Below, in pieces: positions 1 to 64,000 of a DNA stretch of 64,000 nt (the first letter of the stretch is position 1; every line of letters begins with the position of its first letter). Position numbers and translations under genes: made by a program. The DNA is from Bacteroidota bacterium. Its GTDB lineage: Bacteria; Bacteroidota; Bacteroidia; Cytophagales; Cyclobacteriaceae. The notes beneath the pieces were generated by a model, which searched no databases, was not told where the DNA came from, and saw only the letters and a program-made list of their open reading frames with translations. Location: NCBI GenBank assembly GCA_016866385.1, contig VGMU01000004.1:1-64000 (forward strand), read 5' to 3'.

Positions 1-126
1 GTCCTTACCATCAGGAGATGCCGTAAGGTAGGTAGGAAAAGGGGCCGCAAGGTAATCCCCCACTTGCTGAGAAAATCCTGGAAGGAAAAGCAGTACTAAA
101 GAAATAAGCAAAACAAAATTTTTCAT
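1..126 (-). CDS. N-terminus of a secreted protein of unknown family (truncated at window edge)
   Basis: Reverse complement reads MKNFVLLISLVLLFLPGFSQQVGDYLAAPFPTYLTASPDGKD: start codon plus signal peptide, open to the window edge. Not in the ORF track because it is short and partial. Confidence 0.6.
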   Translation of the reverse strand, partial: MKNFVLLISLVLLFLPGFSQQVGDYLAAPFPTYLTASPDGKD

Positions 127-181
127 GTGCCTAGGTTTTGGTAAAAGGTACAAATTCTCCTTTATTTCCAAAAAAATACGT

Positions 182-1405
182 ATGCGAAACAGGCTGTTCA
201 GCACCTTTACCCTTCTTTTTGGGCTTGTTTTTTTCTTCCATGTTACGCAGGCGCAACAAAAAAAAGTGGTTTTTGTCATTTTAGATGGCATCCCCGCCAG
301 AGATCTCGAAAGGGTACATACTCCAAACCTAGATCAAATTGCACTTCAGGGAGGCTATGCACGGGCCTACACCGGAGGGGAAGCGGGAGGCTTTTCCGAA
401 TCTCCTACGATTTCCGCGGTGGGCTACAATACCCTCCTAACGGGTACCTGGGCACACAAGCATCAGGTCTGGGGCAACGACATCGAATCCCCCAATTACC
501 AGTACTGGACGATTTTTCGCTACCTACGTGAGGCTCGTCCCGATGCGAAGTTGGCTATATTCTCCACCTGGCAGGACAACCGGACCAAGCTGCTGGGAGA
601 AAATCTCCCACAAACCAACTACCTCCAGTTGAACCAAGCGCTGGATGGTTTGGAACTGGATACGATGCGCTATCCGCATGATTCGGAGCACAACTACATC
701 TCTCAAATTGACCAAAAAGTGGCCGAGGAGGCCGCAACCTATCTCGCTACCCAAGGGCCGGACTTGACCTGGGTGTATCTCCAATACACGGATGACATGG
801 GACACAAATTTGGGAGAGGTCCCGCAATGGATGCCGCCATCCAAAAAGCAGATGCGCAAGTAGGACTGATTTGGCAGGCCATCCAACAGCGGCAGCAAAA
901 GGGAGAGGACTGGCAACTCTGGGTCACTACCGATCACGGTCGCAAGGAGCCCGATGGTAAGGATCATGGAGGCCAAAGCAATGCCGAACGAGAAATCTGG
1001 ATCAACACCAATGCCAAGGACCTCAACGAACGATTCGATTCGTGACAGGCGGCTATGGTAGATCTACTCCCTTCGATGATCCGTTTTTTTAACCTGATGG
1101 TGCCCGAGCAGCAGGAACGCGAGCTGGATGGAGTTCCTTTGACCGGACCCCTCTCCCTGAGCAACCTGACTTTGAGAGGTAAGGGGAAAAAGCAGTTGCT
1201 TACCTGGACTCCAGGCTCGCAATCCGAAATCCTTTCGGTTTACTGGAGCCCCACCGATCACTTTGGGGAAGGAGGATCGGATGAGTACTTTTTGCTAGGA
1301 GAGGGGCCTTCCGATTCGAAGCAGTTTGCACTCCCGCCGGACTTGGGTAAAAAATCTTTCTTCAAGGTACTAGTGGTAGGGGAAAACCATTCGGCAAACA
1401 CCTAG
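182..1405 (+). pseudogene. Alkaline phosphatase superfamily / type I phosphodiesterase-like secreted protein, interrupted by an in-frame TGA at 1043-1045
   Basis: ORFs 125-1045 and 1055-1405 share a frame and are separated only by TGA CAG GCG GCT. Motifs VVFVILDGIPARDL, HTPNLD and TTDHGR come before the stop; a typical C-terminal region QAAMVDLLPSMIRFFNL...ELDGVPLTG comes after it. ATG at 182 begins a signal peptide and is preferred over 125. Confidence 0.75.
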
Positions 1406-1427
1406 AGGGTGTCGGGGAAAAAATAAG

Positions 1428-1536
1428 GTTTACCTGCCAACGGCAGGTGAACCCGGGGTAAAATGATTACCATATTTCGCACAATCCGCAAAGGCGGGTT
1501 GACCTGCCGTGATTGGTCAACCTACCTTCGGTAGGT
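1428..1536. repeat. Cluster of short intergenic palindromes (REP-like)
   Basis: GTTTACCTGCC-AAC-GGCAGGTGAAC (1428-1452), TTGACC...GGTCAA (1499-1518), ACCTACC-TTC-GGTAGGT (1520-1536). Confidence 0.5.
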
Positions 1537-1561
1537 CAATTAACCCCTAAAAACAAATTAC

Positions 1562-1590
1562 AAAAAAAGGCTGCCCTGATCAGGACAGCC
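1562..1590 (-). terminator. Rho-independent terminator of the M28 peptidase gene
   Basis: On the minus strand GGCTGTCCTGATCAGGGCAGCC followed by TTTTTTT, downstream of the minus-strand stop at 1683. Confidence 0.8.
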
Positions 1591-1682
1591 TCGTTATTAC
1601 TGTGTCTAGCTGCTTAACCTGCCATCACAAAAAACAAGCCTTGAGGTTCAAGTAAGTTTGCGGTCGACAGTTAGCAGTGTAC

Positions 1683-3227
1683 TTAATTCACCCCTCCTTT
1701 TCGAGTTGGGGATCGTTTGCCAGGCCATTCGGTAGGCTCTCCTGTACGAGGGTTGATTGGAATGCGCTGCTTTCGGGACACAAGCCCTTCTTCTTCGCAG
1801 GCCATGTACACCAAGATGGCGGTGAGAATTACATTTTGGCGTACGTCATCAAAAACAATCTTGTCGTAGGTGTCCAAATTGGTATGCCAGGTATAGTTGA
1901 AGTAGTTCCACGGCAAGGCACTCAAGTTGAAGGCCGGAACACCCGCCGCCACAAAGGACACGTGGTCTGTTCCTCCCGCTCCAGGATTACCAGGAAACTC
2001 CGTTTTTAAGTCCTGGGTAATGTTTCGAGGCACCTTGTTGAGCCAACGGCCTAAGTATTCGTAGCTATCTACAAATCCCTGTCCTGAGATATTGGCGATA
2101 CGGCCGGTACCATTGTCCTGGTTAAATAGCGCTTGGATCTTGCTGATCATTTCAGGATGGTCTTCCACAAAGGCTCGAGATCCATTTAAACCTTGTTCCT
2201 CCGATCCCCAATGTCCTACCAAGATGGTGCGCTTGGGATTGGGATACACTTGCTTCAAAACCCGCATCACTTCCATCATCAGGATGGTGCCCGTGCCATT
2301 GTCTGTAGCACCTGTGCCTCCATCCCAAGAGTCAAAGTGTGCGGAAAGCATCACGTACTCCTCCGGCTTTTCACTGCCTTTGATTTCAGCAACGGTATTG
2401 TAGGTCGGTTGCAAGCCGGTTTCTTTGGACTGGGCATTCAGGTGCAGTTGTGGTTTTTTGCCACTTTCTGCCAAGCGATAAAGCAGGCCGTAGTCTTCTA
2501 GGGAAATGTCTACGGTCGGCACTTTTTTGGTAGAGGCAGAGAAAATCTTGTTGGCACCAAATGCATTGGACCAGTTGGAGGTGAGGATACCTACGGCTCC
2601 TGCATTTTCAAGTGCGATAGGAAGTTGGGTGCGGTTTTTCCCGGTAGCTTGGAGACGCTTGGTCCAAGAGGCATTGATGGCGGTGCGCTCGGCTTTCATT
2701 TTTTCAAAGGAAGCAGGTATGCTATGCTCCTCCCAGTTGTCATCTGGTCGCCCAGTAGGCTGAGGGACGGAGATCATCACGAACTTTCCTTTTACGGAAG
2801 GAAGCCACTTTTGGAAGGCCAGGGAGTCGGCAAATTCAGGAAGAATGACTACTTCTCCTTTTACGCCTCCCTGAGGGGAAGCAGGGCTCCAGGCCAGCTG
2901 CGTGCCGGCCAAGGACTTGGTCCAAGGGGCAATCATATCGATGTGGGTGACGCCTCTTTCCCAACCTCTCCATTCTCCCCACTTTTCGTTGCGGGCAGGA
3001 ATGCCCCAACTCTGGTAGGTGGTGACGGCCAAGTCATGGGCCTTTTGCATTTGTGGGGAGCCGACCAAGCGAGGACCTACCCCATCCATAAGTTCATGGG
3101 CAAGAACTTCTAGTTTAGAATTTTCGGTTGCTTCTTTGATGATGGCATCGATGACTGGGTTTTGTGCTTGTAGCTGTACAGAAACAAAAAACACCAGACC
3201 TAGGTACCAGCTGTTGCGGATTTTCAT
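1683..3227 (-). CDS. Secreted M28-family (Zn-dependent) peptidase
   Basis: Signal peptide; SAHFDSWDGGTGATDNGTGT and HWGSEEQGLNGS metal-site motifs typical of M28/PA-domain peptidases. Confidence 0.88.
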   Translation of the reverse strand: MKIRNSWYLGLVFFVSVQLQAQNPVIDAIIKEATENSKLEVLAHELMDGVGPRLVGSPQMQKAHDLAVTTYQSWGIPARNEKWGEWRGWERGVTHIDMIAPWTKSLAGTQLAWSPASPQGGVKGEVVILPEFADSLAFQKWLPSVKGKFVMISVPQPTGRPDDNWEEHSIPASFEKMKAERTAINASWTKRLQATGKNRTQLPIALENAGAVGILTSNWSNAFGANKIFSASTKKVPTVDISLEDYGLLYRLAESGKKPQLHLNAQSKETGLQPTYNTVAEIKGSEKPEEYVMLSAHFDSWDGGTGATDNGTGTILMMEVMRVLKQVYPNPKRTILVGHWGSEEQGLNGSRAFVEDHPEMISKIQALFNQDNGTGRIANISGQGFVDSYEYLGRWLNKVPRNITQDLKTEFPGNPGAGGTDHVSFVAAGVPAFNLSALPWNYFNYTWHTNLDTYDKIVFDDVRQNVILTAILVYMACEEEGLVSRKQRIPINPRTGEPTEWPGKRSPTRKGGVN

Positions 3228-3482
3228 AGCGAATCTATTTAATCCCTAAAACTAGGAATTAACTTCAATTTTCCTGAAACCGCTGGTGGATAATTGTAGA
3301 CAGTCAGTCAACGGCTAACGGATCCTAGTACAATGTACCAAGTACGAAGGTTGCATTCTAATCCTATTCAAACAACGCCTCGACTGTGGACAAATAAAAT
3401 TTCCTCCATTTGTCTAAAACGGGATGGATTTTTCTTCTGCTTCCAGTTTCTTTACGTAGAAGTTTGGTAAATCTCTCTCCCC

Positions 3483-4352
3483 ATGGCAATAGCTCCGATT
3501 CAAGAATTTTTAAAAAAGGCCTTAGAAGCATCTGCTGAACCTGCTTCTTTCACCTGGTTGGCCGAGCAAGCCGAAAAAATCAAGGCCTCCAGTTCCCCAA
3601 GCCCCTTTTTTCTAGCCTTTTCCCGCGCCTCCAGGTATTTCAATAAAGAGGGGGTTTCCTGGGTTGAGCCAGCTAGTGGACTTCTCCCAGAGGGAGTAGA
3701 TCCCGGGGCATGGGACTGCCTGCAAGTGGCTAGAATGTACCTAGTACTCCAGCTCCCTGCCAAGCAGGAGGCCTGGCTGTCCATCCTGCAGCAAATGTTT
3801 GAAACCGGAGACATGTACGAGCAACAGGCCCTTTATGCGGCCTTGCCGCTATTCCCCAATGCAGGAGGACTCTTGCCTCGGGCGATTGAAGGCTGTCGTA
3901 CAAATATGTCGGTGGTCTTTGATGCCATCGCGCTGCGCAATCCCTATCCCTCGAGATTCTTCCCGGAGGCCAACTGGAATCAGCTGGTCCTCAAAGCCAT
4001 CTTTATGCAGCGCCCGCTCTACCTTATCCAAGGCTTGGATCAGCGGCGCAACCCTTCACTTGCTGCCATGACTAGAGATTTTGCGCACGAGCGCTGGGCA
4101 GCCGGTAGGGCAGTGATGCCAGAAGTATGGCGCCTGCTCGTGCCATTTATGAGTTCCGAGTACCTGGATGATCTGAAAAAAGTGCTGGCCGCTAAGGATG
4201 CCACAGAGCAAAAAGCTGGCGCTTTGGCAGCCTACCAGAGCGGCTATGCTCCTGCTCAAGCACTCTTGACGTCCTATCCCTTGCTTCAGGAAGCCTGCGC
4301 AAACGCTACCTACAACTGGGAAGACCTAGGAATAGAATTTCAAAAAAATTGA
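3483..4352 (+). CDS. eboA: EboA-family metabolite traffic protein
   Basis: First gene of a co-oriented run whose next five products match EboB-F in order; sequence character matches EboA-domain proteins (RYFNKEGVSW, ALYAALPLFPN, CRTNMSVVFDAIALRNPYPSRFF). Confidence 0.85.
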   Translation: MAIAPIQEFLKKALEASAEPASFTWLAEQAEKIKASSSPSPFFLAFSRASRYFNKEGVSWVEPASGLLPEGVDPGAWDCLQVARMYLVLQLPAKQEAWLSILQQMFETGDMYEQQALYAALPLFPNAGGLLPRAIEGCRTNMSVVFDAIALRNPYPSRFFPEANWNQLVLKAIFMQRPLYLIQGLDQRRNPSLAAMTRDFAHERWAAGRAVMPEVWRLLVPFMSSEYLDDLKKVLAAKDATEQKAGALAAYQSGYAPAQALLTSYPLLQEACANATYNWEDLGIEFQKN

Positions 4353-4404
4353 GTTTAATCGACTAGCAAACGCTAAATTCACCCAATTACTTCCGCATCT
4401 ATCC

Positions 4405-5316
4405 ATGGAAATGTACATAGATCCCCACATTCACCTGGTTTCCAGGACTACCGACGACTACGAAGCCATGCGCAAAGCGGGCATTGTAGCCACCATCGAA
4501 CCTGCATTCTGGTTGGGGCAGCCCCGCACCGAGGTGGGCTCCTTCAAAGATTATTTTTCCACCTTGGTAGGCTGGGAGAGATTCCGTGCAAGCCAGTTTG
4601 GCATCGTTCACTACTGCACCATGGGGCTGAATTCCAAAGAAGCCAACAATGTGGCTCTGGCGGAACAGGTCATGGAACTCTTACCCCTTTATGCGGGTAA
4701 GGAAGGGGTGGTCGCCATTGGAGAAATCGGCTACGACGATCAAACCGAAGCCGAGGATAGGTTTTACCGCCTGCAACTCGAGCTGGCCAAGGAGGTAGAG
4801 CTTCCCGTATTGATTCACACCCCTCACCGAGACAAGAAAAAGGGTACCACCCGCTCCATGGATGTGGCAGTAGAGCATACCATGGATCCGTATTGGGTGG
4901 TGGTGGACCACAACAATGAGGAAACCGTAAAAGAGGTGCTGGATCGCGGTTTTTGGGCGGCATTTACCATTTACCCACATACCAAAATGGGCTCCGAGCG
5001 AATGGTGGAAATCGTCAAGCAATATGGTCCGGAACGCATCATTGTGAATTCGGCAGCAGACTGGGGCATTTCGGATCCCATTGCTGTGCCTAAGACGGCC
5101 GCGCTGATGCGCAAAATGGGCGTCCCTGAGGAGCATGTTCGCTTGACTACCTACCAAAATGCACTTACCGTATTTGGTCTAAGTGGACAAATGCACGAAG
5201 ACGATTGGCTCAAGGCTGCGCCCATTGATCAAACCAAAAAACTGGGAGGCAACTCCGTCCTTCGCGGCGGACAGGTTCCCCGCGTGGAGGGGCCTGATGA
5301 CCGTGTAGAAAACTAA
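4405..5316 (+). CDS. eboB: EboB: TatD-like metal-dependent hydrolase
   Basis: N-terminal MYIDPHIHLVSRT (HxH), GEIGYD, LPVLIHTPHRDK; position in ebo cluster. Confidence 0.87.
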   Translation: MEMYIDPHIHLVSRTTDDYEAMRKAGIVATIEPAFWLGQPRTEVGSFKDYFSTLVGWERFRASQFGIVHYCTMGLNSKEANNVALAEQVMELLPLYAGKEGVVAIGEIGYDDQTEAEDRFYRLQLELAKEVELPVLIHTPHRDKKKGTTRSMDVAVEHTMDPYWVVVDHNNEETVKEVLDRGFWAAFTIYPHTKMGSERMVEIVKQYGPERIIVNSAADWGISDPIAVPKTAALMRKMGVPEEHVRLTTYQNALTVFGLSGQMHEDDWLKAAPIDQTKKLGGNSVLRGGQVPRVEGPDDRVEN

Positions 5317-5319
5317 GCC

Positions 5320-6231
5320 ATGGCCAGTAAACTTTTTGCCTATCTCCAACTCACCCGACCTGCCAATGTGGTCACAGCAGTAGCAGACATCTGGGCTGGC
5401 TTTGCCATTGCCGGAGCCTGGGATGGGATGGCCACCAATTGGATTTATGGGGATCAACTGTACTGGTGGAACCTGCTTTGGCTTTCCCTGAGCACCATGG
5501 GCTTGTATGGTGGGGGGGTGGCCTTCAACGACATCGCAGATGCGGAATTGGATGCCATCGAGCGACCCGAGCGTCCGATTCCCAGTGGACGAGCATCCAA
5601 AAAAGGGGCGATGGCAATGGCATCGATTTTACTTTTAGCGGGGGTGGTCTGTGCCTTTCAAGTCAATTCACTTGCCGGGATACTGGCCATTGGAGTCGTG
5701 GGATGTGCCTTGCTGTACGATTACTGGGGCAAGCACCAGTTCTTTTTTGGACCCATCAACATGGGCTTGTGTCGGACTGGGAATCTCCTCTTGGGCATCT
5801 CGGTGGTACCTGCCTTGCTGGAGAGTAACTGGTACCTAGGCTTGCTGCCGCTCGTCTACGTAGCAGCGATTACCTTGATCAGTAGAGGGGAAGTCCATGG
5901 AAAAAATCGCAGTGCCCTGTTTCTAGGAGGAGCCATGTATGCGTCTATTTTTGTAGCCCTTTTTCTTCTGGCTTACCAAAAGAGCCCGGGATACCTCCAA
6001 ATTTTGCCTTTTTTAGCCTTCTTGGGCTACCGCTTATTTCCTCCCCTCTTGCAAGCGATCCGAACACAGGAGCCCATGTACATCGGGAAATCTGTGAAAG
6101 CGGCAGTGCTTTCCTTGATTTTGGTGAATGCCACCCTCGCTACGGCCTTTTCGGGCTGGCCCATAGGCTTGGTAATTTTACTTTTGCTTCCCCTCTCCTT
6201 GGGCTTGGCCAAAAAATTTGCAGTGACCTAA
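5320..6231 (+). CDS. eboC: EboC: UbiA-family prenyltransferase-like membrane protein
   Basis: Multi-TM; YLQLTRPANVVTAVADIWAG and NDIADAELDAIERPERPIPSG (UbiA Asp-rich motif); 3 bp after eboB. Confidence 0.88.
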   Translation: MASKLFAYLQLTRPANVVTAVADIWAGFAIAGAWDGMATNWIYGDQLYWWNLLWLSLSTMGLYGGGVAFNDIADAELDAIERPERPIPSGRASKKGAMAMASILLLAGVVCAFQVNSLAGILAIGVVGCALLYDYWGKHQFFFGPINMGLCRTGNLLLGISVVPALLESNWYLGLLPLVYVAAITLISRGEVHGKNRSALFLGGAMYASIFVALFLLAYQKSPGYLQILPFLAFLGYRLFPPLLQAIRTQEPMYIGKSVKAAVLSLILVNATLATAFSGWPIGLVILLLLPLSLGLAKKFAVT

Positions 6232-6292
6232 TCGCGATTAAATTCAATTTCTTTCACATCTTGCATTTCCAGTCGAGCTATCCCATTCCAAA

Positions 6293-7447
6293 ATGCCTAC
6301 CATTCTCCAACAAACTTTCTCGGTACCCTTTCGCTACCCGGTTGCGTTCACGGAGCATTTGTTTGCAAGTACCCAAACCTTGTTTGTGGATACCTTCCCA
6401 GAAGGGCAGCTGGCACGAGTATTTTTTGTGCTGGACTCTGGGGTAGTTGTTCATCATCCCAAACTAATTTCCCAAATCAAATCCTATGTAGCAGTCCACT
6501 CCTCGCGGCTTACCCTGGTAGCCGAACCTATGGTAGTGGAGGGAGGTGAGGCGTGCAAAAACGATACAGAGGCCTACCAACGCGTAGTGGAAGCAAGCCA
6601 TGTCCATGGCATTGATCGACACTCCTATCTTGTGGCCGTTGGGGGAGGAGCAGTGTTGGACATGGTGGGCTTTGCAGCTGCGATTTCCCACCGGGGCATT
6701 CGCCTCATCCGCATTCCTACGACAGTCTTGTCTCAGAACGATTCTGCAGTGGGCGTAAAAAACAGCATCAATGCCTTTGGCAAAAAAAATTACCTAGGCA
6801 CCTTTACCCCTCCCTTTGCGGTGCTCAATGACTTTACCTTTTTGCAAAGCTTAGAAGACCGAGATTGGACCTCAGGAATTTCGGAAGCTGTGAAGGTGGC
6901 ATTGATCAAGGATCTTGATTTTTTTGAGTGGTTGGAAAGAGAGGCCCCAGCGCTTGCAAGGAGAGAGCTTGCTCCTATGAAGGAACATATCATTCGCAGT
7001 GCACAGCACCACATGGCCCATATTGCAAGCAAAGACCCCTTTGAGTTTGGCTCCAGTAGACCTCTTGATTTTGGACATTGGGCGGCACACAAGCTAGAGA
7101 AGTTGAGCAGTTTCCGCATCCGACACGGAGAGGCGGTTGCCATTGGCATAGCCTTGGATTCGGCCTATTCCTTTTTGCAAGGGCGAATTGACGAATCCGA
7201 TTTACTCCGTATTTTTAATTTGTTTCGGACCTTGGGGCTTGCCTTGTATGCACCCGAACTTCAAGAGGAGGCCTTGCTTCAAGGACTTAAGGAATTTCAA
7301 GAGCATTTGGGAGGAACCTTGACCATCATGTTGCTAGAGGCTTTGGGCAAGGGAGTTGAAGTACATGAAATGGATCAAACACTTATTTTGAAGGCGCTGC
7401 AGCTGCTAAAAAGTTGGGAAAATGCTCCTATTTTTTCAAAGAAATAG
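6293..7447 (+). CDS. eboD: EboD: sugar-phosphate cyclase (3-dehydroquinate-synthase-like)
   Basis: VAVGGGAVLDMVGFAAAISHRGIRLIRIPTTVLSQNDSAVGVKNSINAFGKKNYLGTF and RHGEAVAIGI; DHQS superfamily with a non-canonical active-site signature. Confidence 0.88.
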   Translation: MPTILQQTFSVPFRYPVAFTEHLFASTQTLFVDTFPEGQLARVFFVLDSGVVVHHPKLISQIKSYVAVHSSRLTLVAEPMVVEGGEACKNDTEAYQRVVEASHVHGIDRHSYLVAVGGGAVLDMVGFAAAISHRGIRLIRIPTTVLSQNDSAVGVKNSINAFGKKNYLGTFTPPFAVLNDFTFLQSLEDRDWTSGISEAVKVALIKDLDFFEWLEREAPALARRELAPMKEHIIRSAQHHMAHIASKDPFEFGSSRPLDFGHWAAHKLEKLSSFRIRHGEAVAIGIALDSAYSFLQGRIDESDLLRIFNLFRTLGLALYAPELQEEALLQGLKEFQEHLGGTLTIMLLEALGKGVEVHEMDQTLILKALQLLKSWENAPIFSKK

Positions 7448-7460
7448 CTAATTTTTATCC

Positions 7461-8672
7461 ATGAAGATTAAGGATTTTCACCTGAGTTATTGCAGCAATA
7501 TCCATGCAGGCGAGAGCTGGGAAGCTACTTTTCAAAACCTTAAAATTTACATTCCAGAAGTAAAAAATCGTTTGGGTCACAAGGGGTCCTTCGGCATAGG
7601 GCTACGTCTTTCTAACGAAGCTTCTTTGACCTTGGAAAGCCCGGATCGACTTAAAGAATTTCAGGAATGGCTGCTAAGGACAAATGCCTATGTGTATACG
7701 CTCAATGGCTTCCCCTTTGGAGGGTTTCACCGAACCAAGGTAAAAGAGCAAGTGCATGCACCCGATTGGACCACGGAAGCCCGTCGCGATTATACCATCC
7801 GTTGTTTTCGGATTTTAGCCCAGCTCCTTCCCGAGGGAATGGAAGGAGGAATTTCTACTTCTCCACTTTCTTACAGGTATTGGTTTGCCGATGAAACTGC
7901 AAAAAAGGAAGCTTACCAAATCGCCTGCATGTATCTCATCGAGGTAGTGGAGGTCTTGAATCAAATCAAGAAAGAGACAGGAAAACTCCTACATCTCGAC
8001 CTAGAACCCGAACCCGATGGGCTGATTGAAAATTCCAAAGAGCTCATTCGCTTTTTCAAAGTTTGGTTACTGGCTAAGGGGAAAAAAGCCCTTTCAAAAA
8101 AGTGGAATTCAGACGATAAGGAGGCCGAACAAGCGATACTTACCCATATTCAGGTCTGCTACGATGTCTGTCATTTTGCGATAGTTTACGAAAAACCCGA
8201 GCAAACCTTCAAAAAGCTTGAGCAGGCAGGCATTCGTGTAGGTAAAATTCAGCTTTCTGCAGCGCTACAATTGCTTATTCCTCCCTTGGCTAGAGAACGA
8301 TTTAGTTTGGCCAAACGCTTGCAAAAATTTGCCGATACCACCTACCTCCATCAGGTAGTGGGAAGGAAAAATGGCGGGGAGCTTACCACCTTTCCCGACT
8401 TACCTCAAGCCATCGCCAAACTTGAAACTACCGAAGACTTGGAATGGAGAGTCCACTTTCATGTTCCTATCTTTTTAGAAAATTATGGAACGTTTCAGTC
8501 CACTCAGGGAGACATTCTAAAAGTCCTTGCCTATGCGCTGAACAATCCAGGACTTACTCGGCATTTGGAAGTGGAAACCTATACCTGGGAAGTGCTTCCA
8601 GAAGATACCCACCTCACCTTGGGGGAGGCCATTTCTCGAGAGTTGGCCTGGGTCAGGGAGCAACTCCAATAA
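7461..8672 (+). CDS. eboE: EboE: metabolite traffic protein, xylose-isomerase/AP-endonuclease-2-like TIM barrel
   Basis: FHLSYCSNIHAGESWEATFQNLK, LHLDLEPEPDG, CYDVCHFAIVYE; position in ebo cluster. Confidence 0.87.
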   Translation: MKIKDFHLSYCSNIHAGESWEATFQNLKIYIPEVKNRLGHKGSFGIGLRLSNEASLTLESPDRLKEFQEWLLRTNAYVYTLNGFPFGGFHRTKVKEQVHAPDWTTEARRDYTIRCFRILAQLLPEGMEGGISTSPLSYRYWFADETAKKEAYQIACMYLIEVVEVLNQIKKETGKLLHLDLEPEPDGLIENSKELIRFFKVWLLAKGKKALSKKWNSDDKEAEQAILTHIQVCYDVCHFAIVYEKPEQTFKKLEQAGIRVGKIQLSAALQLLIPPLARERFSLAKRLQKFADTTYLHQVVGRKNGGELTTFPDLPQAIAKLETTEDLEWRVHFHVPIFLENYGTFQSTQGDILKVLAYALNNPGLTRHLEVETYTWEVLPEDTHLTLGEAISRELAWVREQLQ

Positions 8673-8699
8673 ATTAACGAGGCTACACATTTCCTGCTG

Positions 8700-10073
8700 A
8701 TGAAAAAAACCGTTGTCCTCGATATTGTCGCGCTTTCTCCCAGAGTAATTGGAGAACATACCCCATTTCTAAAGAAATGGATCGCAAGCAAGCACCAAGC
8801 GGTGGTGGAGCCCGTGCTTCCAGCAGTGACCTGCTCTGCTCAATCTACTTACCTTACGGGAAAGTGGCCATCTGAAAATGGCATTGTTGGCAACGGCTGG
8901 TACTTCGAAGAGGAATGTGAAATCAAGTTTTGGCGGCAGTCCAACAAGTTGGTACAAGGTGAAAAAGTTTGGGACCTGCTGCGCAAAGAAGACCCTAATT
9001 TTACCGTGGCCAACCTGTTTTGGTGGTACAACATGTACAGCACGGCGGATTTTGCGGTGACCCCAAGGCCTCTCTATCCGGCTGATGGCCGGAAGTTGCC
9101 CGACTGCCATTCCCAACCTATGGAACTGCGGGACCGCCTGCAAGCGGAGTTGGGCCCCTTTCCTCTCTTTAGCTTTTGGGGACCCGCGACGACGATTGCT
9201 TCCAGCCGCTGGATTGCGGAGGCAGCCAAAAAAGTAGACCAGTGGCATAACCCTACATTGAACCTGATTTATTTGCCGCACCTGGACTATTCCTTGCAGA
9301 AGTATGGCATTGACTTCGCCAAGATTGGGAAAGACCTGCGGGAAATTGACGACCTGGCAAAGGACCTGATTACCTACTTTGAAAGTCAAGGAACTCAGGT
9401 GCTGCTCCTTTCCGAATACGGCATTACTTCCGTGTCGAAGCCGATCCATCTCAACCGAATTTTTAGAGAGAAGGGCTGGATTCAAGTGAAAAATGAATTG
9501 GGTTTGGAGACCCTTGATGCAGGTATCTCGAAAGTCTTTGCCGTAGCGGATCATCAGGTCGCCCACGTGCACGTGCAAGATCAGTCCTTACTTGCCGAGG
9601 TGAAAGCCCTCCTTGAAGCGATTCCAGGAGTGGAAAAGGTGTTGGATGCCCAAGGGAAAAAAGACGCGCATTTGGATCATGCCCGTTCAGGGGATTTGGT
9701 GGTCGTAGCGGAGGCCGATTCCTGGTTTACCTACTACTTCTGGCTGGACGATGCCAAAGCCCCCGATTATGCCCGCTGTGTGGATATCCACCGGAAGCCC
9801 GGCTACGATCCGGTGGAACTGATAATGGATCCCTCCATCCCCATTCCCATGCTGAAAGTGGGGACCAAACTCATCAAGAAAAAGCTCGGCTTTCGCTACT
9901 TAATGGATGTGATTCCTTTGGATGCGACTCTTGTTAAGGGAGCACATGGTCGTGTCCCAGAATCGGATTTGGACAAGCCGCTCTTGGTTTGTGAGGCTTC
10001 CTTGACACAAGAAACACGCATCGCTCCCACGTCAGTGTTTGACCTGATCGTAAAGGCAGTACAGGGGAGATAG
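8700..10073 (+). CDS. eboF: EboF: type I phosphodiesterase / nucleotide pyrophosphatase-like protein
   Basis: VEPVLPAVTCSAQSTYLTGKWPSENGIVGNGWYF, HLDYSLQKYG, LLSEYGIT; last gene of the six-gene run. Confidence 0.87.
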   Translation: MKKTVVLDIVALSPRVIGEHTPFLKKWIASKHQAVVEPVLPAVTCSAQSTYLTGKWPSENGIVGNGWYFEEECEIKFWRQSNKLVQGEKVWDLLRKEDPNFTVANLFWWYNMYSTADFAVTPRPLYPADGRKLPDCHSQPMELRDRLQAELGPFPLFSFWGPATTIASSRWIAEAAKKVDQWHNPTLNLIYLPHLDYSLQKYGIDFAKIGKDLREIDDLAKDLITYFESQGTQVLLLSEYGITSVSKPIHLNRIFREKGWIQVKNELGLETLDAGISKVFAVADHQVAHVHVQDQSLLAEVKALLEAIPGVEKVLDAQGKKDAHLDHARSGDLVVVAEADSWFTYYFWLDDAKAPDYARCVDIHRKPGYDPVELIMDPSIPIPMLKVGTKLIKKKLGFRYLMDVIPLDATLVKGAHGRVPESDLDKPLLVCEASLTQETRIAPTSVFDLIVKAVQGR

Positions 10074-10091
10074 AACTAAATAAAGAAGTTC

Positions 10092-10709
10092 TTACCCCGT
10101 TTTCTCCATCAAAAATACCCCCATCTCCCGTTGTCCATAGACTAGGACCGTCTTGGGGGCTTCGAGAAATCGGAATCCCAGGCGTTCCAGTTGCTGCAGC
10201 CCTTCAGGCAGCAATACATAGCGTTCGGATCCGTCTGGTAGGGCGTACCGACCTTCGCCTAAGTCCTGACTGTCTTCCAGGAGGTTGCCAAAACCGGTAC
10301 ACATCCGCACCCAGAAAATTCCTCCGGGCTTCAGTACCCGATGGATTTCAGCGATCATCTTCCAAAAATGGGTATGCCTCTCTGCAAAGTGGAGTACGGC
10401 CGAACTGAGGACCGCATCAAATGCCGCTGCATGAAAAGGGATGGCAGCACCATCGCCCACTTGAAAGCGGTGGATGTCTGTTTCAGGATTTAGTGATTTG
10501 GCCAGGTAGCGGCAATATTGGATAGCGACCTCATTCGGATCGATGCCAAAAATGGAATAGTTTTTTTGCAGGAAATACACGGCATTTCGACCCTCTCCAC
10601 AGCCCACATCCAAGATTTTCATGTCCTTGGTAAATCGACCTTTGAGGAGTTGGTCTAGCAGGTAGTTATCCACATTACCTAGAAGGCCGTTGAGTTCATC
10701 GATTTCCAT
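10092..10709 (-). CDS. Class I SAM-dependent methyltransferase
   Basis: MKILDVGCGEGRNAVYFLQKNYSIFGIDPNE; AFDAVLSSAVLHF; HRVLKPGG. Confidence 0.88.
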   Translation of the reverse strand: MEIDELNGLLGNVDNYLLDQLLKGRFTKDMKILDVGCGEGRNAVYFLQKNYSIFGIDPNEVAIQYCRYLAKSLNPETDIHRFQVGDGAAIPFHAAAFDAVLSSAVLHFAERHTHFWKMIAEIHRVLKPGGIFWVRMCTGFGNLLEDSQDLGEGRYALPDGSERYVLLPEGLQQLERLGFRFLEAPKTVLVYGQREMGVFLMEKTG

Positions 10710-11598
10710 CTTCCAATAGGTCTAGGGCAGCAATAGCTTTGATTCGCCCCACTTCTATCAACTCCGCAGCACGGTGAAATTCCAGGGTTCCAGCTTGTTT
10801 ACGAGAGACCTTAATCTGAACGTCTACGGGATAGTTTTCAAGAAGTAGTTGGCAATACCGGTCTTGTAGCAGGTCAAAAGATCGGGTGACGAGCTCCAAT
10901 GCCGAATAGCTGCGCTGGTTTTCTTTCTTTTTTTCTTCTGGAAAATAGGCCTTCACTTTGCCTTGATACTCCTTTACCCAACTGGGTAGTGCAAGTCCTT
11001 GGGGCTTGCTCGCGGGTTTAGTAGGGAGTTCCAAGTAATGTTCATCCAAGCCATTGGTGTCTACCACTACTACTTTATGGGCATGTGGATCAGAAATTAA
11101 GGAAATGGGCACGGGGTTGAGGACTCCTCCATCGATAAAGTGCCTTTTTTCCACTTTGGCAGGTAAAAAAACCGAAGGAATGCTCCCTGAGGCGCGGATA
11201 GCTGTATATAAACTCCCTTGCCTAAAAACCTGTTCTTTTCCTGAATTCACATCCACGGCATTGCATGAAAATGGCAAGAGCAGGTCTTCTATGTTTTGAT
11301 CGGGAATGACTTTTTTCAAGGCTTGAAATACCTTTTCCCCTTTGATAAACCCTCTGCTAGAAAAAGTAAAATCCATCAAGGAAAAGACATCCAATCGGTC
11401 CAAATGGCAAATCCAATCTTTAAATTCATGAAGCTTTCCAGCCGCATACATGCCTCCCACTAGGGCTCCTGCTGAGCAGCCTGCGATTTCGGCAATCGTA
11501 TAGCCTCTGCGCTCCAACTCTTCGATCACCCCCACATGCGCCAATCCCCTCGCTCCACCGCTACTCAATACCAATGAAACTGTTTTGTTTTTTGACAT
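10696..11598 (-). CDS. Patatin-like phospholipase family protein
   Basis: VLSSGGARGLAHVGVIEELE and GCSAGALVGGMYA (GxSxG); DGG motif FIDGGVLNPVP. ATG at 11598 (MSKNKTVSLV) preferred over 11640. Confidence 0.88.
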   Translation of the reverse strand: MSKNKTVSLVLSSGGARGLAHVGVIEELERRGYTIAEIAGCSAGALVGGMYAAGKLHEFKDWICHLDRLDVFSLMDFTFSSRGFIKGEKVFQALKKVIPDQNIEDLLLPFSCNAVDVNSGKEQVFRQGSLYTAIRASGSIPSVFLPAKVEKRHFIDGGVLNPVPISLISDPHAHKVVVVDTNGLDEHYLELPTKPASKPQGLALPSWVKEYQGKVKAYFPEEKKKENQRSYSALELVTRSFDLLQDRYCQLLLENYPVDVQIKVSRKQAGTLEFHRAAELIEVGRIKAIAALDLLEDGNR

Positions 11599-11658
11599 AT
11601 ATTTAGGGTACAATTTGCTTCCAACCCCTGAACACATCACCCAACGAAACTAAGCATT

Positions 11659-12081
11659 ATGTCTGAATTAAAACCCTTTCACCTCGCTTTTCCTATCCGT
11701 GACATCGAAGAAACCCGCCTGTTTTATGGGGATCTGCTGGGTTGTGACATTGGCCGCAGCACCGACAAGTGGATTGATTTCAACTTCTTTGGTCACCAGC
11801 TGTCTGCTCACATCAAGCCGGATGAACTTGCTAACGCCAAAACAAACGAGGTGGATGGAAAAAATGTTCCTGTGCGTCACTTTGGGGCTATTCTCGGTTG
11901 GGAGGAATGGCATGACCTTGCGGACAAGCTTAAAGCCCAGGGCATTGAATTTGTCATTGAGCCCTACATTCGATTCAAGGGGGAGGTAGGAGAACAGGCC
12001 ACCATGTTTTTCTTGGATCCTTGCGGCAATGCCTTAGAATTTAAGTCTTTTCAAGATCCATCACAGATTTTTGCGAAGTAA
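11659..12081 (+). CDS. VOC-family (glyoxalase/dioxygenase-like) protein
   Basis: [41 protein letters not shown]. Confidence 0.87.
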
Positions 12082-12086
12082 TTCCC

Positions 12087-13151
12087 TTGAACGCACTGTC
12101 CCTATCCGCTCGCCTTGGTAAAAAGCTCCTGCTAGAAGGAAAAGAATACCTTTTCTTCAACGGGACCTCTTACCTAGGCTTGGATGGCTTGGAAAGTTAT
12201 AGGTGGATGGTGGAAAGCAATGTACAGAAGTGGGGGATGCATCATGGGTTAAGTCGAACCAACAATGTTCGACTTTCGGTTTACGAGACCTTTGAGGATT
12301 TTTTTTCAGCTCAGGCTGGGGCTGAGCGTGCTGCACTTTTCAGTTCCGGCTACTTGGCAGGGATCGCTGCTTGCCAATACCTTTTTCCCAAAGTAGATCA
12401 ATGCTGGACTGCACCAGATGCGCATCCTGCAATCTTGCCCTCTGGTGTACAAGCTGATTCCTCGCTGAGTTTTTCCCAATGGACAAATTCCTGCTTGGAG
12501 CGCGCTTCGCGATTGCCTTCACAGCAAATTCTGATCCTTGGCAATGCGGTAGATCCCCTTAAAGCAGAAATTCATCCCTTCGACTGGGTCTTGGCTATTG
12601 CTGAGAAACATGAAGTAACTTTGCTCATTGACGATAGCCATGCCTTCGGGGTTCTGGGAAATGGTCTTTACGGTACCTATTCCCAATGGAAGCACAAAAG
12701 CATTCAACTCTTGGTATCTGGTTCCTTGGGAAAAGGCTTGGCCACGCCTGGAGGAATAGTCCTGGGATCGGAAGACATGATACAGGGGATTAAATCCCAA
12801 TCCATTTTTGCAGGAGCATCTCCCCCTTCCCCGGCCTTGATTCAAAGTTTGATGGATGCACAGGATCTCCTACATCAGCAACAGAGAAAATTGAAGGAGC
12901 TGATCTCCTTTTTTTACCAACAGAGTAGTCAGCTGTCCCAAATCAGGGGTAACCAAAACTTTCCTGTATTCGTGTACTCTTCGGATGCGTGGACAGAAAA
13001 ATTGCAAGAGCAGGGCTACATCACCTCTTCTTTTTCTTATCCTACTTCCAAGAGCCCCAAAGTCAATCGAATCGTACTCTCGGCGAGTCATTCCCAGGAA
13101 GAGCTAAGTGCTTTACTCCAAATTTTAACCCATCTCGCAGCCTCCTTATGA
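12087..13151 (+). CDS. PLP-dependent fold-type I enzyme, alpha-oxoamine synthase / AONS-like (TTG start)
   Basis: FFNGTSYLGLDGL, APDAHPAIL, LLIDDSHAFGVLGNGLYG, GSLGKGLATPGG (PLP lysine). Starts TTG at 12087, 5 bp after the VOC gene. Confidence 0.8.
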   Translation: MNALSLSARLGKKLLLEGKEYLFFNGTSYLGLDGLESYRWMVESNVQKWGMHHGLSRTNNVRLSVYETFEDFFSAQAGAERAALFSSGYLAGIAACQYLFPKVDQCWTAPDAHPAILPSGVQADSSLSFSQWTNSCLERASRLPSQQILILGNAVDPLKAEIHPFDWVLAIAEKHEVTLLIDDSHAFGVLGNGLYGTYSQWKHKSIQLLVSGSLGKGLATPGGIVLGSEDMIQGIKSQSIFAGASPPSPALIQSLMDAQDLLHQQQRKLKELISFFYQQSSQLSQIRGNQNFPVFVYSSDAWTEKLQEQGYITSSFSYPTSKSPKVNRIVLSASHSQEELSALLQILTHLAASL

Positions 13152-14380
13152 AGAAGTACTTGATATCCCTGCTAGCATCCATCCTTATTTCAGCGTGTAA
13201 TTCGGAGCCCCCAGTGCCTTTTGTGGAGGGATTGGAAGAGTACCCTACATTGCAAAAGGTCCTTGCAGATACCGCTAAATACCAGGTCCAAATTCTCTAC
13301 ACGCAGATCGACCGCAACGAGCATGGGAATCCCCTCTTTACTACCTACTCCTTCAATGTAAATGATTCTCGATATTTCTATCCAGCTTCCACGGTAAAGT
13401 TGCCCATTGCGCTGCTGGCATTGGAATGGTTGGAGGAGCAAGAGGGGAAAGGATTGACTTTGGAAACGACCATGCTGACCGACTCGGTACGCCCATCCCA
13501 ACTCCCTGCATGGAGCGATTCAAGTGCTGAAAATGGCCTACCCAGCATCGGGCATTACATCAAAAAAATACTGCTTGTCTCCGATAACGATGCCTCCAAT
13601 CGCCTGTATGAATTGCTAGGGATGGATTATATCAACCAAAAATTGAAGGAAAAGGGGCTTGGGAATTCGGTGATTACCCAGCGCTTGAGTTTTCCCATTT
13701 CTCCGGAGGAAAACCGTCAATTTAACCCCATTCGATTTGTGGATACCGCTGGAAAGACCCTTCTGGAAATTCCTGCTAGACAAGCCGATAGTGCCTATGT
13801 GGTACCTGGCTACCCGAAGTTGGGCCGGGCCTACTATAGAAATGACACCTTAATGCAGGGGGGGATGGACTTTTCTTACAAGAATAAATTTTCCCTTGCC
13901 GACTTTCATGGGGTGGTGCAGCGGACAATCTTTCCTGAAGCCTTTGTTGGTATAGAGAGGTTTAATCTAAATGAGGAGCACCGAAATTTTGTGCTCAAAT
14001 ATATGAGTATGCTACCAAGAGAAAGTGACTTCCCTAGGTACGATACTGCCGAATTTTACGACAGCTATTCCAAGTTTGTCAAGTTTGGAACAGACAAAGC
14101 TCCGATTCCAACCCGCTTCCGATTGTTCAACAAAACCGGATGGTCTTACGGGCACCTGATTGATGGTGGCTACTTTGTGGATTTTGAGACCGGTGTGGAG
14201 TTTTTCGTCTCTGCAATTATCTATGTCAATGAAGATCAAATTCTCAACGACGATCAATACGAGACGGAAGAGGTGAGTTTACCCTTCTTTGCAGAATTGG
14301 GAGAGTATTTGTACCAACGGGAATTGAAAAGAAAGAAACAGCTCCTACCGGATTTGAGTAAATTCAAGATGGGCTGGTGA
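13148..14380 (+). CDS. Serine hydrolase, class A beta-lactamase-like fold, predicted lipoprotein
   Basis: MKKYLISLLASILISACNSE lipobox; SxxK in YPASTVKLPIALLALEW; SDN in LLVSDNDASNRLYELLG; KTG in NKTGWSYG. ATG 13148 overlaps the upstream stop by 4 nt; the 12989 start in the track is upstream read-through. Confidence 0.82.
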   Translation: MKKYLISLLASILISACNSEPPVPFVEGLEEYPTLQKVLADTAKYQVQILYTQIDRNEHGNPLFTTYSFNVNDSRYFYPASTVKLPIALLALEWLEEQEGKGLTLETTMLTDSVRPSQLPAWSDSSAENGLPSIGHYIKKILLVSDNDASNRLYELLGMDYINQKLKEKGLGNSVITQRLSFPISPEENRQFNPIRFVDTAGKTLLEIPARQADSAYVVPGYPKLGRAYYRNDTLMQGGMDFSYKNKFSLADFHGVVQRTIFPEAFVGIERFNLNEEHRNFVLKYMSMLPRESDFPRYDTAEFYDSYSKFVKFGTDKAPIPTRFRLFNKTGWSYGHLIDGGYFVDFETGVEFFVSAIIYVNEDQILNDDQYETEEVSLPFFAELGEYLYQRELKRKKQLLPDLSKFKMGW

Positions 14381-14414
14381 TTTTTTTATATAGAGTAGGC
14401 CAAACCCATCCTCC

Positions 14415-15833
14415 TTAGTAAACGGTTTCAGCACCTATGAGCGCCACCATGGGCCTGGGGTAATTTTGGAAGGCAAAGGAGCGAACTTCCCAGGGTTGAT
14501 GCACATCAAACCCCGCGATGGACCGTAATTCTGGGATCCAGAGCCGTACAAAGTCTCCATTTCGGTCATATGTTTTTGCTTGACGAAGGATATTGAAGTA
14601 GCGATTTTCTCTGGGATCGTTGCCAACCCCAGCCACATACATCCAGTTGCCCCAGTTGGAGCAGGGATCATAGTCTATCAATTGGCTTTCAAAGTAGCTT
14701 GCTCCCCAAGTCCAATCTATTCCCAAATCATTGACCAAGAAGCTTGCAACAAGCTGTCGACCTCTGTTGGACATAAATCCAGTAGCTTGGAGCTCTCGCA
14801 TGTTGGCATCCACAAATGGAACTCCTGTCTTCCCCTCTACCCAGCGCTGAAATTGCGCTTTGTCCCTTCTCCAGGAGTCCATTTGATTTCGGATACCTTT
14901 TCTTAGGAAAATTTTATTCCCGTGCTTTTTGGCTATAAATCGAAAATAATCTCTCCAAATCAACTCAAGTACCAACCAGTAGGTACTTTCATTTTTTATT
15001 CTTTCTTTTTCGTAACGCTTCACTTCTGTGTAAATCGTACGGGGAGAAATACAACCCAAGGCAAGCCAAGGGGAGAATTTGGAACTGTAGTCCATACCTA
15101 TCAATCCATTACGCGTCTCCTTGTAGCTTTTGAGTAGGTCCTTTTCCCAAAAATAGGACTGGAGTCGCCTCCATGCTGCGGATTCTCCTCCACGTATCTC
15201 AATTCCCGAGTGCACCTCTGCCTTGGGGCGATCCAGTCCGTAGCTCTTTAGCGTTGGAGTCCCTGTAGCATACTTGCTTAGGGCTTCCATAGGGTAATTT
15301 ATTGCAGTGGGTCTAGCAAAGGGGGCCCGAACCTTACTTTGCTTTTCTACTTCTTTTCTAAATTGCGTAAATACTTCAGGGAGCTGCTTGATAGGAAAGG
15401 GCAGGTCGTCCTTGTGGTATAAGGTGCTTTGCCAGAAACTTTCACAAGCAATCCCCAAAGAGAACGCTTTCTTTTCTACTTCACGATCCACAGCCCGCTC
15501 TTCGGAAGTGACTTCCTTGGAAAAGAAAATGGCAGAAGCCCGAATTTCTTTTGCAAAAGAAAGCATTACGTCTTCTGGTTTCCCTTGAAGCAGCACTAGA
15601 TCTGCGCCAAGCTCTTGGAAGGAAGTTTTGAGATCTTTTAAGGACTCCAATAAGTAGGAAATGCGGAAATGACCTGTTTTATGAAATCCCAGAGAAGTTT
15701 TTTCCAACATCCTTGGATCCAGACAGTAAACGGGAACTACTTCTCCCCCCTGTTGGATGGCTCTGACCAGGGTCTCGTTATCTTCGAGACGAAGGTCATT
15801 GCGCAGCCATACCACAATTCTAGAGCTCTTCAT
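14415..15833 (-). CDS. Cryptochrome/photolyase family protein, DASH-type
   Basis: RIVVWLRNDLRLEDNETL; LPFPIKQLPEVFTQFRKEVEK; WGNWMYVAGVGNDPRENRYFN. Confidence 0.87.
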   Translation of the reverse strand: MKSSRIVVWLRNDLRLEDNETLVRAIQQGGEVVPVYCLDPRMLEKTSLGFHKTGHFRISYLLESLKDLKTSFQELGADLVLLQGKPEDVMLSFAKEIRASAIFFSKEVTSEERAVDREVEKKAFSLGIACESFWQSTLYHKDDLPFPIKQLPEVFTQFRKEVEKQSKVRAPFARPTAINYPMEALSKYATGTPTLKSYGLDRPKAEVHSGIEIRGGESAAWRRLQSYFWEKDLLKSYKETRNGLIGMDYSSKFSPWLALGCISPRTIYTEVKRYEKERIKNESTYWLVLELIWRDYFRFIAKKHGNKIFLRKGIRNQMDSWRRDKAQFQRWVEGKTGVPFVDANMRELQATGFMSNRGRQLVASFLVNDLGIDWTWGASYFESQLIDYDPCSNWGNWMYVAGVGNDPRENRYFNILRQAKTYDRNGDFVRLWIPELRSIAGFDVHQPWEVRSFAFQNYPRPMVALIGAETVY

Positions 15834-15936
15834 GAGCGACTAACAGACTGTGTAATTAAAGTGTTTGAAAAATTTTGATAAAACTTTTTTCAGAAGTTTT
15901 AAAAATCAAATGATTTTCAGGGCAACTGGAAAAGAC

Positions 15937-18150
15937 CTAAAGGTTCAGCCAATAATTGAGTTTAAATACCAGAGAACGCTGTTTGGGAAGAAAACTTTCG
16001 GGGAAGTAGTTGTCCGTGTACACCAAGAAAAAGTCCGAAACGGGGGCATAGCGCCATTGCAAGCGGGTATTGATATTCAGATTGTCGATTTGACTATTGT
16101 ACTGCACAAAGGTAGTCCAAAACAAAGACTTGGTGAAGGTCAAGTCAAATCGTGGACCGACCAAAACCAAATCTGCATTACGCTGGGGATAGGGCAAGCG
16201 GATTCTTGCGTAGTTGAAATTCATGGAAATATTGGCCAAATACCCTAGGCGCACTCCAGTTTGAGACGTGATGCGCTGAATATTACCCGTAAAATATTCC
16301 CCAAACTCTCCTATCATTCCAAAATTGATCTGTTTTCTTGGATTGGTACGAAACTCCACTAAAAAATTTTGGTAGGAATAATCTGTTCCTGCTGCCAAGG
16401 ATTCACCCCCAGATCGGGTGGGATCAAAATTGGAAAATAAATACACATAACGGTTTCGCTGGGTGATTTCTAATTCTGCCAAGGAATTGAATCGAATCAG
16501 GTATCCAAAATTGATATCTCGATCGGTAGTTCCCAAGGTTTCGTTCCACAATCCTTCAAATTCGACTTTTGGACCATGTCGATTGATGAATTTGGACTTG
16601 GGATAAAATAGGTAAGTAAGGTCTGGGTTGATGCGTTTGAAGTCCGATCGAGGGACAAAACCCACTTCAGGGTTGTAGGATTTTCCCACATCTTGGACGC
16701 TAAAGGTCCAATTCCAGTGTAGGTCATTGTACAAGAGGTAAGCATTGAAGGAATAGGGCTTATCTACTTTTTCGGATTCAAAGGTACGGTGGTAAAATAC
16801 CTTTCCTGTCCATTTTCCATTGGCAGAGTTGAGGTTGTAATCGACTCCCAACAAGCGATTGTATGCCGTCGGATCAAACAGTTGCTGGTACTCGTCTAGG
16901 GCCAAGGATTCTTTGTTGACATAGATCAAGCCAATGTTGGAACGCTCAAACACCTTCCGTTGGAGTGCGAGTACGGTAAAATTTTTGCCTACAATGCCCG
17001 CAGCATCGTCCGAAGCAGTTTGCATATTCATGGCTCCTACTCGCCAGTTCTCGTTCAATTTTCCACTCAGTCGAGCCCCATAAATGATTTTACTTTGCAC
17101 ATTTTGGCCCGTAGCGGAGTCGATGTCCACCCCGATTCTTCTAGAGAAGAAAGGTCGGGATCGAGGCTGCCCAAAACTGTCAAATAGGTCGCCATTTTCA
17201 AGGAAAAATTGTCTCCTTTCGGGAAAGAATATTTCGAATCGGTCTAGATTCGTCACCTGCTGATCCACTTCCACCTGCGAAAAATCTGGGTTGAAGGTCA
17301 AGTCCAGGTTCATGGCTGGTCCGATGCCGATTTTGGCATCGCCGCCGATAGCAGGTCTAAGGGGTTCGCTGCTATTTTCAAGAAAGTTTCTAGACGCTCG
17401 TCCCGCTACATAGGGGATGAGGGAGATGTTGGCCCCTTTTTTCTGCAAGGGTTCTTCAAACACTAATTTGCGAAGAAAGGCCGTGGAAATGATGGAAATA
17501 TTTCTAGGGATAGGCGCCCAGGTAGAGCGCTCACCGGTATGGCTATCCACTCGGTAAAAGTTGACATTCCAATTTTCAGTTCCCTCTTTAAATCGTAGGG
17601 TAGAAAGTGGAATAATTGCTTCTACTTGCCACTGATTATCCAAAATCTTTGCCTCAGAATACCATTTGTTGTCCCAAGCCTGATTGAGGTCGTCAGGACG
17701 AGAGCCCCCATTAGCTAGCAAAGCTTCCCGTTGCACCCCATAAGGGTTTACCCCAAAATGGAAGGCATTGGTACGGTCATTGAAGGTGTCAAAAACGAAA
17801 GTAATCCCATCGTTTTGTTCTCCTCGGTAATCCCTTCGCAAAGAAGTAGACACGTATTTCCGTGGCCCAGTATTTTCCATGATGGCCGCCAAATAGAGGT
17901 TGGTGTCATCAAAAGCAACTTTCACCCGGGTGGGAATTTTACTCTTGGTGGTGTCAGATGGGAAATACTGCATAAAATTGCCATTCCATCCTTCGGCATC
18001 CTTCCAGATGGCTTCATCTAAAATACCGTCCAAGGTGATGGGTTCTTTCAGTTTAAATGCATAGGCATTCTGTTGAGCAGGGGCTTGTGCTTGTGCTTGA
18101 AAAAAACTGCTTACTCCTACTAGGATAAAAAAGAATAAAAAACGTTTCAT
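15937..18150 (-). CDS. DUF5916 outer-membrane protein with N-terminal CBM9-like domain
   Basis: PITLDGILDEAIWKDAEGWNGNFMQYFPSD; RRDYRGEQNDGITFVFDTFNDRTNAFHFGVNPYGVQ; beta-barrel-like C-terminus. ATG at 18150 opens a signal peptide. Confidence 0.85.
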   Translation of the reverse strand: MKRFLFFFILVGVSSFFQAQAQAPAQQNAYAFKLKEPITLDGILDEAIWKDAEGWNGNFMQYFPSDTTKSKIPTRVKVAFDDTNLYLAAIMENTGPRKYVSTSLRRDYRGEQNDGITFVFDTFNDRTNAFHFGVNPYGVQREALLANGGSRPDDLNQAWDNKWYSEAKILDNQWQVEAIIPLSTLRFKEGTENWNVNFYRVDSHTGERSTWAPIPRNISIISTAFLRKLVFEEPLQKKGANISLIPYVAGRASRNFLENSSEPLRPAIGGDAKIGIGPAMNLDLTFNPDFSQVEVDQQVTNLDRFEIFFPERRQFFLENGDLFDSFGQPRSRPFFSRRIGVDIDSATGQNVQSKIIYGARLSGKLNENWRVGAMNMQTASDDAAGIVGKNFTVLALQRKVFERSNIGLIYVNKESLALDEYQQLFDPTAYNRLLGVDYNLNSANGKWTGKVFYHRTFESEKVDKPYSFNAYLLYNDLHWNWTFSVQDVGKSYNPEVGFVPRSDFKRINPDLTYLFYPKSKFINRHGPKVEFEGLWNETLGTTDRDINFGYLIRFNSLAELEITQRNRYVYLFSNFDPTRSGGESLAAGTDYSYQNFLVEFRTNPRKQINFGMIGEFGEYFTGNIQRITSQTGVRLGYLANISMNFNYARIRLPYPQRNADLVLVGPRFDLTFTKSLFWTTFVQYNSQIDNLNINTRLQWRYAPVSDFFLVYTDNYFPESFLPKQRSLVFKLNYWLNL

Positions 18151-18169
18151 AATGGATTTTCCGAGGGTA

Positions 18170-18177
18170 CAAAGATA
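18170..18177 (-). promoter_or_regulatory. Putative -7 box TATCTTTG for the DUF5916 gene
   Basis: Minus strand TATCTTTG (Bacteroidetes TAnnTTTG), ~20 nt upstream of ATG 18150; no convincing -33 seen. Confidence 0.4.
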
Positions 18178-18287
18178 AGGCTTTTGCCTTGGGAGGGTCC
18201 TTGGATTTTTACCAATGGTCAAGTGGACCCTTTCAATGGGGAAATTAGTTTCAAATGCTCAGCCTTGGCTTTTGAAAAAACCCGATT

Positions 18288-19133
18288 CTAAATTGTCCCC
18301 ACCCCGTTCTGAAGCGTGCCAATGACTTCCATGTTGATGGTCACGGAATCCCCTTTTGCCAAGGAAAAATCATCGGGCACAATACCGGTTCCTGTCATCA
18401 GAAAACAGCCATTTGGAAAGGAATTGGCTCGGAAAAGCCATTGGGCTAGTTCTTCTGGGCTTCGCTTCAATTGCGCCAAGGTGGTTTCCCCCGAAGCGGC
18501 CAGTCTCCCCTGCCGATGCACCTCCAAACTGATCTTGGTGGAAGCGGGCAGTGGTTCTTCTTGAATCAATAGGCAAGGCCCGAGAGAAGCGCAGCCCTGG
18601 TACACTTTGGCTTGAGGAAGGTAGAGGGGATTTTCCCCTTCGATGCTGCGGCTGCTCATGTCGTTGCCGATGGTGTATCCTTGAATTTTTCCCGATGGGG
18701 AAAGCAACAGTGTCAGCTCGGGCTCGGGCACATCCCAACTGGAGTCGGTACGGATCTTGACTAATTCTCCAGGATTGGATACCCGGCTGGCAGTGGCTTT
18801 GAAGAAGAGCTCGGGACGCTCGGCCACGTAGACTTTGTCGTAAAAGGTAGCTCCACCGGCATCACTGGATTCCTCCATTCGAGCGGTCCTACTCCGAAAA
18901 TAAGTCACCCCCGCAGCCCAAACTTCCTGAGTTCCCATGGGGGCGAGCAGCCCTTCCCCGATGCACTCTTTCGCTTTTTCGAGACTTATTTTTTCCCAAT
19001 GACTGGCCTCCGAAGCCAGCAATTTGGGGAGCTGCTCCCTGCCGAGCAACTGGTCCCAATCGAGTTCAGGGCCTAAATAATGGCTGTCGTTTAGTTCCAA
19101 AAGTGTTCCTGAAATCAATTTGTACAATCGCAT
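18288..19133 (-). CDS. Fumarylacetoacetate hydrolase family protein
   Basis: VPEPELTLLLSPSGKIQGYTIGNDMSSRSIEGENPLYLPQAKVYQGCASLGP; TGTGIVPDDFSLAKGDSV. Confidence 0.87.
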   Translation of the reverse strand: MRLYKLISGTLLELNDSHYLGPELDWDQLLGREQLPKLLASEASHWEKISLEKAKECIGEGLLAPMGTQEVWAAGVTYFRSRTARMEESSDAGGATFYDKVYVAERPELFFKATASRVSNPGELVKIRTDSSWDVPEPELTLLLSPSGKIQGYTIGNDMSSRSIEGENPLYLPQAKVYQGCASLGPCLLIQEEPLPASTKISLEVHRQGRLAASGETTLAQLKRSPEELAQWLFRANSFPNGCFLMTGTGIVPDDFSLAKGDSVTINMEVIGTLQNGVGTI

Positions 19134-19190
19134 CGTAAAGTGGTTTGAGGTGGATGCTTCAAGTTAAAAAAAAGTAAGGAAGTACAGGCT

Positions 19191-19221
19191 TTTGGAAAAA
19201 AACTTTTCCCCCCTAACTTTG
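19191..19221 (+). promoter_or_regulatory. Bacteroidetes-type promoter for the TPP riboswitch / TonB receptor transcript
   Basis: TTTG (19191-19194) - N19 - TAACTTTG (19214-19221), matching TTTG-N19-TAnnTTTG. Confidence 0.75.
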
Positions 19222-19232
19222 TTTTCAGATCA

Positions 19233-19312
19233 TAAGGGGTGCCTTAATACAACGGGCTGAGATCATACCCATATTACCTGATCCGGGTAATGCCGGCGAA
19301 GGGAAATGAGCA
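19233..19312 (+). promoter_or_regulatory. TPP (thi-box) riboswitch aptamer
   Basis: AAGGGGTGCC...GGGCTGAGATCATACCC...TTACCTGATCCGGGTAATGCCGGCGAAGGGAA matches the conserved thi-box elements. Confidence 0.95.
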
Positions 19313-19313
19313 T

Positions 19314-19378
19314 GCGAAGTAAAAACAGATTCCAATTGAGGAAGGGCTAGCCTTCTTTCCGAAGTGTTTTTGCCTCGC
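19314..19378 (+). promoter_or_regulatory. Candidate expression-platform hairpin of the TPP riboswitch
   Basis: GCGAAGTAAAAACA (19314-19327) can pair with TGTTTTTGCCTCGC (19365-19378) over 14 positions with one mismatch and one G-U; a nested AAGGGCTAGCCTT palindrome lies inside. Confidence 0.45.
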
Positions 19379-19453
19379 AACCGGGTAAACAATCAAGGAA
19401 AACCTCCCCTGGGTTTTCTCCTGTTTCACTCAAAAACCCGAAAGGGAGAAATT

Positions 19454-21841
19454 ATGAAAAAGTTAGTTCTTCTAGGACTGTACGTACTGTTCAGTCTACC
19501 TACTTGGGCACAATCCAGCCTAAGCGGGAGAATTTACGATGCCAAAACCGCCGCTCCTTTGGTAGGCGCATCTATTTGGATCGAAAGTTTGGGAAAAGGT
19601 ACCGTCACAGATACGGATGGGAATTTTACATTGGCACGAGTGCCCAATGGAAAGCAGGAAATCCGAGTTTCCTACGTGGGCTATGAAACCGTACGCAAGG
19701 CAGTGGAACTTCCTCTGTCAGCCTCCCTGGAACTAGGCTTGGTGTCCAAGGATTTCTTGAGCGAGGAATTTATTGTGTCCGCTACCCGCGCTTCCGAAAG
19801 TACGCCGACTACCTACACTACGGTGGATAAGTCGGAACTTGCCAAGCGAAATTTGGGGCAGGACATTCCTATCCTCCTCAACTTTTCCCCCTCCGTAGTC
19901 AGCCACTCCGACGCAGGAGCTGGGGTGGGCTACACGGGAATCCGTATCCGAGGCACCGACCAAACCCGCATCAATGCCACCATCAACGGCATTCCACTCA
20001 ACGATGCGGAGTCGCATGGGGTCTTTTGGGTGAATATGCCGGACTTTGCCTCCTCGGTGGACAATATCCAGATCCAACGTGGGGTGGGGACCTCTACCAA
20101 CGGCGCCGCTACTTTTGGTGCCAGCCTCAACTTTCAGACGGACACCCGACGCAACGAGGCCTATGCCGAAATTGACAATGGATTCGGCTCTTTCAACACC
20201 TGGAGACATACCGTCAAAGCGGGAACAGGCCTGCTCAACAACCGCTTTGCGTTTGATGCACGTCTGTCCAAGATTACTTCAGACGGTTTTGTGGATCGGG
20301 CCTTTTCAGACCTAGGCAGCTGGTTTGTGTCGGGAGGATACTACGGAGAAAAGAGCGTCATTAAATTGATCGCTTTTTCTGGAAAAGAACAAACCTACCA
20401 AAGTTGGGCAGGGCTTCCCGAAAGCAAGTTGAAGACCGATCGAACCTTTAATTCCTACACCTACGATAACGAAACGGACAATTACCAGCAAGATCATTAC
20501 CAGTTGATTTACACAGGAAAAGTGGGTTCCAACTGGAAGACCAACCTGGCACTGCATTACACCTACGGACGTGGTTACTACGAGCAGTTTCGAGAAAATG
20601 ATAAACTTTCCCGTTACAATTTACCCCATGTGGTGATTGGCAGTCAGGTGATTTCTCGTACCGATATCATTCGCCGTCGCTGGCTGGACAATGATTTTTA
20701 CGGGTTTGTAGGGTCGGTAAATTACATTTCTACCGATGGCAAACTCGATTGGATCATCGGGGGAGGTGCCAATCGTTACGATGGAGGACACTTTGGAGAG
20801 GTCATTTGGGCGAGAATTGCCGGGGCAACCAACATTCGTGATCGCTACTACGACAACAACGCCGTGAAGGACGACCGAAACATGTACACCAAAGCCACCT
20901 ACGAGATCGAGCCTGGGCTGAATCTATTTGGAGATTTGCAGTTGCGCGGCATCTCCTACTCCTTCTATGGAGTGAACGACGACTTACGTATCGTGGATGG
21001 TCAGGCAAACTATACATTTTTCAACCCGAAGTTTGGCTTCTCCTACGAGAAAGCAAAGCAAACCTGGTATGCGAGCTATGCCGTGGCCAACCGGGAACCG
21101 ACCCGCTCGGACTTCACCGACAATCCAATTACCGAAGTGCCCAGACCCGAGCGCCTCAACAATGTGGAGGCGGGTGTACGAACCAAATCGGGTAACTTCA
21201 GCTACAATGCCAACTTCTACTACATGGGTTACAAAGACCAGTTGATCCTGACGGGACAGATCAATGACGTGGGGGCCTATATCCGAGAAAATGTGGCATC
21301 TTCCTACCGTGCAGGGATGGAATTGGATGGAGCCTACCTCCTTTCCAAGACCTGGACCTTGGGGGGTAACCTCGCGCTGAGTCAAAACAAAATCCGGGAA
21401 TTTACCGAGTACATCGATGATTATAGCGTGGATGAGTTCCGACAGGAAACCAACACCTATACCGATACGGACATTGCCTTTTCTCCGAATGTGGTGAGTT
21501 CGGCGATTATCGAGTACAAGCCGAACAAAAACCTGTCCCTCAACTGGATGAGTAAGTACGTAGGCAGACAGTTTTTGGACAATACCGCCAATGAAGCTCG
21601 GTCCCTGGATGCCTTCTTTACGAATGACTTGCGAATCAGTTATTCCGCGACGCCTCGCTTCTTCAAAGGCCTGGAAGTGAATGTGTTGATCAACAATATC
21701 TTCAATGAAATGTACGAGCCCAATGGCTACACCTTCAGCTACTTTGTACCTGGAGGAAATGGCCGAGAGTTGGTGACAGAAAACTTCTTCTATCCTCAGG
21801 CCGGAACGAATTTCTTGTTGGGGGTGAAGATGAAGTTCTAA
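19454..21841 (+). CDS. TonB-dependent receptor with carboxypeptidase-like plug-associated domain; putative thiamine/thiamine-precursor receptor
   Basis: SGRIYDAKTAAPLVGASIWIESLGKGTVTDTDGNF; GIRIRGTDQTRINATINGIPLNDAESHGVFWVNMPDFASSVDNIQIQRGVGTSTNGAATFGAS; C-terminal aromatic barrel signature. ATG 19454 (MKKLVLLGLYVLFSLPTWAQ). Confidence 0.92.
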   Translation: MKKLVLLGLYVLFSLPTWAQSSLSGRIYDAKTAAPLVGASIWIESLGKGTVTDTDGNFTLARVPNGKQEIRVSYVGYETVRKAVELPLSASLELGLVSKDFLSEEFIVSATRASESTPTTYTTVDKSELAKRNLGQDIPILLNFSPSVVSHSDAGAGVGYTGIRIRGTDQTRINATINGIPLNDAESHGVFWVNMPDFASSVDNIQIQRGVGTSTNGAATFGASLNFQTDTRRNEAYAEIDNGFGSFNTWRHTVKAGTGLLNNRFAFDARLSKITSDGFVDRAFSDLGSWFVSGGYYGEKSVIKLIAFSGKEQTYQSWAGLPESKLKTDRTFNSYTYDNETDNYQQDHYQLIYTGKVGSNWKTNLALHYTYGRGYYEQFRENDKLSRYNLPHVVIGSQVISRTDIIRRRWLDNDFYGFVGSVNYISTDGKLDWIIGGGANRYDGGHFGEVIWARIAGATNIRDRYYDNNAVKDDRNMYTKATYEIEPGLNLFGDLQLRGISYSFYGVNDDLRIVDGQANYTFFNPKFGFSYEKAKQTWYASYAVANREPTRSDFTDNPITEVPRPERLNNVEAGVRTKSGNFSYNANFYYMGYKDQLILTGQINDVGAYIRENVASSYRAGMELDGAYLLSKTWTLGGNLALSQNKIREFTEYIDDYSVDEFRQETNTYTDTDIAFSPNVVSSAIIEYKPNKNLSLNWMSKYVGRQFLDNTANEARSLDAFFTNDLRISYSATPRFFKGLEVNVLINNIFNEMYEPNGYTFSYFVPGGNGRELVTENFFYPQAGTNFLLGVKMKF

Positions 21842-21864
21842 GTTTTTGTACGAGGAATGGACCA

Positions 21865-22013
21865 GGAAATACAATGGAGATAGCGTAGAAATAAACTCCG
21901 CTTCGCTCCGTGAAATAGCAGCTGGATAAACTATTTCACCGATCCTGCCTGCCGAAGGCTGGCAGGATCGATCTATTTCCATTCTATTTCTACCTTATTT
22001 CCACGGTATTTCA
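21865..22013. repeat. Imperfect long inverted repeat with central GATCCTGCC(T)GCC-GAA-GGC(T)GGCAGGATC hairpin
   Basis: Left arm 21865-21892 vs reverse complement of 21986-22013: 22 of 28 positions match by eye; central hairpin 21941-21969; inner TGAAATAG (21911-21918) / CTATTTCA (21931-21938). Confidence 0.55.
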
Positions 22014-22039
22014 ACTATTTTCTACCCTACCTGTGGTTC

Positions 22040-23152
22040 CTACTCCGGAAAAAGCGTCTTATCCAATCCAGGTACGATCCTCAGCGCATTTTTGTAGTAC
22101 ACCTTTTTCAAGACTTCGTCAGATAGGCCCAAACCATACATGCTCCAAAAGGCATGGTACTTTTTGTAGTAGGGGAAATACTCGTCCTCGGTTTCCAGTA
22201 CCCGGAAGTAGGTGTAAAACTCCTCCTTGTTGTAGGCATCTTTGCCGAAAAGAATGCGGTCCTGGTACTTGGTAAAAAATTCCTTGGCCCGTCGAGGCTG
22301 ACGTCCAAGTTCCGCGATGATGGCACCAATCTCGTAGTTGACATTAGGATAGCGATCCAAGTGCGCTCCAGCAGCATCCAAATCGTTGGCCATCCAACCC
22401 ATATGCGCATTGATAAAGGTGGTTTTGGGATGCTTCGCAAATACGCGGTGCTGCTCAGCGATGATTTGCTCAAAAGGTGCTGGGTCGGTAGCAGAACGGC
22501 GACGGTTCGGATGAAGCTTGAGTTCCAGCCAGCGCTCGTTGGTGGAATCCATGGGCTGCCAAAACTGGGCAGGATCGGCAGCATGGATGAGTACTGGAAT
22601 ACCGAGTTCCCCTGCCTTGGCCCATACAGGATCCAAATCGGGATGGTCCACGGGAATACGCTTGCCGGCATTATCCTTGGAGGTTAGGCCCAAACTCTTG
22701 TAAATCTTCAAGCCCACCGCTCCAGCAGCCACATCTTCTTCCAACTCCTTTACCGCCAAGGAGGACCATTCTGGTGTACCAAAACCGTTAAAATTCAAGT
22801 TGGTAAACACCATGAATCTGCCAGGGGCGTGGGTCTTAAACTCCTGCATCATGCCCTTGATGTACTCTTGCTGTGCATTGCTATTGCCTTGTCCAAATCC
22901 CCGCCCACTCAGGTTGATCATGATGCCCATGTTCAATTCATCCATTTCTCCTCGAAGTTGGTCGATCTTGGATTTGTTGATCCCTCCTTGGTGGCTGTGG
23001 ATGTCGATAAAGGGAAACTTGGCCCGCGTCACCGGATGCTGGGGCACCTTGAGTGTGGAAGGAGGATTGTAGGACTCAAAACTCATTTCTTGCGCGAAAA
23101 GAGATCCTCCGCCCAGCAGCAAAGCGAAAAGAAAAAGACTAATTTTTTTCAT
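22040..23152 (-). CDS. Amidohydrolase family protein (secreted)
   Basis: FPFIDIHSHQGG (HxH); IPVLIHAADPAQFWQP; FINAHMGWMANDLD; ILFGKDAY. ATG 23152 opens a signal peptide. Confidence 0.87.
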   Translation of the reverse strand: MKKISLFLFALLLGGGSLFAQEMSFESYNPPSTLKVPQHPVTRAKFPFIDIHSHQGGINKSKIDQLRGEMDELNMGIMINLSGRGFGQGNSNAQQEYIKGMMQEFKTHAPGRFMVFTNLNFNGFGTPEWSSLAVKELEEDVAAGAVGLKIYKSLGLTSKDNAGKRIPVDHPDLDPVWAKAGELGIPVLIHAADPAQFWQPMDSTNERWLELKLHPNRRRSATDPAPFEQIIAEQHRVFAKHPKTTFINAHMGWMANDLDAAGAHLDRYPNVNYEIGAIIAELGRQPRRAKEFFTKYQDRILFGKDAYNKEEFYTYFRVLETEDEYFPYYKKYHAFWSMYGLGLSDEVLKKVYYKNALRIVPGLDKTLFPE

Positions 23153-23179
23153 ACATTCTAAGAATAGCAAAAGAATAGA

Positions 23180-23204
23180 AAATCCCAGCATTGAGCTGGG
23201 ATTT
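23180..23204 (-). terminator. Hairpin terminator after the M14 peptidase gene
   Basis: AAATCCCAGC-N5-GCTGGGATTT (10-bp stem) followed on the minus strand by TCTATTCTTTT. Confidence 0.65.
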
Positions 23205-23209
23205 GAAAT

Positions 23210-25762
23210 TTAGCGGGCAGTTCCTCCGTCAATCACTTGACCAAAGAAAATGGAATTCATAAACAGCTTATTGGTACCAAACCAGAAGGCGCGGAAGTTA
23301 GGGTTGTCCGCAAAGCCCACAATCCTTCCTCTGCCTTGACTAGCTACACGGATCACCGCGCTCTCCTGTACTCCAGGCAGATTGCTGGGGTGCAAGTAGC
23401 CAGATGCCAAAGGATCTTTGGTGTAAACTAGTGGATTGGCATAGGGGTTGGCGGAAGGCTCTAGGAAGAAATTATCATTTCTGAAGGTGAAAAGGTCTTT
23501 GCTCACATAGCCATAGCCGATAGGATGGCTGGTGTCCAAGGTAGATTTGAAGATGGCTCCGAATGTTTGCTTGGCTCCGGTAGCATTCTCAAAGTCTGCA
23601 TAGTTTTTCTGCACCCCTTTCTCCGCGTTATCTACCTTTCTGAAGGTGAAATTTCCGATTTCATTTTGTGCCAACCAGCGCAATGCGCCTCCCTTGGCCA
23701 CCAAGGTATTGCCTTTGCTCACCCAGGTTTTGAGGGCAGCAGCGCCGGACTGTCCCAGTTGCCCGTAGCTTCCATCCGCCATGAGGATCACCGAATAGCG
23801 ATCCAGGTTGGTGCCGCTTACGGATTCCAAAGGCAGTAGGGTTACTGGCATTTGCATGCGCTGATCGAGCAAGTGCCAGATTTCTCCGGCTTCTCCACTA
23901 TCCACACCCCCATCGACTAAAAGCGCGAGGGTAGGGGTATTCAAAGGAAGCATAAAAGTGGACCCTAGGTTGGCGCCCTGCGTGTACCCTGTCGTCAATG
24001 CGTGGATATCCACGTGAGCAAATCGGGCAACCTCTTCTAGTTTTTTGAAGAAGGCTTGCGAATCAAGCCCACTTTCGCCTTTGTCAATTAGCAAGGTGCC
24101 TCTGCCAAAGGTTTTCCCTTCTGCGGTGGAGAATTCTTTGGTGGCTACTCTCACTAAAAATCCAGCCTTCAACAACTGATAGGCCGCCTTAGGGGCATAG
24201 TAATCGGTCCACTCCATTGCGTATTGGTAGGCTCCGGCGGAACCAATTACCTTGCCAGGGGCTGGTGCAAAACTGGACTTATCCACAGGGCTGACGTTGG
24301 CCAGATTCACGATGCGGCTATTCAAGGCCATAAAATCCACGCCAAAAGCCATGGGGTAGGTCCAAGCTGAAATATCGTAAAACAAGCTGTCTTGGAAGGT
24401 AGTTCGCGTTTCAAACATGGCCTTGATCAAGCGGTATTGTGGCTGGTCGGCAGGCACGATGTAGGAATTTCCTTTTTTAAACTGCTTACCATTGATCACC
24501 AAGTCTTCCTTGAGGGAAAAGAGCTTGATGTCGTGCTGTAGTATCAAGTCCGCCAAATGATAACTGCGTGCATCTTCCTCCGCAGCACCAAAAATATAGG
24601 CCTTGTTGATGTCCGCATCGGTTTCTTTTTTGATGTCGCTGTAGAAATCCTTCATCCACTGGTTGAGTTCCACGCGCATTTCTTTGGTGGCCTGGTAGGA
24701 GGATAGGTTGGCGGTGAACTGGTTGCGGATCGTGAAAGGAAAACTCAAAAGGCCATTGTCCGTTTCTTGAAGGTGTCCTCTGGAACTAGCTTGTTCAAAC
24801 AAGATGCCGACGGATCCCTGCACATCCGGATAGGTAGATCCCTTGCCGTAGTAGAAGTCGTCGTAGTTTTCCTGATTGTAGTACAGCGAACCGATTTGGT
24901 CCAAGGCTTTGGCATGGTAGGTTCCGATCTTCTCGGTCAGCTCGAAGTTTTTCTTGGGCGTCAAAGGGTGAACACGGGAAGGGACGCCGGGCTGAAAAAA
25001 GAAGGTACTGTTGGAGCCCATCTCGTGGAAATCCAAATGCACGTTGGGCAACCAGCTTTGGAATACGCGTACGCGATTTCTGGATTCAGGATGCTGCACT
25101 GGCAGCCAGTCTCGATTGAGGTCAAACCAGTAGTGGTTGGTGCGTCCTCGAGGCCAGACCTCGTTGAGTTCGCGCTGCGCTGGATCTCCATTTAGGATGT
25201 AGGGTTTGTGGGAGTTGACCCAGGAAGCAAAGCGGTTGAGTCCATCCGGATTGATGGCTGGATCCAATAGGAGCACCATGTCCTTGAGGTCCGCTTCGAT
25301 CTCATTGGCGGCAGCAAAGTGATAGGCTGCAAGTAGCGCGGCATTGGCTCCACTGGGTTCATTTCCATGGACGGAGTAGCCCATAAAAAGTACTGCGGGC
25401 ATATTGGCAATGTTGACTGAGGCCGCTGGGTCCCGGAGTTTGGCCCGCTCCGCCTTGATCTGGTCCAGTTTGGCCAGGTTGGAGGGCGCACTGATGGTCA
25501 ATAGGGTTTGGGGGCGCTTTTCGTAGGAGCGTCCCGTTTCCTCAAATTTAACTCGGTCGGAAGTGGCAGCTACGGCCTTCATGTACATGACCAGTTGGTC
25601 GTGGGTCACATGCCATTCGCCTACTTCATAGCCCAGTACCTGCTTGGGAGTAGGAACTTTCGGGTTGTAGGTATAGCCTTTGGGCAGGTAGTAGCCCAGG
25701 TCTTGGGCAAAGCCAAATTGACTGATTAGTGCTAGCAGTAGCACAGCGATGATATTTTTCAT
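23210..25762 (-). CDS. M14-family zinc carboxypeptidase (secreted)
   Basis: FMGYSVHGNEPSGANAALLAAYHFA; LLDPAINPDGLNRFASWVNSHK; DLNRDWLPVQHPESR; NVHLDFHEMGSNSTFFFQPG. Confidence 0.9.
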   Translation of the reverse strand: MKNIIAVLLLALISQFGFAQDLGYYLPKGYTYNPKVPTPKQVLGYEVGEWHVTHDQLVMYMKAVAATSDRVKFEETGRSYEKRPQTLLTISAPSNLAKLDQIKAERAKLRDPAASVNIANMPAVLFMGYSVHGNEPSGANAALLAAYHFAAANEIEADLKDMVLLLDPAINPDGLNRFASWVNSHKPYILNGDPAQRELNEVWPRGRTNHYWFDLNRDWLPVQHPESRNRVRVFQSWLPNVHLDFHEMGSNSTFFFQPGVPSRVHPLTPKKNFELTEKIGTYHAKALDQIGSLYYNQENYDDFYYGKGSTYPDVQGSVGILFEQASSRGHLQETDNGLLSFPFTIRNQFTANLSSYQATKEMRVELNQWMKDFYSDIKKETDADINKAYIFGAAEEDARSYHLADLILQHDIKLFSLKEDLVINGKQFKKGNSYIVPADQPQYRLIKAMFETRTTFQDSLFYDISAWTYPMAFGVDFMALNSRIVNLANVSPVDKSSFAPAPGKVIGSAGAYQYAMEWTDYYAPKAAYQLLKAGFLVRVATKEFSTAEGKTFGRGTLLIDKGESGLDSQAFFKKLEEVARFAHVDIHALTTGYTQGANLGSTFMLPLNTPTLALLVDGGVDSGEAGEIWHLLDQRMQMPVTLLPLESVSGTNLDRYSVILMADGSYGQLGQSGAAALKTWVSKGNTLVAKGGALRWLAQNEIGNFTFRKVDNAEKGVQKNYADFENATGAKQTFGAIFKSTLDTSHPIGYGYVSKDLFTFRNDNFFLEPSANPYANPLVYTKDPLASGYLHPSNLPGVQESAVIRVASQGRGRIVGFADNPNFRAFWFGTNKLFMNSIFFGQVIDGGTAR

Positions 25763-25869
25763 ACTTCAGGTGTAAATCTTTCCCTAAAGTCCTTATTCCT
25801 GAGATTAAAAAAAACATTTTGGGACTGATGGTTAAAAAAAACCGCCAGTAGCACTAATCAATGAAAAGT

Positions 25870-26760
25870 TCAACTTGAAAAAATATCCTTCAGCGCCCCT
25901 TTCAACTCTGGAAATTCAAATTCAAAACCTGCCTTTTGAATCTTTTGGCTAGACACGCGATTGCCGCCAAGAACCATAGCGGCCATTTCTCCCAAGACCA
26001 ACTTCAGTGCAAATCCTGGCACCCCGATTCCCAAATACGGCTTTCCCTTGGCCAGAGCCGCCTCCTTGGTCAGTTGTTGGTTGGTGGCGGGATTAGGCCC
26101 CACGGCATTGTAAATGCCCTGAAGCGTGGTTTTTTCGAGTGCAAAAACAAATAGGCGCACCAAGTCTTCCACATGGATCCAACTCATCCACTGCGCACCC
26201 GAACCCAAAGGGGCAGCCACGGGGGGCTTGAGGATTTCGGCTAAGGCTCCTCCCTGCGCATCCAAGACGATTCCTATCCGGAGAATGACGCATCTGAGAG
26301 GTAAGGCTTCCATCTTTTTCACCTCTTTTTCCCAGGCCAATACCACTTCTGCCAAAAAATCGGTACCCGAAGCACTGCTCTCATCCAACAGGGCGGCACC
26401 GGTATCAAATCCATAAAAGCCTATTGCAGAAGCAGAAATAAAGGCACTGGGCTTGTGACTTGCCTGCTGTATCGCTCGGTGCAATAGCGCGGTACTTTCA
26501 GTTCGGGAGCGAAGGATGGCCTTCTTTCGCTCCGCCGTCCATCGCTTTTCTGCTACCCCCTCTCCGGCCAAGTGTACCACTGCATCGGCCCATTCCAGCG
26601 CTTTCGGATCTATTTCCTGTTGCGCTACATCCCATAGAAAATGGGTTCGCTGCTGGGGTTTTCTGCTAAGCCAAGCCACGGTATACCCTTTTTGCTCCAG
26701 CAAGGCAGTAAGTTGCTTGCCTACAAGTCCTGAGCCTCCAGTGATGAGAATGTTTTTCAT
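25870..26760 (-). CDS. TIGR01777-family (SDR-type) oxidoreductase
   Basis: MKNILITGGSGLVGKQLTALLEQKGYTVAWLSRKP; VVHLAGEGVAEKRWT; SASAIGFYG. ATG 26760 chosen. Confidence 0.88.
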   Translation of the reverse strand: MKNILITGGSGLVGKQLTALLEQKGYTVAWLSRKPQQRTHFLWDVAQQEIDPKALEWADAVVHLAGEGVAEKRWTAERKKAILRSRTESTALLHRAIQQASHKPSAFISASAIGFYGFDTGAALLDESSASGTDFLAEVVLAWEKEVKKMEALPLRCVILRIGIVLDAQGGALAEILKPPVAAPLGSGAQWMSWIHVEDLVRLFVFALEKTTLQGIYNAVGPNPATNQQLTKEAALAKGKPYLGIGVPGFALKLVLGEMAAMVLGGNRVSSQKIQKAGFEFEFPELKGALKDIFSS

Positions 26761-26904
26761 GAACGCGTATTTGGTGGATAACTCATTTGCGCGGCAATTG
26801 GTTGCTAAGCGGTAGCGATATGTCATAAAATTATGTTTCTTGCCTCTTGAATTCTTTCCAATCACTTTTCCCTGTACTTAAAGGGACCTTAAACTTCGAT
26901 TATC

Positions 26905-28101
26905 TTGTTGAAAAACATTCTTTTTTGGGTAGCAATGGGTGCTTTCGTGGGAGTCCTTTCAGGCTCGGCCTCCGCTATTTTTTTGCTTTCCTTGGATGGG
27001 GTGGGCCAGGTTCGTGATGCCCGCCTCTGGCTTTTGGCAGGTTTACCCCTTGCAGGATTTACCATAGGCTATTGCTACCACCGATACGGTTCTGGAGTTG
27101 AAAAAGGGAATAACCTGATCATGGAGGGGATCTATACTTCCCAAGCTACCCTGCCCTTGCGGATGGCTCCTTTGGTCTTATTCGGCACCTTGGTTACCCA
27201 TCTTTTTGGAGGTTCGGCAGGTAGGGAAGGGACAGCGGTGCAAATGGGGGCTTCCCTAGCGGCTCAACTAGGCAAGCGTTGGACCTTGGATGAGAATACA
27301 GGCAGGACGCTGCTGATCTGTGGGGTGGCAGGGGGATTTGCCTCCGTATTTGGCACGCCGCTGGCAGGAGCAGTATTTTCTTTGGAATGGGTATTTCGCC
27401 GAAAAATATACCCTAGCGCTATTTTTCCAGCATTCTGGTCTGCGTTTACAGCTTATTGGGTTTGCGATTGGGTCTGGGGGATTAGACATACCGCCTATGT
27501 GATTCCTGAGGTGGCTCCCCTTACCCTGATCAACTTGGCTTGGATGATTCCAGCAGGGATAGCCTTTGGGCTTGCCGCTCGCCTATTTGTGGAGGCGGGT
27601 CATGGGGTCAGTCGACTCTTCAGCAGCATTTCCTATCCCCCACTTCGACCCCTGATCGGGGGAATGTTGGTAGCAGGAATCGTATACTTCACTGAAGCCT
27701 ATACCTACGTGGGACTGGGTATTCCACGAATGCTGGAGGCCTTCGAGACCCCCCTACCCTGGTATGATTTTTTAGCGAAAACAGGCGTGACAGCCTTGAC
27801 CCTAGGCTCAGGGTTTAAGGGGGGAGAAGTCACCCCACTTTTCTTCACGGGTGCCACCTTGGGCAATGCGCTGGCCACCTACATCCCGCTTCCATTAGCA
27901 CTTTTGGCAGCTTGTGGTTTTGTGGGAGTGTTTGCGGGGGCTACGAATACCCCTTTGGCGAGCACCCTGATGGGCATGGAATTGTTTGGAATTGAGGCAG
28001 GAATTTACCTCGGGATTACTTGTTTGGTGGCCTTTATTTTTAGTGGAAAGGGAAGTATTTACGCTTCCCAAGACCTAGGTTGGAAAAAATCTTTGCCCTA
28101 A
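26905..28101 (+). CDS. CLC-type voltage-gated chloride channel family protein (TTG start)
   Basis: GGSAGREGTAVQMGASLA, GGFASVFGTPLAGAVFSLEW, GSGFKGGEVTPLFFTGATLGN. Confidence 0.9.
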   Translation: MLKNILFWVAMGAFVGVLSGSASAIFLLSLDGVGQVRDARLWLLAGLPLAGFTIGYCYHRYGSGVEKGNNLIMEGIYTSQATLPLRMAPLVLFGTLVTHLFGGSAGREGTAVQMGASLAAQLGKRWTLDENTGRTLLICGVAGGFASVFGTPLAGAVFSLEWVFRRKIYPSAIFPAFWSAFTAYWVCDWVWGIRHTAYVIPEVAPLTLINLAWMIPAGIAFGLAARLFVEAGHGVSRLFSSISYPPLRPLIGGMLVAGIVYFTEAYTYVGLGIPRMLEAFETPLPWYDFLAKTGVTALTLGSGFKGGEVTPLFFTGATLGNALATYIPLPLALLAACGFVGVFAGATNTPLASTLMGMELFGIEAGIYLGITCLVAFIFSGKGSIYASQDLGWKKSLP

Positions 28102-28116
28102 GGCAGTCTTTAGCCT

Positions 28117-30588
28117 TCAATCCAGGTAATACACCCGTTTCACCCGCCCGCTGATATTGGTAAGCAGCTCGTAAGGGATGGTTCCAATTTGATCGGCCAG
28201 CTCCTTCAAGGAGATCTGCTCTCCATAGACTATAGCCTCATCTCCTGTTTTGGCTTCCGGAATCGAGCTCACATCTACCATCACCATATCCATGCAGACA
28301 TTGCCGATCACGGGAGCCTTCTTGCCATGAATGAGCACATATCCCTTCCCTTGGGAAAACCTGCGGTCGTAGCCATCTGCATAGCCAATGGCCAAGGTGG
28401 CGATTTTTCCTCCTTGAGGCAAAAAACCCTTTCTCGAATACCCGACGGTTGCCCCCGGAACTAAAGTCTTTACTTGGGAAATGGTGGTTTTCAAGGTACT
28501 GACAGAATGTAAAGAGGCATCGTGGATGCCTGTGACCTCTACTCCATACAGCCCAATGCCCAAGCGCACCATATCAAGTTGAAAATCAGGATAGCGCACG
28601 ATACCTGCTGAGTTGAGGGCATGACGCAGGGGCTTGTAGCCAAGCGCCGCAGCAATCGTCTCGCTCATGGATAAAAATTGCTGGAGCTGCTGCATAGAAA
28701 ACTCGTGGTGAGCTTCTTCATCAGCCCCCACCAGATGGGTGTATAGGCTAGCTACATGAAGTTCTGGGAATTCTTGAACCAGCCTTTTCAATTCTTGCAG
28801 CTGAGAGCCATCAAAACCCAAGCGATGCATGCCCGTGTCCAAATCTAAATGAATAGAAAGCGCAGTTCCCTGATTTCTTGCAAATTGGCCCACCTTGGTA
28901 AAAAATTCTGGACTAAATACTACGGGTTCTAGGTCAAAGGTACTGAGCAGTTCAAAGGATTCTTCGGCTGGGTTGAGGACCATGATGGGCAATCGAATGC
29001 CTTGTTTTCTTAAGGCAACTCCCTCATCAGAAAACGCTACAGCCAAGTAATCTGCCCCCATGGTTTGCAAATGGTTTGCAATTTCAGTGGCCCCTCCCCC
29101 GTAGGCAAATGCCTTGACCATGACCATAACTTTGGTCTTGGGGGCAACCTGTCTTTTGTAAAAATTAAAATTGTGGGTTAGGGCATTCAGGTTGATTTCT
29201 AAGGTGGTACCATGGATGCGCTGCTGCAGTCGGTTGACAATTTTTTCAAAGGCAAAAGAACGGGCACCGGTAATGAGGAGCAAGTCATTTTGAAACGCTT
29301 CGCCGTCTAAATTCAGAAGCAATTCTTCTGTACTCGGAAAACAACGGAATTGATCGCCAAACATTGTTTCTAGGCGTTGGATTTCAGTACCCACCCCAAT
29401 AATTCTAGAAATGCCATAGGAGCATATCAAAGCAGCTACTTCTGCATAAACTTTTTCGGGAAGGCCTTGCTGTAGCAAATCGGAAATGATGAGCACTTTA
29501 GAGCGTTTGGGGCGCTGCTGACTCATAAATTCCAAGGCTACCTTCAATCCTGCCAAATCGTTGTTATAGGTATCGTCAATAATCAAAGATTCGTTGATTC
29601 CCGCTTTGAGTGTAAGCCGCATGTCCACAGGCTTGAGGTGCTGCAGGCCTTCTTGGATGGAAGGAGGGTCTTCCCCTAAGGTTAACGCTGCTACAAGGGC
29701 ATGGGTGACATTTTCTAGGGAAGCTTGGTCGGTAAAGGGGACCTGAAAAGTAGAGGTTTGGAGATCTTGTTTCATTACTACTATTCGGGAGCCCAAGTCC
29801 TGGGTTTTCCAAGATATGCAGAAGGTCTCTCCAGGATATTTGGACCAAGAAATTCGCTTTTCAGGAGGAAGTTTTTTTTCAATATGCCGGGCGAGCAACT
29901 CATGATCTTTGCAGTAAATGAGCAATTGGCATGATTCGAAAAGCTTTAGTTTTTCCTGAATTTTTTCCTCTATACCAGAGAATCCTTCTTCATGAGCAGA
30001 ACCTATATTGGTAAAAATTCCTATTTCCGGTTGGATCATTTCTGCCAAGGTGTCCATATCTCCTTTTTTGGATATTCCTGCTTCCAGGATGGCCACCTGA
30101 TGGTAGGCCTGTATACCAAAAATGGAAAGAGGGACCCCTACTTGGGAATTGTAGCTTTTTGGACTTTTTGCTACCACAAACTGTTGACTAAGCAGTTGAC
30201 CCAGCCACTCTTTGATAATGGTCTTCGCATTGCTCCCCGTGATGCCTAGGACAGGTTTGGTAAATTGTTTTCTTTGGTATGCAGCGATTTGCTGAAGGGC
30301 CACTCGGGTATCAGGCACTTGCACAAAAGTAGCCTGATGGAGCCATTCACCAGGAATAGGCGGGGATGGATGTACGATAAAATTTCGTACTCCCAGGTCC
30401 AAAAGCTCTGAAATAAACCGAAAACCATCTGCCTTGGCCCCCTTTAGGGCCACAAACAGGGTTTGCTCTGGATGAAGAATTTGCCTTGAGTCAATGCCAA
30501 TTTGAGTAAGCTCTTGGATAGAGTTAAGCCCCAGCAACTTTCCTCCGGTAAGTTGGGCTATTGCAGCGGATGAAATAGGGCTGAGCAT
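28117..30588 (-). CDS. Bifunctional UDP-N-acetylmuramoyl-tripeptide:D-Ala-D-Ala ligase / alanine racemase
   Basis: N-terminal Mur ligase domain (LGITGSNAKTIIKEWL, DDTYNNDLAGL) fused to Alr (VMVMVKAFAYGGGATEIANHL, LATLAIGYADGYDRRFS). Confidence 0.92.
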   Translation of the reverse strand: MLSPISSAAIAQLTGGKLLGLNSIQELTQIGIDSRQILHPEQTLFVALKGAKADGFRFISELLDLGVRNFIVHPSPPIPGEWLHQATFVQVPDTRVALQQIAAYQRKQFTKPVLGITGSNAKTIIKEWLGQLLSQQFVVAKSPKSYNSQVGVPLSIFGIQAYHQVAILEAGISKKGDMDTLAEMIQPEIGIFTNIGSAHEEGFSGIEEKIQEKLKLFESCQLLIYCKDHELLARHIEKKLPPEKRISWSKYPGETFCISWKTQDLGSRIVVMKQDLQTSTFQVPFTDQASLENVTHALVAALTLGEDPPSIQEGLQHLKPVDMRLTLKAGINESLIIDDTYNNDLAGLKVALEFMSQQRPKRSKVLIISDLLQQGLPEKVYAEVAALICSYGISRIIGVGTEIQRLETMFGDQFRCFPSTEELLLNLDGEAFQNDLLLITGARSFAFEKIVNRLQQRIHGTTLEINLNALTHNFNFYKRQVAPKTKVMVMVKAFAYGGGATEIANHLQTMGADYLAVAFSDEGVALRKQGIRLPIMVLNPAEESFELLSTFDLEPVVFSPEFFTKVGQFARNQGTALSIHLDLDTGMHRLGFDGSQLQELKRLVQEFPELHVASLYTHLVGADEEAHHEFSMQQLQQFLSMSETIAAALGYKPLRHALNSAGIVRYPDFQLDMVRLGIGLYGVEVTGIHDASLHSVSTLKTTISQVKTLVPGATVGYSRKGFLPQGGKIATLAIGYADGYDRRFSQGKGYVLIHGKKAPVIGNVCMDMVMVDVSSIPEAKTGDEAIVYGEQISLKELADQIGTIPYELLTNISGRVKRVYYLD

Positions 30589-30591
30589 GGG

Positions 30592-31653
30592 TTAATCCTG
30601 TAGTTTCTTTCTTAAGAAAAACACCTGCCGCAACCAGCGGGGAAGGAAAATTGCCCCCAAAATCAAATAAGGATAATAGGAAAACAATCTCCACACAATG
30701 CTGGTGACGAAGGTATATTTACCCAAAAATTGTTCAAAAAACTGGGCATAGAAAAACTCTGCCGTACCACTACTTCCTGGGGTAGGTGAAATCATCATCA
30801 CAATCCACATGATTACTTGTCGCGCGAAAACGATCACGTGATCAAAAATATCCAAGGGAACAAACCCAGAAATTAGAACATTAAGCATGAGGTACCTGGA
30901 TGACCACACGAAAATGGTAGCTCCTACGATTTTAAGCCAATACACATAATTTTTCCCGTAAAGTTGTTGGGAGGCTTCTATAATTTGATCACCATATTCG
31001 TGTGCATCTGCTTTCCAGCGGCGAAGAATTCCAAGGGAGAAAATCTTGACAAGGATCCATTTAAACACCTTTGGTTTGTAAAATAGGGCGGCAGCCATGA
31101 CCAAACCGTAAGAGGCATAAAGCCCATAGCTGATCCAAAAGATGGCCTGTAAGCTACTCCCCAATTGAGACTCCAAAAGCTTATTTTCTGGGAAAATATA
31201 TCCCTGCGCCAGGTACAAAATGATTGGGGCGCCAATAACAAAGAACAGGTTATCTAAAATGGCTGTAACCATCACGTAAGCGATGGCTTTGCCCATCTTG
31301 ATGCCTTCCTTATTGAGAATAAACATGGCTACCGCCGTACCTCCCACTACAGAAGGAGTCACTGCAGAGGCAAATTCCCAGAGAATAATCACATAAAAAG
31401 CACGGGTCCAGGTGAGGTGTTTGTCCGTAATCTCTCGAATACGATAGATGTAGCCAAAATCTCTACAAAAAATCACCAGAAGGGACAGAACAATAAAGAA
31501 GGGGGAGGCATCTACGATAACCCTAAGATTCTCTGCAGATAAATTAGGATCCAAGTAAAACATGGCAAAGACAATACCCAAACCGATGATGATGGGGAGC
31601 CAAACTTTATTGGGATTCAAAGTTTGGAAGATTTTTTTGTTGTCTATTTTCAT
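30592..31653 (-). CDS. Lysylphosphatidylglycerol synthase TM-domain / UPF0104-type membrane protein
   Basis: Multi-TM; FASAVTPSVVGGTAVAMFILNKEG; MMISPTPGSSGTAEFFYAQFF. Confidence 0.85.
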   Translation of the reverse strand: MKIDNKKIFQTLNPNKVWLPIIIGLGIVFAMFYLDPNLSAENLRVIVDASPFFIVLSLLVIFCRDFGYIYRIREITDKHLTWTRAFYVIILWEFASAVTPSVVGGTAVAMFILNKEGIKMGKAIAYVMVTAILDNLFFVIGAPIILYLAQGYIFPENKLLESQLGSSLQAIFWISYGLYASYGLVMAAALFYKPKVFKWILVKIFSLGILRRWKADAHEYGDQIIEASQQLYGKNYVYWLKIVGATIFVWSSRYLMLNVLISGFVPLDIFDHVIVFARQVIMWIVMMISPTPGSSGTAEFFYAQFFEQFLGKYTFVTSIVWRLFSYYPYLILGAIFLPRWLRQVFFLRKKLQD

Positions 31654-32402
31654 GCTTTGGCGGTAACAGGCTCAATATTTTCCACCCAGAAATTATTGTA
31701 TCCTTCTCCCAAAACTAGGGTCACTTGGGCGAGTTGTAGCAATTCTAGAATCGCTAGAAAGGTGTAAATAACGAAGATTTTGTCTGGATTGTAGGAAATA
31801 AACTCTGTAAAGGGTACTTGGGTTTTAAGGCGAGTTTTTTCAAGCACAAAATCTTTCTGTTGCTCTATGGTGTAGGGATAATTGACCACCGTATGGGTGG
31901 GAGCAGCAGATCTTGATTCCATTCTTATCATGCATTTTTGGAATACATGTAGCAATTTATACAAGTCTACATGCTGCAGCTCTGCTTCGACATCCTCCAC
32001 TTTGCTGAGGGACTGAATTTCCTTTACCAAATTGCCCCGCTTTTCCCTTGAAAGGCGCTCCAATTCCAAATTGGAAAGTTCTTCTACCACAGATTTGTAT
32101 TTTTTGTATTCTAAAAGGTTTCGGATGAGCTCCTCCCTTGGATCAATTTCCTCGCCTTGCTCATTGAGCTCTGGTCTAGGAAGTAGCATGCGCGACTTTA
32201 TTTTCATGAGCGTGGCCGCAAAAAGTATAAATTCGCTGGCTACCTCAATTTCCATGCTTTCTAAAGCTTGGATATAATCCAAAAAGTCATGGGTGATTTT
32301 TGAAATGGGAATATCGTAAATATCAAGTTCATCCCGTTCAATAAAGAAAAGCATGAGGTCAAAGGGGCCTTCAAATAAGGGCAATTTGATTTCGAAACTC
32401 AC
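31650..32402 (-). CDS. scpA: Segregation and condensation protein A
   Basis: FEIKLPLFEGPFDLMLFFIERDELDIYDIPISKITHDFLDYI; 4-nt overlap with the downstream gene. Confidence 0.92.
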   Translation of the reverse strand: MSFEIKLPLFEGPFDLMLFFIERDELDIYDIPISKITHDFLDYIQALESMEIEVASEFILFAATLMKIKSRMLLPRPELNEQGEEIDPREELIRNLLEYKKYKSVVEELSNLELERLSREKRGNLVKEIQSLSKVEDVEAELQHVDLYKLLHVFQKCMIRMESRSAAPTHTVVNYPYTIEQQKDFVLEKTRLKTQVPFTEFISYNPDKIFVIYTFLAILELLQLAQVTLVLGEGYNNFWVENIEPVTAKA

Positions 32403-32570
32403 TTAGTTCTTACTTTTTAAATTAATTTTGCAATCACCTAGTCAAAGATATTCAATTCAAGTCAATAAATTGGGAACTGAAAATAATGAGTACCTTCGGC
32501 AGTTTAGATTCTTAAACCAAACAATCGGATGAGAGATCAGTTAAACTTATTCGATGCTAACTTTTAGTGA

Positions 32571-34484
32571 ATGAAAATTCAAGCAGGACCCTTACTTGCC
32601 CAAATTCAGCACCCCGCTGATTTAAAAAAATTATCAAAAGAAGCTTTGGTGCAAGTTTGTGAGGAATTGCGTCAATTTATTATTGATAATGTTTCCGTTT
32701 ACGGAGGGCATTTTGGCGCCAGTTTGGGTGTAGTAGAACTTACGGTAGCCTTGCACTATGCGCTAAATACTCCAGAAGACCAATTGGTTTGGGATGTAGG
32801 GCATCAAGCCTATGGACATAAAATCCTTACTGGACGAAGGGATATTTTTCATACCAACCGTGTTTACGGAGGGATCTCAGGATTCCCAAAAAGAAAAGAA
32901 AGTGAATTTGATACCTTTGGTGTGGGGCATTCCAGCACGTCCATCTCTGCAGCTTTAGGAATGGCCATGGCTTCCAAGTACAAAGGCTCTCCCATTCAGC
33001 ATGTGGCAGTCATTGGAGATGGTTCTTTGACAGGAGGGATGGCTTTTGAGGCATTGAATCATGCCGGAGTAAGTGGGACCAACTTGCTCATTATTCTCAA
33101 TGACAATTGCATGTCTATAGACCCCAACGTGGGGGCACTGAAAGATTACCTCACCGACATCACCACCTCGCATACCTACAATAAAGTAAAAGATGAGGTT
33201 TGGAATGTTTTGGGCAAGCTAAGCAAGTTTGGCAGCAGTGCACAAGAAATTATCTCCAAAGTAGAGGGAGCGATCAAGTCAGCGGTATTGAAGCAGAGCA
33301 ACCTTTTCGAATCCCTAAATCTACGCTACTTTGGGCCTGTGGACGGTCACGACGTAGATCATTTGGTGGAAATTTTAAAGGACTTGCGAGACATCCCTGG
33401 CCCTAAAATATTGCATTGCATTACCGTCAAAGGAAAAGGTTTTGGTCCAGCAGAAACGGGTAACAAAACCACCTGGCATGCCCCAGGACTTTTCGACAAG
33501 GTAACGGGAGAGATTTATAAGAAGATGCCTTCTTCTCCTCAAGCTCCTAAATACCAGGATGTCTTTGGAAATAGCTTGGTGGAATTGGCAGAACAAGACT
33601 CCCGCATCATGGGGGTAACTCCTGCCATGCCTTCAGGATCCTCCATGAATATCATGATGGCAGCCATGCCAGATCGTGCCTTTGATGTGGGCATCGCCGA
33701 ACAACATGCCGTGACCTTTTCTGCGGGAATGGCAACCCAGGGATTGGTCCCTTTTTGTAACATCTACTCCTCCTTTATGCAGCGGGCATACGACCAGGTA
33801 ATCCATGACGTATGCTTGCAAAATTTACCCGTAGTATTTTGTTTGGATAGGGCTGGTTTTGCCGGGGCAGATGGGCCTACCCACCACGGAGCCTATGATT
33901 TGGCTTACTTTAGATGTATTCCCAACCTAGTGGTATCAGCTCCTATGAATGAGGAGGAGTTAAGAAACTTGATGTATACGGCCACGCTTTACGGATCTCC
34001 CTTCTCCATACGCTACCCAAGAGGTAATGGGGTCATGGTAGATTGGAAAACTCCCTTCCAACAAATTCCCGTGGGACAAGGTCGAAAAGTAAAAGCTGGA
34101 GAGGAAGTAGCTATTTTGACCATCGGGCACATAGGCAACTATGCCGTTCAAGCCTGTGATCTGCTTGAAAAAGAGGGGCTTCATCCCGCACACTACGACA
34201 TGCGATTTGTCAAGCCCTTGGATGAAAAATTACTGCATGAAGTTTTTTCCTCTTTCAAAAGGGTGGTTACCGTAGAAGATGGCTGCCTTTTGGGAGGGTT
34301 TGGTTCTGCTATTCTGGAATGGATGGTAGATCAAGGCTATAGTGCCCAGGTAAAACGACTAGGCATCCCAGATGAAGTAGTAGAGCACGGGGAGCAATTT
34401 GAATTGCATCAAGAGTGTGGATTTGATCTCGAGGGTATAGCCAATGCCGTCAGAAGTCTTGTTCCTCACCTCCAATTGGCCTGA
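32571..34484 (+). CDS. dxs: 1-deoxy-D-xylulose-5-phosphate synthase
   Basis: GGHFGASLGVVELTVALHY, WDVGHQAYGHKILTGRR, VIGDGSLTGGMAFEALNH, DRAGFAGADGPTHHGAYD. Confidence 0.96.
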   Translation: MKIQAGPLLAQIQHPADLKKLSKEALVQVCEELRQFIIDNVSVYGGHFGASLGVVELTVALHYALNTPEDQLVWDVGHQAYGHKILTGRRDIFHTNRVYGGISGFPKRKESEFDTFGVGHSSTSISAALGMAMASKYKGSPIQHVAVIGDGSLTGGMAFEALNHAGVSGTNLLIILNDNCMSIDPNVGALKDYLTDITTSHTYNKVKDEVWNVLGKLSKFGSSAQEIISKVEGAIKSAVLKQSNLFESLNLRYFGPVDGHDVDHLVEILKDLRDIPGPKILHCITVKGKGFGPAETGNKTTWHAPGLFDKVTGEIYKKMPSSPQAPKYQDVFGNSLVELAEQDSRIMGVTPAMPSGSSMNIMMAAMPDRAFDVGIAEQHAVTFSAGMATQGLVPFCNIYSSFMQRAYDQVIHDVCLQNLPVVFCLDRAGFAGADGPTHHGAYDLAYFRCIPNLVVSAPMNEEELRNLMYTATLYGSPFSIRYPRGNGVMVDWKTPFQQIPVGQGRKVKAGEEVAILTIGHIGNYAVQACDLLEKEGLHPAHYDMRFVKPLDEKLLHEVFSSFKRVVTVEDGCLLGGFGSAILEWMVDQGYSAQVKRLGIPDEVVEHGEQFELHQECGFDLEGIANAVRSLVPHLQLA

Positions 34485-34498
34485 GCACCCCGGCATAA

Positions 34499-35263
34499 AT
34501 GATTCATTTTTTTGAAAAAGGGCAAGGACAGCCCCTGATTCTCTTGCATGGATTCTGCGAAAGTAGTGAGCTTTGGGACCCCCTGGCAATGGAGCTATGC
34601 AAATCCTTTCGTGTACTTTGTCCTGACCTCCCCGGGTTTGGTCGATCCCCCCTAAACCACAGCAGCTTTACCTTGGAGGACATTGCCGAGCAATTGGAGT
34701 CATGGATGGAACTGCATGGCATCCATTCTCCCATCCTACTAGGACATTCTTTAGGGGGCTATCTTGCTTTGGCTTTGCTCGAACGCTTGGGCACAAGAGT
34801 CAAAGCGATAGGCTTGCTGCATTCTACCGCCTTGGCCGATGAAAAGGAAAAAATAGAGACCCGAAACCGAACCTTAATTTTTTTGAAGAAGCATGGAGTA
34901 GAAAAGTTTGTCACCTCCTTTATTCCTCCCTTATTTTCTCAAAAGAATCAAGCCCAGTTTAGGGGAGAAATAGATGGCCTTATCCTTAGAGCCAAGCCCT
35001 GCCAAGTGGAAACCCTGATGGCTTATACCCTGGCCATGCGCGATCGCAAGGAACGCTTGACCCTAATCAAAGAATTTTCGGGACCAAGTCTCTTGCTCGC
35101 GGGGACAGAAGACCTTGCCGTAAAAATTGAATCTAGTAGAGTCCAAAAAGGAGCATTCACCCATTACGTAGAATTACAGGGTGTGGGCCACATGGGAATG
35201 ATAGAGGAAAGAGAAAAAGTCCTAGATAAGGTGCGGCAATTTTTAGCTACTGCCATGAAATAG
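34499..35263 (+). CDS. Alpha/beta hydrolase
   Basis: LILLHGFCESSELWD; LLGHSLGGYLALALLE. Confidence 0.9.
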   Translation: MIHFFEKGQGQPLILLHGFCESSELWDPLAMELCKSFRVLCPDLPGFGRSPLNHSSFTLEDIAEQLESWMELHGIHSPILLGHSLGGYLALALLERLGTRVKAIGLLHSTALADEKEKIETRNRTLIFLKKHGVEKFVTSFIPPLFSQKNQAQFRGEIDGLILRAKPCQVETLMAYTLAMRDRKERLTLIKEFSGPSLLLAGTEDLAVKIESSRVQKGAFTHYVELQGVGHMGMIEEREKVLDKVRQFLATAMK

Positions 35264-35744
35264 GTAGTGCCTTTTCCAATAGTACCATAGCAGCTTCTAG
35301 GTATTTTTGATCTATGGCGTCAAAATCATGTAGTTTCGTGCTGTCTACATCTAAGACCATTGCTACCTCATTTTCTTGGAAGACAGGAACGACGATCTCT
35401 GATTTGGATGCAGCGCTACAGGCAATGTGTCCTGGAAATGCATCCACATCAGGGACCAAAATGGTCTTTTTTTCTTTCCAGGCTGTACCACAGACTCCTT
35501 TGCCATAAGCGATTCGGGTGCAGGCAATGGGCCCTTGAAAAGGACCTAAAACCAATTCCCCGTTTTTGACCAAATAGAATCCTACCCAAAAGAAACCAAA
35601 GCCTTCTCTAAGAGCGGCTACCGTATTAGAAAGGTTGGCATAAAGGTCAGATTCATCGGAAATCAAGCCTTCGATCTGGGGGAGCAAGGCTTGATAGCGT
35701 TCTTCTTTGCTAGCTTGTGAAGGGAGAAATAAGGATTCAGCCAT
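35247..35744 (-). CDS. GAF domain protein, free methionine-R-sulfoxide reductase-like
   Basis: FFWVGFYLVKNGELVLGPFQGPIACTRIAYGKGVCGTAW...HIACSAASKSEIVVPVF (conserved Cys set of fRMsr). ATG 35744 preferred. Confidence 0.85.
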   Translation of the reverse strand: MAESLFLPSQASKEERYQALLPQIEGLISDESDLYANLSNTVAALREGFGFFWVGFYLVKNGELVLGPFQGPIACTRIAYGKGVCGTAWKEKKTILVPDVDAFPGHIACSAASKSEIVVPVFQENEVAMVLDVDSTKLHDFDAIDQKYLEAAMVLLEKALPISWQ

Positions 35745-36759
35745 GGTAATACAAGTCAAGTTGATCCTCGCCTATCGCATACGAATCGGCAGGAGATTGT
35801 GTTAGTCTGGGTGCAGCAATACCCCGTTTGAAGTGAATGGGAGACGTAAATACGCGGGCTTCGTCCCAAAGGTCGGCCGCCAAAAACTGATGCAAGAGCT
35901 GACTTCCACCTTCTACTAGAACACTCTGAATGTTTTTTGAATGAAGGTCGGAGAGGATTTCCTTCAAGGAAAATCCTTTGGGCAATTTTATCCAGGTTAG
36001 GGCCCCTTGCTTTTCATTTTTTAGGGTATTGTAAATCCAAGTGGGACTTTGTTGGTCAAAAAGATGTAAGTCTGTGGGCAATTCCAAGTTTGCATCTAAA
36101 ACGATACGGAGCGGATTTGTGCCCACCCAATCCCGTACGCTTAGGCTTGGATTGTCGTATTTTGCCGTGTTTTTTCCAACTAAAATAGCTTGCTCTTCTG
36201 CCCTCCATTGGTGTACCAGTTGCCTGCTTTGGGCATTACTTATCCACTTGGAATCAAAATTTTCCCTAGCTACAAAGCCATCGTCAGTTTGGGCCCATTT
36301 GAGTACCACATAGGGGCGTTGTTGCTGTACTTGACAAAAAAACCTACGGTTTTGGAATCGAGCTTCATTTTCCAAGAGCCCAAGCTCCACAGAAATTCCT
36401 GCTGATCGGAGGATTTCGAGCCCTTTTCCAGATACAAGAGCGTGGCTGTCGAGGGTAGCAATGACCACGTGTTTGATTCCTTTCTCCACCAAGAGATTTG
36501 CACAAGGGGGAGTTTTTCCCCAATGCGCACAAGGTTCTAAAGTGACGTAAAGGGTAGACTTGCCGATCAGGTCTTGATCAGAGACAGAGCCAAGGGCATT
36601 AACTTCCGCATGCGGACCGCCGTAATATTCGTGGTAACCCTCTCCAATGACTTGGCCTTCATGGACGATGACACAGCCCACAAGAGGATTAGGACGTACC
36701 TTTCCCTTTCCCCTTTCGGCTAGCTCCAAAGCACGTCGCATGTAGATTTCCTGATCCAT
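35737..36759 (-). CDS. ribD: Bifunctional diaminohydroxyphosphoribosylaminopyrimidine deaminase / 5-amino-6-(5-phosphoribosylamino)uracil reductase
   Basis: MRRALELAERGKGKVRPNPLVGCVIV; GGPHAEVNAL; TLEPCAHWGKTPPCANLL; VLVEGGSQLLHQFL. Confidence 0.94.
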   Translation of the reverse strand: MDQEIYMRRALELAERGKGKVRPNPLVGCVIVHEGQVIGEGYHEYYGGPHAEVNALGSVSDQDLIGKSTLYVTLEPCAHWGKTPPCANLLVEKGIKHVVIATLDSHALVSGKGLEILRSAGISVELGLLENEARFQNRRFFCQVQQQRPYVVLKWAQTDDGFVARENFDSKWISNAQSRQLVHQWRAEEQAILVGKNTAKYDNPSLSVRDWVGTNPLRIVLDANLELPTDLHLFDQQSPTWIYNTLKNEKQGALTWIKLPKGFSLKEILSDLHSKNIQSVLVEGGSQLLHQFLAADLWDEARVFTSPIHFKRGIAAPRLTQSPADSYAIGEDQLDLYYHG

Positions 36760-36976
36760 GTGTCTTTCACCAAACTACTCCAGTCACTCCTTCTTCCTGA
36801 AAGTTCTTTTGGGAATCCAAATAGCCCTTTCAAAATCCGGAATTTCATGTCAAAGGTAGTTCATTCCTCTCATTCCTTGCTACACCTTGGGCTTGGACCT
36901 ACGGGAGAGGAGAGGATTTCCCAGGGCCTTGAAAAGCTTTATTTTTTGGGCGAGTAAAAAATCATTTCCCGCTTTG

Positions 36977-36984
36977 TAACTTTG
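36977..36984 (+). promoter_or_regulatory. -7-like box TAACTTTG directly before dgt
   Basis: TAACTTTG then GCC ATG ATG; no -33 element at ideal spacing (nearest TTTG is ~28 nt upstream). Confidence 0.4.
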
Positions 36985-36987
36985 GCC

Positions 36988-38334
36988 ATGATGAAATGGG
37001 AAAAATTATTGTCCTTTGAGCGATTTGGTGAGGAAATAGGGGAGGGATCTTCTACTCCCTTAAGAAGTGCTTTTGAGGTAGACTACGATCGGATCATTTT
37101 TTCGGCCCCTTTCCGAAACCTCCAAGACAAAACCCAGGTGTTTCCTTTGCCCGAACATGCCTTTGTGCATACCCGGCTGACCCATAGTTTGGAAGTTTCC
37201 AGCGTAGGGAGGTCTTTGGGTAAAGCTGCGGGAGAATTTCTTTTGGAAAAATATCCCTCCCTTTCTTCTTTAGGTATACATTCTGCCTCCATTGGATCTA
37301 TCGTGGCAGCCGCCGCACTTACTCACGACATTGGCAACCCCCCATTTGGCCATGCAGGGGAAGAAGCGATTTCAGATTTTTTTAGACTACACGAATGGGG
37401 GAAGGTCTGGCAACAGCAAGTGAGCAAAGAACAATGGGCGGATTTGATCAATTTTGAAGGAAATGCGCAAGGGTTTCGAATGCTGGTCTCCAAGGACAAT
37501 GGATTAAAACTTACCTATGCTACCTTAGCCGCCTTTACCAAATACCCCCGCCCAAGCCTTATCGGTCAAAGAGACCTTGCCAGAAAAAGCCAAAAGAAAT
37601 ATGGCTTTTTCACCAATCAATTGGCTGATTTTGATCAAATGGCTAGGGTTCTGGGACTAGAAAAAATCAGTAATGATGCCTGGGCTAGGTATCCCTTAGC
37701 CTTTTTGGTGGAGGCAGCAGACGATATTTGCTACAACATTATCGACCTAGAAGACGGCTGTACCATGGGCCTTCTTTCTTTTGAAGAGACACTTTCTTTG
37801 TTGCAGCCTATTTTGGGATCCCAATTAGATAAAGCAAAATTGAAGCAGAGAACTCCTTCCCAAAACCTGGGTATTCTAAGGGCTTTGACCATTGGGCAAT
37901 TGATACGAGAGACGGTGCAGGTCTTTGGATCACAGGAGCAACACATATGCAAAGGAAATTTTGATAAGGCCTTGACCGATCTTATTTCTTCGGCAAAGCA
38001 TTTGGCAGAGATCAGCTCCATTTCGGTGAAAAAAATCTATCGTTCCTCTATGGTTTTAGAAAAGGAGGCGGTTGGATTTCAAGTGTTGGAGGGCTTGCTT
38101 GCTGTATTTTCAAAAGCGCTTTACCAACAAAGCTATGCCCCAGATCAATTGTCTGGCAAAGATAAAAGCATCTTGCGCCTTCTCCCAGAGGACTTTCCTC
38201 TCAAAGGACCAGGCAATACAGGGAATCCTTATCTTTTACTCCGGACCTTGGTGGATTTTATTTCAGGGATGACGGATAAACATGCCCTGAGCTTGTATCG
38301 TCGGGTCCATGGAATTGCCTTGCCAGGACATTGA
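36988..38334 (+). CDS. dgt: dGTP triphosphohydrolase (HD-domain)
   Basis: FRNLQDKTQVFPLPEHAFVHTRLTHSLEVSSVGRSLG; LTHDIGNPPFGHAGEEAI. ATG 36988/36991 preferred over the TTG at 36982. Confidence 0.9.
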   Translation: MMKWEKLLSFERFGEEIGEGSSTPLRSAFEVDYDRIIFSAPFRNLQDKTQVFPLPEHAFVHTRLTHSLEVSSVGRSLGKAAGEFLLEKYPSLSSLGIHSASIGSIVAAAALTHDIGNPPFGHAGEEAISDFFRLHEWGKVWQQQVSKEQWADLINFEGNAQGFRMLVSKDNGLKLTYATLAAFTKYPRPSLIGQRDLARKSQKKYGFFTNQLADFDQMARVLGLEKISNDAWARYPLAFLVEAADDICYNIIDLEDGCTMGLLSFEETLSLLQPILGSQLDKAKLKQRTPSQNLGILRALTIGQLIRETVQVFGSQEQHICKGNFDKALTDLISSAKHLAEISSISVKKIYRSSMVLEKEAVGFQVLEGLLAVFSKALYQQSYAPDQLSGKDKSILRLLPEDFPLKGPGNTGNPYLLLRTLVDFISGMTDKHALSLYRRVHGIALPGH

Positions 38335-38382
38335 ACCATTTTTTTCTTTTAAATCCTAAGGTATAGGGTCTTCCTTTGACTC

Positions 38383-39627
38383 TTACCATTGTATGACTTC
38401 ATCGGCTAGGTAATGCGGGTATAGCTTGCGGTGTTGCTTTTTTACCTCCTGAATCAACGCGGCTCTAAACCCTTCTATATTTTCTCCTAGGGCAGCTGCC
38501 ATGAATACGGGCCTGATCCCGTTTTTCTTTTCGTATGCTTCGGCAAGCGTCTTAAAGTCCACATACCTTGTTTCTTGAAGTTCATGCTCGCTGATATGTA
38601 GCAATTCCGTTTCTGAAGGGAGTTGCTGTACCTGATCCACCTTATTGAATACAAGCAGAACGGGTTTGTTTCCTGCATCGATTTCTCTGAGCGTTTGGGT
38701 GACGACTTCGATGTGGTCTTCAAATGCATGATGAGAAAGATCTACCACGTGCACCAGCAAGTCAGCTTCTCTGATTTCGTCCAAGGTAGACTTAAAAGAC
38801 TCAATCAAGTGGGTAGGGAGCTTGCGAATAAAACCTACCGTATCGGAGAGCAGAAAGGGAATATTTTCCAATACTACCTTCCGCACGGTCGCATCTACCG
38901 TGGCAAAAAGTTTATTTTCTGCAAGAATATCTGTTTTTGTAATCAAATTCATCAAGGTGGACTTGCCCACGTTGGTGTAACCGACTAGAGCCACACGCAC
39001 AATCCCTTTCCTTCCTTTTCTTTGCGTTACTCCCTGTTTTTCTATCTCATGCAGCTTCTCTTTGAGTAATGATATTTTGTTTCGAATGTCCCGCTTATCC
39101 GTTTCGATCTCTTTTTCACCAGCACCCCCTCGTGTGCCTGTTCCTCCACGCTGACGCTCCAGGTGGGTCCACATTCGGGTAAGCCTGGGCAGGAGGTATT
39201 GAAATCGTGCCAACTCCACCTGAGTTTTTGCCTGTGCAGTTTGTGCGCGCTGAAGAAAAATATCAAGGATAAGTAGGGAGCGGTCGTAAATTTTGACCTT
39301 TAATTCATTTTCCAAATTTCGCATTTGGGAGGGGCTCAAGTCATCGTCAAAAATGACCATGTCGATCACAAAGTGCTCCACATAGGCTTGGATTTCTTCC
39401 AATTTCCCTTTGCCTACAAAGGTGCGGATGTCCGGTTTATCCATTTTTTGGGTAAATCGATACTTGGTTTTCGCTCCCAAGGTCTCTGCCAAAAAAGCCA
39501 ATTCATCCAAATGCTCCTCTACTTCTTGATCGGATTGGTGCTGTCGGATAAGTGTAACCAGCACAGCGGTTTCTTGTCGCGGCGCGGTATCGTGTAATTT
39601 TTGCAGTTTGCGAGAAAGTTTACTCAT
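38383..39627 (-). CDS. hflX: GTPase HflX
   Basis: DDDLSPSQMRNLE, GGTGTRGGAGEKEIETDKR, VALVGYTNVGKSTLMNL, LLSDTVGFIRKLPTHLIESFKSTLDE. Confidence 0.95.
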   Translation of the reverse strand: MSKLSRKLQKLHDTAPRQETAVLVTLIRQHQSDQEVEEHLDELAFLAETLGAKTKYRFTQKMDKPDIRTFVGKGKLEEIQAYVEHFVIDMVIFDDDLSPSQMRNLENELKVKIYDRSLLILDIFLQRAQTAQAKTQVELARFQYLLPRLTRMWTHLERQRGGTGTRGGAGEKEIETDKRDIRNKISLLKEKLHEIEKQGVTQRKGRKGIVRVALVGYTNVGKSTLMNLITKTDILAENKLFATVDATVRKVVLENIPFLLSDTVGFIRKLPTHLIESFKSTLDEIREADLLVHVVDLSHHAFEDHIEVVTQTLREIDAGNKPVLLVFNKVDQVQQLPSETELLHISEHELQETRYVDFKTLAEAYEKKNGIRPVFMAAALGENIEGFRAALIQEVKKQHRKLYPHYLADEVIQW

Positions 39628-39802
39628 TCCGAGGGAGGGGTTTAAAAAAAGTCCAGGCCTGGCAGATCAGGTCGAAATCTCTATACAAGCTCTAACCTCT
39701 TACTGGCATTTACAAAGTTGAACATAATTCCTCAAAATTGATTAGGATACTCGCCTAGGTAGTGGTTATTTTGCTCATCCAAGAAAAAATAGAAGTGTCG
39801 CT

Positions 39803-40357
39803 ATGGCTGAAGTTCACCAAACTCCCATACCAGGGGTTTTAGAAATTTTTCCAAAAGTATTTTCAGACCCTAGAGGATATTTTTTTGAATCTTTTCGACA
39901 AGATTGGCTGGAAAAAATGGGCGTGCAAGAAAACTGGGTGCAAGACAATCAATCTTTATCTCAAAAAGGCACGGTCCGAGGCCTTCATTTTCAAACGGGC
40001 TCTTATGCTCAGGCAAAATTGGTTAGAGTAATTTCTGGGAAAGTTTTGGATGTGGTTGTTGACCTACGAAAGGGCTCTTCCACTTTTGGTCAAAGCTATG
40101 CCACAGAATTGGATACTGTAAAGAACAATTTGTTGTACATCCCCCGAGGGTTTGCTCATGGATTCTCGGTATTGGAGGATGCTATTTTTGTATACAAGTG
40201 TTCCAATTATTACCACAAAGCTTCCGAAGGAGGCATCCTTTGGTCGGATCCCGAATTGAATATTTCGTGGAAGGTAGATCAACCCATCCTCTCTGAAAAG
40301 GACCAGGAATGGCCCACTCTGGCGGATTTTGTCCTTCAATCTGGCGGGGGGCTGTAA
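39803..40357 (+). CDS. rfbC: dTDP-4-dehydrorhamnose 3,5-epimerase
   Basis: FPKVFSDPRGYFFESFRQD; QDNQSLSQKGTVRGLHFQ; IPRGFAHGFSVLED. Confidence 0.93.
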   Translation: MAEVHQTPIPGVLEIFPKVFSDPRGYFFESFRQDWLEKMGVQENWVQDNQSLSQKGTVRGLHFQTGSYAQAKLVRVISGKVLDVVVDLRKGSSTFGQSYATELDTVKNNLLYIPRGFAHGFSVLEDAIFVYKCSNYYHKASEGGILWSDPELNISWKVDQPILSEKDQEWPTLADFVLQSGGGL

Positions 40358-40418
40358 TCCCTATGAGCTATATCATCAAGAATACCTTGGGTGGAGTAAA
40401 GGCAGGAAAGGGCAAGCT

Positions 40419-41390
40419 ATGAATATTCTCGTCATCGGAATTACTGGACTTTTTGGAAGTCACTTGGCACGAGAATTCAGTGCTTTAGGAAAAATACACG
40501 GCCTAAGAAGATCAAATACTCCCCAGCTCACAGGAAATTTGAATCAGCTGGACATCCATTGGCACGAAGGGGACTTATTGGATATTACTTCCTTGTCCGA
40601 AGCCATGCAGGACATGGATCTGGTAGTCCACGCTGCTGGCAAGGTGTCCTTTTCTCCAAAGGAAGAAAATGAGCTCTTCAAAATCAATCATCAAGGCACT
40701 GCCAATGTGGTCAACGCCATGCTGAGTGCTGAGGTCAAGAAGTTGGTTTATGTGAGTTCTGTAGCTGCCTTGGGTCTGCTTCCGGATCAGGAAGAGTACA
40801 ACGAAGAAGCGATTTGGGTAGACGACTCCGAACAAACCGCTTATGCACTTTCCAAATATCGAGCGGAAGTGGAAGTTTGGAGAGGAGAACAAGAGGGCCT
40901 AGAGGTATTGGTCGTAAATCCCTCGGTGTTGCTTGTAGAAGCAGCGTATACCAAAAGTAGTGCAGCCATATATACCTATGTAAGGCGTGGGAGTCTTTTT
41001 TATCCTAAAGGCAGTATCAATTACATCGACGTCCGTGATGCCGCTACCCTCACCCGGAGCTTGGTCGAGAAAAATGCTTGGGGGCAACGCTTTATTTTGT
41101 CTAATGAAGGGATTCCTTATAGTGATTTTTTTACTGAAGTAGCCCGGGTATTTGGAGTCAAGGCGCCCAAATGGGCAATTCCTGATTGGGGGATTTCATT
41201 ACTTTTTCCCATACTAGGTGTATTGCGGAGCCTAGGGCTGGGAAAAAGCTATCCCCTTACTCGGCAGGTGACAAAAAATGCGCAGCGAAATTGTCATTAC
41301 CAAAATCTAAAAGTGCAGTCTTATGTTGCATTTACCTACCGCTCCCTGAAGGAAACCTTACATTGGGCAAAATCTGCATCCCTAAACTAA
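40419..41390 (+). CDS. NAD-dependent epimerase/dehydratase (extended SDR)
   Basis: MNILVIGITGLFGSHLAREF; VVHAAGKVSFSP; YVSSVAALG; YALSKYRAE. ATG 40419 preferred over 40329. Confidence 0.88.
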   Translation: MNILVIGITGLFGSHLAREFSALGKIHGLRRSNTPQLTGNLNQLDIHWHEGDLLDITSLSEAMQDMDLVVHAAGKVSFSPKEENELFKINHQGTANVVNAMLSAEVKKLVYVSSVAALGLLPDQEEYNEEAIWVDDSEQTAYALSKYRAEVEVWRGEQEGLEVLVVNPSVLLVEAAYTKSSAAIYTYVRRGSLFYPKGSINYIDVRDAATLTRSLVEKNAWGQRFILSNEGIPYSDFFTEVARVFGVKAPKWAIPDWGISLLFPILGVLRSLGLGKSYPLTRQVTKNAQRNCHYQNLKVQSYVAFTYRSLKETLHWAKSASLN

Positions 41391-41533
41391 TTTGCCTATC
41401 CTTACGTTGAGGTAATGTAAAACAAGGCTTCACCCTCAGCCCCCCTAGTCTTGTTTTGGATAGCTCAAAAATTAATTTCTGTTTTTTGGAATTGTAATTT
41501 TTTGTTATCTTAAAAAAACGTTAGCAGCACCGA

Positions 41534-42961
41534 ATGACCGGAGATCACGATCACGATTGGGAAGAAGACAAAAAGCTGGTAGAGCGATTTGAAGATTCCC
41601 TCAAGTCTAATCTTGACTTGTATTTTGAAGAGGAAGAACTGGAGGATATCATCCGGTTTTATTTTGACCAACAAAAGTTTTTGAAAGCTTTGCGGGCTTC
41701 GGAATATGCTTTAGAAAAATTTCCCTTCTCTGTAGAGATCCGCTTGCAGAAAGCCCAGTGTTTGATTTTCAACGACGAGTTGGAAGAGGGCTTAGGCATC
41801 CTCGAGCACCTCAATAATCTATCCCCCAACAACGAAGACATTGTTTTGGCCTTGGCCAATGCCCAAATTTTGGCAGGAAATCTGCAAGAAGGCATAGACT
41901 TGCTGGAAAATTACCTTCCCATGGCGGAAGATAAGGCGGAAGTGTTCTATTCCTTGGGAAATTTGTATCGAGCCAAAGGAGACAACAGCAAAGCAAGTTT
42001 CTACTTTAAGGAAGCCGTAAAAAACAGAATCAATCACGAGGATGCTCTTTTTCAGTTGGCCATGATCACCGAAGAGGAAGGCTCCTTTGATGAGATCTTG
42101 GATTTTTATCAAGAATTTATCGATCAAGATCCCTATTCGGCTGGGGCTTGGTACAATCTGGGAGTGGTGTACAATCGCCTAGGGAGATTTGAGGAAGCCA
42201 TACGGGCCTACGAATATGCCCTATTGATTGACGATGCTTTTGCTTCTGCCTATTTCAATATGGGCAATTCTCTGATGAATACGCAGCAATTTGAAAAGGC
42301 ACTAGAAGCTTACCAAAATACCATCAACTGTGAGGGGGCCAATGCCGAAAACTGCTGCTATATGGGAGCCGCCTACGAAAAGTTGGGAAAGATAGATGAA
42401 GCCTTCACGTATTTCAAGAAATCTGCAAAGCTGGACGAAGAGTATGACGATGCCTGGTTTGGCTTGGGGATGTGCATGCTTAAAAAAGAAAAATTTTTTG
42501 AAGCGATTCACTACTTCAAAAAAGCCATCCACCTCAACAAAGACAATGCAAATTATTGGGTGGGCCTGGCCGATGCAGAATTTAATCTAGGTAACATGCA
42601 GGCGAGTTCAGACGCCTACGAGGAGGCGATCAACTTGGAGCCGGGCATCACGGAAGCCTATATCAACCTTTCCATCATTTATTTTGAGCAAAATCGCCTG
42701 GAAGAGGCGGTAGATGTCATGCGAGAAGGAATGGAAGAGCTACCCGAAGAGGCAGAGCTACATTACCGCTTGGTGGTGTATCTGATCAAACTTGGCAAAT
42801 ACAAAGAGGCCTTCACTTATTTGGAAAATGCATTAACTTTGGATTTTGAACGGCATACCTTGCTGTACGAGTTGATGCCAGAATTGAAAAAACAAAAGGC
42901 CATCTACAAGATAATAGCCCAGTATAAGGATGACCATCCCAGCTCTAACCTTAATACCTAG
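41534..42961 (+). CDS. Tetratricopeptide repeat protein
   Basis: Multiple TPR units, e.g. AGAWYNLGVVYNRLGRFEEAIRAYEYALLID, ANYWVGLADAEFNLGNMQASSDAYEEAINLEP. Confidence 0.92.
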   Translation: MTGDHDHDWEEDKKLVERFEDSLKSNLDLYFEEEELEDIIRFYFDQQKFLKALRASEYALEKFPFSVEIRLQKAQCLIFNDELEEGLGILEHLNNLSPNNEDIVLALANAQILAGNLQEGIDLLENYLPMAEDKAEVFYSLGNLYRAKGDNSKASFYFKEAVKNRINHEDALFQLAMITEEEGSFDEILDFYQEFIDQDPYSAGAWYNLGVVYNRLGRFEEAIRAYEYALLIDDAFASAYFNMGNSLMNTQQFEKALEAYQNTINCEGANAENCCYMGAAYEKLGKIDEAFTYFKKSAKLDEEYDDAWFGLGMCMLKKEKFFEAIHYFKKAIHLNKDNANYWVGLADAEFNLGNMQASSDAYEEAINLEPGITEAYINLSIIYFEQNRLEEAVDVMREGMEELPEEAELHYRLVVYLIKLGKYKEAFTYLENALTLDFERHTLLYELMPELKKQKAIYKIIAQYKDDHPSSNLNT

Positions 42962-42964
42962 CAA

Positions 42965-43735
42965 ATGAATTACGTGCTGAAGAATCTCCCCCTACGGACT
43001 GAAAAGCCTCGTAATACGGGATTTACCATGGCCATGGACAAGGGCCTTAGCCTTAGAGAAACAGAGGACTTTGTAGATAGCTGTGCAGATTTTGTAGATA
43101 TCGTGAAGTTTGGCTGGGCTACGTCCTATGTGACCAAGCACCTTAAAGAAAAAATTGCCGTTTATAAAGCCGCAGGTATACCTGTTTATTTTGGAGGGAC
43201 GCTGTTTGAGGCCTTTATCGTACGAGGCCAATTTGAAGACTACCGAAAAGTATTGGACACCTTTGGGCTTGCTTATGCAGAGGTATCCGATGGCTCCATC
43301 TCTTTGAATCATCAAAAAAAGTGTGAGTACATTCACCTCTTGTCCCACCAAGTCACTGTCTTGTCGGAAGTGGGCTCCAAGGATGCGGCCAAAATCATCC
43401 CCCCCTACAAGTGGATCGAGCAGATGCAAACGGAGCTCAGTGCGGGAGCCTGGAAGGTGATTGGAGAAGCTCGTGAAGGGGGAAATGTGGGGCTTTTTAG
43501 AGATTCTGGAGAAGTCAGACAGGGCCTCGTGGAAGAAATCCTTACTCAGGTACCGGAAGAAAAAATCATATGGGAAGCTCCCCAAAAATCTCAGCAAGTG
43601 TGGTTTATCAAACTGCTGGGCGCCAATGTGAACTTGGGAAATATCAGTCCTTCTGAAGTTATTCCATTAGAAACTATACGATTAGGCCTTCGTGGCGATA
43701 CCTTCGATCATTTTCTTGGAGAAATTAAGCTCTAA
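42965..43735 (+). CDS. Phosphosulfolactate synthase (ComA-like)
   Basis: FTMAMDKGLSLRETEDFVDSCADFVDIVKFGWATSYVT; GIPVYFGGTLFEAF; EVSDGSISL; VLSEVGSKDA; IGEAREGGNVGLF; EAPQKSQQVWFIKLLGANVNLGNI. Confidence 0.88.
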   Translation: MNYVLKNLPLRTEKPRNTGFTMAMDKGLSLRETEDFVDSCADFVDIVKFGWATSYVTKHLKEKIAVYKAAGIPVYFGGTLFEAFIVRGQFEDYRKVLDTFGLAYAEVSDGSISLNHQKKCEYIHLLSHQVTVLSEVGSKDAAKIIPPYKWIEQMQTELSAGAWKVIGEAREGGNVGLFRDSGEVRQGLVEEILTQVPEEKIIWEAPQKSQQVWFIKLLGANVNLGNISPSEVIPLETIRLGLRGDTFDHFLGEIKL

Positions 43736-43784
43736 CTTTATCTAATTCTCGCTGCGGCTCATTTTTGCTGCTTTCCTTTGCTTT

Positions 43785-44720
43785 ATGCCTTCATTCAAAA
43801 CATACGGGCTCACTTACCTCAAGGGTATGGCCATGGGGGCCGCCGACATCGTACCAGGCGTATCTGGGGGATCCATTGCCCTTATCGCAGGAATTTATCA
43901 ACAGCTATTGGATAGTATCAACGGGTTTAATATTCAAAATCTGAGCCTATTGAAATCCTTTCAGATCAAAGAATTTTATGCCCGAGTCAACGGCACCTTT
44001 TTGCTTTGCCTGGTCAGTGGAATTTTAACCAGTATTTTTTCCCTTTCAGGTGTGATTACCTACCTGATAGACGAACACCCCATCCCCCTCTGGTCCTTCT
44101 TCTCTGGATTGATTTTGGTGAGTGCCTTTTTGATATTAAAGGACATTTCCCGATGGACCTTCGGAGTGGTAATTGCCGTGGCTATTGGCACTGCCTTCGC
44201 CTGGTGGGTGACTAACCTCCCTCCGACCACTACTCCAAATGACTACTGGTTTACATTTGTAGCCGGCGCCATTGCCATTTGTGCCATGATCTTGCCTGGG
44301 ATAAGTGGGAGCTTTATATTGTTGATTTTAGGGCAATACCAACGCATCCTTCAAGCGGTCTTGGACAAAGACTTTCTTACTCTGGCTCTTTTTGCTAGCG
44401 GGTGTTTGGTTGGAATCTTATCTTTCAGCAGGGTAGTCTCCTACTTGTTACGAAAGTTTCATTCGGCTACCATAGGCTTACTTTCTGGATTTATGTTGGG
44501 CTCGGTCAACGAGCTTTGGCCTTGGAAAATAGGCACTTCTTGGAGGACCTCTTCCAGTGGTGAGCAAACCCCTTTTCTGACCGAAAATATCCTACCTACA
44601 GATTATATGGCTCAGGTAAACAAAGCTCCTGAATTAGGATGGGCTATAGGCGCATTTTTCTTTGGCATAGGTTTGGTCCTTCTTATCGAGTGGCTGGCCA
44701 GCAAACTTCAGCAGGAGTGA
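43785..44720 (+). CDS. DUF368 family membrane protein
   Basis: GMAMGAADIVPGVSGGSIALIAGIYQQL; MILPGISGSFILLILGQYQ; multi-TM. Confidence 0.9.
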   Translation: MPSFKTYGLTYLKGMAMGAADIVPGVSGGSIALIAGIYQQLLDSINGFNIQNLSLLKSFQIKEFYARVNGTFLLCLVSGILTSIFSLSGVITYLIDEHPIPLWSFFSGLILVSAFLILKDISRWTFGVVIAVAIGTAFAWWVTNLPPTTTPNDYWFTFVAGAIAICAMILPGISGSFILLILGQYQRILQAVLDKDFLTLALFASGCLVGILSFSRVVSYLLRKFHSATIGLLSGFMLGSVNELWPWKIGTSWRTSSSGEQTPFLTENILPTDYMAQVNKAPELGWAIGAFFFGIGLVLLIEWLASKLQQE

Positions 44721-45460
44721 GAAAATTCGGCTTGATCGGTTACCCCCTTGGGCACTCCTTTTCCAAGAAATATTTTACTGAAAAGTTTGCCCGTGAGGGA
44801 CGAAGCGATTGCCAGTTTGAACTTTACGAATTCCCCCAAATTACCGATTTTACCGCCCTTCTTGAGCAGGAAAAAGACTTGGAAGGGCTTTCGGTGACCA
44901 TTCCTTACAAGGAGCAAATTATCCCTTATCTGGATGAGCTAGATCCAGCCTGCCAACGGGTTGGCGCAGTAAATTGCATTCGTATCCGAGAGGGGAAAAA
45001 GGTGGGCTTCAATACGGATTATCTTGGTTTCAAGCAATCCCTGCAATCTTGGCTTGGCGATATCATGCCGGCTGCTTTGGTCTTGGGAACAGGTGGTGCC
45101 TCAAAAGCCGTGCAGCAAGCACTACGCGACTTGGCGGTTTCTTACCAAATTGTTTCCAGATTCAAGCAAGAAGGGCAACTTACCTATCAAGACCTTGCCG
45201 AGAATATGGCCTGGATGCAGAACTATCCCCTAGTAATCAACACCACCCCATTGGGTACGTTTCCAAAAGTCGAAGGGATACCCGAGTTGCCCTTAGAGCA
45301 ATTGGATGGGCGACATTTGGTCTATGATCTGGTATACAATCCTCCCATTACTCGGCTGATGCAGGAGTGCATGGATCGAGGAGGAAAAGCAAAAAATGGG
45401 CAAGACATGCTCGAATTGCAAGCAGAGGCGGCTTGGAGCATTTGGAATAGCCCACGATAA
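44717..45460 (+). CDS. aroE: Shikimate dehydrogenase (GTG start)
   Basis: VRKFGLIGYPLGHSFSKKYF; GLSVTIPYKEQIIPYLDE; NTDYLGF; VLGTGGASKAV. GTG at 44717 overlaps the DUF368 stop (GTGA). Confidence 0.9.
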   Translation: MRKFGLIGYPLGHSFSKKYFTEKFAREGRSDCQFELYEFPQITDFTALLEQEKDLEGLSVTIPYKEQIIPYLDELDPACQRVGAVNCIRIREGKKVGFNTDYLGFKQSLQSWLGDIMPAALVLGTGGASKAVQQALRDLAVSYQIVSRFKQEGQLTYQDLAENMAWMQNYPLVINTTPLGTFPKVEGIPELPLEQLDGRHLVYDLVYNPPITRLMQECMDRGGKAKNGQDMLELQAEAAWSIWNSPR

Positions 45461-45551
45461 ATGGCATAGTCTATTTTTTTGATCTAGAGCGCAAAATACC
45501 TTCTCGCATCGCCTACTTGCTTGTTGCCTCTAAAATGTGGAGGTTTGGTTT

Positions 45552-46124
45552 ATGAATTCTTTGCAAAAATCACGTTGCCCTTGGTGCCTAGGCTTTCCCG
45601 AATACATCGCCTATCACGATGAGGAGTGGGGCGTACCCGTCTACGATGACCGCACCCATTTCGAATTTTTAATCTTAGAAAGTGCCCAGGCAGGCTTAAG
45701 TTGGGCTACTGTCCTAAAGAAAAGGGAAGGCTACCGTCGTGCGTTCGCAGACTTTGATTACACGCAAGTGGCCCTTTTTCCAGAATCCTATGTACTGGAA
45801 TTGCTTCAAGACAAGGGAATTATTCGAAATGGCTTAAAGATTCGTGCTGCCATCAACAATGCCCAACGCTTTCAGGAAGTGCAACGAGAATTTGGCACCT
45901 TCACCAAATACATCTGGGGTTTTGTAGGGGCTAAGCCCATCCGAAATTCCATCGCTCCAGGAGACCCTTATCCCGCCACCTCTTCAGAGTCTGATAGCCT
46001 AGCAAGGGACATGAAAAAGCGAGGATTTAAGTTTTTGGGGAGTACGGTGCTCTATGCGCACCTACAGGCCACAGGCCTAGTCAATGACCATCTAAATACT
46101 TGTTTTAGAAAGAATGAGGTATAA
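45552..46124 (+). CDS. tag: DNA-3-methyladenine glycosylase I
   Basis: RCPWCLGFPEYIAYHDEEWGVPVYDDRTHFEFLILESAQAGLSWATVLKKREGYRRAF. Confidence 0.93.
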   Translation: MNSLQKSRCPWCLGFPEYIAYHDEEWGVPVYDDRTHFEFLILESAQAGLSWATVLKKREGYRRAFADFDYTQVALFPESYVLELLQDKGIIRNGLKIRAAINNAQRFQEVQREFGTFTKYIWGFVGAKPIRNSIAPGDPYPATSSESDSLARDMKKRGFKFLGSTVLYAHLQATGLVNDHLNTCFRKNEV

Positions 46125-46151
46125 AAAAAGGAGGCAAGAGCCTCCTTTTTT
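46123..46151. terminator. Bidirectional terminator between tag and nhaD
   Basis: AAAAAAAGGAGGC-AAGA-GCCTCCTTTTTT between convergent genes. Confidence 0.85.
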
Positions 46152-46166
46152 CCAGGTTTAAAATTT

Positions 46167-47441
46167 TTACAGCTGCATCATCAACAAATACACGCCTGCT
46201 CCAGCAAAATAACCAAGTGCTGCAAGGAAAGAGATGCGTTTCAAATACCAGCCAAATTCGATTTTTTCCATTCCCATGGCAGCTACCCCGGCAGCAGAGC
46301 CAATGATCAAGATGCTTCCTCCCGTACCGGCACAGTAGGCAAGGTAAGTCCAAATAAAATGATCCACGGGATACTTCTCTAAGCTATACATGCCCATGCT
46401 AGCGGCCACCAATGGAACGTTGTCTACGATGGCAGATAACACACCAATCAAGGTGATGATGATACTCTTGTTCCCAATAGCTTCATCCAAATAGGCAGCG
46501 AAATTGGCTAAAGTTCCCATAGATTGTAGGGCTCCTACAGCAAGCAGGATACCTAAGAAAAACAAGACGCTGGGCATGTCTATTCTGCTCAAGGCATGTC
46601 CCGCGGTGTAGTGCTTCCGCTCAAATTCGTCCATATGCGGATTGATCAATTCCGATACCACCCACAATACCCCAAGACCTAGGAGCATCCCAAGGTAAGG
46701 AGGGAGGTGGGTGAGGGTTTTGAAGATGGGTACGGAAATCAAGGCGCCTATTCCTAGCACAAGCATCAGGTTGCCTGTTTTCACGGAAGAACCAGAAGAC
46801 TCCCCCTCTTCTTTGAATTCCCCTAGAGTACCCTTCATGGTGAAGGTGAGGAAAAGCAAAGGAACGAGTGTACATATGATGCTTGGGATAAAAAGACTCT
46901 TCATGATGGATGCCGCAGAGATTTGTCCTCCTATCCACAGCATGGTGGTGGTCACGTCTCCAATAGGGGACCAGGCACCTCCTGCATTGGCTGAAATGAC
47001 GATCATCCCTACAAAGAAAAGCTTCATTTCCTTGTCAAGGACCAGCTTTCTGACCAGTGATACCATCACAATGGTCGTAGTTAAGTTGTCCAAAACAGAG
47101 GATAAGAAGAAAGCAACAATACAGACGACCCACAATAGTAGGATTGGACTTTTGGTTTTGATTCGATCCGTAATGAATTTGAAGCCGTGATGGGCATCTA
47201 CTAGCTCTACAATGGTCATTGCCCCCATCAAAAAGAATAGAATAGCTGCGATTTCTTTGAGATGATGGCCCAATTCCTCCTCTACAAATTCTAAATGATT
47301 TTCTCCGCCACTTACAGTAAAAATAGTCCAACAAATCACTGCAGTTAGCAGGGCTGAGGCAGTTTTGTTGATCTTGATGGGATGCTCCAAGGCAATGGCC
47401 AAATAGCCTGCCACAAAGACGATGATAATGACTAACTCCAT
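46167..47441 (-). CDS. nhaD: Sodium:proton antiporter NhaD-type
   Basis: SSVLDNLTTTIVMVSLVRKLV; VISANAGGAWSPIGDVTTTMLWIGG; IVDNVPLVAASMGMY; multi-TM. Confidence 0.9.
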   Translation of the reverse strand: MELVIIIVFVAGYLAIALEHPIKINKTASALLTAVICWTIFTVSGGENHLEFVEEELGHHLKEIAAILFFLMGAMTIVELVDAHHGFKFITDRIKTKSPILLLWVVCIVAFFLSSVLDNLTTTIVMVSLVRKLVLDKEMKLFFVGMIVISANAGGAWSPIGDVTTTMLWIGGQISAASIMKSLFIPSIICTLVPLLFLTFTMKGTLGEFKEEGESSGSSVKTGNLMLVLGIGALISVPIFKTLTHLPPYLGMLLGLGVLWVVSELINPHMDEFERKHYTAGHALSRIDMPSVLFFLGILLAVGALQSMGTLANFAAYLDEAIGNKSIIITLIGVLSAIVDNVPLVAASMGMYSLEKYPVDHFIWTYLAYCAGTGGSILIIGSAAGVAAMGMEKIEFGWYLKRISFLAALGYFAGAGVYLLMMQL

Positions 47442-47662
47442 TTTTCTGGGGTTTTTGGTGATGAATTAGGTTTAACTCTGGTTTGATTTTTTCTAAAAAG
47501 CGATTCTAACCCCTTTATCCTAAAAATCCTAACCCGGGAAGAAGAATTTGCCTCAAAATCCTCTTCTGATCATGAATCTTGATTTAGATAGAATGGGAAA
47601 AATCTGATCAATCTTGAACCATAGCCCAAAATATCTGAGCTTATTATTTTTCTGTTATTATT

Positions 47663-48889
47663 TTACATGAGCTGTTCTAAAGCTATTTCATAGGAGGTTT
47701 GGGAGAGTTTTGTTCTCCCTTGATTTTTGGCATGTGTTTCTTTTAAGGCTTTTAGAATGGTATGGCTTACATCGGCGAAAATGGCCTGATCTGTAAGTTC
47801 CGCAGCCTCGCTCATCAAATAAGCAAACACCCGAGCCATTCCACAATTGGCGATGAAATCAGGGATGAGGGAAAGTTGCTCGTCTGCCCACACGCCCGTG
47901 GGTCCCACAAATATCTCTGGATCGGCAAAGGGCACGTTGGCCCCGCAAGAGATAACTTCCATGCCAGAGCGTACCATACGCTCTACTTGATCTTTGTTGA
48001 CCAACCTTGATGCTGCGGCAGGAATAAAGATTTCTGCAGGAAGGTCCCAGATTTTTGCATTTATTTCTTCAAAGGGGATCATCCCTTCTGCCTTGAGCTG
48101 ATTGCCCTCCCGATATAAGAATAGTTCCCGTATTTCGTTTAAGCTAAATCCTTCCTTTCGAATTAGCCCTCCATTTCTGTCAATAATTCCAACCATCTTC
48201 ACTCCTTCTACTGCTAAAAAACACGCTGCTGCTGCTCCCACATTTCCCCATCCTTGGATGACGGCTCTCTTTCCCGCGAGTTGACCTCCCCAAAGAGCAT
48301 AGTAATGTTTTACGGCCTCTGCCACCCCATACCCTGTAATCATATCGGCGACGGTGTATTTCTTGTTGCCATTGGGAGTGAAGTTGGGATCTTCCAAAAC
48401 CTTAGAAACCCCTTGTCGGAGCTGCCCTATTTTTCGAATTTTTTGAGGTTCGTTGGCTTTGAAATGTCCGTTGACAATCCCTTCCTGAGGATGCCACAGG
48501 CCAAAAGATTCGGTGATAGGGATGACTTCGTGAATTTCGTCAATATTGAGATCCCCTCCTGTGCCATAATAATTTTTCAGTAAAGGCAATACTGCTTTGT
48601 ACCAGCGCTGCAGCACTCCTTCTTTTCTAGGATCAGATGGGTCGAAGTTTATTCCAGATTTGGCTCCTCCTATGGCCGGGCCAGAGACGGTAAATTTTAT
48701 TTCCATGGTCTTGGCCAAGGACTCTACCTCCCGCTTGTCCAGCCCTTTGCGCATTCGAGTGCCTCCACCAGCTGCCCCTCCTCTCAAGGAATTGATGACT
48801 ACCCAGCCCTCTGCTTCAGTTTCACTATCCTTCCATTCAAAAATGATTTCTGGGGCTTTTTCTTCAAATTTTTTGAGTAAGTCCTGCAT
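47663..48889 (-). CDS. Glu/Leu/Phe/Val dehydrogenase family protein
   Basis: GAAGGGTRMRKGLDKREVESLAKTMEIKFTVSGPAIGGAKSGINFDP; VIQGWGNVGAAAACFL; EVISCGANVPF. Confidence 0.9.
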   Translation of the reverse strand: MQDLLKKFEEKAPEIIFEWKDSETEAEGWVVINSLRGGAAGGGTRMRKGLDKREVESLAKTMEIKFTVSGPAIGGAKSGINFDPSDPRKEGVLQRWYKAVLPLLKNYYGTGGDLNIDEIHEVIPITESFGLWHPQEGIVNGHFKANEPQKIRKIGQLRQGVSKVLEDPNFTPNGNKKYTVADMITGYGVAEAVKHYYALWGGQLAGKRAVIQGWGNVGAAAACFLAVEGVKMVGIIDRNGGLIRKEGFSLNEIRELFLYREGNQLKAEGMIPFEEINAKIWDLPAEIFIPAAASRLVNKDQVERMVRSGMEVISCGANVPFADPEIFVGPTGVWADEQLSLIPDFIANCGMARVFAYLMSEAAELTDQAIFADVSHTILKALKETHAKNQGRTKLSQTSYEIALEQLM

Positions 48890-48913
48890 GATTTTTTGGG
48901 TTTATATTTTGCC

Positions 48914-48921
48914 CAAAAGTA
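48914..48921 (-). promoter_or_regulatory. Putative -7 box TACTTTTG upstream of the Glu/Leu dehydrogenase gene
   Basis: Minus strand TACTTTTG (TAnnTTTG), ~25 nt before the ATG at 48889. Confidence 0.4.
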
Positions 48922-48958
48922 AAAAAAATTAAGACAGGCGGAGTACCCTCTGGAGATC

Positions 48959-50035
48959 TTATTCGTAGATGACCCCTCCGCAAGAATCTCTTGAGGCTCC
49001 AGTCACTGAAGCGAGCGCATTGGCATCTCCCCGAAGCCGTAATACGCCAAGAAAAGCAAAAATAAGGGCTTCTTTAAATTCTATGACTTCCTTACTGGCT
49101 TCTACTTGTACCCAATTCTGCTGCAGGTGTTCTCCCAATCTTTCTACAAAGTACAGGTTGTATGCACCACCTCCAGTGATCAGAACTTTGGGAACCTTGG
49201 ACACGGCATATTGCTTTACCAAACGTGCAATTTGACATGCAAAATGCTCCACCAAGGTGGCCAAATTATCCCTAGGAGATAAATTAAATTGACGTAAGAC
49301 CGGAATGAAATCCGCTTCAATATCTTCTCGGCCTAATGACTTGGCTCTTTTAAGGGAATAAAATGCAAGGGAGTTAAGACTATCCAAGAGGTCTTGGTGC
49401 ACATTTCCTTCTCTAGCCCACTGTCCTTCTGAATCGTAGGGCTTTCCTAATTTTTGGGCCTCTCGATTGAGTAAGAGATTGAATGGGCTACTATCAAAGG
49501 CAATTCTCTTTCCCTGAACCATCATAGACAAATTGGAGATGCCGCCTAGATTAATGCAAAAATCTACTTGAGGGAAAAGAAAATGGTCTCCAATAGGCAC
49601 CAAGGGAGCTCCTTGACCTCCTAATTGAACATCCAGCATTCGAAAATCTGTAATTACCTTTTCCCCACAGGCCTGATGTAGGGCCCATCCATTGCCAAGT
49701 TGAAGGCTTAGTTTTTTAGTTGGCTGATGGAATACCGTATGTCCATGAGAGGCCACGGCTTGAGGCTTAACTTGATTAGCCATACAAAACTCCTTCACTT
49801 GAAGCCCCATCCATGCCCCAAAATCTACATCAAGTTGGTAGAGATCCAGACCAGTCATCTCATGACTCGTTGCCAATCTATGACCTAATTCGGTGGGGAA
49901 GGCAAGGGTCTCCGCCTGGAGGATCTCAAAGCTCCAACTTCCCTGTTGGTATTCAAAATGACAATGTGCCAGGTCCAAGCCATCCCCTGAAGTGCCTGAC
50001 ATCAATCCCAATAAAGTATACCGTTCGGGGTGCAT
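48959..50035 (-). CDS. anmK: Anhydro-N-acetylmuramic acid kinase
   Basis: YTLLGLMSGTSGDGLDLAHC; GHTVFHQP; DFRMLDVQLGGQGAPLVPIGD; LNLGGISN-like NLGGISNLS; TGGGAYN. Confidence 0.92.
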   Translation of the reverse strand: MHPERYTLLGLMSGTSGDGLDLAHCHFEYQQGSWSFEILQAETLAFPTELGHRLATSHEMTGLDLYQLDVDFGAWMGLQVKEFCMANQVKPQAVASHGHTVFHQPTKKLSLQLGNGWALHQACGEKVITDFRMLDVQLGGQGAPLVPIGDHFLFPQVDFCINLGGISNLSMMVQGKRIAFDSSPFNLLLNREAQKLGKPYDSEGQWAREGNVHQDLLDSLNSLAFYSLKRAKSLGREDIEADFIPVLRQFNLSPRDNLATLVEHFACQIARLVKQYAVSKVPKVLITGGGAYNLYFVERLGEHLQQNWVQVEASKEVIEFKEALIFAFLGVLRLRGDANALASVTGASRDSCGGVIYE

Positions 50036-50326
50036 GAGTTAAAGATTGTTAAGTAAACACCTAAGGAAATAATTCTTCCTAACTTCTTTTATGCTGGTCC
50101 CAAGTTACTCAACTATACTCAATCTTGATCTAAAATTGGGTGAATTCTAAGCTTGGAATCCTGCTTTCAACTGTCGAAAGCGCCAGATGGAGCATGACCT
50201 GTTACTAGAAATATCTCCGAATCTATGTGCCTTGCTGCTATAATCTTTTGATTCATACACAAAAGACCACATATTTGTAATCCCAAAGTTGGTTCCTCTA
50301 GGAACTAAAGTGAATTCTAAACCACG

Positions 50327-51610
50327 ATGTTGCGTAAAATAGGGTTTAAAATGCTGGGTGTTTTTTGCACCCTTTTATTATTTTCTGAGGCCTTTGGCCA
50401 AAATAGCTCCTCTATTTACAGCGGTTTGGGGGTAGGTGAGTTTGGCTTTGGTGGCCAAATTCAAAACCAAGGCATGGGAGGTCTAGGCATTAGCTTTGGC
50501 ACCGGATGGAATGCAAATACCGTAAACCCTGCACTTACTACCAGAAATACAATTTTTAATTTTCAAGCGTCTCTCAACTACAAGAGGATTCAAATGCAGA
50601 ATAGTGCGGAAAAATCTCTAGTGGATGGGGGAGGACTTTCTTACGTGGCGGTTTCCCTGCCTGTAAAATCAGGGAAATTCACTTCTGGTTTAGGTTTGGG
50701 ACAGATTTCTAGCATCAACTATCGATTGAAGGTAGATAGCCCCGTGACTAATTCAGAGCTTACAGCGAATAGTTATTTGGAAGGCGATGGGGGAATTTCA
50801 GAAGCCTACGTAAATTTTGGGTTTTTATTAGCGAAGAATTTGAGTTTTGGTGCGCACGCTTCCTATCTCTTTGGATCATCCATTCGCTCCAATCAATTGC
50901 TTGTTTTTGATAAACAAGGCGTAGAAGTGGGCAGGGCTTCCGAATACTACGAGCGAGTGAATGTTTCCGATGTAGCCTTTAAGCTTGGCGCCCATTACTA
51001 TTTTAAGACTTCGGAGAAAACAAATTTGCATTTGGGAGCCATCTATCAAAAATTTGGCCATGTAAATGGAACAGCATTTGCAAAATTAGCGCCTATTGGC
51101 CAAGCTAGTAGCCTCAAAACGGACGGTGACCTACTAGCCAATAATGTAAAAGGAAGTATTTACCTGCCCAATCGATATGGGTTTGGTTTGAGCATAGAAA
51201 AAATTAATAAATTCGTGATTGGCCTAGAGGGACAATATCAAGATTTTTCTCAATACAGAAACTTTTTTGGGCAACCCCTAAGCCTGCAAGCAGCTCAAAA
51301 AGTTGGGCTTGGATTCCAGATTGTTCCCGATTACATGGACTTCGATAGGTTGTTGAATAGGGCTACGTATCGGGTAGGGTTGGAATACTTGCAAACACCT
51401 TTTTTCATCAATCAAACCGATATCAACGATATTGGCATCAACTTTGGGACATCTATTCCTGTAAACCAACTTTCATTGGTAAATCTGGCAGTCAAGGTAG
51501 GAAGAAGAGGAACCGTAGAAAATGGATTGATTCGAGAAGGATATGTCAACTTTTCCCTTGGACTTTCCCTCAACGACAACAGTTGGTTTTACAAACGAGT
51601 ATTTGAATAA
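50327..51610 (+). CDS. Putative outer-membrane beta-barrel protein
   Basis: Signal peptide; SSIYSGLGVGEFGFGGQIQNQGMGGLGISFGTGWNANTVNPAL; aromatic-rich alternating strands. Confidence 0.75.
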   Translation: MLRKIGFKMLGVFCTLLLFSEAFGQNSSSIYSGLGVGEFGFGGQIQNQGMGGLGISFGTGWNANTVNPALTTRNTIFNFQASLNYKRIQMQNSAEKSLVDGGGLSYVAVSLPVKSGKFTSGLGLGQISSINYRLKVDSPVTNSELTANSYLEGDGGISEAYVNFGFLLAKNLSFGAHASYLFGSSIRSNQLLVFDKQGVEVGRASEYYERVNVSDVAFKLGAHYYFKTSEKTNLHLGAIYQKFGHVNGTAFAKLAPIGQASSLKTDGDLLANNVKGSIYLPNRYGFGLSIEKINKFVIGLEGQYQDFSQYRNFFGQPLSLQAAQKVGLGFQIVPDYMDFDRLLNRATYRVGLEYLQTPFFINQTDINDIGINFGTSIPVNQLSLVNLAVKVGRRGTVENGLIREGYVNFSLGLSLNDNSWFYKRVFE

Positions 51611-51684
51611 GCTGATAAGTAAACATTTAATCAAATTTTGAGTAGTACAACTAGGTAAAAAAAACAGATTAAACCTCAATTCTT

Positions 51685-52986
51685 ATGAAACGCAATTTAT
51701 TTCTTCTTGTCTTTGGAGTCCTGCTTTTGGCAGGGGGAGCGCATGCACAAGAGGGCTGGAATTGGCCTGCTGACCCAGCTCAAGAAGCTAGAGCAAGAGA
51801 ATTCAATGCCGCTTATACAGACTATATGAAGGCCGAGCAGTTTGTAGAAGCCTCCAAGCCCTTGAGTTGGCTATTGATCAAGGTGCCTAGCCTCAATGAA
51901 TCCTTATACATCAATGGAGTGACCGTATACAAGGGCGCTGCCGATAAAACTGCAGATGCTGCGCAAAAACGAATCTACCAAGACAGTGTGATGGCCATCT
52001 ACGACAAAAGAGGGGAGTTGTATAATAACGCCAAGAAGTGGATAGAGAACAAGGCCTATTTTGGATACCAATTCTACAAAGGAGATAAAACCAAAATTTC
52101 TGGGGTAATTGCTGATTTTGATAAGGCTATGGAATTGAATGGCAACATCAACCATCAGTTGATCGCTGCCTATTTTGACTTGGTTTATAGAAACTATGCT
52201 TTGAACAAAGCCTATACTCCAGAGCAAGTGCTAACTATATTTGATAAAGCCAATAAATTGCTAGACATGTCAGCAGCTGAAGGAAAGGATGTCAGTGGAA
52301 CTCGATCTACCTTAGAATCTCTATTGGTCAACATGCAATTGATCGATTGTAATTTCATTGAGAATACCATGGGACCCAAGTTGACCGCAGATCCTAGCAA
52401 CGAGGAAATTGCGCAGCAAATCTTCAAGTATTCGGTACAATACAAGTGTTTCTCTTCTAATGCTTTCTTAGCTGCTCTGGAGATCATTGATAGCAAAAAC
52501 CCAACTTTTGCTACCTCTCAGGTAAGAGCTATGCGCTACATGGCCGCAGGAGATTTTGATAAAGCAGAGCCTGTCTTGGAAAAAGCCATGATCTTGGCTG
52601 AAAACAATACTCAAAAGGGAGAAATACAAATGGAATTAGCTAAAATATATGCTAAATCAGGTAAAAAATCGGCGGCGAGAACTGCAGCAAGAGAAGCAGC
52701 AGCTTTGGATGCCAACTTATCTTCCTCCGCCTACGGCTTGATCGGAGACTTGTACATGTCAGCGTACAACGATTGTAGGGGAGGTGAAAGCCGTGCCAAA
52801 GATTATGCAGTTTTTATTGCAGCTTACAATGCATACCAAAAAGCAGGAGACTCTAGAGGAATGGGTAGCGCAAGGGCAAGATTCCCGTCCAAGGAAGAAT
52901 TATTTACCGAAGGATATCAAATAGGATCGGCCATCAGCACTGGATGCTGGGTAGGAGAAACCGTATCCTTGTCGACAAGAGACTAA
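51685..52986 (+). CDS. Secreted TPR-like protein
   Basis: Signal peptide MKRNLFLLVFGVLLLAGGAHAQ; TPR-like helices (ENNTQKGEIQMELAKIYAKSGKKSAARTAAREAAALDANL). Confidence 0.75.
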   Translation: MKRNLFLLVFGVLLLAGGAHAQEGWNWPADPAQEARAREFNAAYTDYMKAEQFVEASKPLSWLLIKVPSLNESLYINGVTVYKGAADKTADAAQKRIYQDSVMAIYDKRGELYNNAKKWIENKAYFGYQFYKGDKTKISGVIADFDKAMELNGNINHQLIAAYFDLVYRNYALNKAYTPEQVLTIFDKANKLLDMSAAEGKDVSGTRSTLESLLVNMQLIDCNFIENTMGPKLTADPSNEEIAQQIFKYSVQYKCFSSNAFLAALEIIDSKNPTFATSQVRAMRYMAAGDFDKAEPVLEKAMILAENNTQKGEIQMELAKIYAKSGKKSAARTAAREAAALDANLSSSAYGLIGDLYMSAYNDCRGGESRAKDYAVFIAAYNAYQKAGDSRGMGSARARFPSKEELFTEGYQIGSAISTGCWVGETVSLSTRD

Positions 52987-53010
52987 GTATTGTCTCACTA
53001 TTTTGACAGG

Positions 53011-53036
53011 AAAGGCAGCTTCAAGCTGCCTTTTTT
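53011..53036 (+). terminator. Rho-independent terminator after the TPR-like gene
   Basis: AAAGGCAGCTTCAAGCTGCCTTTTTT. Confidence 0.85.
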
Positions 53037-53039
53037 GTT

Positions 53040-53068
53040 TTTGCATGCACTCTTTCCTACTATCTTTG
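53040..53068 (+). promoter_or_regulatory. Putative promoter immediately upstream of lptC
   Basis: TTTG (53040-53043) - N17 - TATCTTTG (53061-53068), then TCATGAAATGAAACG. Confidence 0.55.
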
Positions 53069-53075
53069 TCATGAA

Positions 53076-53621
53076 ATGAAACGATACCTTCCCTTGGTTC
53101 TAACGCTCTTGAGTGGATGGAGTACTTTTTCCTGCAGGGAATCCATAGATCCTAGTTCACTCGCTCCTTACGAAGGCCCCATCACTTCTGCTATGGATAT
53201 CCATATTCTCCATAGCGATTCCGCAGTCCTTAGGTCTGAAATTACAGCTCCTAAGCAATTGGAATTTGCCAACGGAGATTTAGAATTTCCTGAGGGGATT
53301 GATATTCAGCTTTTCTCTATCGATGGACAACTAGAAACTACCCTTCGAGCGGATAGAGGGTATTTTATTCGCGACAAAAACCTTTACAAAGGGGAAGGTA
53401 ACGTACAAGTAAAAAACTTAAGGAAAGACCAACGTCTGCAAACGGAAGAAATTTTTTGGAATCAAGCGGAACGAAAAATTTACACCGAGAAGTTTGTAAC
53501 CATTCAAGAAAGGCAAACTTTGTTTAACGGAACAGGCATGGAGGCAGACGATGGATTTTCCAATTATACCCTCAAAAAAGTCCGAGATAGCCGAACTTTA
53601 CTTCCTGGAGAAGGCCTATGA
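53076..53621 (+). CDS. lptC: LPS export ABC transporter periplasmic protein LptC-like lipoprotein
   Basis: Lipobox GWSTFSCRE; FPEGIDIQLFSIDGQLETTLRADRGYFIRDKNLYKGEGNVQVKNLRKDQRLQTEEIFWNQAERKIYTEKFVTI. Confidence 0.87.
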   Translation: MKRYLPLVLTLLSGWSTFSCRESIDPSSLAPYEGPITSAMDIHILHSDSAVLRSEITAPKQLEFANGDLEFPEGIDIQLFSIDGQLETTLRADRGYFIRDKNLYKGEGNVQVKNLRKDQRLQTEEIFWNQAERKIYTEKFVTIQERQTLFNGTGMEADDGFSNYTLKKVRDSRTLLPGEGL

Positions 53622-53839
53622 AACTTTTAGATGCTAGCTTACTCTCGATTTCCCTAGCTTTAATGGTGGTAGGCATTCACCAGACTTGGGCCAATGGCAT
53701 AGGTTTTTCCTATCCCCTATTCATGCTGGCTGTCGGGCTTTTGTTTTGGTTTCAATTACGTAGAAATAAAGTCCCAGCTTCAAATCAGCAACAAATCCTG
53801 GGCCGTAAGAAAGGTAAAAACCTAGGCCGAAAACGTTGA
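53618..53839 (+). CDS. Small hypothetical membrane protein
   Basis: 73 aa, two hydrophobic segments; overlaps lptC and the next gene by 4 nt each (ATGA-type coupling). Confidence 0.7.
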   Translation: MKLLDASLLSISLALMVVGIHQTWANGIGFSYPLFMLAVGLLFWFQLRRNKVPASNQQQILGRKKGKNLGRKR

Positions 53840-55122
53840 TCATGGATACCTATTACCCCTGGCTTGCACTTTTAGCTCTTTTATTGGCTTCATTTTTTTA
53901 TGGAATAGAAACGGCTTTTCTAGCTTCAAATAAGCTCCAAATAGAACTTCAAAAAAAACAAGGGGAGCTGAGTGGAAAGATTTTGAGCAATTTTTTGAAG
54001 CAAGCAGATCAATTTATAGGCACCACGCTTTTTGGGTTTTCTCTCATGCTGGCAGCTTTTGTGCTGTTTTTTTCTTTGAGTTTGGATCAAGCTCTGGAAA
54101 AAGTTCTCCCCGAGATCCCTGGAAGGGAAATTCTATTTCTTGTAGGAAAGATTTTCTTAGGTATTGGGATAGCAGTACTTACCCTAGACCTGGTGACAAA
54201 AAGATTTTTTTTACTCCATGCCAATCGACTTTTATCCTTTTTTGCCTTCCCCCTTCTTCTGGTCTACGGGTTATGTTATCCCATCGTATGGTGCTTGGTG
54301 ATTCTTTTTGGCAAGAGTCTTTCACGAGTACTTCGTCTAGATTTCATTGATGAAAAACCCCTTATATCCCAGACAGAGCTTAGGACGTACATCAAAGAGC
54401 AGTTTCGTCAGTACAGAGGCTCGGCTTCTATGGAAATTGATTCTAAAATTTTTGCCAATGCTGTACAATTTAAAACCGTACGCGTGAGGGATTGCATGGT
54501 ACCACGGACCGATATTGTAGCAGTGGCCTTGGAAGATTCGGTGGCGTCGCTTCGTAAAGTGTTTGAAGAAAGTGGGCATTCCAAAATAATTATTTACAAA
54601 GAATCCATAGACGAGGTCATTGGCTATTGCCACCAATTGGAACTTTTTAAAAAACCAAAGGCGATAGCAGACATCTTGACTTCCATTATCATTACTTCTG
54701 AGTCCGCTTTGGCTAATGAGCTTTTGGTTCAATTTATTCAAGAACGCAAAAGTTTGGCCCTGGTGGTAGATGAATTCGGGGGAACCAGCGGCATTATTGC
54801 TATGGAAGATATCATTGAAGAAATTTTTGGAGAGATTGAAGACGAATACGATCACGAAGATTTGACCGAGCAGGTGATTGGAGAACAAGAATATTTGATG
54901 AGTGCTCGGCTGGAAATAGATTATCTCAATGAAAAATACAGCTGGAATTTACCTACAGGAGACTACGAAACCCTCTCAGGATTGGTGCTTTTGCATACCG
55001 AAAACCTACCCAATATTGGAGAAACGGTCACCTGTGGGCGATTTACATTTACTATCGTCTCCAAATTGGACCACCGCATGGAAACTCTTCGAGTGAAAAT
55101 CAAGGACACTTCAATAAGGTAA
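53836..55122 (+). CDS. CNNM/hemolysin C-family protein with CBS domains
   Basis: DUF21-like N-terminal TM region; VRVRDCMVPRTDIVAVALEDSVASLRKVFEESGHSKIIIY; VVDEFGGTSGIIAMEDIIEEIFGEIEDEYD. Confidence 0.92.
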   Translation: MIMDTYYPWLALLALLLASFFYGIETAFLASNKLQIELQKKQGELSGKILSNFLKQADQFIGTTLFGFSLMLAAFVLFFSLSLDQALEKVLPEIPGREILFLVGKIFLGIGIAVLTLDLVTKRFFLLHANRLLSFFAFPLLLVYGLCYPIVWCLVILFGKSLSRVLRLDFIDEKPLISQTELRTYIKEQFRQYRGSASMEIDSKIFANAVQFKTVRVRDCMVPRTDIVAVALEDSVASLRKVFEESGHSKIIIYKESIDEVIGYCHQLELFKKPKAIADILTSIIITSESALANELLVQFIQERKSLALVVDEFGGTSGIIAMEDIIEEIFGEIEDEYDHEDLTEQVIGEQEYLMSARLEIDYLNEKYSWNLPTGDYETLSGLVLLHTENLPNIGETVTCGRFTFTIVSKLDHRMETLRVKIKDTSIR

Positions 55123-55207
55123 GCTGGGACATTGTTGAGTGGTAAATTTTGATTTTCGCCCTGAATGCTATTATTTTGCGACACTTTAAACTAGTGAAGC
55201 AGCAACA

Positions 55208-57316
55208 ATGGCCTTAATAAAGCAAATTAGACAACGTACAGGTCTCGCTATCGGTGTAATCGCGGGAGGCTTGATTTTATTTCTCCTAGGCGGGGATTTA
55301 TTGAGCCCAAATTCTACTTTTTTCACTTCTAATGACAACATTGTAGGGGAAATTGCAGGAGAAGAAATTACCCTAGAAGAATTTGCTCAAAAGGTGGAGG
55401 AGTTTAAAGCCTCCTTCCAGCAAAGAACAGGCAGAGTGCCCGCAGAACCCGAAATGGTTTCCGTGAGAGAGCAGGCCTGGCAGGCCATGATCGTAGAGCG
55501 GGTATTCGAAGAGGAATACGACAAGTTAGGGTTGACGGTCACTAGCGAGGAGCTAATTGATATGGTTCAAGGGAAAAATATTGTTCCTGAACTAAAGTCC
55601 CAGTTAATTAATCCGCAAACAGGTCAATTTGATAAAACGCAATTGATCACCTTTTTACAATCTTTAGAGACTGCAGATCCTGCGCAGCAAGCGGCCTGGG
55701 CTCAGCAAGAAAAATTATTTGTACAAGCAAGAAATCGGGTCAAATACGATAACTTACTTGCTACTACAGAATATGCCACCACTGCCGAAGCAAAGCTGGA
55801 ACATAAAGCGGCCAATACCATTGCCGATGCTTCTGTGCTTTTTCTTCCCTACTACGTCATTCCTGATGGAGACATAAAAATTGAAGACAGTGAGCTTGAG
55901 GCATATCTTTCTAAAAATCAAGAAAAGTTCAAAGTAGGCAATTCTGCCAATTTGGAATACGTGTCTTTTAGCATTCTTCCTAGTGGGGAAGACTCAGCTG
56001 CCGTCATTTCAAAAATTACCGAGCTCACGGCAGGTTTGAAGGTGGCGGAAAATGATTCTGCCTTTGTAAGTCAAAATTCTGAAATTCAACTTCCTTTCCA
56101 AACCTATGCTCCTGGAGACGCTTTGCCCGTATCCCTAAGTTCCAATGTAGCACTGTTAGTGAAGGGGGAAACTTATGGACCTTTCATTACCTCCTCCTCT
56201 ACCTATGTTTCCTACAAGGTTACGGATCAATACACAGGAACGCCGAAAATGAGAGCTTCCCATATCTTGTTTGGTACCGAGGGAATGGACGATGCAGCTA
56301 AAGCCGCGGTAAAGGCGCAGGCTGAAACGGTCCTTGCTGAAATTAAGGCTTCGGGAAATTTTGTAGATGCCGCTAGACAGTATGGTCAAGATGGAACGGC
56401 TCAAAACGGAGGAGACTTAGGCTGGTTTGCAAAAGCCGATTTTGTGGAACCGTTTGCCAATGCCACCTTTGCTGCTTCCTCCAAGGGTTTGCTTCCTAAT
56501 TTGGTGGAAACAGAATATGGGTATCATATCATAGAAGTGACCGAACTTCCATCCTCTGCCTACACCAAGTTGGCAGTATTGGAACTTGAGCTCGTCGCTT
56601 CAGACCTTACCCGCAACGGAGCATTTAGAAATGCGGATTCCTTTGCAGCCGAAAGTGGTAACCGAAATGAGTTTACCGAACTAGCCACTGAAAAAGGATA
56701 CAGAATCATTCAAGCCAACAACGTGGAGGCTACTTCTAGAAACCTCAACAACATCACCGATGCCAGGCAGGTGGTCATATGGGCTTTTGGTGAGGCTTCA
56801 GAAGGCGAGGTATCTACCGTGTTTGAACTAGATAATACCTATCTGGTAGCTTCTTTGGTCAGTAGAAAAGAAGAGGGAGAGGCCCAATTGGAGGATGTAA
56901 AAGATCAGGTAAAGCAGTTGGTGATGAACGATAAAAAGGCTGCCATGATCCAGCAAAAACTTACAGGAAAATCCACCTTGGAGCAGATGAAGGAGGTCTT
57001 CCCAGATGCTTCGTTGAATGAGGTTCCTGGACTACGCCTAAGTGATTCGGTGCTGCCTGGAATTGGATTTGCACCAAAAGCGATCGGAACTATCTTTGGA
57101 TTGAAGAAAACAGGACTTCTTACCCTGCCTGTCCAAGAGGATATTGGGGTGGTGGTAGCCAAATTGAATACCCTTACACCTGCTACTGAAATTGGAGATT
57201 ATACCTCTTACCAAGCCCAATTGGCACAAGGGGCTTCACAGCGTATGACCTACCAGATCATGATGGCCTTGCAAGAGTTAGCCAAGGTGAAGGATTACAG
57301 ATACAAGTTTTTCTAA
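55208..57316 (+). CDS. Membrane-anchored SurA/PpiD-like peptidylprolyl isomerase
   Basis: N-terminal TM anchor MALIKQIRQRTGLAIGVIAGGLILFLLGG; SurA_N-like region; parvulin domain MRASHILFGTEG...GGDLGWFAKADFVEPFANATFA...TEYGYHIIEVTE. Confidence 0.92.
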   Translation: MALIKQIRQRTGLAIGVIAGGLILFLLGGDLLSPNSTFFTSNDNIVGEIAGEEITLEEFAQKVEEFKASFQQRTGRVPAEPEMVSVREQAWQAMIVERVFEEEYDKLGLTVTSEELIDMVQGKNIVPELKSQLINPQTGQFDKTQLITFLQSLETADPAQQAAWAQQEKLFVQARNRVKYDNLLATTEYATTAEAKLEHKAANTIADASVLFLPYYVIPDGDIKIEDSELEAYLSKNQEKFKVGNSANLEYVSFSILPSGEDSAAVISKITELTAGLKVAENDSAFVSQNSEIQLPFQTYAPGDALPVSLSSNVALLVKGETYGPFITSSSTYVSYKVTDQYTGTPKMRASHILFGTEGMDDAAKAAVKAQAETVLAEIKASGNFVDAARQYGQDGTAQNGGDLGWFAKADFVEPFANATFAASSKGLLPNLVETEYGYHIIEVTELPSSAYTKLAVLELELVASDLTRNGAFRNADSFAAESGNRNEFTELATEKGYRIIQANNVEATSRNLNNITDARQVVIWAFGEASEGEVSTVFELDNTYLVASLVSRKEEGEAQLEDVKDQVKQLVMNDKKAAMIQQKLTGKSTLEQMKEVFPDASLNEVPGLRLSDSVLPGIGFAPKAIGTIFGLKKTGLLTLPVQEDIGVVVAKLNTLTPATEIGDYTSYQAQLAQGASQRMTYQIMMALQELAKVKDYRYKFF

Positions 57317-57331
57317 TGAAAGAAATAAAAT

Positions 57332-57361
57332 AAACCCATGTCGAAAGGCATGGGTTTTTTG
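57332..57361 (+). terminator. Rho-independent terminator after the PpiD-like gene
   Basis: AAACCCATG-TCGAAAGG-CATGGGTTTTTTG. Confidence 0.85.
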
Positions 57362-57398
57362 TTTTAAAATTTTTGGAGAGAAAAAAGTAGCTTAGGCC

Positions 57399-57665
57399 AT
57401 GAAGCATACGTTTGATAAGGTTAGATTTAAGGAAAAACTAGAATCCTCTGGTAGCTTTCCCATGCTTTACTTATTTAAATTTATTGTGCCTTCTGGAAAA
57501 AAAACTGAAGTTGGCCTACTTTTTCCTGGGGAAAAAATCATCATAAAGCCCAGCAGTGCCGGTAAGTACGTAAGCACTACCATTGAAAAACGGGTTGAAA
57601 ATGCGGAACAAATTATTGCGCTCTACGAAAAAGCATCCCAAATTGAGGGAATCATTTCTTTATAA
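57399..57665 (+). CDS. DUF493-family protein
   Basis: 88 aa; GSFPMLYLFKFIVPSGKK...KPSSAGKYVSTTIEKRVENAEQIIALYEKASQIEGIISL. Confidence 0.75.
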   Translation: MKHTFDKVRFKEKLESSGSFPMLYLFKFIVPSGKKTEVGLLFPGEKIIIKPSSAGKYVSTTIEKRVENAEQIIALYEKASQIEGIISL

Positions 57666-57675
57666 GGTTTAGCTC

Positions 57676-57909
57676 ATGTGGATTGAAGAAAATAACCAAC
57701 TTAAAAAAAGCTTTGTCTTTCGGGATTTTTCTGAAGCCTTTGCATTTATGACAAGGGTGGCTTTTTTAGCGGAAACCCAGCAGCACCACCCCAATTGGTC
57801 CAATGTGTACAATAGGGTCGATGTGTCATTGACTACTCACGATGCAGGAAATATGGTCACCGAAAAGGATAGAAAATTGGCCAAAGCTATTGACCAACTG
57901 CTACCATGA
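57676..57909 (+). CDS. phhB: 4a-hydroxytetrahydrobiopterin dehydratase
   Basis: FRDFSEAFAFMTRVAFLAETQQHHPNWSNVYNRVDVSLTTHDAGNMVTEKDRKLAKAID. Confidence 0.9.
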   Translation: MWIEENNQLKKSFVFRDFSEAFAFMTRVAFLAETQQHHPNWSNVYNRVDVSLTTHDAGNMVTEKDRKLAKAIDQLLP

Positions 57910-58652
57910 GTCAAACGGTCGTTTCCCTTTATTTGGTACCTACACCTATCGGTAACCTGAAGGACATCACACTCAGAGCCATAGATACTTTAAAATCAGT
58001 AGACGTGATTTTGGCAGAGGATACTAGGACTAGCGGAGTTCTACTGAAGCACCTTCAACTTTCCAAAACCCTGCAAAGCTACCATAGCTTCAACGAGCAC
58101 AAAGCCATAGTGAAGTTGGTGGAGCGGATGAAAAAAGGGGAAAGCTTTGCCCTAATTAGTGATGCGGGAACTCCCGCTATTTCAGATCCTGGGTATTTAT
58201 TGGTGAGGGAAGTACTTTCTGCTGGTCTGGAAGTTTCTTGTCTTCCTGGTCCTACGGCTTTTGTGCCTGCATTAGTGGCCAGTGGGCTTCCTAGCGACCG
58301 CTTTGTATTTGAAGGATTTTTGCCCCATAAAAAAGGAAAAAAGAGTCGAATAGATTCCTTGTTGACAGAGGCAAGGACCATGATATTTTATGAATCTCCA
58401 CACCGCTTGCTGAAGACCTTGGAGCAACTTGTGGAGGCCTTAGGCCAGGACAGACAAGCTGCAGTGGCTAGGGAGCTTTCTAAAATTCACGAGGAGACGG
58501 TCAGAGGTACCCTGGCAGAACTTATAGCGTACTACCAAACTCATCCCTTGAAAGGGGAGCTCGTCTTAGTTGTGGCTGGCTGTCCCGAACATCGAGAATC
58601 TCGAGAGGACAAACAAGCGAAGAAAAAAGCTGGCTGGAATACAGCCAAATAA
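57906..58652 (+). CDS. rsmI: 16S rRNA (cytidine(1402)-2'-O)-methyltransferase
   Basis: LYLVPTPIGNLKDITLRAIDTL; AEDTRTSGVLLKHL; LISDAGTPAISDPGYLLVRE; 4-nt overlap with phhB. Confidence 0.95.
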   Translation: MSQTVVSLYLVPTPIGNLKDITLRAIDTLKSVDVILAEDTRTSGVLLKHLQLSKTLQSYHSFNEHKAIVKLVERMKKGESFALISDAGTPAISDPGYLLVREVLSAGLEVSCLPGPTAFVPALVASGLPSDRFVFEGFLPHKKGKKSRIDSLLTEARTMIFYESPHRLLKTLEQLVEALGQDRQAAVARELSKIHEETVRGTLAELIAYYQTHPLKGELVLVVAGCPEHRESREDKQAKKKAGWNTAK

Positions 58653-58698
58653 CTGTTCCTTCTCTACATGTCTATGTAATTTCCTTTCTTTCGAACCT

Positions 58699-59502
58699 AT
58701 GCTATCTTCAGAAAAATTATCCCAGCTGCTTACGGCCACAAGGACCATTGCCACTCAAGTTGGGGCCTTTATTGAAAAAGAAAAACTCTCCTTTGGAATG
58801 GATAAGGTAGAGCACAAAGGCTTTAATGACTTGGTCTCTTATGTGGATAAAGAAGCCGAAAGACAAGTGGTAGATCAGTTACACGCCATTTTACCAGAGG
58901 CTGGATTTATCACCGAGGAAGGCACTTCTACCACCCGAGGAGAACACTACCATTGGGTGGTTGATCCCTTAGACGGTACTACTAATTTTATCCATGGACT
59001 TCCTGTATTTGCGGTAAGCATTGGCTTGATGGCGCAGGAAGAGGTTGTGCTAGGTGTAGTGTACGAGGTCAATCGTAGGGAATGTTTTTATGCTATGAAA
59101 GGGGGTGGGGCTTTTTGTAACGATCAACCCATTCAGGTCAGTAAAGCGCCCAAGCTGTCCTCCTCCTTGCTTGCTACAGGATTTCCCTATTACCAGTTTG
59201 ATTTGATGGATAAGTATTTCAGTTCCATGAAGCTGCTCATGCAAAAAACCCATGGGCTTAGAAGATTGGGATCTGCGGCGATGGACCTCTGCTATGTAGC
59301 CTCCGGCAGAATGGATGGATACTTTGAGTACAACCTCAACTCCTACGATGTGGCAGCAGGGGTGCTTATTGTTCAGGAAGCAGGAGGAAGGGTGACCGAA
59401 TTTCTTGGAGGGAATAACTATATTTTTGGAAGGAATATTGTGGCCAGTAATGGGGCCATACACGATGAATTTTTGGAAGTTTTGGCAGAGGACTGGAAAT
59501 AA
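58699..59502 (+). CDS. Inositol monophosphatase family protein
   Basis: FITEEGTSTTRGEHYHWVVDPLDGTTNFIHGLPVFAVSIGL; GSAAMDLCYVASGRMDGYFE. ATG 58699 preferred over 58570. Confidence 0.92.
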   Translation: MLSSEKLSQLLTATRTIATQVGAFIEKEKLSFGMDKVEHKGFNDLVSYVDKEAERQVVDQLHAILPEAGFITEEGTSTTRGEHYHWVVDPLDGTTNFIHGLPVFAVSIGLMAQEEVVLGVVYEVNRRECFYAMKGGGAFCNDQPIQVSKAPKLSSSLLATGFPYYQFDLMDKYFSSMKLLMQKTHGLRRLGSAAMDLCYVASGRMDGYFEYNLNSYDVAAGVLIVQEAGGRVTEFLGGNNYIFGRNIVASNGAIHDEFLEVLAEDWK

Positions 59503-59503
59503 G

Positions 59504-60469
59504 CTATCCCAATAACCAATACCATAAACCCAAGGTAATCGCTGAAAGGGGAATACCTAATCCACTCAGCAAGGCTGCAAGGCGAGGTTGCAATCCGAAC
59601 TCCATGGCAAGTAAGGACCCCGTAATCATGGGTGCCATGGCACTTTCTAACACGGTTACCTTAAATTCTATACTTGTTGTAGGCAGGAGTTGGGAGTAAA
59701 TGACCCAAACACAGAGGGGCGCTAGTACCAATCGAAAGCCTAAGCCATACCAAAAAAATCGAGATTGAATCCATTCCTTATCTAAGGAAATTCTCAATCC
59801 AATGACCCCCAAGGCTAGGGGGGCCATGGTCATGCTAATTCCTTGGAGAATTGAATGCATAAAATTGGGGACTTGTATGTTAGTCAAACTTAGGCCTATG
59901 CTCCCAAGCAAAAAAAGAAAGGGGGGAAAGCGAAATATGGTGCCAATGATTTTTCTATTTTCTGAATTGGTTTTTCCATAGCGGGCACCAACCCATAAGG
60001 AAAAGGTGGCAACCAATAAAAAAGACCCTCCCTGATCAATCAGCAAGGCTGTAGGAAGACCTTGATTTCCATATAGAGCTTCCACTACTGGAAAACCCAA
60101 AAAAGAAGTGTTGGCAAGACCTGCTACCAGGATCAAGCAGCCCGTCACTTCCTTTTGCCAAGCAAAAATTTTACCCAACAAACCAAATACTACCCAGGAA
60201 AGAATAAATGTAAACCATGCGGCGGAGATGGGGAGAAGGAGCGCTGTACCAAGCTTTAAGGGCGGGATATAGAGTAGCGCAAGTGCGGGCAACACTAGGT
60301 AAATCAATAGAGCTTGTCCTCCCTGGGCTACTTTTTCCTTAGGAAAATGGCGCTGCTGTTGGAGAAAAAAACCCAAGAAGAGAAAAGCAATAGCAATCCA
60401 TGCACTCATACCAAGGAGTAAGGGAAAAGAATTGATTTCCATAAAGGTAAGCAAAGTGACAAGATTCAA
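59504..60469 (-). CDS. AEC-family (auxin efflux carrier-like) transporter
   Basis: Multi-TM; LVAGLANTSFLGFPVVEALYG; SAMAPMITGSLLAMEFGL. Confidence 0.87.
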   Translation of the reverse strand: MNLVTLLTFMEINSFPLLLGMSAWIAIAFLFLGFFLQQQRHFPKEKVAQGGQALLIYLVLPALALLYIPPLKLGTALLLPISAAWFTFILSWVVFGLLGKIFAWQKEVTGCLILVAGLANTSFLGFPVVEALYGNQGLPTALLIDQGGSFLLVATFSLWVGARYGKTNSENRKIIGTIFRFPPFLFLLGSIGLSLTNIQVPNFMHSILQGISMTMAPLALGVIGLRISLDKEWIQSRFFWYGLGFRLVLAPLCVWVIYSQLLPTTSIEFKVTVLESAMAPMITGSLLAMEFGLQPRLAALLSGLGIPLSAITLGLWYWLLG

Positions 60470-60546
60470 TCCTGGGCAAATACTATCTTTTACCTTCTTC
60501 CTCCCGTACTTATGTGCTGCTCCCTAATTCGTACTGTCCTTGGAGT

Positions 60547-60918
60547 TTACTCCAAACCGAATTGCTTGCGTTTTTCTTCGAAGTATTGGGAAAGTTGAGG
60601 ATAAAAGGAACTTTCAGCCTCTGGAATTCCATCCAATACCAAAGCCATAGGATTAGGGTTGCTATCTTGATTGACTTGCATCCCTTCAATGAGCCAAATT
60701 AATTCTTCTAACTGCAGAGGCTCACTACTGGATGAGGGATAAAGAAGGTAGTCATTGCCATAAAAATCGACTGCCTCATAGTGTATTTTTCCTTCATTTT
60801 CATGGGCATAGATACTAATTTGTTCACCCCATGTACTTTCAGGATAGTGGAGGCGTACCAATAGGACAGAGGTATTTTCTTCTGAGAAAAAAGTAGAAGG
60901 CTGAAATAAAAAATCCAT
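60547..60918 (-). CDS. Hypothetical protein
   Basis: ORF with codon use like its neighbours; ATG 60918 (MDFLFQPSTFF) preferred over TTG 60945; no family recognised. Confidence 0.6.
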   Translation of the reverse strand: MDFLFQPSTFFSEENTSVLLVRLHYPESTWGEQISIYAHENEGKIHYEAVDFYGNDYLLYPSSSSEPLQLEELIWLIEGMQVNQDSNPNPMALVLDGIPEAESSFYPQLSQYFEEKRKQFGLE

Positions 60919-61139
60919 GGGATTATGAGCTTTAGCGTAGGACAAAAATGCAATTTTTGTCTTAAAGTAGGGCTTACTACCTGAATTTTAACCTTTGGTA
61001 AGAATTTTTGAATTTTCCTTCCTTGCAAGACTAGAGATTCATTGGATAATCAGGACTTTAAGGCTATTTTTGAGTTCCCTATTTGGCTGAGCTTGCTTGC
61101 GCATTCCCTTGGCTTCATTCCTATTATTCACCCCTATCT

Positions 61140-62408
61140 ATGAAAAGAGATACCCTAGTTTTTGAACTTATTTCCAAGGAAGAGGATAGACAAAAAAGAG
61201 GCATTGAATTAATTGCTTCCGAAAATTTTACTTCCAAGCAGGTCATGGAAGCTGCTGGAAGCGTCTTGACCAATAAATATGCCGAAGGGCTTCCGGGTAA
61301 GCGCTACTATGGAGGCTGCGAGGTTGTTGATGAAATTGAGCAAATTGCCATAGATAGAGCGAAAAAACTTTTTGGAGCCACCTGGGCAAACGTACAGCCC
61401 CACTCTGGGGCGCAGGCTAATGCTGCTGTCATGCTTGCTTGCTTAAAGCCTGGAGATGCAATTTTAGGATTTGACCTTTCCCATGGGGGGCATCTGACCC
61501 ACGGTTCTCCAGTAAATTTTTCAGGTAAACTTTACCAAGCGCATTTTTATGGTGTAGAAGAGACTACTGGGGTTATCGACTACGATAAGGTGGCAGAAAA
61601 GGCCCTAGCAGCGCAACCCAAAATGATCATTTGTGGAGCCTCAGCCTATTCTAGAGATTGGAATTACGAGAGACTAAGAGAAATTGCCGACGAAGTAGAT
61701 GCCCTTTTGTTGGCTGACATTTCTCATCCCTCAGGATTGATCGCCCGAGGACTGCTGAATGATCCCTTGGAATATTGCCACATCGTGACGACCACAACCC
61801 ACAAGACCCTTAGGGGTCCTAGGGGAGGCTTAATTTTGATGAGAGAAGATTTTGATAACCCTTGGGGACTTACTACCCCAAAAGGAGAAATCAGAAAAAT
61901 GTCTTCTTTGTTGGACATGGGCGTATTCCCTGGTACACAAGGAGGACCATTGGAACATATCATTGCGGCCAAAGCAGTGGCATTTGAGGAGGCACTTTCC
62001 GATGATTATATGCAATACATCCTCCAAGTAAAGTTGAATGCCTCCGTCATGGCTGCAGAATTTGTGGCAAGGGGATATCAGATTATCTCCGGGGGTACTG
62101 ACAACCATCTGATGTTGATAGACTTGAGGAATAAAGACTTGACTGGAAAACTAGCTGAGGAAACTTTAGGTGAAGTGGATATTACCATCAATAAAAACAT
62201 GGTACCTTTTGATACCAAGTCTCCATTTGTGACTTCTGGCATGCGATTAGGTACCGCCGCCGTTACCACTAGGGGATTGAAAGAAGAGGATATGAAAAAA
62301 ATTGTAGGACTTATTGACCGAGCCTTGCAGCACCATGCAGACGATGCGGTGCTTGCGCAGATAAGAGCAGAAGTCAACGCCTGGATGGTAAAATTTCCAT
62401 TGTATTAA
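61140..62408 (+). CDS. glyA: Serine hydroxymethyltransferase
   Basis: [69 protein letters not shown] 61140. Confidence 0.97.
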
Positions 62409-62422
62409 GCTAATATTTTAAC

Positions 62423-63277
62423 GTGGCCTTAGATCAATACAAAGAAGAGAAAGAAGAAGGAATGTCCTTTTTGGACCACTTAGAAGCCTTGCGTTGGCAC
62501 TTATTTCGCTCGGTAGCAGTTATTTTAATTTTTTCTGTAGTTGCCTTTATTGCAAAAGACATCGTATTTGGGGTCATCATCCTTGGTCCTTCTAAAATTG
62601 ATTTTCTTACCTATCGGATGTTATGTGAGCTTAGCAGCTACCTTCAGCTTCCTGCTTTGTGTATTGATAACCTCCCCTTTACCATTCAAAGCAGACAAAT
62701 GACGGGACAGTTTTCCATGCACATGACCTCAAGTATTGTAGTAGGCCTCGTCGCAGCTTTTCCCTATGTATTTTGGGAAATATGGAAATTTATTAGCCCA
62801 GGACTTTACGAAAAGGAAAGAAGGGCCGCAAGAGGGGCTGTATTTTTTGTGAGTTCTTTATTTTTATCAGGGGCCCTTTTTGGATACTATGTCCTTACCC
62901 CCATGTCTATCAATTTTTTGGCCAACTACCAGCTAGACCCTAGCATTACCAATGAATTTGATGTGACTTCTTATGTGTCTACCCTGACCATGTTGGTTTT
63001 GGCCTCTGCAGTCATGTTTCAATTGCCCGTAGTAGTGTATTTTCTTTCCATGTCCGGAATTGTTACTTCTAAGATGTTGAAGTCCTACAGGAGGCATTCT
63101 ATTGTAATTATATTGATCGTATCGGCACTTATTACTCCTCCAGATGTGGTCAGTCAACTGTTGATCGCCATGCCGATTTTGGTATTGTATGAAGCAGGGA
63201 TTATAATTGCCAAAAGGCTAGAAAAGCAAAGAGAATTAAAGGAAGCGGAGTTTGAAAAAAATAGAAGAGCTGAATAA
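62423..63277 (+). CDS. tatC: Twin-arginine translocase subunit TatC (GTG start)
   Basis: MSFLDHLEALRWHLFRS; FPYVFWEIWKFISPGLYEKERR; SALITPPDVVSQLLIAMPILVLYEAGI. Confidence 0.95.
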   Translation: MALDQYKEEKEEGMSFLDHLEALRWHLFRSVAVILIFSVVAFIAKDIVFGVIILGPSKIDFLTYRMLCELSSYLQLPALCIDNLPFTIQSRQMTGQFSMHMTSSIVVGLVAAFPYVFWEIWKFISPGLYEKERRAARGAVFFVSSLFLSGALFGYYVLTPMSINFLANYQLDPSITNEFDVTSYVSTLTMLVLASAVMFQLPVVVYFLSMSGIVTSKMLKSYRRHSIVIILIVSALITPPDVVSQLLIAMPILVLYEAGIIIAKRLEKQRELKEAEFEKNRRAE

Positions 63278-63282
63278 AGACC

Positions 63283-63720
63283 ATGACCAAGCGAATTGCC
63301 ATAGGGGGAGATCATGCTGGGGTTGCCTATAAGGAGAAATTGATTCAACACTTACGCTCCCTGGGCCATGAGGTAAAAGACTTTGGTCCATACTCCATCG
63401 ATTCGGTCGATTACCCAGATTATGTGCATCCCCTATGTCAAGGTATTGAAAAAGGCTCTTTTGATTGTGGAATCGTGCTTTGTGGAAGTGGAAATGGGGT
63501 TGCGATTACAGCCAATAAGCACCAAGGAATTCGAGCAGCCCTTTGCTGGAATGAAGAATTGGCAGCCTTGTCCAGGCAGCACAATGACGCCAATGTATTG
63601 GCAATACCCGCCAGATTTATTTCCTACGAATTGACTGAAAATATGTGTGATATTTTTTTATCTACGGATTTTGAGGGGGGAAGGCACTCGCATCGAGTCC
63701 AAAAAATTCCCTGCCAATAA
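63283..63720 (+). CDS. rpiB: Ribose 5-phosphate isomerase B
   Basis: IAIGGDHAGVAYKEKLIQHL; DFGPYSIDSVDYPDYVHPL; GIVLCGSGNGVAITANKHQGIRAALCW. Confidence 0.95.
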   Translation: MTKRIAIGGDHAGVAYKEKLIQHLRSLGHEVKDFGPYSIDSVDYPDYVHPLCQGIEKGSFDCGIVLCGSGNGVAITANKHQGIRAALCWNEELAALSRQHNDANVLAIPARFISYELTENMCDIFLSTDFEGGRHSHRVQKIPCQ

Positions 63721-63752
63721 AAAATCCCTTAAATCAAGGGATTTTTTATTGG
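63714..63752. terminator. Bidirectional terminator overlapping the rpiB stop codon
   Basis: CCAATAAAAAATCCCTT-AAATC-AAGGGATTTTTTATTGG: perfect 17-bp stem with 5-nt loop between convergent genes. Confidence 0.9.
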
Positions 63753-63762
63753 AGCTATTGGA

Positions 63763-64000
63763 TTATCTCCCTGCCACCTTCTTCTCTGCTAGTAGAAATG
63801 CATTGTAAAGGTTGGCCATTTTTCCAGATTTGCAGAGCTCTGAAAGGGCATAATCTTTATCTCCTGCTCGTACGGGAAAAGGAACAGGTATTCCTGATTC
63901 TAGAATGATTTGTTTTACCTCTGCTGCATTGAGTTCTGGGAAATGGGAGCGCAACACTGCTGCCAAACCAGCTACTGCGGGAGCTGCCATGGAAGTTCCC
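63763..64000 (-). CDS. C-terminal part of an S8 (subtilisin-like) peptidase (truncated at window edge)
   Basis: Minus strand reads GTSMAAPAVAGLAAVLRSHFPELNAAEVKQIILESG: catalytic Ser motif GTSMAAP, open to the window edge. Confidence 0.9.
   Translation of the reverse strand, partial: GTSMAAPAVAGLAAVLRSHFPELNAAEVKQIILESGIPVPFPVRAGDKDYALSELCKSGKMANLYNAFLLAEKKVAGR

Follow-up and report, generated by a model that had tools for sequence, protein, structure and literature searches.

A TPP riboswitch precedes an OMthi/Omr1-family outer-membrane receptor in an Algoriphagus-like bacterium apparently dependent on vitamin B1 uptake

In this study, we analysed a 64 kb stretch of DNA (hereafter the window) from an Algoriphagus-like member of the Bacteroidota, and focused on a short transcription unit in which one TonB-dependent receptor gene stands behind a TPP riboswitch. 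The following features were located.

18288-19133, minus strand: divergent neighbour of the FAA-hydrolase family (PF01557), given as context.
19190-19221, plus strand: Bacteroidota-type promoter, read directly from the sequence, with a -33-like TTTTG (19190-19194), a spacing of 19 nt and a -7-like TAACTTTG (19214-19221).
19225-19321, plus strand: TPP riboswitch aptamer (RF00059), found by cmscan, the single match in the genome.
19235-19239, plus strand: AGGGG in the 5' strand of the aptamer, read directly from the sequence and complementary to the CCCCU loop below.
19340-19360, plus strand: small hairpin GGAAGGGCTAGCCTTCTTTCC, terminator-like by pattern only and poorly conserved.
19397-19419, plus strand: candidate expression-platform hairpin with a 9-bp stem, GGAAAACCU/GGGUUUUCU, and the loop CCCCU (19406-19410).
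19454-21841, plus strand: TonB-dependent receptor of OMthi/Omr1 type, 795 aa, assigned by Pfam domains, with orthologues across the genus.
22040-23191, minus strand: convergent neighbour, an amidohydrolase (PF04909), given as context, at which the transcription unit ends.

The cmscan search of the whole 64 kb against Rfam returned a single match above a gathering cut-off, namely RF00059 (66.5 bits against a gathering score of 54.3, E 7.4e-11). The match is full length (model positions 1-105, not truncated), so that in length and score the aptamer conforms to the THI element of Rfam, and 132 nt separate it from the ATG of the receptor. No second RF00059 match was found when the entire assembly (2.65 Mb in 136 contigs, 91.7% complete) was searched with the covariance model, and one TPP aptamer only is present in the closed, single-contig genome G033 of the same genus. 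The preliminary description had placed a thi-box at 19233-19312, which proved to be the core of the present match; it had proposed an Infernal search with RF00059, a missing match to count against it, and that search gave the 66.5 bits reported here. In this assembly and in G033 the receptor does form a single-gene regulon, as that description had further proposed. The observation of a TPP riboswitch in front of a TonB receptor is confirmed.

The receptor is read from the ATG at 19454, within a longer reading frame that opens with a GTG at 19364. Its N-terminus is signal-peptide-like, and three domains exceeded the Pfam cut-offs: CarbopepD_reg_2 (aa 23-108), Plug (aa 115-222) and TonB_dep_Rec_b-barrel (aa 330-749). 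Against the SusC/RagA model (TIGR04056) it scored 52.9 bits, below the curated cut-off of 368.25. The domains and the start codon bear out that a TonB receptor lies directly behind the thi-box, as had been described; equally correct was that no thiamine gene follows it, the amidohydrolase gene being convergent because it lies on the minus strand. Demand for TPP is evident in the window itself, which carries the gene of a TPP-dependent enzyme, dxs (32571-34484).

Promoters of Bacteroidota follow a -33/-7 consensus, and the predicted start of the transcript (about 19228) coincides with the 5' edge of the aptamer. Of 13 aligned leaders, 12 keep TANNTTTG and every one keeps the TT of the -33 element. 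The motif by itself is no rarity, occurring 57 times in the window where 48.7 are expected, and the case for the promoter therefore rests on conservation and position. A sigma-70 scan of the leader gave no promoter, as is expected for this phylum. The small hairpin at 19340-19360 was discounted as a possible terminator, being variable in the leader alignment and folding no better than shuffled sequences (z -0.38).

We then compared 80 loci with relatives of the receptor, ranging from 93% down to about 48% identity, in named genomes that are mostly Bacteroidota and include Algoriphagus, Cyclobacterium, Belliella, Pontibacter, Spirosoma, Dyadobacter, Pedobacter, Fluviicola and others. When these loci were searched with a covariance model made from the relatives' own aptamers, 79 showed a TPP aptamer immediately ahead of the receptor gene and in its orientation; at the remaining locus a contig end leaves about 22 nt of upstream sequence. 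Rfam's own cut-off was passed at nine of the 12 related loci tested. Within the genus, receptor orthologues of 70-93% identity stand behind an aptamer in nearly every genome.

Several leaders of the sample were unusual. Those of Pedobacter type (L087, L090, L101, L110, L185) carry TPP aptamers below the Rfam gathering cut-off, some with long insertions, and would consequently be missed by automated annotation. Double model matches in such leaders had raised the possibility of tandem riboswitches, which was rejected when the Rfam alignments resolved them as one aptamer with a long insertion; L051:4707-4954, where two TPP model matches follow one another before the receptor, may be a true tandem pair. 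Matches resembling the Flavo-1 RNA, just under the Rfam cut-off, were seen upstream of the TPP aptamer at L087:4554-4675 and L110:4564-4633.

The receptor aligns end to end, at 27% identity (E 7e-85), with receptors of TPP-receptor-pyrophosphokinase loci in other Bacteroidota. The order in these TPK-positive genomes of other lineages is TPP aptamer, receptor homologue, pyrophosphokinase, which is the receptor-pyrophosphokinase adjacency described for OMthi of gut Bacteroides (PMC5613172). OMthi (BT2390 of B. thetaiotaomicron; the same as Omr1, and "omr1" in PMC10881298 and PMC12442306) shares with the present locus a TonB-dependent receptor with a TPP riboswitch, and is a predicted and genetically supported thiamine transporter (PMC5613172). 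By its homology with the receptors of those loci, the present receptor is a member of the OMthi/Omr1 family and thus of a known kind, and very probably imports B1 across the outer membrane.

The complement of thiamine genes points in the same direction. Neither ThiC, nor a protein of the TMP-TENI family (PF02581, ThiE), nor a thiamine pyrophosphokinase (PF04263) was detected in the present genome at 91.7% completeness, and ThiL was found above its curated cut-off (G000:C10:6048-7040). The pattern recurs unchanged in single-contig G033, where ThiL is present and the other three are missing, and these absences are hence not only gaps of a metagenome-assembled genome. ThiC is also absent from 34 of 36 other genomes of the genus, and the two that have it carry it immediately after a further TPP aptamer; order-wide, the PF04263 pyrophosphokinase is scarce and ThiL is retained. 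With ThiC, ThiE and the pyrophosphokinase undetected and ThiL present, the bacterium appears to be a B1 auxotroph reliant on uptake, and differs in its missing biosynthesis genes from the OMthi system of gut Bacteroides. Many environmental Bacteroidota are unable to make B1, and genomes lacking a recognised route have been noted (PMC10881298).

Four larger Algoriphagus genomes (G010, G018, G017, G028; loci L132-L134 and L144) carry a TPP aptamer before an unusual operon for methyltransferase-like, AIRS/ThiL-like and ThiE-family proteins, with a Trm112-like protein in at least one.

In many genomes, the gene of an OMthi/Omr1 receptor has that of a PnuC-family carrier as a partner; such linkage to a carrier and a thiamine-phosphorylating enzyme is frequent without strictly defining the family. 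The partners in gut Bacteroides are pnuT and the pyrophosphokinase gene tnr3, whereas the present genome, in which no PF04263 protein was found, has a PnuC-family gene (G000:C70:2622-3161) followed at once by a gene for an AAA_28 kinase of 174 aa (G000:C70:2084-2608), on a contig other than that of the receptor and with no TPP aptamer there. Split OMthi loci also occur in B. thetaiotaomicron (PMC5613172). PnuT with Tnr3 in Bacteroides, and PnuC with the NadR kinase in nicotinamide-riboside (NR) salvage, follow the same logic of a carrier and a trapping kinase; the present genome differs from both in pairing a PnuC-type carrier with a stand-alone kinase like the RNK (nicotinamide-riboside kinase) domain of NadR, which in relatives lies in the OMthi cluster. 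Specifically, 25 of the 80 loci, spread over different families, have the kinase gene upstream of the TPP-receptor unit and in the same orientation, and the order PnuC, kinase, TPP aptamer, receptor was found in further families of a phylum sample. The kinase thereby occupies the place in the cluster where the pyrophosphokinase would sit. Among 198 sampled genomes of the phylum, 50 belong to the window's class; ThiL is present in 50 of these 50, and the pyrophosphokinase in all five genomes without a kinase match as against eight of the 45 with one (Fisher p = 0.0006, kinship uncorrected). A specific alignment (A3) served as the marker of the kinase, since PF13521 also catches NadR and unrelated AAA_28 proteins.

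Synteny, the distribution complementary to the pyrophosphokinase and the universal ThiL of the class together led us to propose that the kinase makes TMP from thiamine, and we put the chances that it is the missing thiamine kinase feeding ThiL at about even. We found no described thiamine kinase of the NadR-like AAA_28 type in the open-access literature. The pair might instead serve ordinary nicotinamide-riboside uptake and phosphorylation, its place beside OMthi being without function and thiamine being imported and phosphorylated by other proteins. The carrier is indeed called a PnuC/NR transporter by NCBIfam above the cut-off, the kinase resembles the NadR RNK domain, and in ten larger Algoriphagus genomes a TPP-like aptamer immediately precedes a further PnuC-family gene, whose product would in those genomes be the better thiamine carrier. 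Comparing the kinase with solved structures of NadR gave no discrimination between NR and thiamine as its substrate. However, the recurrent position upstream of TPP-receptor units and the distribution against the pyrophosphokinase speak for a thiamine role, and the present genome and G033 have neither a TPP-linked PnuT nor any known thiamine-phosphorylating enzyme among those tested. We regard the nicotinamide-riboside explanation as a substantial possibility that falls somewhat short of probable.

Further arrangements around these genes were recorded. At L137:6098-7920 and L138:4810-6631 a low-scoring TPP-like aptamer directly precedes a PnuC-family gene and an acyl-CoA-dehydrogenase-like gene, and this pairing of aptamer and PnuC was seen in about ten Algoriphagus genomes. 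At L142:6185-7989 (G054) a TPP aptamer precedes genes for a DUF6687 protein and a PnuC-family protein, so that DUF6687 may have a part in B1 metabolism. Fusions of the AAA_28 kinase were seen with DUF4301, between PnuC and the TPP-receptor unit, in one family (L161:4269-6389; L162 and L163 alike), and with aldose-1-epimerase, beside PnuC and a TPP-controlled receptor (L141:7163-8608).

The receptor may also take up mainly a B1-related compound other than free thiamine, such as TMP, TPP, or a precursor or breakdown product like HMP. Import of TMP would fit the order-wide scarcity of PF04263 with ThiL retained, as ThiL could finish TMP. On the other hand, a precursor alone would not suffice in a genome without ThiC and ThiE, PnuT-type carriers have been described as movers of thiamine (PMC7749635), and the kinase travels with the carrier although phosphorylated substrates would need none. 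An OMthi mutant of B. thetaiotaomicron in a strain that cannot synthesise thiamine also showed a higher need for it (PMC5613172). Taken together, we judge a main substrate other than thiamine to be unlikely. A decayed aptamer, or one matched by chance, in front of a generic TonB receptor is most improbable: such receptors are common in Bacteroidota, and nothing else was found in favour of it, but the score lies well over the cut-off, the copy is single in the genome, and position and core are conserved in nearly all relatives. The earlier reading of the locus as an uptake system is supported, at the level of sequence, by this conserved pairing, the pathway gaps with ThiL, the PnuC-kinase synteny in relatives and the OMthi-type homology.

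How the aptamer might act on the receptor is suggested by the leader between it and the ATG. An alignment of 13 Algoriphagus-type leaders revealed a conserved block in this interval, centred on a hairpin with a CCCC(U) loop; in the window it folds at 19397-19419, flanked by GGGTAAACA (19383-19391) and TGTTTCAC (19422-19429). Hairpins with a C(C/U)CC loop were present in 33 of 56 receptor leaders, while dinucleotide shuffles gave 1.4 +/- 1.1 (largest 5 in 200 shuffles). They match no Rfam family and lie outside the RF00059 model. Covariation was assessed on 18 gap-free hairpins of one length: each of the nine stem pairs shows changes in both partners, 0 of 500 shuffles reached the covariation score, a register shift of the pairing abolished the signal, and 92.6% of cells are paired, a value biased upward as the examples were picked for having the hairpin. 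Double changes in all nine pairs would nevertheless be hard to get by such selection alone. Its recurrence in leaders from across the phylum and its strong covariation make the hairpin a likely expression platform.

Its loop is complementary to the conserved AGGGG of the aptamer, and the duplex predicted between the two regions in the window has -10.6 kcal/mol; complementarity beyond AGGGG/CCCCU is modest here. Binding between an aptamer and its own leader is slightly stronger than in permuted combinations (p = 0.001, kinship uncorrected). At TPK-positive loci of other lineages a run of U follows the corresponding hairpin, whose loop and 3' arm show complementarity to the 5' flank of the aptamer, an arrangement that we interpret as intrinsic terminator plus antiterminator. 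The hairpin of the window has no clean U-tract. In its lineage the U-tract is poor, and both termination and translational control are thus possible. The mode of action of TPP riboswitches in Bacteroidetes has been called uncertain, and transporter transcripts of B. thetaiotaomicron, OMthi included, change little with thiamine (PMC5613172), which leaves room for control that is weak, exerted on translation or dependent on conditions.

Overall, we consider it highly likely that a TPP-sensing OFF switch controls an OMthi/Omr1-family outer-membrane thiamine receptor in a bacterium unable to make thiamine. To the earlier description this adds evidence of auxotrophy, and we further infer a platform role for the covarying hairpin and a candidate thiamine kinase. 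Transcription would start at the aptamer's edge. At low TPP, the aptamer's 5' strand (AGGGG and its flanks) would pair with the CCCCU loop and the 3' arm, holding the hairpin open so that the receptor is made; when TPP is bound, the aptamer would keep its own 5' strand, the hairpin would form, and receptor expression would drop through termination or blocked translation. The receptor, judging from its family, would move thiamine across the outer membrane using TonB, the PnuC-type carrier of the inner membrane could then import it, the adjacent kinase could phosphorylate it, and ThiL would complete TPP. Less settled is the broader proposal that the NadR-like AAA_28 kinase beside PnuC is an undescribed thiamine kinase, yielding TMP for ThiL to finish and replacing the pyrophosphokinase route of gut Bacteroides, and that the CCCC-loop hairpin is a phylum-wide platform of OMthi genes; for this double claim we see the scales as evenly balanced.

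The locus represents a simple case, with one TPP riboswitch, one receptor and no synthesis genes. It makes the action of TPP riboswitches in Bacteroidota testable, through a conserved covarying hairpin that can be mutated, and likewise the phosphorylation of thiamine in lineages without the pyrophosphokinase, for which a candidate kinase is now named.
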